From: a virus
Strand: one strand, 5' to 3'
Length of the DNA stretch: 29,683 nt
Virus record (IMG/VR): IMGVR_UViG_3300034102_001289
Span: 1-29,683 of that record
Both the position numbers and the translations under genes were made by a program. The notes under the pieces were generated by a model. It had not been told where the DNA came from. It worked only from the letters and a program-made list of their open reading frames with translations, and searched no databases. Positions 1 through 29,683 of the stretch are shown piece by piece. Every line of letters begins with the position of its first letter. Positions within the stretch are counted from its first letter, which is position 1.

Positions 1-141
1 AACCCGCGCCAGGTGGTCTAAAATGTGCTTGATGTCCGAGGTCTGGACAGCTTGGGACGTGGTGAGAGCACTCACGTCCTCGCGCATATTATCGAGGGTC
101 CCCGCAATACGTTCGAGTTGTTCCAATTCATTCTCCGGCAT
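1..141 (-). CDS. XhlA-like coiled-coil protein, C-terminus cut by window edge
   Basis: Only the first 47 codons are in the window and the frame is still open at base 1. The start is the ATG at 141, 8 bases after the stop of the holin-like gene. The visible part begins MPENELEQLERIAGTLDNM and continues as a charged, heptad-like helix with several Asp/Glu and Leu/Ile at regular spacing. Short coiled-coil proteins next to small holins are often of the haemolysin XhlA type, which ends in a single membrane helix; that helix would lie outside the window. The family assignment is inference from position and helix pattern. The existence of the gene is well supported by tight spacing. Confidence 0.55.
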   Translation of the reverse strand, partial: MPENELEQLERIAGTLDNMREDVSALTTSQAVQTSDIKHILDHLARV

Positions 142-149
142 TGGAGTTT

Positions 150-347
150 TCACTTCTCGGGCGGTGGTGCCTCGGGCTTGATCGGTGACTGTTTGAGGTA
201 CCCAGCAACGGCCACAGCGGCCCCAATGGCGGCCTTGGCGGCAAGTTGCTTGGGGTGAGTGGTGCCGTCGAACATGAGCGCGTCAGATGCTGCCGTAGCG
301 GCCCCACCGAGCGCGGCGGCGAGAATGGCTTTCCATGCGGTACGCAT
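150..347 (-). CDS. Holin-like small membrane protein
   Basis: This 65-residue protein has two hydrophobic, Ala/Gly-rich segments, roughly residues 5-24 and 36-51, separated by a short polar loop (MFDGTTHPKQ). The second ends in GYLKQSP and is followed by a Pro/Glu/Lys-rich tail. Size, two membrane spans and a charged tail suit a small phage holin, which opens the inner membrane at the end of infection. Its place in a run of small exported proteins after the tail fibre agrees. The start is the ATG at 347, 3 bases after the upstream stop. The segments are weakly hydrophobic, so a structural membrane protein of unknown role is an alternative. Confidence 0.6.
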   Translation of the reverse strand: MRTAWKAILAAALGGAATAASDALMFDGTTHPKQLAAKAAIGAAVAVAGYLKQSPIKPEAPPPEK

Positions 348-350
348 CGC

Positions 351-716
351 TTATGCCTTCTCGATCAGTTTTTCGATAGCCTTTGCGGCGCCGGGGATGT
401 TCAGGATTGCCGATCGCCAATCGGTCGCCAGATCGGCCGCGATGCGCTTAAACTCCTCGACACTGCCGCCGCCGAACATCTGCGCCAGCATGGCCAGGTT
501 GTGCCAATCACCACCGGCGAAAGCGACGAGGTTGTATTTCTCGCCCGGTTCCAGCGCCAGTTCTTCGACGGGCACGTAGTCCGCCGCTTCCGAGGCCGCC
601 ATTCCGTTTGCGTGCAACTTGCCCACCGGGAAGCCGAGCGCGCGGAGTTTGGCGACGAACTTCTCAGCGGCTTCGACGGTCATGTTGTGCGCACTGTTGG
701 TTGCCTTGTAGGTCAT
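351..716 (-). CDS. Hypothetical 121-residue soluble protein
   Basis: I do not recognise this protein. It starts at ATG 716, overlapping the upstream stop by the ATGA pattern. The sequence is mixed helix and strand: an N-terminal helix (residues 13-27), a central acidic part containing PVEELALEPGEKYNLVAFAG, and a C-terminal helical half ending in AAKAIEKLIEKA. No signal peptide or membrane segment is visible, unlike its neighbours. It lies between the exported proteins and the holin-like gene, so a late role is likely, but nothing in the sequence defines it. Confidence 0.7.
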   Translation of the reverse strand: MTYKATNSAHNMTVEAAEKFVAKLRALGFPVGKLHANGMAASEAADYVPVEELALEPGEKYNLVAFAGGDWHNLAMLAQMFGGGSVEEFKRIAADLATDWRSAILNIPGAAKAIEKLIEKA

Positions 717-874
717 AGTTTTTGCTCCGGTTTCTTGATGTCCAGCGGCCCGTATTCGCGGGCGAGTTCTTTTATTTCCTGTTTTGCGGGTTGGTCCAGC
801 GGGAGGAAGTACGGCCCGCCGATCTTGTCGCCGTTGTCGGTGGTGGCCACTACGGCAGCGGTGCGGAGTTTCAC
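713..874 (-). CDS. Hypothetical 53-residue protein, GTG start
   Basis: The reading frame opens further upstream, but the GTG at 874 overlaps the TGA of the previous gene (GTGA), the same junction seen at 1230, so I chose it. The product starts VKLRTAAVVATTDNGDKIGG and ends with a charged Lys/Glu-rich helix. It has no clear membrane segment and no family I recognise. The GGAGGA directly before the GTG is too close to act as a normal ribosome site, so coupling to the upstream gene is likely. Confidence 0.55.
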   Translation of the reverse strand: MKLRTAAVVATTDNGDKIGGPYFLPLDQPAKQEIKELAREYGPLDIKKPEQKL

Positions 875-1230
875 TCCTCCACCGCCCGGTACACCTTGAC
901 GGTCACCGCCTTGTAGTCCACGCCGTCGAATTGGACGAGCGCAATCAGCCGGCCCCAAGCGTCACGAATGAGATCGGCGAATTTCTGCACGCCATCGACT
1001 GTCACGCGCACGGCGTCGCCTTCGCGGATATGAACGAGGACCTGCGTCACCTTGCCCACCGGCCACGGGAAGTCCGGCGCCTGCGCGCGGAGCCGGTCGA
1101 AGTCGATGCAGGACACCTGGACGAGATCGACGTTCGGCGTGGGGTTGCGGTCGTCCTTGCCGCAGATCGACTCGCCCCGCAGCGCCACGACAGCCAGCAG
1201 AATAGCCGGGATCAGCTTTGCGGAGATCAC
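871..1230 (-). CDS. Hypothetical exported protein (119 aa), GTG start
   Basis: The frame is open upstream to 1503, but the GTG at 1230 overlaps the preceding TGA (GTGA). From that start the protein has a hydrophobic N-terminal segment, KLIPAILLAVVAL at residues 5-17, typical of a Sec signal peptide or a membrane anchor. The rest is soluble, with strand-like segments such as VTQVLVHIREGDAVRVTVDG, and two Cys near residues 23 and 40. It follows another exported small protein and may act in the periplasm late in infection. No family is recognised; a spanin-like role cannot be excluded but lacks the expected long coiled coil. Confidence 0.6.
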   Translation of the reverse strand: MISAKLIPAILLAVVALRGESICGKDDRNPTPNVDLVQVSCIDFDRLRAQAPDFPWPVGKVTQVLVHIREGDAVRVTVDGVQKFADLIRDAWGRLIALVQFDGVDYKAVTVKVYRAVEE

Positions 1231-1487
1231 TTTTTCGACTCCGGTTTCGGCGGTTCCGGCAGCGTCAGAAACGTGCCGTCCTGTTGCAACCGGCAGCGAT
1301 CCTTGGGGATGCTGCGGTCGGCGCAAGCCTCGGTGAGGATGACGTCGATTTGCTTGTTGAGTTCGGCGACTTTGGCGGAAAGCTCCGACAGCGCCATACG
1401 TTCGGCGGTCTTCAGGGGGGCGGGGGGTTTCGGCGCTTCGGCCGCCCCGGCCATGCCCATGGCCAGGAGTGCGAGTAGGGTACGCAT
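1227..1487 (-). CDS. Small exported protein with coiled coil (86 aa)
   Basis: The ATG at 1487 gives a compact signal peptide, MRTLLALLAMGMAGAAEA, with a plausible AEA cleavage site. An upstream ATG at 1520 would bury it inside the protein and lies in a hairpin loop, so I prefer 1487. Residues 28-50 (containing ALSELSAKVAELNKQIDVIL) form an amphipathic helix, followed by a Cys pair (ACADRSIPKDRC) and a Pro/Lys-rich tail. A short exported helix with a Pro-rich tail is reminiscent of an Rz1-like or other spanin component, but no lipobox is visible, so this is only a suggestion. Confidence 0.6.
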   Translation of the reverse strand: MRTLLALLAMGMAGAAEAPKPPAPLKTAERMALSELSAKVAELNKQIDVILTEACADRSIPKDRCRLQQDGTFLTLPEPPKPESKK

Positions 1488-1510
1488 AAATTGAGAATAC
1501 CAAGGAGTCT

Positions 1511-1529
1511 GGCGGCGCATAACGCCGCC
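1511..1529. other. Stem-loop before the lysis-region genes
   Basis: GGCGGCG at 1511-1517 and CGCCGCC at 1523-1529 form a perfect 7-bp stem with a 5-base loop. It lies 24 bases before the start of the first exported protein gene. Neither strand shows a following run of T long enough for a normal terminator (plus strand continues GTTACTGTTT). It may protect or process the mRNA, or attenuate it. Confidence 0.5.
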
Positions 1530-1563
1530 GTTACTGTTTCCGCGCGTGGCGGATCAGATAGCA

Positions 1564-1600
1564 GGGTGTTTTCGCACACCCCGCGAAGCACCCGCGCGGG
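1564..1600. other. Hairpin and palindrome upstream of the plus-strand gene
   Basis: GGGTGT (1564-1569) and ACACCC (1576-1581) form a 6-bp stem with a 6-base loop. Ten bases on is the perfect 10-bp palindrome CCCGCGCGGG (1591-1600). Together with the stem at 1511-1529 they fill most of the 146 bases between the plus-strand gene and the exported-protein gene. This stretch could hold divergent regulatory signals, but I see no convincing -35/-10 pair. Confidence 0.35.
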
Positions 1601-1633
1601 AGAGGGCACGCGGGGAGGGCGTAGAATTAAAGC

Positions 1634-1771
1634 ATGACCGTCAAGGAACTCATCGAAAGATTACAGGCGATGCCGCCCGATGCCCCGGTGTTTGTCGCGC
1701 AAGGTGAATACCCTGACGAGGAAGCTGTTGAAATAGTGTTACTCGGCGGTGAGACAGTGGCGATCTATTAG
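1634..1771 (+). CDS. Small conserved-type protein on the opposite strand (45 aa)
   Basis: This is the only plus-strand gene I can support. It starts MTVKELIERLQAMPPDAPV and continues with a second half rich in Glu and Val that reads as two strands (AVEIVLLGGETVAIY). The pattern, a short helix ending in LxxMPPDAxV followed by strand and acidic loop, matches a widespread family of very small phage and bacterial proteins of unknown function. Its stop overlaps the last bases of the convergent tail fibre gene (1768-1771). A possible -10 box TAGAAT lies at 1622-1627, so close to the ATG that a transcript would be nearly leaderless; a GGAGG lies about 15 bases upstream. It may be an independently expressed cargo gene. 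Confidence 0.7.
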   Translation: MTVKELIERLQAMPPDAPVFVAQGEYPDEEAVEIVLLGGETVAIY

Positions 1772-4700
1772 CAGGTGCCGCCGGTCAGGATGCCGCCGCT
1801 GAAGATCAGCGTGCAGGTGCCGGTACCGGCGGAGTCGCGCACGGTCTTTGTCGACGTGATGCCCGCGGAACCGGACGGGGTGGTGATGGTCCCGGAGATG
1901 TTGACGTTCGTGGTAGCAACGGTGGACCAGCGGAAGGATGTATTCCCAAGCGCGTAAAAGTTGTTGGTCGTTGGGACGAGCGTGCCGGATAGCGATGTGC
2001 CGGAACTCAATGCGATATCCCCGTCAATATCGACATGAAAGGTCGAGACCTTGCCCCACCGGTACGTGTTGGACCCGCTTACGTATGCGCCAGTCGTAGT
2101 GGGGAGCACGTCGCCAGTGATGCTGCCTCCCAGGGTCACAGTGCCAGACGCATTCAGATCGATGGCGTAGATCGTGCTGGGGCGAAAGCTGGGATGGCCG
2201 AAGGTGTAGGCGTTATTTGAATCTGGAACGAGATTACCGCCGGCTGATATATCCCAGCGGACGACGTTGTTAGTCTTGAAATACACGGGGAAGTTGTCGG
2301 AAGTCCCAAGTATCGCGGCCGTTCCGAATGAATTTCCGGATTGAACGTAGCAGGTTGGGCACGCGGCCGCAGCTTGCCATGAACCAGCGCCGCCCGTGGA
2401 TGTCGCGGTCCAGACATAGCCTACGGTCGTGGTATCGGTAAGGATGAAGCCAGAGGCAGAGAAGTAGCCAGCCCCATACGAATAGCCAGAGTCGCCGATT
2501 GAGCCAGTTCCGCCGAATAGCGGCTTCATTGTGCCCGCCATCGTCCCGCTGTTGAAGCTGAACGTAGCCGAGCCAGTGGCGGCGATGCTTCCGAGGATCG
2601 TCACCGCTTGATTCTTGATCGTGATAGCGTCCTGATACGTTCCCGAGCCAGTTGCTGTTTGGATGGCAAATTTCTCATCTGTGAATGCTGCCGACTCGTA
2701 CCCAGAGCACACCCGCGCGGCTCCATAGATAGTGCTGGTGACGGTATCGGTAGAGGCAAGCACAAGGCACGCCGGATCATAAAACCCGCTGTTGTTGGTC
2801 TGCGATAAGGTGAGCTGGTTCTGGACGCTAGCGATAGCCACCGTTTGCGGATTGACGAAGGTCTGATTGATGTTGAGCCCGGCGAGCGTATGATCTCCGT
2901 CCTGCACTGTGAGCACGCGCGTCGTTCCGGTAGTCAGCCCGTCCACCTCAAACCGCACGATCTTGCTGGCGTCACTGGAGCCCTTTGCGATGCCGGTAGT
3001 ATCGACGACAGGCAGCGATGAGCCGCCGCTGGCGGCCTGCCAGGAGCCGGCCCCGCCCGTACTCGTGGCCGTCCAGACGTGCCCAACCGTGGCCGCCCCC
3101 GTGTTGATCGTAAGCCCAACGGTGGAAAGTGTTCCGCTATAGTCACCATCGACACTGTAGACATTCGACCAGCGCTTTGAGGAGTCGCCAAATTGCGCTC
3201 CGCCGTTTACTTTAGGCTCAATAATCGATGTGGCGGTTATGGAACCGACGAACAACTCGTTCCACTCATTGCCAGTTGCGCCTATATCGCGCGTGCCAGA
3301 TGGGACCACGTTTCCGGCTATTGTCACTTGTCCGCTGGAATTGATTTGCAGGTAGGAGACGTTGTTGGTTTCGAGGGATAGCGTTTGCGCGTCATTCGTG
3401 CCAATCGTCAGCATCGCTCCGGTGGTGTTTCCACCGTTGACGATACAAGTCGAACACGGCGCGGGGGCGGCCCATGAAGCATTTCCGCTTGCGTCTGAAG
3501 TCAGGATGTAGTTATTTGTTGCCCCCGTGCGAATGGTAATGGTGTTGGTGTCTAAAATACTTCCAAACACGTACGACCAGCGGTTTGACAGGTTCCCAAT
3601 GGTTGGAAGTGTTCCGTCGTCCACAGCGTCACCGCCCGCAATGGTGCGGCCAGCTGGCAGCCAGTTGGCGTATACAAACGTGTCATTCGAAGGCAACGAC
3701 GATAGCGCCCGATAGCCGCGAATCCAACGAGAGCCAGAGTTATCAAGGATGTTAATGGACGATGTGCCAGTGGTGGCGTTGGCCGATAGATACCAAAAGC
3801 CAGTAGCGCCGCCTGTGTCGGCAAGTTGCAGCTTTCGCGTCTGCATGTAATCGCCGGTACCGCCAGCCAGCGCCGTGTCCACGATTTTGCTATACACCCC
3901 ACGCACGCGAAGAGGCGTTGTTAGGTCGCCAATGTTGTAGGTGTCCGTAGCCATCGGCACATACATGCCCGCCGCCGTCCACTGCCACCGCGCCGCGGAG
4001 TCGGTGTAGATCGTGACAGGATGCAACGAGAACGCCCCCAGCCCAACGCCGCTGGATAGACCGGCCCCTAAGCGCCCCGTGATGGTGCCGGAAAGGGAGT
4101 ACAAGGAACCGTAGGAAATGAAATTTTTGTCTTTATCGAACGACGCGGCAATCGTCTGCCCGCTGTTGTTTTTAGATATCAACACATCGAAGCGCGGATA
4201 ACGGTTGGCCGCGGTCGAATCCTCCCAGAGCACCTGCCAGCCGCCGGCAATAATGCCGGTTCCAGCGTCATCCTCCAGTGTCACGGCTTGCTGCACGCCG
4301 AAGCCGGTTGCGGTGGTGCCGGTCGAATGGCGCTCAATTGATCCCACCGACGCGGTGTTATTGGTGCCAGAATCTTTGAGGTACGTGCTGGACTGCACCC
4401 CGTCGCGGATCGTGCCCGACGTGCTAACACGCGTGGACGGAGCGCCTACTACCGCCGCCATGGTGGCCGTTGTGCCGCTTCCCCCGTTGAATCCCGTCGT
4501 GCAGGCCGTGCCGAGATCAACGCCCACGAACGTGATGTTCGTTCCCGCCGCCGCGTCTACAGCCGTGCCGCTGGTCGCGCAGGTAATCTCTCCCCCGTTG
4601 ATCGCCACGCGGTCAGTGGATGCCCCGCTGATGGAGACGGCGGTGGAATAGTTGCGAATTTTGTTGCTGGTGACATTGGCGCCAATGGCGTTTGCCAGCT

Positions 4701-6390
4701 TGACTCCCTGTGTGCCCGCTTCGCCCGCGCCGTAAAACTCGTTATCACTGATTTGCGCTCCCGTGCTAGAGCCGTCCAGGTCGAGGTGTAGGCTGTATTT
4801 ATGCGCTCGAAACGTGTTGCCTGAAATCTTGATATCCGGGCCCGCGTGGTCTGCGTAGATGCCCGTGTGGTCGTAGGTGACGCCCGACAGGTTCGCCATC
4901 CGATTGTCGAGTATGTCGAACTGGGCAAAGCGCGGCCCGGTCAGCTTGATGGCGGTGTATGCTTCGGCGTTGAAAAAGTTGCTAAATGAATTGTTGTGGA
5001 TCTGCGCGCCAGCAAATGGCACCTTGCTATCGAACCAAACGCCCGTGCGGTTCTGATTGTCGAAATTGTTCCCGTAGAAGTGGAATTGACCGGTCGATTG
5101 TCCCACCTTTGCGCCGGTCAGCGTGCCAAGGTTATCGGCAAGGGTGACATGGGTTGCGTCGGTATACGCTGCAATTGTCGTGAGATTGCCGTCCACGTAG
5201 ACAGCCAATCCGACTTGTATCGGCCAGAAGCGGCCCGTGGTGGCGGTGGCGGCTGTGCCGGATACATTAACAGTGGCAAAAGCCAGATCGGCATAGAAGC
5301 TGTCCCGGCAACCAAGAAAGTAATTATTGGCAAATGTTGCCGCGCCTGGCGAGTGAAAAAACACGCCTTTAGAGTCGGTATCTGACGTGCAGACGAAGTT
5401 GTTTTCAAGCGCCGTCAATCCGCCTTGATCGGAGTTGATTTCGTTGGCCACCTCAAACCCAACGCGCGTAGAGTAGAACCGATTGCCGATCACATACAAT
5501 TCCGTCGCGGTCCGGTGGTTGATGCCTACCGCGTGATTTTGCAAGAAATTGTCAATAAAGCGGTCGGACCCACCGTTACTTACCAGCGCTTGCGCATAGA
5601 TTCCCGTGGTGGTGGTGTCACCCACAATCGACATCCGTATCACGTCGAGCGTGTTGTTCGAGTTTTTGCAGATGCCTTGCTGGTTTGGCGTGGTTAGGTA
5701 GATTGCCGATCCGGTTCCCTGCCCCAAGAACGTCACGTTTTTGCCGTTAGTGCAGGCGCGCGTCTTCCACGACGGGTTACCGATGGGATACGAGAGCGTC
5801 ACCGAGCTAGACGCCGCGTTGATTGCTTCCTGTGCACCGACGCTGCCGCTGGCAATGGTCGTGGTGCCCGTGTGGCTGTTGGCCGTCGTGACTTCGATAG
5901 TGCAAGACGTTTGCCCGGTGCCGTCACAGGTGCCAGTGCCGGTCGATGTCACCGCCTCAGACGAGCCCGGCGTGCCAACGAGCCAATACTGGCTTGCAGT
6001 ATCGGTCGCGATGACGCCCAGCGGTCCAGGGGTCAGTGTAATGGTGCGGGTACCAGCCGCGCCCGGAGCGGTGATGGTTTGAGACCAATCGTAGTCGCCA
6101 GGATTGACGTTACCGCCAGCTCCGCACGTGCTCCAACCCCACTGGCCAGCGCCGTCGGTCGAGAGGCATTGGTTGGCGGTGCCGTCGGCGGTGGGAAGCG
6201 TCCAGACGGTATTTGCCGCCACGGATTGCGGCGCCTTGATGCCGACGTAGTTTGTCCCGTTCGTGCGCCGCTCCTGCATCCGCAGTTCGCCCGTAGCGCT
6301 TCCGGCGCTTTGGGTGATGGTAAGAGGCGTCTGTGACTGCCCGAACGCCGCCAGGGCGGCCAGGGCGCAAAGGATGATGGGTTTATTCAT
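1768..6390 (-). CDS. Large tail fibre/tailspike with beta-helix and stalk repeats
   Basis: A 1540-residue protein, probably the receptor-binding fibre or spike. The ATG at 6390 overlaps the upstream stop by 8 bases and gives a signal peptide (MNKPIILCALAALAAFGQSQ); a GTG at 6438 would add 16 residues before it. Residues about 60-87 hold a module with WTLPTADG and TDGAGQWGW. Residues about 210-640 show right-handed beta-helix character: many short turns with Asn and Gly, such as IGNRFYS, ENNFVC, IHNNSFSN, ISGNTFRA and ISDNEFYG. From about 810 to the end come at least seven copies of a stalk repeat of the form (I/F/L)GxxxxRWsxvy, e.g. LGNTSFRWSTVA, interspersed with two copies of VWTATSTGGAGSW and with CxTC pairs (CSTC, CPTC). 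The C-terminus ends in GGILTGGTC. Enzymatic activity on a polysaccharide is possible for the helix but no catalytic residues can be assigned. Confidence 0.85.
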   Translation of the reverse strand: MNKPIILCALAALAAFGQSQTPLTITQSAGSATGELRMQERRTNGTNYVGIKAPQSVAANTVWTLPTADGTANQCLSTDGAGQWGWSTCGAGGNVNPGDYDWSQTITAPGAAGTRTITLTPGPLGVIATDTASQYWLVGTPGSSEAVTSTGTGTCDGTGQTSCTIEVTTANSHTGTTTIASGSVGAQEAINAASSSVTLSYPIGNPSWKTRACTNGKNVTFLGQGTGSAIYLTTPNQQGICKNSNNTLDVIRMSIVGDTTTTGIYAQALVSNGGSDRFIDNFLQNHAVGINHRTATELYVIGNRFYSTRVGFEVANEINSDQGGLTALENNFVCTSDTDSKGVFFHSPGAATFANNYFLGCRDSFYADLAFATVNVSGTAATATTGRFWPIQVGLAVYVDGNLTTIAAYTDATHVTLADNLGTLTGAKVGQSTGQFHFYGNNFDNQNRTGVWFDSKVPFAGAQIHNNSFSNFFNAEAYTAIKLTGPRFAQFDILDNRMANLSGVTYDHTGIYADHAGPDIKISGNTFRAHKYSLHLDLDGSSTGAQISDNEFYGAGEAGTQGVKLANAIGANVTSNKIRNYSTAVSISGASTDRVAINGGEITCATSGTAVDAAAGTNITFVGVDLGTACTTGFNGGSGTTATMAAVVGAPSTRVSTSGTIRDGVQSSTYLKDSGTNNTASVGSIERHSTGTTATGFGVQQAVTLEDDAGTGIIAGGWQVLWEDSTAANRYPRFDVLISKNNSGQTIAASFDKDKNFISYGSLYSLSGTITGRLGAGLSSGVGLGAFSLHPVTIYTDSAARWQWTAAGMYVPMATDTYNIGDLTTPLRVRGVYSKIVDTALAGGTGDYMQTRKLQLADTGGATGFWYLSANATTGTSSINILDNSGSRWIRGYRALSSLPSNDTFVYANWLPAGRTIAGGDAVDDGTLPTIGNLSNRWSYVFGSILDTNTITIRTGATNNYILTSDASGNASWAAPAPCSTCIVNGGNTTGAMLTIGTNDAQTLSLETNNVSYLQINSSGQVTIAGNVVPSGTRDIGATGNEWNELFVGSITATSIIEPKVNGGAQFGDSSKRWSNVYSVDGDYSGTLSTVGLTINTGAATVGHVWTATSTGGAGSWQAASGGSSLPVVDTTGIAKGSSDASKIVRFEVDGLTTGTTRVLTVQDGDHTLAGLNINQTFVNPQTVAIASVQNQLTLSQTNNSGFYDPACLVLASTDTVTSTIYGAARVCSGYESAAFTDEKFAIQTATGSGTYQDAITIKNQAVTILGSIAATGSATFSFNSGTMAGTMKPLFGGTGSIGDSGYSYGAGYFSASGFILTDTTTVGYVWTATSTGGAGSWQAAAACPTCYVQSGNSFGTAAILGTSDNFPVYFKTNNVVRWDISAGGNLVPDSNNAYTFGHPSFRPSTIYAIDLNASGTVTLGGSITGDVLPTTTGAYVSGSNTYRWGKVSTFHVDIDGDIALSSGTSLSGTLVPTTNNFYALGNTSFRWSTVATTNVNISGTITTPSGSAGITSTKTVRDSAGTGTCTLIFSGGILTGGTC

Positions 6391-8254
6391 AGAGAACCGA
6401 ATAGGGCGCGCATACCGCCCACCACTTGCCGTCGGCACGCCCGCGGAACTGGAAGCACGTCACCGAGCCATTTTTTCCAGGGAGCGTAGAGCCGAAATTT
6501 GTATTGAAATCGGAATCGAAGCTGATCGTGTACGGCCCAGCTCCCTGCGTCACGTAGACCGTCAGCAGGTCGGCCGCCGTGGGCGTATACGGGCTAGCGA
6601 TGGTGGTATTGGCCGTCAGCGTAATTTCGATGGGCGTTGAACTGCCGCCAGTGCCGGTCGAGCCGCCGGCCACAAACGAGCCGGTGGCACCGCCGCCAGA
6701 CGAGCCGCCCGCAATGGCCCTCCAGAACTCGACCGCGCCGCCCAGCCGGTTTGTGCTGATGGCTTTGACGGTGAACTGCAACCACTGCCCATAGACATCG
6801 CGAAGGGAAACTTCGCGGATCAAATATGTGCCGCTGGAGACGTTGAAGTAGCTATTAGCGATGGTCTGAAGTTGCCCAGGCCGCAGCGTGTGGCACGTCG
6901 CCTCTACTTGCTGGTCGGTTTCGTAGGTGATCTCGACGGCGTTGTTCTTGCGCGCGGAAACCAGCGTCAGGGCTTCCACGCTGGCCTGTTGCTGCCCGAT
7001 GCCTGGACGGTCAAACGGTAGCGCGTAGATGCCGCTATTGCCTTCGAGCGTGGCGGTGGCGGAGATGTCTGCGCTATCCTCTTCGGCAATCGTGTTTGCG
7101 CCGAACTTGCGGTATACCACGCGGAGCGTATCGGCCGCGGTGAGCACGGTTTCGTCGGCATCCTGCCGAATGTAGACCTTGCCGATTTCGTAGTAGTACG
7201 CCCGGTCGGAGTCGGTGAGCCACTGGGCGAACTCTTTGTCCTCGTCGTTCACCTGGATGCGCACAATTTGCCCGACAGGGTTGGCGAGGGACCATTTGAC
7301 GGTGGAGCCGTCGCCCGTGAAGGATTCGTCCTCGTAGCCTATTTGCTCGATGTCCACGTTGACGAGCGCGGAGTTGCATTTGTCCTCGCGCGTCGTGCGC
7401 ACGCGAATGTTTCGATAGTTGCCGCTGGTGTTGTTGATCGAAAACGGCGCCGTTGCATACGTGCGCGGCTTGAAAAATAGATCGCGCTCCTCGTCAATCC
7501 ACCACACGTAGTTTGAGGCGTCGGCCAGGGCGGCGATAGCTTCAGAGACGGACGTTCCGGCGTCAAAAATGACGGTATCCACCACGGCGCCGCTGTCGAT
7601 GTTGGCGGTGCCGATCGGCTCGGATGTGGCCGCGTCGGTGAGTAGAGCGGATACGATCAGCCCGGCCCGGTTGCTGATGAGAATTTGGTCAAGCGTGCCA
7701 GCGTCGGTGATGTTGACGGCGGCGCCACCGCTGGTGAGGGAGAGCTGCAGCGCCGCGCCGCTGGCCGATATCACGAAGTATTCGACGGTGGCCGAGAGCC
7801 CGCCCGGTATCGCGCCATTGGCGTGGGCCTTGACGCGCACTTTGTCGCCGTTGCTGAGGCTATGCGCCACCGTGCAGGTCAGCGTGTCCGTGCCCGCGTT
7901 GGCGGTGTACTCAAAGTTTCGCTCATAAATCAGCGGGCGGCCGGTGCTGGTGTTGTAGCAGAAGCGGCGGTCAAGGTACTGTTCCCACGAAACGGCGCGG
8001 ATGGCATAATAGCGCCCGGTCGGGTTGGCTTCCGTGATCGAAAATTCGTCTACTTCGTCCACTGAGCCAGCCCATAGTTTCGTCGCTCCCTCGAATAGTT
8101 CGAGGTCTTTGCCGACGACCGGGCGATAGCTGCCGTTTTCGCTGATAACCGTCACGCTTAACCCGGCGCGGGAGCCGAGCGAGTAGGACATATCTAGCGT
8201 GCCTTGTTTCGCGGAGACGGTGGTTCCGTCGATTTTTACGATGGGGGTTGGCAA
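6383..8254 (-). CDS. Tail tip / baseplate hub-like protein, TTG start
   Basis: The 623-residue product follows the tape measure gene by 3 bases and precedes the fibre, the usual place of the tail tip or hub protein. The N-terminal region (about 1-110) has the strand-rich pattern of hub proteins: a domain with DMSYSLGSRAGLSVTV and a WEQYLDRR segment. Residues about 260-400 include YVWWIDEERDLFFKPR, typical of phage tail proteins that bind and orient the tip. A Gly/Ser/Thr-rich linker (about 515-545) leads to a small C-terminal strand domain. The only start before the conserved part is TTG at 8254, with no clear Shine-Dalgarno, so expression probably relies on coupling to the tape measure gene. 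Which tail-tip subunit it equals in known phages is uncertain. Confidence 0.75.
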   Translation of the reverse strand: MPTPIVKIDGTTVSAKQGTLDMSYSLGSRAGLSVTVISENGSYRPVVGKDLELFEGATKLWAGSVDEVDEFSITEANPTGRYYAIRAVSWEQYLDRRFCYNTSTGRPLIYERNFEYTANAGTDTLTCTVAHSLSNGDKVRVKAHANGAIPGGLSATVEYFVISASGAALQLSLTSGGAAVNITDAGTLDQILISNRAGLIVSALLTDAATSEPIGTANIDSGAVVDTVIFDAGTSVSEAIAALADASNYVWWIDEERDLFFKPRTYATAPFSINNTSGNYRNIRVRTTREDKCNSALVNVDIEQIGYEDESFTGDGSTVKWSLANPVGQIVRIQVNDEDKEFAQWLTDSDRAYYYEIGKVYIRQDADETVLTAADTLRVVYRKFGANTIAEEDSADISATATLEGNSGIYALPFDRPGIGQQQASVEALTLVSARKNNAVEITYETDQQVEATCHTLRPGQLQTIANSYFNVSSGTYLIREVSLRDVYGQWLQFTVKAISTNRLGGAVEFWRAIAGGSSGGGATGSFVAGGSTGTGGSSTPIEITLTANTTIASPYTPTAADLLTVYVTQGAGPYTISFDSDFNTNFGSTLPGKNGSVTCFQFRGRADGKWWAVCAPYSVLYE

Positions 8255-8257
8255 GGT

Positions 8258-10837
8258 TTAGCCGCGTGGGATGACGCCGTACTGCTTCAGGGTTCGAGTG
8301 ATTTCTTCGAGCGCGGCTTTCGGATCGCCGCCGTTGAGGTTGATGACGACCGACGCGCCGCCGCCCGCCACCGCACCACGGCCAAGTAGGTCGTAGATGC
8401 CGAGGTTGGTCTTCCACATGTCGTCCAATTTGGCCATCAGGTGACCTTCGCGCAGCCATTCATCGGCGCGGAGGTTGGCGAGGTCGTTGGCGGTCTGGAG
8501 CGTGTGCTTTGCGATGATATCGAGCGTTTTATTCATGCCCATCATCTGCAGGTTTCCGATGACGCCGGAGATAGCCGAGATGACCGATCCCACCGCGCCG
8601 ACGACGGCGGTCAAGCTACCGCTGGCGGCAGACGCCGCGCCACCGATGCCACCAGCAGCACCGCCAATTCCGCCCGCCGCAGAACCAGCCGCGCTCGCCA
8701 CGCTCCCGCCTGCGCTTCCGGCCGCTCCACCGGCCCCGCCGAACACCTTGCCCATCAGCCCGCCAACGTCAAATAGCTTATCCGTCAGCTTTTTCAGCGC
8801 GCCTTCAATGAGTAGCCGCGTGATGGACTGCGCGGCCTGCTTTGCCACGTTGGTCAGCATGTCGCCCAGCTTGCCGCCCTTGAAGATGATGTCGGTGATG
8901 CCGCGCGATAGGTCAGTGACGACGGTTGAGACTTGCTGGTAGGCCGCTTTGCCTACCTTGCCCAGCTCCTTCATTTTTTGCTTTTGGGCTTCGAGTTGCT
9001 CCCGCGTCATCATGCCAGTCGGCCCGATATTCGGGAAGGCTTTACCCATGCCGGGGAAATCCGAAGAGCGGCCCACGTTGCCCGGATCGGTTGGAAGGCC
9101 AGGGAACCCAACCGGGCGACCGATGGCCTGCACTGCAGCCGTCGAATTTGCCAGCTTGTCGAGTTCTTGCCGATACAGCATCGTGGCGAGCGCCATTTGC
9201 TCCATCGGGTCTTTGTGAGTCTCTAGCGTCTTCCCGAGCAAGGTGCCCGCGATGGAATACTCATACATCACGTCCTTTGCCTTACTAACAGCGGCCTTGA
9301 CGCGCTCAAGAGACTCGACGTAAACCAGTGAGTTTTTGGACAGTTGCCCGTTTTGGTCGAGCATCACCGTATTGACTTTGATTAGATTCGACGCCGCTTC
9401 CGCTGTCTTCTTGTGGGCATCGGCCACGCCAGCCAACTTTGGAATCAAATCTCCTGCCGCGCCGTTAAAGTTCTTCATGTCGGCGGCCAGCTTGATGTTT
9501 TGCGCGCCCTGCTCTATGGTCCGCTGGTTGAGGTTGGCAATCGCGGAATCCATTTCCTTCGACCGTCCGGTGGCTGCGGCCGTGGCGGTATTGATGGCAT
9601 CCAGCGCCGCCTTAAACAACCCAAAGCCCGGGAGCATGGTCGCGTCAGACAGAACGCGGATGGCGTCGTATGCTCGCTTGATATTGCCAGACAGGTCCGG
9701 GAACTTCCCTGACAGGTCAACAATTACGGCGCGGAAGAACTCCACGTTCTTTTTTGCGTCAGAACACGCCCCGGTCAGCCGTTCAAACTGATAGCCGGTT
9801 TCCTTGAGCTTTTCGTAAATCAGCAGTGTTTCATCTGCCGATTTCAGCCCGAGTGCCAGCGTCCCAAGCGCAGCGCCAAAGGTCGCGCCCGTAATCCCAG
9901 CTTTATTCAAAACGCCAGCAAGAATCGCTGCTTTTTCCGCAAGCGTACCCAGTACAGCCACGACCAGCGGCGCCGCCGTCGCCACGGCGGTAAGCCCGAG
10001 CGCCCAATCCTGCGTAGGCTGCGGCAAATCACGGAACGCCGTAGCCAGCGCCTTCGCCTTCTCGATGCCCGGCGTCAGGAAGTCATCGAGCACACGCTGC
10101 GCGATTGGGAGGAGTGTCTTCCCAAACTCGGCCGCCGCGTCCTTCGCGGCCATCTGAATGTTCTCCCAGGAGTTCTTGTACGTGTTCCCCGCGCGCTCGC
10201 CCTTTGCCAGTTCGTCGGTGATGATCTGGATAAACTTCTGCGACGAAATCCCCATGCGCTCAAACGTCTTTGCCGGATCGCCCAGCGCTTCGGCTCCAAA
10301 CTTTTCCTTGATAATGGCGGCGAGTTGCGGGATGCGCTCGATGATCGGGTCAAGGTTTTCTTTCGTCACCTTGCCGACGGCGCCCAGTTGGGAAAGCTGG
10401 CGGATCACCTCGTTGAAGTCCTCGCGCCCGCCACCGACGACGGCCAGCGCGTTGCCGAGTTCGGCCATGATCCGGCGCGATTGATCGGCGGAATTGCCAA
10501 GGATTTGAAGGCGAACGGTGCCCTTGACAGCTTCCTCCAGCCCGAGGCCCGGCAGCTTCGCCACTTCACGCAGCTTCGCCATTTCGGCCGCCGTGGCTTC
10601 GCTAGTTTTCATCACGGCCTTCAAACCCATGGTGAGCGATTCCATATCGGAACCGGCCTTGATGGCGGCGGCGCCGGCGGCGATCAGCGGCGCGGAAAAG
10701 CCAATGGATAGCGCGGTGCCCGCCGCTGTGACGTCGGACGCAAACCGCTTCACTTTGTTTAGTGAGCGGTCCACCTTCTTGTCGAAATCGTCGGTGCTCG
10801 CGCCAATGCGCACAATGAGATTTGAGAGAATTGGCAT
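8258..10837 (-). CDS. Tape measure protein
   Basis: 859 residues. Tape measure proteins set tail length by spanning the tail tube and later enter the host envelope with the DNA. The N-terminus has the pattern of this family (LSNLIVRIGASTDDFDKKVD, then a long helix), hydrophobic segments near residues 40-60 and 277-310 (VATAAPLVVAVLG), and long helical stretches. Residues about 695-765 are an extreme Gly/Ala/Ser-rich hydrophobic region, often a membrane-insertion segment. The gene lies directly after the frameshifted G/GT chaperone pair, which wraps the tape measure during assembly. The ATG at 10837 is 3 bases after the GT stop. By the usual rule of about 1.5 angstrom per residue the tail would be about 130 nm, which is inference. 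Confidence 0.92.
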   Translation of the reverse strand: MPILSNLIVRIGASTDDFDKKVDRSLNKVKRFASDVTAAGTALSIGFSAPLIAAGAAAIKAGSDMESLTMGLKAVMKTSEATAAEMAKLREVAKLPGLGLEEAVKGTVRLQILGNSADQSRRIMAELGNALAVVGGGREDFNEVIRQLSQLGAVGKVTKENLDPIIERIPQLAAIIKEKFGAEALGDPAKTFERMGISSQKFIQIITDELAKGERAGNTYKNSWENIQMAAKDAAAEFGKTLLPIAQRVLDDFLTPGIEKAKALATAFRDLPQPTQDWALGLTAVATAAPLVVAVLGTLAEKAAILAGVLNKAGITGATFGAALGTLALGLKSADETLLIYEKLKETGYQFERLTGACSDAKKNVEFFRAVIVDLSGKFPDLSGNIKRAYDAIRVLSDATMLPGFGLFKAALDAINTATAAATGRSKEMDSAIANLNQRTIEQGAQNIKLAADMKNFNGAAGDLIPKLAGVADAHKKTAEAASNLIKVNTVMLDQNGQLSKNSLVYVESLERVKAAVSKAKDVMYEYSIAGTLLGKTLETHKDPMEQMALATMLYRQELDKLANSTAAVQAIGRPVGFPGLPTDPGNVGRSSDFPGMGKAFPNIGPTGMMTREQLEAQKQKMKELGKVGKAAYQQVSTVVTDLSRGITDIIFKGGKLGDMLTNVAKQAAQSITRLLIEGALKKLTDKLFDVGGLMGKVFGGAGGAAGSAGGSVASAAGSAAGGIGGAAGGIGGAASAASGSLTAVVGAVGSVISAISGVIGNLQMMGMNKTLDIIAKHTLQTANDLANLRADEWLREGHLMAKLDDMWKTNLGIYDLLGRGAVAGGGASVVINLNGGDPKAALEEITRTLKQYGVIPRG

Positions 10838-10840
10838 GAT

Positions 10841-11358
10841 TTACCGGCGTCGCGTGGGAGTAGAAGGGGTTTGCTGGGACTTCGCGGCCTTGTCCATCTC
10901 CGCGTTTTTGATGCGCAGGTAGGCGGCCCATTCGGTCATCTCAGAGGAGGACATCCGCGTGCTGAGTTCGCACACGGGCATATGGAGGAGTTCGGCGAGC
11001 GCGAAGAGGCTTAGGCGCTCGCCGGTGAGTTTTTTTCAAGCTCTTCGGCGGATTCCTTGAGGATGCCGGAGAGCTTGAGGATCTTTTCGCCGATCAGCTC
11101 GACGGCCGCGGCTGATTTCGTAACGAGCATGTCCACGTGGGCACGCTCGAAGATTGGATTGTCGTTCTCAGGGTCAAGCGTACACGCGATGACCGCGCGC
11201 ACGGTCGCCACGCGGGTCTGCCCTTGGGCATCCTTCACGAAGTCCACGCGTTCGCCCGCGTTGAACTCGCGCACGCGGACCGTCTCGCCCCATTGGGGAA
11301 CGAACAGGTCTTCAGTCTTCAATTTGGCCGCTACTACGCGGTCCAGGATCTTGCTCAT
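10841..11358 (-). CDS. Tail assembly chaperone GT, -1 frameshift fusion
   Basis: This is the extended product of the gene at 11011-11358. Ribosomes slipping back one base on A AAA AAC (11029-11035) leave the zero frame after residue 110 (Asn) and read LTGERLSLFALAELLHMPV and on to the TAA at 10841, giving 172 residues. The new C-terminal part contains SSSEMTEWAAYLRI, the hallmark of the T half of lambda-like GT chaperones and of DUF4035-type proteins, where an E/L-x-x-W-x-A/x-Y motif follows a Met-Ser-Ser segment. In lambda the G to GT ratio is fixed by slippage and is needed for tail assembly. The T part has no usable start of its own before the conserved sequence. Position just before the tape measure gene is exactly as expected. 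Confidence 0.88.
10994..11035 (-). promoter_or_regulatory. Programmed -1 ribosomal frameshift signal
   Basis: The heptamer A AAA AAC at 11029-11035 is in the zero frame as (GA)A AAA AAC. After a 5-base spacer comes a perfect 9-bp stem, GGCGAGCGC (11015-11023) with GCGCTCGCC (10994-11002), and a 12-base loop that contains the zero-frame stop TAA at 11011-11013. Slippery heptamer, spacer and stem-loop follow the standard bacterial -1 arrangement. The -1 frame stays open for 62 codons and encodes a T-like domain. Confidence 0.9.
11011..11358 (-). CDS. Tail assembly chaperone G, unshifted product
   Basis: 115 residues ending EKNSPASA. The N-terminal part (DLFVPQWGETVRVREFNAGE) is the usual opening of G-type tail chaperones and matches a short beta domain followed by helices; residues 83-108 form a charged helix. 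The ATG at 11358 has an excellent ribosome site AAAGGAG. The gene overlaps the 3' end of the 63-residue gene by 47 bases. The unshifted product is normally the major one and acts with the GT form to keep the tape measure soluble until tail tube proteins polymerise around it. Confidence 0.85.
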   Translation of the reverse strand: MSKILDRVVAAKLKTEDLFVPQWGETVRVREFNAGERVDFVKDAQGQTRVATVRAVIACTLDPENDNPIFERAHVDMLVTKSAAAVELIGEKILKLSGILKESAEELEKNSPASA

Positions 11359-11503
11359 TGGGCTCCTTTGCCGTGATCGTGATAGTTCCGGGAAGGTTCA
11401 GCACCCACCCGTTCTTGAAGTCGATTTCCGCGCCGTCGCGCTCAACGCGGTTGATTTCGGACGCGGGCACGACGAGCGCCCGCGCCTGTTTGTCGTAGTG
11501 CAT
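11312..11503 (-). CDS. Hypothetical 63-residue tail-module protein
   Basis: The ATG at 11503 shares one base with the stop of the larger tail tube gene (TAATG), so it is translationally coupled. The product is soluble, with strand-forming segments (ARALVVPASEINRVERDGAE) and a Pro/Gly-rich end (NEQDPGPRSSGQIED). It lies between tail tube and tail chaperone genes, where small accessory tail proteins are common. I do not recognise a family. Confidence 0.65.
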   Translation of the reverse strand: MHYDKQARALVVPASEINRVERDGAEIDFKNGWVLNLPGTITITAKEPNEQDPGPRSSGQIED

Positions 11504-12114
11504 TACGTGGTTGAAAAGTCCACTTCGCCGTGAAGCGCGAAAGAGACGTTTTCCTTGATGAGTTCGTTTTCGCCCGACGTGATTCCAGCGCTCGACATAT
11601 GCCCGGCCGCCATGAAGCGATCATTTCCGGCGAGGTTCGTGTAGAGGTAGAGCACGTAGTAGCTGCCGAGGTTCGTATTGGCGAAGTAGGCGTTATTGTA
11701 GAAGCGCTGGAATGAAATCGTGCCGGATTTCATGACCAACGTGCGCTCTTTCCACGTGTCCCCGAACGTCTGCGACTCCTCGGTGATGACCTCGGAATCA
11801 TAGGACCACTCAAACGCCTGCGCGGCCTGCGCCAGCGTCAGGTATTCGGCGGTGATCGTGATGGTTCCGCCCGCCGTGTACCCGTTCGTGAGCGTGATCT
11901 TCCCCGATGCCCAGCCAATTTGATAGTTGGACTTCGGCACGGTCGAGACGCCATCGAGCACGGTCACGGCCGCGTTGGGATTGATGGCACGCTTCGCCGT
12001 GTCCGTGATCTGGTAGACGCCGCCACCGAGGGAGGTTACTGCCTCCCCCGTCATGGCGGTGCCCGATCCGGTGGCGATGTAGATGTCGGCTGCGTTTCCT
12101 GCGAGTACGGCCAT
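11503..12114 (-). CDS. Tail tube-type protein with an inserted domain (203 aa)
   Basis: It starts MAVLAGNAADIYI and contains FGDTWKERT at residues 117-125, both nearly shared with the smaller neighbour at 12124-12504 (MAVMVGNAAALKI; FGDTWKERT at 38-46). The two are therefore paralogues, and this copy carries about 79 extra residues between the shared blocks, an Ig-like strand-rich stretch with KSNYQIGWASGKITLTNG. Tail tube proteins form the hexameric channel of the tail. One of the two is presumably the main tube subunit and the other a decorated or minor form. The ATG at 12114 has ribosome site AAGGAG. Confidence 0.75.
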   Translation of the reverse strand: MAVLAGNAADIYIATGSGTAMTGEAVTSLGGGVYQITDTAKRAINPNAAVTVLDGVSTVPKSNYQIGWASGKITLTNGYTAGGTITITAEYLTLAQAAQAFEWSYDSEVITEESQTFGDTWKERTLVMKSGTISFQRFYNNAYFANTNLGSYYVLYLYTNLAGNDRFMAAGHMSSAGITSGENELIKENVSFALHGEVDFSTT

Positions 12115-12123
12115 GATGGCTCC

Positions 12124-12504
12124 TTAGGTGTAGGACAGCGCGCCGGTGCCGGTGAAGGTGTAGGAGGCGGTGATGATGCCGTTTTCCGGCGCGGAGAATG
12201 ACGCCTGAACAAAGGCGTTCCCGCTGTAGTAATTCGTGCCGTCCACGTAGAAGCGGATCGCCACGGTGGAACCGGCGAGGAAGGCGGTCTTCAACGCAAC
12301 ATGGCCGTTGGTATCGGCGGTGTCGAGACGGCCGGAACCGCTGCCGCTCCATTCCTTGATGGTCGAGGTGCGTTCCTTCCAGGTGTCGCCGAAGGCTTGC
12401 GTCTCTTCAAGTCCGGTCTGAACGTCGAGAGACCAATTGTCCATCTCGCCAATTGTGTTCGTGCTGATCTTGAGCGCGGCAGCATTGCCTACCATTACAG
12501 CCAT
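12124..12504 (-). CDS. Tail tube protein (126 aa)
   Basis: Compact version of the pair. Order of blocks: MAVMVGNAAALKI, a short helix or loop, FGDTWKERT at residues 38-46, and C-terminal strands ending in ASYTFTGTGALSY. The (A/T)FGDTWKERT block is like the F/GDTWxE motif found in many phage tail tube proteins. A small hairpin and strong AAGGAG ribosome site precede the ATG at 12504, fitting high expression. It lies 10 bases upstream of its larger paralogue. Confidence 0.78.
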   Translation of the reverse strand: MAVMVGNAAALKISTNTIGEMDNWSLDVQTGLEETQAFGDTWKERTSTIKEWSGSGSGRLDTADTNGHVALKTAFLAGSTVAIRFYVDGTNYYSGNAFVQASFSAPENGIITASYTFTGTGALSYT

Positions 12505-12509
12505 AGGGG

Positions 12510-12529
12510 CTCCTTTCGCCTTACGGCGA
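12510..12529 (-). promoter_or_regulatory. Hairpin plus strong ribosome site before tail tube gene
   Basis: A 5-bp stem, TCGCC with GGCGA (12516-12529), with a 4-base loop sits immediately before AAGGAG (12510-12515), 5 bases ahead of the ATG. The 77-base gap here is one of the few sizeable intergenic gaps of the late block. A similar but weaker layout precedes the capsid gene (16435-16447). Confidence 0.45.
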
Positions 12530-12581
12530 TAGCTAAAAGTGGGTGGCGGAACATCTCACGACGTGCCGCCGGCACCCGCGC

Positions 12582-13007
12582 CTAAATGGCGTGGATGATG
12601 TCAAATTCAAGGACCACAGAGTAGAGTTTTGCGCTCGTCTCCAGGTCGTGCTCAAACTCATTGCGCCGCCCGTTGAGGTGGGTGCTGTGAACCGTCAGTG
12701 AGCCGGCCGCCGTGGTGATTTCGGCGGCGTGGTTGATGACGTTGGTGTAGACCAGATCGGCCAGGTCTTCGGCGGCCTTCGGGTTGCCTTGCGCCATGCA
12801 ATACAGCGCCACCGGGCGCCGTGTGGCCGTTGGCGCGGTGCTGCCGATGGAGTGGAACGGCGCGGAGTCGATGACCTCGATGACGATGGCCGGGTAGTCC
12901 ACCACGCGGCCCTGATCGGCGTGCATGTCGTACACCCGCGTACCGGTCAGGTTAGTGATGGCGGAAACGGTCTGGAGGTACTTATAGAGCGCCTGGTAGA
13001 TTCTCAT
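12582..13007 (-). CDS. Tail completion / terminator protein, DUF3168-like
   Basis: 141 residues, starting MRIYQALYKYLQTVSAITNL. An N-terminal helix followed by YPAIVIEVI and later DLETSAKLYSVVLEFDII is the usual layout of DUF3168 (gp17-like) proteins, which cap the head-proximal end of the tail tube. It overlaps the gp10-like gene by ATGA (13004-13007) and is followed by the tail tube genes, the conserved order. Confidence is based on order and fold pattern. Confidence 0.78.
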   Translation of the reverse strand: MRIYQALYKYLQTVSAITNLTGTRVYDMHADQGRVVDYPAIVIEVIDSAPFHSIGSTAPTATRRPVALYCMAQGNPKAAEDLADLVYTNVINHAAEITTAAGSLTVHSTHLNGRRNEFEHDLETSAKLYSVVLEFDIIHAI

Positions 13008-13513
13008 GCAGCCCGCCCAAGCGCGTCAAATGCGGCCTTAACGCGCGCTTCTAGGAGCCGCTTCACGTTGTTTCGCTGTGCACGGATGGCGTCACGGAAG
13101 AACGGAATCGGCCGGCTGCCAGGATGCTGCGTTTTCTTGGCGAAGCGTTTGAACAGGTTGCCGAACATGAGGAACTTTTTATCCTTTGGCGCTACCGTGT
13201 GCGCCTTCGTTCCGAACTCAACCAGATGCGCGTGCGGTGCCGCCTGCTTGAGCGTGTAGGCGTAGGCTTGCAGGAAGTTCTTGAATTGCCGCCCAGCAGC
13301 CGCCGCAAGCGATCTTTTCAGCCCGCCCGGTGCGATGGCCCGGCCCCGGTAATTCGTCGCGTAGGGTGCCACTGGCGCGCGAGCTTTGGCCGCGTCGCTG
13401 ATGAGGTTCGCCCCGTCGAGGAGCGCAGCGCGCACTTCGGCCCCTTGCGCGGTTTTCTTGAGCTTTTCCAGTTGCCCGGCGAGTTCCGTGAGCCCTTCGA
13501 TTTTGATGTTCAA
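13004..13513 (-). CDS. HK97 gp10-like tail-component protein
   Basis: 169 residues with the usual gp10-family opening: IEGLTELAGQLEKLKK, then a helix (VRAALLDGANLISDAAKARAP), and a central APHAHLVEFGTKAH motif. The (H/Y)xxxVEFGT motif followed by a Pro-rich stretch and a C-terminal helical tail is diagnostic. The protein acts at the head-tail interface or in tail completion. Coupled to both neighbours by ATGA. Confidence 0.85.
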   Translation of the reverse strand: MNIKIEGLTELAGQLEKLKKTAQGAEVRAALLDGANLISDAAKARAPVAPYATNYRGRAIAPGGLKRSLAAAAGRQFKNFLQAYAYTLKQAAPHAHLVEFGTKAHTVAPKDKKFLMFGNLFKRFAKKTQHPGSRPIPFFRDAIRAQRNNVKRLLEARVKAAFDALGRAA

Positions 13514-13851
13514 ATCGTGACCTCAGAGCATTGCAGCGCGAGCATTTCGTTGCGCTCGTCCGGGTTGGCGATGGCGCGGATGTTGAAGTAGCGGGCTGCG
13601 TTCGAGTTCTTTGGGTCGGTGAATTTCACCCGCATATCGGGCGTGTACCCGGCCTTGTAGCGGACGGTGATGGAGTGCGAGAGGTCGGAAATCGTCTGCT
13701 TCGCCTGGAAGAACTCGCGCCCGCCGCTGGTTTCGATTGAGCCCCAGCACTCGGAAAATGTCGCCCATGTTTCCGTGCGGTCGCCGTTGACATCGACGGA
13801 TAGGCTTTTCTGTTCGATCAGGAGCCAGTGGCGGAGGGTGCCGGCGCGCAT
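13510..13851 (-). CDS. Head closure protein (SPP1 gp16-like)
   Basis: 113 residues. It opens MRAGTLRHWLLIEQKSLSVD and has WATFSECWGSIE and RYKAGYTPDMRVKF, the layout of phage head closure proteins, which plug the connector after DNA packaging. The ATG at 13851 shares one base with the upstream TAA (TAATG) and has GGAGG 8 bases away. A TTG at 13866 would add five residues but uses that ribosome site as coding sequence, so I prefer 13851. Confidence 0.82.
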   Translation of the reverse strand: MRAGTLRHWLLIEQKSLSVDVNGDRTETWATFSECWGSIETSGGREFFQAKQTISDLSHSITVRYKAGYTPDMRVKFTDPKNSNAARYFNIRAIANPDERNEMLALQCSEVTI

Positions 13852-14441
13852 TACCAAATCCTCCAATTAGCCAGCAGCGCCCGGCTGCCGAGTTCCAGCG
13901 CCTTGCTTTCAACGCTGGCCGAGTTGCCGAGGACGACATCTTCACGGTGCTCGTAGAGGTGCGCGGCGATGAGGAGGATTGCCGCCTGGATCTCGTATGG
14001 CGCATCCGCTGCCGTGGTCCACCCGCAAACGAACTGAATTTCGATAGGGTCGAGGACGCGCAGGGTTGTAGATGGCCAGGATTGGTTGTAGGACAGCGCC
14101 AGGACGCCTGGATCGCGGGCGGTGGATACTTCCCAGTAGTCAGCGGAAAACGTCGTCTGCGTGCCCGCCGTGTCGGTGTATTTCACGTGGGTGACGCTTT
14201 GAAGTTGGCCGAACGGCAGGGTAAGCCGGTCAGTGTAGGGGAAGCCGTCGAGGAACCACTTCCACGTCTGCGTCACTAGCTTGCGCCCGGTGATCGTTTC
14301 CACGTACGCCTGCGCCGCCCGCACGTAGGGTTGGTACTGCTCGGCTGGTTGCCCGGCCGCGCGCGCGTGCGCCTCCATCTGCGCATCGGTAATGGCAAAT
14401 TCGGTTGGCGCGGTGACGAGTTGGTAGGCGTGGGAGGTCAT
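13851..14441 (-). CDS. Head-tail connector protein (gp6-like)
   Basis: 196 residues, mostly helical. A helix with AEQYQPYVRAAQAYVETITG, then strands including GFPYTDRLTLPFGQLQSVTH, and a C-terminal helix (EIQAAILLIAAHLYEHRE) match the gp6/gp15 connector family, which forms a ring below the portal. No Shine-Dalgarno precedes ATG 14441; the reading frame at 14454-14558 ends 12 bases upstream, so coupling or a leaderless-like start is possible. Otherwise the gene is intact. Confidence 0.8.
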   Translation of the reverse strand: MTSHAYQLVTAPTEFAITDAQMEAHARAAGQPAEQYQPYVRAAQAYVETITGRKLVTQTWKWFLDGFPYTDRLTLPFGQLQSVTHVKYTDTAGTQTTFSADYWEVSTARDPGVLALSYNQSWPSTTLRVLDPIEIQFVCGWTTAADAPYEIQAAILLIAAHLYEHREDVVLGNSASVESKALELGSRALLANWRIW

Positions 14442-14453
14442 AAAAAGAAGCAG

Positions 14454-14558
14454 CTAGCGGCGGCAAGGGATCAGCCACTTGACGGGGTGCCACTGGTTGT
14501 CGCCTTCCAGGTAGCTGCGAATGGCTCGAACAAAGGCGGGGCGGAGGAGCCGCCCCGG
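14454..14558 (-). other. Start-less coding-like ORF, possible gene remnant
   Basis: A 34-codon frame bounded by stops encodes VRAIRSYLEGDNQWHPVKW and ends in LIPCRR. It lacks ATG, GTG and TTG; only CTG or ATT could start it. The composition looks protein-like rather than random (two Trp, balanced charges). It may be the tail of a lost gene, cut by the hairpin sequence at 14531-14557. It ends 12 bases before the connector start. Very low certainty. Confidence 0.25.
14531..14557 (-). terminator. Terminator-like hairpin after the decoration gene
   Basis: On the minus strand CGGGGCGG-type arms (stem 14538-14544 with 14550-14556, extendable to 8 bp with the outer C-G pair) enclose a 5-base CTCCT loop and are followed by CCTTTGTT. 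The U-run is short, so termination would be partial. It lies 20 bases after the stop of the gene at 14577-15050 and before the connector genes. Confidence 0.5.
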
Positions 14559-14576
14559 TCAGGAGAGAGGAGCGGA

Positions 14577-15050
14577 CTAGTCGATCACGGAGTTGGTCGT
14601 GGAGTAGCCGAATTTGGGGTTGTTTAGCACGATCAGAATGCCGCCCAGAACGGGGGAATCGACAACTTCCACCATCTTGAGGCGCACGTACTTGTACCCG
14701 GCGCTGGCGAGTTCCTGCTCGTCCACTTCGACCACGTACACCTGCGAACTGCCCGCCGTGGTGGCGAAGCCAGCCGTAGTGGCAGCCGTCATGGCGCCGT
14801 TCGTGTCATTGGACGTGATGGCGCGGTAGTAGAACGGAACCGCCGTTGTGTTGGACGGGGTCACGTCGTCGCAGGCTTCGACGGTAACGGTCGAGGTGCC
14901 CGTTGCGCCCACGCCCTTGTAGATGATAAAGGTGGCGGACTGGTGCCCGGTGATGTCCACGATATCCGAGCCGGTCGTGCCGGCGAACGCATCGGCCACC
15001 GGGTCCAGGCCCTTGACCACATGCTTCGTAGCGAGAGATTCGTAACGCAT
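14577..15050 (-). CDS. Putative capsid decoration / head structural protein
   Basis: 157 residues immediately after the major capsid gene, the common place for a decoration or head fibre protein. It opens MRYESLATKHVVKGLDPVAD and is strand-rich and Thr/Gly-rich (QSATFIIYKGVGATGTSTVT), with a mixed beta domain and no helical core. A Shine-Dalgarno-like AAGGAAA precedes ATG 15050. No family was certainly recognised; a Pro-free beta-sandwich on the capsid surface would suit the sequence. Confidence 0.6.
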   Translation of the reverse strand: MRYESLATKHVVKGLDPVADAFAGTTGSDIVDITGHQSATFIIYKGVGATGTSTVTVEACDDVTPSNTTAVPFYYRAITSNDTNGAMTAATTAGFATTAGSSQVYVVEVDEQELASAGYKYVRLKMVEVVDSPVLGGILIVLNNPKFGYSTTNSVID

Positions 15051-15078
15051 AGTGAGTTTTCCTTGTGGTTTTGTAGGC

Positions 15079-15101
15079 GAGGGCGGTAGTTAGCCGCCCT
15101 C
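15079..15101. other. Perfect 8-bp hairpin between capsid and decoration genes
   Basis: GAGGGCGG (15079-15086) pairs with CCGCCCTC (15094-15101) around a 7-base loop, in the 58-base gap. There is no U-run on the minus strand after it, so it is more likely an mRNA 3'-end protector or processing site than a full terminator. Confidence 0.55.
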
Positions 15102-15108
15102 CGGTGGA

Positions 15109-16422
15109 TTAGGCGCGAACGGCGGTGGTGACGAACGGCGACACCGTGTTACTGCCCTTGAATTGCGTGATGGGCTTTTTGATCGACGGCATTCCGTTGA
15201 TGTCGTAAGACCACTTGAACGCCATTTCGTCGTAAATGAAACGGACGTGCATGGACGTAGCGGAGCGAAGGCCGGAGCCCTGCGTGATGACGACGTACTG
15301 GCTGAAGTCGGCCAGAACCATGTCGCCAGCGGTGCCGAGGGTTTCGGCCTGCTCCACGATCACGACCGGATAGCCGAACAACGTACCGAAGTACGGCGAG
15401 CCGGCGGCGTTGCCGTTGGGAAGGAACACGGGCATCTGCCCGACGGTCATGAGCGGCAACTGGCCGACAACATCGCGGTTCAGGAACCACGCCGGATTCG
15501 AGCCGGGGACCGTCCGCAGACGGGACAGCATGGCGGTGGCGTTTTCAATGACGAAGGTGGCGGCGGTCTGCGCGGCCTTCTTCGCCACGCTCACCAGCAA
15601 CGCCGTTCCTTCATGGGCGGCGGTGCTGAAGCCGAGGCACTGGCCGACGCCGGTACCGCGCCAAATTTCGTTATCGACCGTGAACGCGAACTCCGAGGAA
15701 AACGAGTCTTCCAGGATGGAGGCGTAAGCCGGACCATTGCGCAATTGGCGTTCGGAGGCGTAGGCAAGGCCCTTGAGCGTTTCGAGCTTCAATTCCGACC
15801 GGTTGATAGTCGGCTTGGTGGACGTCGGCGCATCGGTTTCCGAGGTGCGATAAACCCGGATGCCGCCCCAGCGGGAGCCGGTCGCGCGGCTGGTTTCGTC
15901 AATGAACGGCAGTTCGACGCTATCGCTGCCTTCGCCAATCGGAATCTCTTTGCAGAACGGCAGAATCTTCGCGGATTCGCGGGCCTTCGCCAGCAACGCC
16001 GTCGAGAACTCCGTACCGATCAAAAAACCGCCGTCGGCCGGAACCGTAGCCGAGCCACCGGAAGCGGCAAGGTTCTGCTCAAACAGGCGCTTGTCCACCT
16101 GCCCGCCACGTCCATGGAAGGCGCCGGCAGGAGACTGCGCATAGGCGATGGCGGAAAGCTGCTCGCCGAAGTTGGCAAACGGCCGCTTCGCTTCGTTGTC
16201 GCTGGTCACCCGGCCCGATTCGCGCGTCGCGTTGGCCTTCGCCTTCGCTTCCAGCGCCTCGACCGCGGCCAGTTCCTGCTTGGCGGTGTTCAGTTCGGCT
16301 TCCTTGGTGTCCACCGCGGCGAGGTGCGCGACGACATCGGCCGCGGCGTCGGACGCCTTCAGCAGCGCTTCATATTCGGCCGTGGTTGCGGCCAGCTTCT
16401 CAATGAGTAGCTTCTTTTTCAT
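15109..16422 (-). CDS. Major capsid protein, HK97 fold
   Basis: 437 residues. The N-terminal 70 or so residues form an Ala/Glu/Lys-rich coiled coil (scaffold-like delta domain, usually removed by the prohead protease). The body has the HK97 capsid pattern: GGFLIGTEF at 131-139 for the start of the mature shell domain, WRGTGVGQCLG in the A/E region, WFLNRDV and LFGYPVVIVEQ near residues 310-350, and a C-terminal FIYDEMAFKWSYDI. It follows the protease and precedes the decoration gene. Ribosome site AAAGGGG lies 6 bases from ATG 16422. Confidence 0.93.
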   Translation of the reverse strand: MKKKLLIEKLAATTAEYEALLKASDAAADVVAHLAAVDTKEAELNTAKQELAAVEALEAKAKANATRESGRVTSDNEAKRPFANFGEQLSAIAYAQSPAGAFHGRGGQVDKRLFEQNLAASGGSATVPADGGFLIGTEFSTALLAKARESAKILPFCKEIPIGEGSDSVELPFIDETSRATGSRWGGIRVYRTSETDAPTSTKPTINRSELKLETLKGLAYASERQLRNGPAYASILEDSFSSEFAFTVDNEIWRGTGVGQCLGFSTAAHEGTALLVSVAKKAAQTAATFVIENATAMLSRLRTVPGSNPAWFLNRDVVGQLPLMTVGQMPVFLPNGNAAGSPYFGTLFGYPVVIVEQAETLGTAGDMVLADFSQYVVITQGSGLRSATSMHVRFIYDEMAFKWSYDINGMPSIKKPITQFKGSNTVSPFVTTAVRA

Positions 16423-16434
16423 GGTTGCCCCTTT

Positions 16435-16447
16435 GCGCTTGTGGCGC
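16435..16447 (-). promoter_or_regulatory. Short stem-loop before capsid ribosome site
   Basis: GCGC (16435-16438) and GCGC (16444-16447) can pair around a 5-base loop directly next to the AAAGGGG ribosome site of the capsid gene. The stem is only 4 bp and alone would be ignored; it is listed because the tail tube gene shows the same layout. Confidence 0.25.
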
Positions 16448-16461
16448 GGGTTGATTGTTGG

Positions 16462-17094
16462 TTAGCGGCCAAGGACGCGGAAACGGCGTTGCTTGATCTG
16501 CAGCGCCAGGCGTGCCTTTTGTTCGCTCTGATCTGCTTCGCTGGCCGCGCCAGTGGGTGCAGAGAGGTCGGTGAAAAGCTCTGCCGGTACTTCGATTTGG
16601 CAGTCACTCAGAAATTGGGCGGACGGGTCGGCCCCGCGCGAGACAAGCGAGACGTGGAACGGCTGCCACTTAATAGCGCGAAGGTGCGGAATGCCAGTTT
16701 CGACCGGCTCGGCCTTTACGAGTTCACCGGTGATTCGCGCGCCCATGGAGACGTTGGCCAGCACGCCGCTTTTGATGTCGCCGATCAGCCCGGCCATCTC
16801 CTGTCGGTCTGAAAAGCGGACGAAGGCCCGACCGGTTCCTTTGATTTCGGCGCGCTCGATCACGCCGAGCGTGTGGTCGATATCTTCGACGTGATCCACA
16901 ACGAACGGAGCCCGGCCGCTGTTCAAGAGCGAAAGGTCCACCGCGTCCGGTTCCATGGAAAACGAAAGGTGGAACATCTTCCGGCCGTCGGTGCGTAGCA
17001 CGGGCGTGCCCGCGTAGAACATGATCTCGCGCGGTGCTTTCGCGTCGGCACTTTCGGCGAGGACTTGCCCGCCTAGAATGAATGTCGTTTTCAC
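16462..17094 (-). CDS. Prohead protease, HK97/U35 family
   Basis: 210 residues. It cleaves the delta domain of the capsid protein inside the prohead. Two family motifs are visible: FVVDHVEDIDHTLGVIE with candidate catalytic His68, and NVSMGARI with candidate nucleophile Ser116. The protein opens with short strands (TFILGGQVLAE) and a YAGTPVLR segment, as expected. Overlap with the portal stop is ATGA (17091-17094) and the capsid gene follows, the standard order. Confidence 0.9.
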   Translation of the reverse strand: MKTTFILGGQVLAESADAKAPREIMFYAGTPVLRTDGRKMFHLSFSMEPDAVDLSLLNSGRAPFVVDHVEDIDHTLGVIERAEIKGTGRAFVRFSDRQEMAGLIGDIKSGVLANVSMGARITGELVKAEPVETGIPHLRAIKWQPFHVSLVSRGADPSAQFLSDCQIEVPAELFTDLSAPTGAASEADQSEQKARLALQIKQRRFRVLGR

Positions 17095-18323
17095 TGCGCC
17101 ACCGCCTTCTGTTGTGTCTCCCCGGCCATCGCCACCGGGATCATCGCGCCCTGCACCATGTACACTTCGCCGCCCGGGTAATCGTTCAAGTTTTCAAACT
17201 GCCGGATTTCGTTCGCGTTTAGCGCGCCGATGTTGCGGAGCGAGGAGTAGAACGCCGCGCGCGCCGCGCTATCGCCGCGCATCAGCGCGTCAAGATTGAA
17301 CTCCACGAAATACCGGCTACCTTCGCGTGGCCCCAGGAGCTGCATATTGCAACGGCTTTCGATGCGCTTGCACTCCGGTCCGATGGTGTCGGTCTTCCAC
17401 TCAATGCCCTGGTGCTCGATGTTGTTGTTGGTCGAGCGGGTCAATTCGCCGATCTTGTGCGGGGGGACACGGTAGCCGCGGGCGATAGCCTCGACTGATA
17501 ACTTCCGGCCCTCGATGAATTGCATGTCCGTGTGGTTAATGGGAACGGTTTTAATCTCCATTCCCTCTTCCAAAATGCCTAGCTTGCCCGCGTTGCGGAC
17601 GCCGCCGAACTTGTCCATCATGTAGTCGAGGATTGTGTCTTTGGCCTTTGGCGAAAGCGTGTTGGGATGTGCGATATAGGCGCGCGGGGCGGCGTTGTTG
17701 CGGAAATACTGCTCCGCATAGCCCTCCTGGAAGCCGGCAATGGCAATATCTTGCGCCATGTAGGCAATTGGTGACATGCCTTTAAGCCGCTTCACGCCAT
17801 CGTAGCCACGGCCGGGGATATGCAGGATTTCATCGCGGAGATACGGCGTGACGGTCGGCCCGTCCTTGTAGAGATAGACGAGGATGCCGGTTTGCTTATC
17901 GCGCTGCACGTCCATCTTCGACGGGTCAAGCGGGTACAGCCCGGAAACGTCGTTGCGGCCGTCGGTCTGAATACGGGCGTAGAAATTGCCGTCAATGCAG
18001 AGGTCTTGCTCGCACGTCTGCCAAAACTCAAACGCGCTCATGTCCTCATTGGGCGAGTCGTGGAGGATATGGTATAGAGGGTGGTTGCGGTCGGCTTCGC
18101 GCCCGTCTTTCGTGCGCTTGAACACCTGGCAGGGCAAGGAAGCGATGGTTTCAGACCGCAGGGAGACGCAAGCGGACACCGCAGAGATACGGAGCGCCGT
18201 GTCGCCGCTCGCGTACTGCGCAAGAAATGAGCCATAAGGGGCGTTTACAGGCTGATACCAAAAGTCGTTATCTGGAGGAGGTGTAGCGCCCAGCTTCACT
18301 AGTAGTTTCCCGAATGTGTTCAA
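17091..18323 (-). CDS. Portal protein, HK97 family
   Basis: 410 residues; it forms the dodecameric channel at one capsid vertex through which DNA passes. Recognisable segments are the early clip region ACVSLRSETIASLPCQVF, a conserved HPLYHILHDSPNEDMSAF block, GNFYARIQ, and the long helix-rich end with EGMEIKTVPINHTDMQF and ARGYRVPPHKIGE. All are standard HK97 portal signatures and the length is typical. ATGA overlap with TerL (18320-18323). Confidence 0.93.
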   Translation of the reverse strand: MNTFGKLLVKLGATPPPDNDFWYQPVNAPYGSFLAQYASGDTALRISAVSACVSLRSETIASLPCQVFKRTKDGREADRNHPLYHILHDSPNEDMSAFEFWQTCEQDLCIDGNFYARIQTDGRNDVSGLYPLDPSKMDVQRDKQTGILVYLYKDGPTVTPYLRDEILHIPGRGYDGVKRLKGMSPIAYMAQDIAIAGFQEGYAEQYFRNNAAPRAYIAHPNTLSPKAKDTILDYMMDKFGGVRNAGKLGILEEGMEIKTVPINHTDMQFIEGRKLSVEAIARGYRVPPHKIGELTRSTNNNIEHQGIEWKTDTIGPECKRIESRCNMQLLGPREGSRYFVEFNLDALMRGDSAARAAFYSSLRNIGALNANEIRQFENLNDYPGGEVYMVQGAMIPVAMAGETQQKAVAQ

Positions 18324-19906
18324 ACTGGCGCTCCTCTCGTTTCCCAGATGGATTTTTTGTCTGTGGTGATAATCGCAATCCCAGTAGCCATCGCAATGGC
18401 AATCACCGGGTCGATTCGCTTCGAATTCTTCATGCGCTCGGGCTTCACCGGCTTGATGAGGTCGCCCGGCGCCTGCGTGATCTGCGTGCAGTCAACGGAC
18501 CAGCGGACCAGCGGCGAGCCTTCATGTACGGCGGCCCGGTCGTAGACCAGCTTTTCAAACCGCCGGCACGCTGGACTCATTGACTGGTAGCCCTGCCCGA
18601 AGTCGATCACGTCTAGGCCGGCGTCTTGCAATTCGCGGGCGGTGTCGCGCGCCCCGTAGCGGTCAAACGCTATGGCCTTGATGTCGTACTCGTCGGCCAG
18701 TTCTTTGATGTGGGCGGTGACATAGCGCCAGTCGGTTGTAGTTCCCGGCGTAAGCCGGATGTGGCCGTCGGCCGCCCACTGTGCGTAGGGCACGCCGTCG
18801 CGTTTGCTCCGGTCCTCGATACGCTCGCCGGGCAGGTATGCCCAGACTTTGTAGTAAACTTTTTCGCCCACTGGCCAGCACAGCGCGAAGGCCGTGAGAT
18901 CGTGAACCGCGGCGAGGTCGAGCCCGCCGTAACAAGGATATCGGCGAAGTTCAGCCCAGTCAATCGGTGTTGGTGAGGCACAGGCGTCCCATTCGTGAAT
19001 CGGAATCCATTGGGTTTCTGCGGAGGTCCACTGGTTCAGGTACAGGCGCCGGAACTGGTTTTGCAGGTCCGGGCGGGCCATGGCCTCGTCAAACTTGCGC
19101 TCGTACTCTTCAATCTTCTGGTGCCCGGTTTCAAGCAGCGGGAGCGCCAACGGCCAGAGCTTTTTATCGGTCCAATCGGCGTCCTTTGGGACTTCGTAGA
19201 TCAGCGGCAGGTAGGAGGGGTCCGTGACATCGCCCGAGAGAACCCGGCGCGCGTATTCGTATTCGCGGTAGCAGATTGTTTCTTGGCTACTTCCGGCCGT
19301 CGTGATGATGATTTCCAGCGGCTCCCGGCGCGACATACTGCCGGTGGTGAGCGCGGCCAGTAGTTCCTGCTCGGCTGGCCCCCAGGCGTGGAGCTCGTCA
19401 AAAACTACGAGCGAAGGGTTGTAGCCGTGCTTTCCCTTGCCGTCAGCGGACAGCGCCCGAATCATCGAACCGGTTTCCCGGTGGACGATCTTTTTCTGCG
19501 AGAGCGTCGGTTCGACCAACTCTAGCAGCGCTGGGTTCGTGCGAATCATCGACCAGATGGCCTCGAAGCAGATCGACGCCTGCGGCGCGTCTGTCGCGGC
19601 CATGTACAGTTCCTGCTCAGGCTCGGGGTCCAGGAAAAACACGATCAGCGCGATGATGGCGGCGGTCTGCGTTTTGGCCTGCTTGCGGCCGAATGAGGCA
19701 AACACCTTGCGGATCAGCCGCGATGCGTCGGCCCGTTTCCAGCCGAAGATGTTAGCCACCAGCTTTTTGCTGTGCGGTAGGAGTACCAGCGGCTCAGGGC
19801 GCCGACTCTTTGTGGACTTCGTGAGTGTCAGCGTTTCAGCGAAGGCGCAGGCGGTGTCAACAGCCTCAGCGTCAAACCATGTTCCCTCGTTGTTTTGCAC
19901 GTGCAA
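18320..19906 (-). CDS. Terminase large subunit (TerL)
   Basis: 528 residues; the motor ATPase and endonuclease that packages DNA. Walker A-like GRKQAKT at residues 73-79, Walker B VVFDELH at about 167-173 (Asp170, Glu171), and a C-terminal nuclease domain with acidic residues in GGLDLAA (Asp330), AFDRYGA (Asp415) and RIDPVIA (Asp499). The Walker A loop is the K/R-rich terminase variant rather than the classic GxxGxGKT. The start is TTG at 19906 or GTG at 19900, overlapping TerS by about 35 bases; neither has a good ribosome site, so coupling is likely. Cutting chemistry is inferred from the family. Confidence 0.93.
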   Translation of the reverse strand: MHVQNNEGTWFDAEAVDTACAFAETLTLTKSTKSRRPEPLVLLPHSKKLVANIFGWKRADASRLIRKVFASFGRKQAKTQTAAIIALIVFFLDPEPEQELYMAATDAPQASICFEAIWSMIRTNPALLELVEPTLSQKKIVHRETGSMIRALSADGKGKHGYNPSLVVFDELHAWGPAEQELLAALTTGSMSRREPLEIIITTAGSSQETICYREYEYARRVLSGDVTDPSYLPLIYEVPKDADWTDKKLWPLALPLLETGHQKIEEYERKFDEAMARPDLQNQFRRLYLNQWTSAETQWIPIHEWDACASPTPIDWAELRRYPCYGGLDLAAVHDLTAFALCWPVGEKVYYKVWAYLPGERIEDRSKRDGVPYAQWAADGHIRLTPGTTTDWRYVTAHIKELADEYDIKAIAFDRYGARDTARELQDAGLDVIDFGQGYQSMSPACRRFEKLVYDRAAVHEGSPLVRWSVDCTQITQAPGDLIKPVKPERMKNSKRIDPVIAIAMATGIAIITTDKKSIWETRGAPV

Positions 19907-20288
19907 TAATCGCCAGCGTCGGGTTTACGGCCGTCGGCTTACGAGTGTCCTTGATTCCGGCCCGTTGCCGGTTGCGCGGCCCGATGTTGAGCTGGCTGCG
20001 TAGTTCGTCGATCTGCCGGCCCCAGGCCAGTTTCGTGCGGCCGTCGGTTTCGTTCCGCCGCTCGATCATGGCGTCGGCCAGTTCGGCGTATTGGTCTGCG
20101 TCCACCTGCCGGATAGCCACGCCCGCGGCGCGGTTCTCGGCGACGAGCTTTTGGAAGAGCTTCAGCCGATCGGATTTGCACCAGACGGGCGGGGTGATGT
20201 CTTCCTGGATCGGCTCGGGGATGACGCCGCCGTTGGCGACGGTGCCGCGTTTGCTGTCCGGTCTTGGTTGGAATCCTCTAGCGCCCAT
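19872..20288 (-). CDS. Terminase small subunit, P27-like
   Basis: 138 residues, rich in charged helices, directly before TerL. The opening MGARGFQPRPDSKRGTVANG resembles the flexible head of P27-family small terminases, followed by SDRLKLFQKLVAENRAAGV and DADQYAELADAMIE. Small terminases bind the packaging site on DNA and start TerL. No Shine-Dalgarno is visible before ATG 20288. Confidence 0.85.
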   Translation of the reverse strand: MGARGFQPRPDSKRGTVANGGVIPEPIQEDITPPVWCKSDRLKLFQKLVAENRAAGVAIRQVDADQYAELADAMIERRNETDGRTKLAWGRQIDELRSQLNIGPRNRQRAGIKDTRKPTAVNPTLAIIARAKQRGNMV

Positions 20289-20367
20289 ATTGATAACTCG
20301 AAATCAGAAAGTTGGGAAAAACTTGCACGTGATGGCGAGGAGGTGTAGTCCTCAATGTGTCTAAGAT

Positions 20368-20437
20368 TTATACAACCCCCACCCTAATAGCCATTTCGTA
20401 TAAATATTATACACCTCAAACTGTATTCTTTTTATAC
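20368..20437. promoter_or_regulatory. AT-rich operator-like region with GTATAA half-sites
   Basis: This is the most AT-rich stretch noted in the window. A perfect palindrome GTATAA-ATA-TTATAC lies at 20398-20412. Two more half-sites (TTATAC on the plus strand) lie at 20368-20373 and 20432-20437, so four half-sites fall within 70 bases. On the minus strand the palindrome includes TATAAT. The cluster lies between the HNH gene end and the TerS start and could bind a regulator of the late operon or be its promoter. No correctly spaced -35 box was found. Confidence 0.45.
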
Positions 20438-20766
20438 ACTTGCGGATACTTCCGCTTATCCTGCTCCGTCTTCAACCCATGGCACGGTCTGCACATTGAT
20501 ACTAGGTTCTCATTATCATGAGTACCACCCGCTGCCAGTGGTATGTAGTGGTCAACGAGTTCGGCTAGTACCACGCGGCCTGCTTCCTTGCACCACTCGC
20601 ACAGCGGATCACGTCCGCGCTTCGCCGCCCTGATCTTCTGCCACCTACCGTCATACCCACGCGCTGTAGCGTGTGGCCTATGGTCTACCCGCGGCTGTCG
20701 TTGTGGGCAGGCGTCGGCGTGGGCTTCTCGGCATCGTGCGCACCAGCGGGGCGGGGAGGTGGGCAT
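20416..20766 (-). CDS. HNH endonuclease
   Basis: 116 residues with a full HNH zinc finger: LCEWC (Cys56, Cys59), VDHYIPLAAGG with the catalytic Asp72-His73, the following Asn-rich GTHDNENLVS, and CRPCHGLKT (Cys92, Cys95, His96). The conserved D-H...N...H layout and two CxxC zinc knuckles define the family. Small HNH proteins next to terminase genes are often needed for cleavage at cos or head-full packaging start sites. It starts at ATG 20766 and overlaps the upstream gene. Confidence 0.92.
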   Translation of the reverse strand: MPTSPPRWCARCREAHADACPQRQPRVDHRPHATARGYDGRWQKIRAAKRGRDPLCEWCKEAGRVVLAELVDHYIPLAAGGTHDNENLVSMCRPCHGLKTEQDKRKYPQVYKKNTV

Positions 20767-20936
20767 AGGTAGGCTTCGTTATTGCCGTAGATCACACGCT
20801 CAAGGTTTTGCGTGTTGGGCGAAAAGCCCATTCGCTTCATGTCGCGTGTGAGTTCAGCAATGTGCTTTCGACGCTGCCGCAACCGCCACTCGCGCACCAC
20901 ACTAGCCAGCCATTGAGCAAATTGGTCGATCATCAC
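20685..20936 (-). CDS. Hypothetical 83-residue protein, basic and helical
   Basis: ATG at 20936 overlaps the upstream stop by ATGA (20933-20936). The first half is a helix with strong basic character (WLRQ-like stretch VVREWRLRQRRKHIAEL), the second half is Pro-rich. It overlaps the HNH gene by 82 bases, which is large for this genome. No family recognised; DNA or RNA binding is plausible from the charge. Confidence 0.6.
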   Translation of the reverse strand: MMIDQFAQWLASVVREWRLRQRRKHIAELTRDMKRMGFSPNTQNLERVIYGNNEAYLCPPPRPAGAHDAEKPTPTPAHNDSRG

Positions 20937-21280
20937 AACCCAGCCATCAGCGATGAGCGGTGGGTGTAGGTATTCGGAAGCACCTTAACCACAGTGGCTT
21001 GCGCCGTTATCCGCGTGGCGATCTCGTTTGGTTCAGCTAACAGGAAAACCCGCGTGATTGCCTTGTCTTTTTTGCGCTGAATCAGCCGCGCCACAGCACC
21101 AGCGGTTTTGAGGATGCGCAAGGTTGCAAGGCTGATTGCTCGCCGCTTACCGCTTGCGTTCTCACAAATCACAGTCGGTCCGGCCAGTTTCAAGGTGTCC
21201 AAGCGCATCTCCTCGATTGGGAGCCCGTGAGGGCTGGCGGTGATTTTCCCCACCGGGGGAGCCTTACGGCTTATTTCCAT
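20933..21280 (-). CDS. Hypothetical 115-residue basic protein
   Basis: Begins MEISRKAPPVGKITASPHGL and ends with a Thr/Arg-rich part; the middle (RAISLATLRILKTAGAVARL) is a basic helix. It has a high Lys/Arg content and no membrane segment. There is no ribosome site before ATG 21280; the preceding gene ends just 4 bases away at 21285, after a nine-base A run. Loss of one A in that run would fuse the two frames, so the start may be an artefact or the two may form one protein. Confidence 0.55.
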   Translation of the reverse strand: MEISRKAPPVGKITASPHGLPIEEMRLDTLKLAGPTVICENASGKRRAISLATLRILKTAGAVARLIQRKKDKAITRVFLLAEPNEIATRITAQATVVKVLPNTYTHRSSLMAGL

Positions 21281-21284
21281 TACG

Positions 21285-21488
21285 CTATTTTTTTTTCACA
21301 GTGTCAAGCCTCACGTGTAATATTTTCTTCGCCGTCGCAACCCGTAGCGCTTCCCACAGCGCAGCCATCGTCGCGGATTGGTCCGCTAAGATGCGTTGCA
21401 TCAGGTTGCTGTGTCGTCGTAACTCCTTTATTTCCCTACGCATTGTCGTCAACCGAGCGTACAGCAACTCTTCGTCCTCTTCGCTCAT
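21285..21488 (-). CDS. Coiled-coil 67-residue protein
   Basis: The longer frame from 21698 is unlikely because the ATG at 21488 overlaps the previous stop (ATGA, 21485-21488). The product, MSEEDEELLYARLTTMRREI and onward, is almost entirely a charged amphipathic helix, ending in RLDTVKKK. Such short helices suit a bundle or dimer and often bind DNA or protein partners. No family recognised. Confidence 0.6.
   Translation of the reverse strand: MSEEDEELLYARLTTMRREIKELRRHSNLMQRILADQSATMAALWEALRVATAKKILHVRLDTVKKK
21288..21296 (-). other. A9 homopolymer at the gene junction
   Basis: Nine consecutive A on the minus strand fill codons 65-67 (three Lys) immediately before the TAG of the coiled-coil gene. 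Removing one A shifts the frame so that reading continues through NSVMEISRK into the 115-residue gene at 20933-21280. Polymerase slippage during transcription or a sequencing error could do this. Confidence 0.55.
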
Positions 21489-21964
21489 AGCGTGCCCCCA
21501 GCGCAACGGCATTTCGCGCTGAACTCGTACGGCTGTTTGAGCTGGTTGCCCTGCTCGTCCACCATGCCCTGCACCCGTACCCACTTGGTGACGCGGATTT
21601 CTCCACCTGCGCATCGTGCCGGGTGGTGGATCTTTTCGAGCCCGCGCGAGTTTGGATCGTAGTCCCAATACGTGAGCCCAGGCACCTCGCGCCCGCACCC
21701 TCCCGTATTTGCCCGAGGAGCTTCGTTTACCGGCTGCCCATGCTTCGCCTCGTTCAGCGCGTCCGCGATTTCTTGCGGCCCCGTTGGAAGCGATTTGCGG
21801 CCCAGTATGAGATCCACCGCCGCCCGAGCGTGCGCCGCATCGTCGGAGTGGCTGGCGAGAACGTCAATGAGCGAGGTGAACGTCTCCGGTGCCATGAAGC
21901 CGAACCCCTGGAGATTCGACATGCGGTTGAGCTGGGCGGTGGCCGTCCCGCGATTACAAGGCAT
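21485..21964 (-). CDS. Hypothetical 159-residue Cys-containing protein
   Basis: ATG 21964 overlaps the initiator stop by 11 bases and has a GGAGGT ribosome site. The first half is helical (MAPETFTSLIDVLASHSDD). The second half carries Cys in GGCGREVPG, PARCAGGE and KCRCAGG, probably a zinc site. It follows the replication initiator gene, a place often used by helicase loaders or accessory replication proteins, but no loader ATPase motif is present. Confidence 0.6.
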   Translation of the reverse strand: MPCNRGTATAQLNRMSNLQGFGFMAPETFTSLIDVLASHSDDAAHARAAVDLILGRKSLPTGPQEIADALNEAKHGQPVNEAPRANTGGCGREVPGLTYWDYDPNSRGLEKIHHPARCAGGEIRVTKWVRVQGMVDEQGNQLKQPYEFSAKCRCAGGTL

Positions 21965-22955
21965 CGTCCACCTCCAGCCCGGCCTTCAAGTCCACCGGCC
22001 CAAACCTTCGCGGCGCCCGTGGTGCTGGCGGTGCTTGCGAGTACGTGCCGTCGCGGGTCCACCATTGCGCCTGCTTCGTCCGCAGATCCGGGTTGGCGTC
22101 GTATGCCGCGCGCCACTTGCGGACGCTGGCAGTGTAGGCCAGGCAGAACCCGGCCGGGTTACCCTCGAAGCTGGCCAACTTCTGAAACTCCGAGCGCATG
22201 GCTGAAGCCGTAAGCCCGACATCGCCGCCGGCCGGCAGGTGCTCGCAGGCAAACTTCGCCGCGGTCTGGAAAAGCTCGTCGGGGTCCGGTCCGCTGTCAT
22301 CGATGCGGAGCTGCTGCGGCGGGGGCGGGGCGAGCGCCAGCGCGCCATTCCCCCTTCCCCCTTCCACATTCAACATTCCACATTCAACATTCATACCGGG
22401 AACCCCCCCTATCATAGAGGCAAATCCTGGGGAACTTTGGGGAAATCGTCTATGATCGGCCAATGATAGGCCGTTTCCCCAGGATTCCCCGGGATTTGCC
22501 TCTATCATTGACGTATCATCAAGCGTTTCCCCAGGATTCCCCGGGGAACTTTGGGGAACTTTGGGGAAATCGTCTATGATCGGCTTATCATTAACCGAAA
22601 TCCCGGGGAACTTTGGGGAACTTTGGGGAGGAGGGTACTCGCTCTCCTGGTCCTTATAGTGCGGCCGCTGGTGCTTCAGGAAGTTCACGCACTGGATTAC
22701 CTCGACCGATCCAACCGGATAAAGGACGATCAGCCCGGCGTCGTGGAGGTCGTGAACCCACTGCGCGACGTCTTCCACGGTCGCCGGATCGAAGCCAAAG
22801 GCGTACTTTTTGAGCCGCGTCGGGCGGTACTCCAGGCGGCCTTCTTTGTCCGCCAGCGTCCACATGGCGATCCACAGAAGGCGCTGCGGATAGCCGACTT
22901 TTGCCGGGTCGTCGCTCTCGAAGAATCCCGGCTTGATGTTACGGGCGCGTGCCAT
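21954..22955 (-). CDS. Replication initiator-like protein with repeat-coded linker
   Basis: 333 residues. The N-terminal domain (about 1-105) opens MARARNIKPGFFESDDPAKV and continues with LLWIAMWTLADKEGRLEYRP; this layout is that of phage replisome-organiser proteins with a winged-helix DNA-binding domain. Residues about 110-190 form a Pro/Ser/Gly-rich linker, including two VPQSSPG/FPQSSPG copies, coded by direct repeats in the DNA. The C-terminal domain (about 220-305) is helical and ends RKWRAAYDANPDLRTKQAQW, as in DnaD-like helicase-recruiting modules. Lambda O has the same design, with its origin iterons in the linker. The ATG at 22955 has AGGGGT upstream. The assignment is by pattern. 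Confidence 0.72.
   Translation of the reverse strand: MARARNIKPGFFESDDPAKVGYPQRLLWIAMWTLADKEGRLEYRPTRLKKYAFGFDPATVEDVAQWVHDLHDAGLIVLYPVGSVEVIQCVNFLKHQRPHYKDQESEYPPPQSSPKFPGISVNDKPIIDDFPKVPQSSPGNPGETLDDTSMIEANPGESWGNGLSLADHRRFPQSSPGFASMIGGVPGMNVECGMLNVEGGRGNGALALAPPPPQQLRIDDSGPDPDELFQTAAKFACEHLPAGGDVGLTASAMRSEFQKLASFEGNPAGFCLAYTASVRKWRAAYDANPDLRTKQAQWWTRDGTYSQAPPAPRAPRRFGPVDLKAGLEVDDAL
22364..22391. repeat. 14-bp tandem repeat, two perfect copies
   Basis: CCACATTCAACATT occurs at 22364-22377 and 22378-22391, followed by a partial copy, and is preceded by a CCCCCTT run. In the gene's frame the minus strand encodes NVECGMLNVEGG. The repeat closely resembles a short dispersed element (HSTFNI-type when translated on the other strand) that I recall from many environmental bacterial genomes; that comparison is from memory. 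Confidence 0.7.
22414..22624. repeat. Iteron-like repeat cluster, candidate replication origin
   Basis: Five copies of the 10-mer GGGGAACTTT start at 22429, 22543, 22553, 22605 and 22615. A 32-bp unit, two of them joined to GGGGAAATCGTCTATGATCG, occurs at 22429-22460 and 22553-22584. A 22-bp element containing TTTCCCCAGGATTCCCCGGG occurs at 22472-22493 and 22524-22545. A 14-bp inverted pair lies at 22414-22427 and 22492-22505. All sit in the linker of the initiator gene, as lambda iterons sit inside O. Confidence 0.7.
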
Positions 22956-23021
22956 AGCCGCACCCCTGTTCTCGCTTCATCTGCTCCCTCTTTCTCGGCC
23001 GCGTCGGCATAGCGGCCCCGT

Positions 23022-23195
23022 TTACTTCGCCCGCATCAGCCGTTTCAGCACGGCCGACTGATTCCTGCCCGCCCGCCCATCGCTAGGCGTCTTCGCTATC
23101 ACGTAGCGCCGTCCGTTAGGCAAGCGCCACACCTGGTGATTCTTTTGGCGCACCAGCACGGCGCCGGCGCGCTTGAGTTGGTCGAGGATGGTCAT
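23022..23195 (-). CDS. HicA-like small RNA-binding protein (57 aa)
   Basis: The ATG at 23195 overlaps the RusA stop (ATGA); the ATG at 23210 would add five residues. The product MTILDQLKRAGAVLVRQKNH and on, with WRLPNGRRYVIAKTPSDGR, keeps the HicA/dsRBD layout: helix, LxxxGxxLVRQKxxHxxxxxPNGRR, then strands and a C-terminal helix. In HicA toxins the His of this motif is catalytic; here a His is present (KNHQVW). No HicB partner is visible nearby, so it may be a solitary phage version or a nucleic-acid-binding protein of other use. A 66-base gap follows before the initiator gene. Confidence 0.6.
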   Translation of the reverse strand: MTILDQLKRAGAVLVRQKNHQVWRLPNGRRYVIAKTPSDGRAGRNQSAVLKRLMRAK

Positions 23196-23617
23196 GGCGT
23201 GGCCCGCCATATCCGGATCGCGGCGCCGCTCGTAATTGAGCCCGGTGGCATCTCATCGGCGTACCGCTTGCATGTGGTCACATACTCCACCACCCGCGCA
23301 TCGTCCGCCCAGGCCCCTCCCGTGGTCAGCGCGTCTTCTGTTGACCGGATGAGCTTTGATAGATCCGGCTTGCGGTCATGCAGCGCCGTGCGCTTGCGAG
23401 ACTTCGGCCGCGGAAAAATGAACACCATCTGGCACCGCACAGGCCCATCAATCGGCGGCCGTCCCGCCATGGCTTCCCGCGCAGCCCACGCCACGGAATC
23501 CCGCCACGGCTTCACCTTCTTACTGGATTCGATCATGCGCCCGTCGCCTACGTGCCGCTTCGAGCCTTGCGGCCCTGGCACGCCAAGGACGACGAGTTCG
23601 ACGTCGGGCGGCCTCAT
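23192..23617 (-). CDS. rusA: RusA-type Holliday junction resolvase
   Basis: 141 residues. The RusA family signature is clear: GVPGPQGSKRHVGDGRMIES near the start, RKPDLSKLIRSTEDALT with Asp85, and WADDARVVEY with Asp105/Asp106, the acidic residues that bind the catalytic metal; a later Lys/Arg-rich stretch follows. RusA cuts four-way DNA junctions made during phage replication and recombination, clearing DNA for packaging. ATGA junctions join it to both neighbours. Confidence 0.93.
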   Translation of the reverse strand: MRPPDVELVVLGVPGPQGSKRHVGDGRMIESSKKVKPWRDSVAWAAREAMAGRPPIDGPVRCQMVFIFPRPKSRKRTALHDRKPDLSKLIRSTEDALTTGGAWADDARVVEYVTTCKRYADEMPPGSITSGAAIRIWRATP

Positions 23618-23817
23618 GGCCTCTCACCGCGTGGATATCGAATGGTTTTTCTGGCCTCATCGTCCTGCATAAACATCTCCTCCCATGTCCAATCAGCCTG
23701 CACGTGGCTCCGCTGCCTCACCGCAATCGCTCCATCTGCCTTGTGCCCAAGTCGCCGCATGGAATTTGGCAAATATGGCTTCAGTGGCTCATCGGCGTAT
23801 TGGTGGAAATCCCTCAT
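23614..23817 (-). CDS. Hypothetical 67-residue protein
   Basis: ATG 23817 overlaps the preceding stop (ATGA); an upstream ATG at 23862 would add a Gly-rich tail inside the neighbour gene. The protein reads MRDFHQYADEPLKPYLPNSM and ends with a charged helix and RGERP. It has two Trp and is acidic in the middle. No family recognised; the setting between RusA and ABA-sandwich proteins suggests an early accessory role. Confidence 0.65.
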   Translation of the reverse strand: MRDFHQYADEPLKPYLPNSMRRLGHKADGAIAVRQRSHVQADWTWEEMFMQDDEARKTIRYPRGERP

Positions 23818-24128
23818 CCCTCCACCGCCGCCAACACCGCCAGCATCACGGCCTCGAACCACTCCCGCGCGTTACCCTCGGCTGCGTCTTTGGTGATCGG
23901 GTGCCGCAGCCGCACGCAGAACGTATGGCTCGCCCCCGTCCAGAAGCCTTCGACGCGCCACCCGTCCATCTGTATCGCCGCCAGCACCTCGCCCGCGTCA
24001 GTATGTGGCCAGTCTGGAACCATTCCGCCATCGACGCGGACCAGTCGCCCGCGGAACTCGAATACCTGCCACTCCATCACGCGCTCGGCGATGGTGCGGG
24101 ATTCAGCTAGGGTCCATGGGCGGGTCAT
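23814..24128 (-). CDS. ABA-sandwich-like phage protein (104 aa)
   Basis: ATG 24128 overlaps the upstream stop (ATGA). The layout fits the Phage ABA sandwich (BC1872-like) family: a helix with SRTIAERVMEWQVF, a VPDWPHTDAGEVLAAIQ segment, strands (WRVEGFWTGASHTFCVRL), and a C-terminal helix EWFEAVMLAVLAAVEG. Family members are common in phages and their function is unknown. The family call is by pattern. Confidence 0.7.
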   Translation of the reverse strand: MTRPWTLAESRTIAERVMEWQVFEFRGRLVRVDGGMVPDWPHTDAGEVLAAIQMDGWRVEGFWTGASHTFCVRLRHPITKDAAEGNAREWFEAVMLAVLAAVEG

Positions 24129-24313
24129 TTTGCGGCCTCCTGCGATAACAGGCACTCTTCCATAAGCCAATCGCACAGGCCATCCCAGGCGCCGGGGTGC
24201 CTGTCTTTTCGCCAGCGTTTCGCGGCTTCGCGCTGCTGCTTGATCGTGTACCGCGCCGCCGCTTCTCGCTGTTCGCGCTGGGCGGTGGCGATAGGGTTGT
24301 CAGTCGATGGCAT
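24125..24313 (-). CDS. Hypothetical 62-residue Arg-rich protein
   Basis: I chose ATG 24313, which has an AAGGAGGG ribosome site 8 bases upstream; the ATG at 24340 lies deep in the methyltransferase gene. Product: MPSTDNPIATAQREQREAAA and on, a strongly charged helix, then WRKDRHPGAWDGLCDWLMEE. It overlaps the methyltransferase by 14 bases. A helical DNA-associated role is conceivable but not shown. Confidence 0.65.
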   Translation of the reverse strand: MPSTDNPIATAQREQREAAARYTIKQQREAAKRWRKDRHPGAWDGLCDWLMEECLLSQEAAK

Positions 24314-25292
24314 CGAATAGCCCTCCTTGAGCGCCGGCATATGCCTCCGCGCTTTCCAGGTGTTTAATCGCCGTTGAAAAGTAACCCGGCTTCAGCTCAA
24401 TCCCGATGAACTTGCGGCCTTCGTCCAGCGCAACAAACCCCTCCGAGCCAACACCGGCGAACGGCGATAGCACGACGTCGCCCGGCGAGGACCACAGTTC
24501 CAGGCACCGGCGAATCAACCCGAGCTGCAGCGGGCAGATGTGCTTCTCGTCCTTTTCGTCGCGGGCGATGCGAAAGTTCAGCACGTCCGTCTGGTCGATG
24601 TCCCACCACACCGGCTCCGCGTACCGCCGCCAAATCTCCACGCTTGTCCGCCCGTCGCGGCCTTTGCGGGCGTATTTCGAAGGGTGCTGGTCGGTTTCGC
24701 GCGGATCTTGCGCCGCGTCGCCGATATACCGCTCGAACCCAGTCGGCCGCTCAATCGGCTTCGTGCTGAGATTGTCACCTGGGGGCGTCTTGCGAAAGGC
24801 CAGCACGTAGTCAGCCATTCCCTGCCGGATCTGCGAAGAATCACGCATGACGGTTTTATGGAGGAGCCCGTTGTTATTGGTCCGTTCCCGCTCCGTCACC
24901 GGGCACTTCCACACCGTCACCCGGCTATGGAACGCCCACCCGGCGCGCTCCATGGCGGCGATACACTGGCCTGGGAAGTCGCGTAGGCCGCTGGCGCCGT
25001 CACTATTCCGATACGTCGGCAGGTCCTTAACGTGCATCACGCACAACCGCCCAGTCGTCGTCACGCGAAGTAGTTCAGGCGCAAGGAATCCGAAGTGCGC
25101 AAAGAACTCCTCATCGCTCGCGCAGTTGCCCATATCGGCCTCGGAGTCAGAGTACATGTACAGGCTGGAAAACGGCGGCGAAAACACCGTCAGGTCTACC
25201 GACTCATCGGGAATGCCCTTGATGACTTCGCAGCAGTCGCCGTTGTAGAGCGCCCAGTTGCGGCCGTGCCGCTCGTCTAAAATCACGTTCAT
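24300..25292 (-). CDS. DNA methyltransferase, N4/N6 type (beta class)
   Basis: 330 residues from ATG 25292 (TAATG with the helicase stop, GAGGT upstream); the GTG at 25301 would add three. Motif IV SPPF at residues 38-41 is followed much later by motif I SPFAGVGSEG near 276, the permuted order of beta-class enzymes that methylate adenine N6 or cytosine N4. The region in between carries a WWDIDQTDVLNF-type target-recognition part. It is paired with a helicase; there is no restriction nuclease next to it, so it may protect phage DNA from host restriction. Confidence 0.9.
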   Translation of the reverse strand: MNVILDERHGRNWALYNGDCCEVIKGIPDESVDLTVFSPPFSSLYMYSDSEADMGNCASDEEFFAHFGFLAPELLRVTTTGRLCVMHVKDLPTYRNSDGASGLRDFPGQCIAAMERAGWAFHSRVTVWKCPVTERERTNNNGLLHKTVMRDSSQIRQGMADYVLAFRKTPPGDNLSTKPIERPTGFERYIGDAAQDPRETDQHPSKYARKGRDGRTSVEIWRRYAEPVWWDIDQTDVLNFRIARDEKDEKHICPLQLGLIRRCLELWSSPGDVVLSPFAGVGSEGFVALDEGRKFIGIELKPGYFSTAIKHLESAEAYAGAQGGLFDAID

Positions 25293-26662
25293 TAGATCCA
25301 CCTCGGAAGATTCATTTGCTTTGTGCCGACGGCCGATGCAAGCTGGCGCCGCCCGGTACCGTTTTGAATTGCCGCCATCGCGTGAACCATGGCCGCTTTC
25401 ATTTCTTCGTGCTTCTTTTGCTTTTCGCGGATCGTTTTGAGGACGGGGCCTTCCGTCTCCGCGATGACCATGTAGGCGTCAACCGGCCGAGTTTGACCGA
25501 ACCGCCAGGACCGGCGCACGGCCTGATAGAACTGTTCGTAGGAGTAGGACAGCCCGCAAAAGATGTGACGGTTGCAGTGCTGCCAGTTCATGCCGAAACC
25601 CGCGATTGATGGCTTCGTGACGATGCGCTGGAACGCGCCGTTTGTGAATCCCAGTAGCTTCTCCTCTTTCGCCTCCGTCCGCTCGTCGCCGCGCACTTCG
25701 ATGGCTCCGTCGATCACGCGCATCAGTTCGTCGGCCTCGTAGTTGGTGTTGCACCAGATACACCACGGCTCTTTCGAGTCGCCGATGATCTCGGCAACGC
25801 GCGCGGCCCGCGCCGGCGCCGTCAGCCGCATCTCCCGATGCAGTCCCGTCGCCGATACGTCCGCCACCCGGAACAGTTGGCCGTTGGCGTTGATGGATTG
25901 ATCGACGGCTACAATCTCCTCATGAATGCGCAACTCGGGCATATTCCAGCCGTCGTCAGAAAACCCAAGGTCTGACGGCTTTTCCATGCACACTGACCAC
26001 GACGCCACCCACCGCCAGTAGTCAGCTTCGGCGTGGCCTTTCAGCCGGTAGCCGCCCGCCTTCATGGTGTCGTTCAGGAACCATCGCATAAGCATTTGCC
26101 CGCCGCTCATGATGTCGAGAAACTCCGAGTGGTTGCCTAGCTCCATGTGATCGTTTGGCGACGGCGTAGCCGAGCAACACAGCTTGTAGGGCGTGCTCGC
26201 AAACGAGTCTTGCAGTAGCCGCCTGGTCGCACCGGTGAAGTTCTTTAGGATGCTCGACTCGTCCAGTACGATGGCGTCGAAGCGGCCCGCGTCGAAATGC
26301 TTCAGCATGTCGTAGTTGGCGACGTTCACACCCGTCCGCACGTCCTTCTGACTTCGGCACTGCGTGATCTCAACGCCAAACTTCGCGCCCTCTGCCACGG
26401 TCTGCGCGGTCACCGCCAACGGTGCCAGTATCAGCGCATCGCCGCCCGTATGCTGGCAGACCTGCCGCGCCCATTCCGCCTGCATGGCGGTCTTGCCGCT
26501 CCCGCACTCCGTAAAGAGTGCGAACTTACCAACGTTCAGAGCCCGCGTGATGCTCTGCTTTTGGAAGCCGAAAAGTTTGCTGTTCAGGTCAAACTCTCCG
26601 GGAATGCCGGATGGTTGCGGCTGAACGTGCTTGCCGTCAAGAAACGCCCGGTAGCCGCTCAC
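25292..26662 (-). CDS. SNF2-like helicase/ATPase
   Basis: 456 residues from GTG 26662 (GTGA overlap). Motif I ECGSGKTAMQ with GSGKT at 54-58, motif II DESS (Asp134-Glu135) and motif III SATPSPND near 164-171 form the first RecA-like domain. The second domain ends with the arginine-finger motif RRSWRFGQTRPVDAY (about residues 385-405), the SNF2/superfamily 2 hallmark. The DEAD-box here is DESS. Phage helicases of this type are often next to a methyltransferase, as here, and may act in replication, recombination or modification. Confidence 0.9.
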   Translation of the reverse strand: MSGYRAFLDGKHVQPQPSGIPGEFDLNSKLFGFQKQSITRALNVGKFALFTECGSGKTAMQAEWARQVCQHTGGDALILAPLAVTAQTVAEGAKFGVEITQCRSQKDVRTGVNVANYDMLKHFDAGRFDAIVLDESSILKNFTGATRRLLQDSFASTPYKLCCSATPSPNDHMELGNHSEFLDIMSGGQMLMRWFLNDTMKAGGYRLKGHAEADYWRWVASWSVCMEKPSDLGFSDDGWNMPELRIHEEIVAVDQSINANGQLFRVADVSATGLHREMRLTAPARAARVAEIIGDSKEPWCIWCNTNYEADELMRVIDGAIEVRGDERTEAKEEKLLGFTNGAFQRIVTKPSIAGFGMNWQHCNRHIFCGLSYSYEQFYQAVRRSWRFGQTRPVDAYMVIAETEGPVLKTIREKQKKHEEMKAAMVHAMAAIQNGTGRRQLASAVGTKQMNLPRWI

Positions 26663-27129
26663 ACCCGCCCCCCATCCAACGTAGCCCAGCGCGCCACCGA
26701 ATTACCCACGTCCTCCAGCGTTGCCCATTCACAATCAGGCCCCCCGCGCAATCCCTTGTACGCCGCGCCCGCGTTACGCACCGGCCGCGGCGCATCCACC
26801 GGTCCGCGAGTAGCCTCGCGCATCTCGCGCTCTGACCGGCGCTTTTCCATCATCGCTTCAGTACCTCGGCGGGCACCTTCAGCGCGTCTCTTTGCCACGC
26901 ATGCAGCACAGCGGGTGGCTGTGGTCAGGCCACTTATAAACGCACTGCAATCCTCGCAGTTACGCTCGGACGGCGTCGCTTCTTTTTTTGCATCTAAGTA
27001 CTCTCGCCGCGCCTGCTGGCCGCATGGACGGCAGGCGTTGTGGCTTACCTTGTACATATCCTCCCGTGAATACACGGGCTGTTTGCATCGCGGGCATGGG
27101 TCGCCCGGCTTCCATGGTATTCGTGGCAT
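26659..27129 (-). CDS. Double zinc-ribbon protein (156 aa)
   Basis: Four CxxC pairs: CPRC (about residues 12-15), CRPC (33-36), CEDC (58-61) and CAAC (73-76), forming two zinc ribbons. A charged Arg/Glu-rich helix follows, ending in a Trp-containing tail. ATG 27129 has an AGGAG ribosome site. Such proteins often bind DNA or RNA; the exact role is unknown. Stop overlaps the helicase start (GTGA). Confidence 0.75.
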   Translation of the reverse strand: MPRIPWKPGDPCPRCKQPVYSREDMYKVSHNACRPCGQQARREYLDAKKEATPSERNCEDCSAFISGLTTATRCAACVAKRRAEGARRGTEAMMEKRRSEREMREATRGPVDAPRPVRNAGAAYKGLRGGPDCEWATLEDVGNSVARWATLDGGRV

Positions 27130-27171
27130 TTCTCTCCTCTTTCGTTCAGGCCGTCGGCATTGACCTGGTTG

Positions 27172-27354
27172 TTAAAATTTCCAGTCAATCATTTTGGCTT
27201 CGGCCGCGGCGATTGCCAGCGCATCGCTCCCGTAATCCTCGTGTAGCCAATTCCCGGCCCAAACGACATACCACCGGTGGCCGTCATAAACGACGCTCCA
27301 ATCAGCGTTGAAACGCCAAGTTTTCGCGTCGCTTCTGCTCCAACCCCACTTCAT
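27172..27354 (-). CDS. Hypothetical 60-residue Trp-rich protein
   Basis: Seven Trp in 60 residues, starting MKWGWSRSDAKTWRFNADWS. ATG 27354 overlaps the upstream stop (ATGA). The Trp/Tyr pattern (VVYDGHRWYVVWAGNWLHED) reads as two strands with a helix at the end. Not recognised. A 42-base gap follows. Confidence 0.65.
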   Translation of the reverse strand: MKWGWSRSDAKTWRFNADWSVVYDGHRWYVVWAGNWLHEDYGSDALAIAAAEAKMIDWKF

Positions 27355-27515
27355 TCGCTGCCTTCGTTCTTTATCGCGTCCCGCTCATCGGCCTCATACT
27401 GCGCGCCTTCCACCGCCCAGCGCTTGCGCTCCGCCCGCGGCGCCGTCGGGTATTCGTCGGCGTAGACTCGCTCAAGTTCGGCGATGCGGGCGAGGGCCGG
27501 CGGTTGGCGGGTCAT
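27351..27515 (-). CDS. Small helical protein (54 aa)
   Basis: ATG 27515 overlaps the upstream stop (27512-27515), giving MTRQPPALARIAELERVYAD and so on; the longer frame from 27710 is not needed. It is a mostly helical, Ala/Glu/Arg-rich peptide ending KNEGSE. Translational coupling supports it; no family recognised. Confidence 0.6.
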   Translation of the reverse strand: MTRQPPALARIAELERVYADEYPTAPRAERKRWAVEGAQYEADERDAIKNEGSE

Positions 27516-27847
27516 GCCCCCACCTCCACAACCCAGCCCCAGCGCCCGCCGCGCTGCTCGACGGTGATGGCGGAGATCATAAACACGCCCTCGACCACTT
27601 CGCCACCGGACAGCTTCACCAAATCGCCGGGCTGGCCGTAGGGACAGCGCCGGGTAATCCGGTACATGCAGCTTGGAGTAAGCGGAATGATGTCTCCCTT
27701 GTCCTCCCAAACCAAATACTCCGGGTGGATGATCGAGCCGTCGCCACGGATTCCGACGCGCGGCTGCTTCCGCATCGCCCGCCAGATCCGCCGCTCGCCG
27801 TTGGTGTAGGCGGCGGATTCGGCGCGAGTTAGTCGGAGGGTATTCAT
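27512..27847 (-). CDS. ASCH-domain-like protein (111 aa)
   Basis: Sequence CPYGQPGDLVKLSGGE resembles the core of phage ASCH proteins, (S/C)PYGxxGDxLWV, followed by strands such as MISAITVEQ. The N-terminal half has RIWRAMRKQPR and a GSIIHPEYLVWEDKG loop. ASCH/PUA folds bind RNA or modified bases. ATGA overlap with the next gene (27844-27847). Confidence 0.65.
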   Translation of the reverse strand: MNTLRLTRAESAAYTNGERRIWRAMRKQPRVGIRGDGSIIHPEYLVWEDKGDIIPLTPSCMYRITRRCPYGQPGDLVKLSGGEVVEGVFMISAITVEQRGGRWGWVVEVGA

Positions 27848-28086
27848 ACCTCCCCCAGCCCCATCACCACGTACCCCGGTTCAATGCCAAACTTGCCACC
27901 AGACAGAACGTAGGTTACGGCCAACTCCATGAACTCCGCGCCGTAGAAGTCGGCATCTACCGATCGGTACAGGTGAAGGATGTCGCCAACCTTGAAATCT
28001 CGGTCGTTCGTGCGAACCTCGAATGGCTTCGCCCCGCTGTTTACCGCATCCCAGTATTCTGGTAGGGTTTTCAGTTCGTGAATCAC
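27844..28086 (-). CDS. DUF3850 (ASCH-like) protein
   Basis: 80 residues from GTG 28086, which overlaps the previous stop (GTGA); a GTG at 28095 would add three. It reads VIHELKTLPEYWDAVNSGAK and then FEVRTNDRDFKVGDILHLYR, the DUF3850 signature (THELKxxPxYFxxVxxGxKxFExRxNDRxFxVGDxLxL). DUF3850 proteins have a PUA/ASCH-like fold proposed to bind RNA. Its neighbour at 27512-27847 is another ASCH-like protein. Confidence 0.85.
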   Translation of the reverse strand: MIHELKTLPEYWDAVNSGAKPFEVRTNDRDFKVGDILHLYRSVDADFYGAEFMELAVTYVLSGGKFGIEPGYVVMGLGEV

Positions 28087-28205
28087 AGTTTCCACTCCTC
28101 TCCTTTACGCACAATTGACAGCCCCGCAAACCACCGCTGCTTGTACCACAGGCCCCAGCAGCGCCATGGGCCTACCTGCGAGTTCCAAAACCACATGGTC
28201 TTCAT
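28083..28205 (-). CDS. Very short protein (40 aa)
   Basis: ATG 28205 overlaps the upstream stop (28202-28205) and the stop overlaps the next start, so it sits perfectly in the chain. The product is MKTMWFWNSQVGPWRCWGLW followed by a basic end. Six Trp in 40 residues is unusual. It may be a membrane-associated peptide; no family recognised. Confidence 0.6.
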   Translation of the reverse strand: MKTMWFWNSQVGPWRCWGLWYKQRWFAGLSIVRKGEEWKL

Positions 28206-28543
28206 GCTGGCCCTCCGGTGGCGCGGTATAGTGCTTGGGCGAGGGCGGATGGACCGTCCGCGCTGCCAAACTTCGCAAACGAGGAAAAGCAAACCGCGTG
28301 TTCTTGGAACAATATGCCGCCGTCGTTTTGCTCTGACCTAAAGCTGTAATACCGCCCTTCGCCTTTCTTCCGCCACGCCTCAGCCGCGCGGATGCAGGCG
28401 GCTGGGTCGGTGTTGTAGGTGGCGACGGGCTTCCACGGCCCGTTAAAACGGATCTCGTGCGGCTCCGCGGCAAACTCGGTCGATACCTCCAGTCCCTCGC
28501 AATGCTCGGCAATCCATACGTCGTGCGCTCTTGTCCAATTCAT
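28202..28543 (-). CDS. Hypothetical 113-residue protein
   Basis: ATG 28543 has AAAGAGAGG upstream, and overlaps the stop of the 59-residue gene. Starts MNWTRAHDVWIAEHCEGLEV; middle has FNGPWKPVATYNTDPAACIR; a C-terminal helix follows. The first 15 residues are like a conserved 'DxWIAEHxExLE' opening of several phage proteins of unknown role. Not recognised beyond that. Confidence 0.6.
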   Translation of the reverse strand: MNWTRAHDVWIAEHCEGLEVSTEFAAEPHEIRFNGPWKPVATYNTDPAACIRAAEAWRKKGEGRYYSFRSEQNDGGILFQEHAVCFSSFAKFGSADGPSALAQALYRATGGPA

Positions 28544-28719
28544 GCAATCCTCTCTTTCCTGCGAACCACAGCCCATGCCTGATTCATGCGCCGCTCTTTT
28601 TTCCAGTACACTCGCTGCCGTTCTCCGCTTGGCAGTGAATAGTAACGCTGGAGAGTTGCTTTCGCCTGCTCCCGCGCAATCGCCAGCCGCTTGCGGGCCA
28701 TGCGGACGCGGCGGATCAT
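28540..28719 (-). CDS. Arg-rich 59-residue protein
   Basis: ATG 28719 overlaps the previous stop (28716-28719) and TGA 28540-28542 overlaps the next ATG. Sequence MIRRVRMARKRLAIAREQAK and on, containing ERQRVYWKKERRMNQAW. Very basic (about a third Arg/Lys) and helical; nucleic-acid binding is likely but not shown. Too short for many ORF finders, yet its exact fit in the overlap chain supports it. Confidence 0.7.
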   Translation of the reverse strand: MIRRVRMARKRLAIAREQAKATLQRYYSLPSGERQRVYWKKERRMNQAWAVVRRKERIA

Positions 28720-28907
28720 TCCGCACCGCCTAGGTACTCGGCGTTCGCGGCCCAGCGGCGGAACCTATCCGCGTACACCGAGCTGTCCGTGTTGAAAAAC
28801 ACAATTCGCTCATCTTCTATTTTCGTCACGTACCGCTCTACGCCTTTTTTGTTTGTCCAACGATCCCCAGCCATCGGCTTCGCCAGCGCCTCAGCCTTTG
28901 TTCGCAT
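28716..28907 (-). CDS. Hypothetical 63-residue protein
   Basis: ATG 28907 has a strong AGGAGGTG ribosome site. Product MRTKAEALAKPMAGDRWTNK and so on, with GVERYVTKIEDERIVFFN forming strands. It overlaps the upstream gene by 17 bases. A small SH3-like or strand fold is possible; not recognised. Confidence 0.65.
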   Translation of the reverse strand: MRTKAEALAKPMAGDRWTNKKGVERYVTKIEDERIVFFNTDSSVYADRFRRWAANAEYLGGAE

Positions 28908-29181
28908 CAGTCACCTCCTGCGCGGCTTCGACAGCGGCGATGGCGGTGTCGCCGCTACCAGTAGATCGGCCACCTGGCCGAAAATACCACTTAGCCCCTT
29001 GCGGCCAGTTCCGGCGTTCAATCATCGGGTTGATACTCCGCTCCACCTTCGCCCAAGCCGCAGCGCAGCGGGCTAGGTCGGCGATGTCCTCCGTTTGTAG
29101 AAAGTTGTCCAGCCAATACTCAGGCGACTCTATTGCTTCCTTGCACTTCTGCGCCAACTCCTCCAGCCGTTTAGCGTCCAT
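28891..29181 (-). CDS. Hypothetical 96-residue protein
   Basis: Starts MDAKRLEELAQKCKEAIESP and is mostly helical, with a short strand part (WYFRPGGRSTGSGDTAIAA). Overlaps the upstream stop by 11 bases and the downstream gene by 17. Not recognised. Confidence 0.6.
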   Translation of the reverse strand: MDAKRLEELAQKCKEAIESPEYWLDNFLQTEDIADLARCAAAWAKVERSINPMIERRNWPQGAKWYFRPGGRSTGSGDTAIAAVEAAQEVTDANKG

Positions 29182-29683
29182 CGGTGGCCTCCAGTCGGTC
29201 GGCTTCGGCTTCTAGTGCGTCACCGGCAGCAGGCCCGAATAACGCAACGAACGCTGTTATTTCCTCCCGCAACGCCTCCGCCTTAATCCGTCCCAGCGAC
29301 TGCGCCGGGGTGCGGGCGAGGGCGGCTTTAGACCTCTCTGTCACGCAATGCGGGCACATGCAGCGCTTGACGTGTGGGGCTTGGCATGGTCCATAAGCAC
29401 GCGCCCAACTCAGCTCGTCACTCAGCGCCCCGCAAAGGTCTTCGGCGTGGGCCCTGGCCTCGTCTCGCTCCCGCTCCATCGCGTTCCGACTGATGACCGC
29501 TTGGTTTCGGTAGTCAATGTACTCCACGCATTCCCGCTCGGCGACTTCGGCTCTGGCGGTGGCAGAGTCACGCAGCTTCAACGCTTCGCTCCATCCGTCC
29601 TGCGACTGCTTCGCGTTCAACAGCGCCGCCTTGGATTGTCCCCGCAGCCGCTCCACCTCGGCGCGGAGTTGGTCGCGCTCGGC
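29171..29683 (-). CDS. Coiled-coil protein, N-terminus beyond window
   Basis: 170 residues are visible and the frame is still open at the window end (AERDQLRAEVERLRGQ at the edge), so the true start is outside. Residues form long Glu/Arg/Ala-rich helices, then a Cys-containing loop with VKRCMCPHCVTER, a possible zinc knuckle, and a helical tail. No family recognised. Confidence 0.6.
   Translation of the reverse strand, partial: AERDQLRAEVERLRGQSKAALLNAKQSQDGWSEALKLRDSATARAEVAERECVEYIDYRNQAVISRNAMERERDEARAHAEDLCGALSDELSWARAYGPCQAPHVKRCMCPHCVTERSKAALARTPAQSLGRIKAEALREEITAFVALFGPAAGDALEAEADRLEATDGR

Follow-up and report, generated by a model that had tools for sequence, protein, structure and literature searches.

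A predicted programmed −1 ribosomal frameshift linking the G and T parts of a tail assembly chaperone in an IMG/VR virus record

The window analysed here, an IMG/VR virus record taken in full (29,683 bases), carries on its minus strand a site that is, judged from its sequence and with near certainty, a programmed −1 ribosomal frameshift for a tail assembly chaperone pair of the lambda G/GT type. Close to the 3' end of G, frame 0 reads GAA AAA AAC (11037-11029), with seven consecutive A's, and holds the heptamer A_AAA_AAC in the correct frame, as a first-pass annotation of this DNA had described. The zero-frame stop of G was likewise found where that annotation had placed it, inside the loop of a downstream hairpin (whole element, 10993-11035). 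The −1 frame continues for 62 residues to a TAA at 10843-10841, and the tape measure gene begins with its ATG at 10837, 3 nt further on, in agreement with the earlier claim that a 62-residue T part lies just before that gene. The features of the site and its flanking genes are:

11011 to 11358, minus strand: gene G, tail assembly chaperone, zero-frame product of 115 aa (phrog_344, HK97 TAC fold)
11029 to 11035, minus strand: slippery heptamer A_AAA_AAC, in frame with G (sequence; near-relative conservation)
11025 to 11028, minus strand: spacer TCAC, 4 nt (sequence)
11015 to 11024, minus strand: 5' arm of the predicted stem, 10 bp, CGGCGAGCGC (folding; near-relative conservation)
11011 to 11013, minus strand: zero-frame stop TAA of G, inside the loop (sequence)
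10993 to 11002, minus strand: 3' arm of the predicted stem, GCGCTCGCCG (sequence; folding)
10841 to 11029, minus strand: T part, −1 frame extension of 62 codons plus TAA (phrog_337; third-position variation)
8258 to 10837, minus strand: tape measure protein, directly downstream of T (PF20155 TMP_3, E 1e-18; phrog_1533, E 5e-22)
12124 to 12504, minus strand: tail tube (major tail) protein, upstream of G (phrog_1407, E 5e-21; PF06199)

Profile searches thus located G and T between the tail tube and tape measure genes, the upstream neighbours of G being a tail tube protein, a tail completion protein and an HK97-gp10-like protein. The existence of a G/GT pair had been proposed earlier from sequence and layout, and the profile matches, the predicted fold, the position between tail tube and tape measure, the conservation of the heptamer and of −1 frame coding, and the joined-gene annotations of relatives all agree with it. 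In the interval from the tail tube gene to G, a 203-aa ORF (11503-12114, minus strand) gave no convincing family match in the profile searches; the 63-aa ORF that comes next (11312-11503, minus strand), which shares 47 bases with the start of G, likewise gave none.

In the mechanism that we propose, most ribosomes would read GAA AAA AAC in frame and halt at the TAA, giving G of 115 aa, while in a minority the two tRNAs on A_AAA_AAC would slip back by one base and translation would continue as CTC ACC GGC and onward into T, giving a spliced GT product of 172 aa. A programmed −1 frameshift is described for lambda gpG/gpGT (Levin 1993; Xu 2004; reviewed in PMC5009743), and in lambda-like systems both G and GT are tape-measure binders, tube subunits being brought in by T (PMC5009743). 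If the present pair behaves as in lambda, its G part would attach to the tape measure protein, its T part would bring in tail tube subunits, and both G and GT would leave before the tail is completed. The element had been called strong in the first-pass annotation. In E. coli, which may not be the host, A_AAA_AAC shifts much less readily than A_AAA_AAG and is not among the top heptamers (PMC5009743), and frameshifting measured in two phage chaperone genes amounted to 6-7% (PMC3711429); on these grounds a low to moderate shift rate, rather than a 'strong' one, is the better guess.

The homology of the two parts was apparent at the profile level. Residues 7-112 of GT matched the tail assembly chaperone profile phrog_344 (E 2e-12) and residues 118-150 the tail protein profile phrog_337 (E 4e-5), the latter only in its N-terminal part (positions 7-39 of 118) owing to the shortness of the T part (62 aa). 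Within a small GT alignment, phrog_344 was matched by all seven members and phrog_337 by six of them. The G of the window itself matched no Pfam family at E ≤ 0.01; among 45 aligned G homologues, 11 matched TAC_13 and six TAC_1. Pfam Phage_tail_T reached only E 0.05, short of the cut-off, and for GT NCBIfam returned sub-threshold matches only; a sequence-based profile search of the PDB gave no relevant match and a plasmid search found nothing. Among PDB entries, the AlphaFold model of G (pLDDT 83) was matched best by the HK97 tail assembly chaperone 2OB9 (Foldseek E 1.6e-5, TM 0.64/0.70); its best viral match was the tail assembly chaperone of phage Salgado. The invariant positions of T were common to the T parts of other phages.

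Conservation was examined in 32 near relatives from IMG/VR, 30 of which reach the frameshift site, and in all 30 the T frame is retained together with AAAAAAC. Since the same arrangement is present on 30 separate contigs, we rejected faulty assembly or sequencing as the cause of the frame change. AAG is preferred over AAA (106:46 in five large genes of the phage), so the invariance of the seven A's is not an effect of codon use. Behind the zero-frame stop, 20 of 27 variable sites are third codon positions in the −1 frame (distinct haplotypes, with the divergent locus L031/L055 excluded), and comparison of the window with 12 other haplotypes gave zero amino-acid differences in T codons 8-50 under the same exclusion. 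In the near-relative alignment, no conserved purine-rich element was detected at the usual distance upstream that could act as a Shine-Dalgarno-like stimulator of the kind expected at dnaX-like, hairpin-stimulated sites.

The T part contains an in-frame ATG (10981-10979), from which T could be produced as a separate small protein by internal initiation in the −1 frame. Given that the conserved T homology starts upstream of this ATG and that no Shine-Dalgarno-like sequence precedes it, an independent start of T is extremely unlikely; the G-proximal T residues, moreover, vary almost only synonymously, and the same overlap with a heptamer is present in relatives. Relatives that carry T as an independent gene with a start codon of its own, raised in the first-pass annotation as the contrary case, were looked for and not found. 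T is listed as a separate ORF in some records, for instance that of Gibson, and there it is still in the −1 frame, overlapping G, with the slip heptamer.

Beyond the near relatives, the comparison took in over 100 distant ones, whose G is mostly 25-43% identical. Most have an XXXYYYZ heptamer in the right frame and at the same place, mainly AAAAAAC, GGGAAAC or GGGAAAA, with GGGTTTC and others also represented and AAATTTC among the interrupted heptamers at homologous sites. The family includes cultured phages of Streptomyces, Arthrobacter, Rhodococcus and Thermobifida, and G and T are annotated as a joined CDS in phiSASD1, Dubu and Kovu. Some relatives (L085, L102, L041, L039 and L155; L125, L066, L132, L134 and L150) do not have an XXXYYYZ heptamer: in one group the expected place holds GAG GAT TTC, a G_GAT_TTC-like site, and another group ends in GGG GAA TGA or GGG GAA TAA, near the GGGGGAA 'fivetwo' motif of PRFect.

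These heptamers also bear on whether the frame change could arise in transcription, with RNA polymerase adding an A within the conserved run of seven consecutive A's and the longer mRNA yielding GT with no ribosomal shift. The bacterial cases described concern runs of nine A's or T's (PMC5009743), whereas the run here has seven; many homologous sites are interrupted (GGGAAAC, AAATTTC), which suits tandem tRNA slippage; and the helper hairpin of nascent RNA forms upstream of the slip site, behind the polymerase (PMC5009743), whereas the hairpin here is downstream. Transcriptional slippage is for these reasons very unlikely, and we retain ribosomal frameshifting as the preferred reading. Elsewhere in the window, a run of nine A's at about 21285-21296 (minus strand) ends a 137-aa ORF (GTG AAA AAA AAA TAG), with the next ORF just after; this is possibly a slippage run or merely a lysine-rich end.

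The hairpin behind the heptamer has a perfect 10-bp stem and a loop of 12 nt. The perfect stem reported previously is thus present, although with 10 bp instead of 9 and hence with a spacer of 4 instead of 5 nt; the 5-nt spacer also fits if the stem is counted as 9 bp. Its minimum free energy is −21.3 kcal/mol (z = −4.5), and none of 200 dinucleotide shuffles was as low. On the same strand, the window has two perfect stems of 9 bp or more with a loop of 3-20 nt, versus one to five in Markov sequences. As this count is about what base composition leads one to expect, the improbable part is the placement of the stem right behind an in-frame slip site, for which our own estimate of chance occurrence is roughly 1 in 1000. 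Synonymous resampling of all T codons according to phage codon use produced hairpins as stable in 10% of draws, and resampling of the post-stop codons only in 17%, with a mean of 8.3 of the 10 pairs. The stem is a real feature of the sequence, yet it exceeds only weakly what is expected from the protein sequence, and most of its pairing follows largely from the encoded amino acids.

The hairpin may accordingly be incidental, with its two arms pairing because the codons used for TGER and FALAE are GC-rich and with the heptamer and the T frame nevertheless in use; we give this explanation serious weight, if somewhat less than an even chance. It is favored by the 10-17% of synonymous draws that match or beat the observed stability, and by the pairs that persist when the 5' arm is kept, and it accords with the lack of excess structure in relatives with a distant zero-frame stop. 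Conservation of the stem in related phages had been suggested as a check alongside that of the heptamer, and the stem proved more variable, with 8-10 pairs in near relatives, one-sided changes to G-U, one loss at the end and no double compensatory change. On the other side stand the perfect stem at the classic distance behind the heptamer, the invariance of the 3' arm codons GCG and CTC across 14 haplotypes, and hairpins beyond coding need in relatives with an adjacent stop. Read on the plus strand, the GC-rich stem is followed by five bases and then by TTTTTTT, and might be taken for an intrinsic terminator of plus-strand transcription; the distance from the stem to the T run and the loop of 12 nt are both larger than in the usual pattern, a scan for terminators found none and all genes with profile matches are on the minus strand, leaving this reading a close to negligible probability.

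The position of the zero-frame stop varies among relatives, and stem strength with it. In 23 relatives in which the stop directly follows the heptamer, hairpins were well beyond the synonymous expectation (mean z −2.4), whereas relatives with stops at least 34 bases away had no excess structure on average; the window falls between both classes, its stop coming 16-18 bases after the heptamer and the mean z of its near clade being about −0.8. Stop-adjacent relatives with long hairpins include L067, L112, L136, L137, L145, L156, L157 and L160. The association of stop position with stem strength had a Fisher p of 3e-6 with ancestry ignored and comprised two independent pairs on supported branches; in addition, the resampling null ignores G coding in long overlaps, which biases it against detecting structure there. 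With only two independent pairs, and with G coding constraining the long overlaps, we treat this association as a lead and not as a result. We would tentatively entertain, as a rather unlikely scenario, that the hairpin of this chaperone family is an evolvable stimulator tied to the stop, selected beyond coding where the stop is adjacent but not where it is distant, with the window intermediate.

The analysis corrects an annotation: simple gene calling misses the 62 residues of the T part here and in about 30 related uncultured phage contigs, as the first-pass annotation had anticipated. The site adds a clean and highly conserved AAAAAAC case to a mechanism widely known in long-tailed phages, and leaves the understanding of tail-chaperone frameshifting unchanged. 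Among known systems, lambda gpG/gpGT is similarly located before the tape measure gene, with a zero-frame G, a −1 frame T and a slip site that lies in frame shortly before G ends; the two were compared by layout, and the window differs in its AAAAAAC heptamer, its short T and its predicted hairpin. The Streptomyces phage pairs phiSASD1 gp35/gp35.1 and Dubu gp13/gp14 share homology with the window in both G and the T motif (36-38% identity) and also involve a −1 shift, but differ in having GGGAAAC with a stop immediately after it and a T of about 115-125 aa versus 62 in the window. The predicted fold of G resembles that of the HK97 chaperone 2OB9, with only about 19% of residues identical across the aligned folds. 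The same heptamer, AAAAAAC, is found in the tape-measure chaperone pair gp93/gp94 of the Caulobacter phage phiCbK, compared here through its published description (PMC3556154), and is also used by HCTV-2 (PMC5009743).
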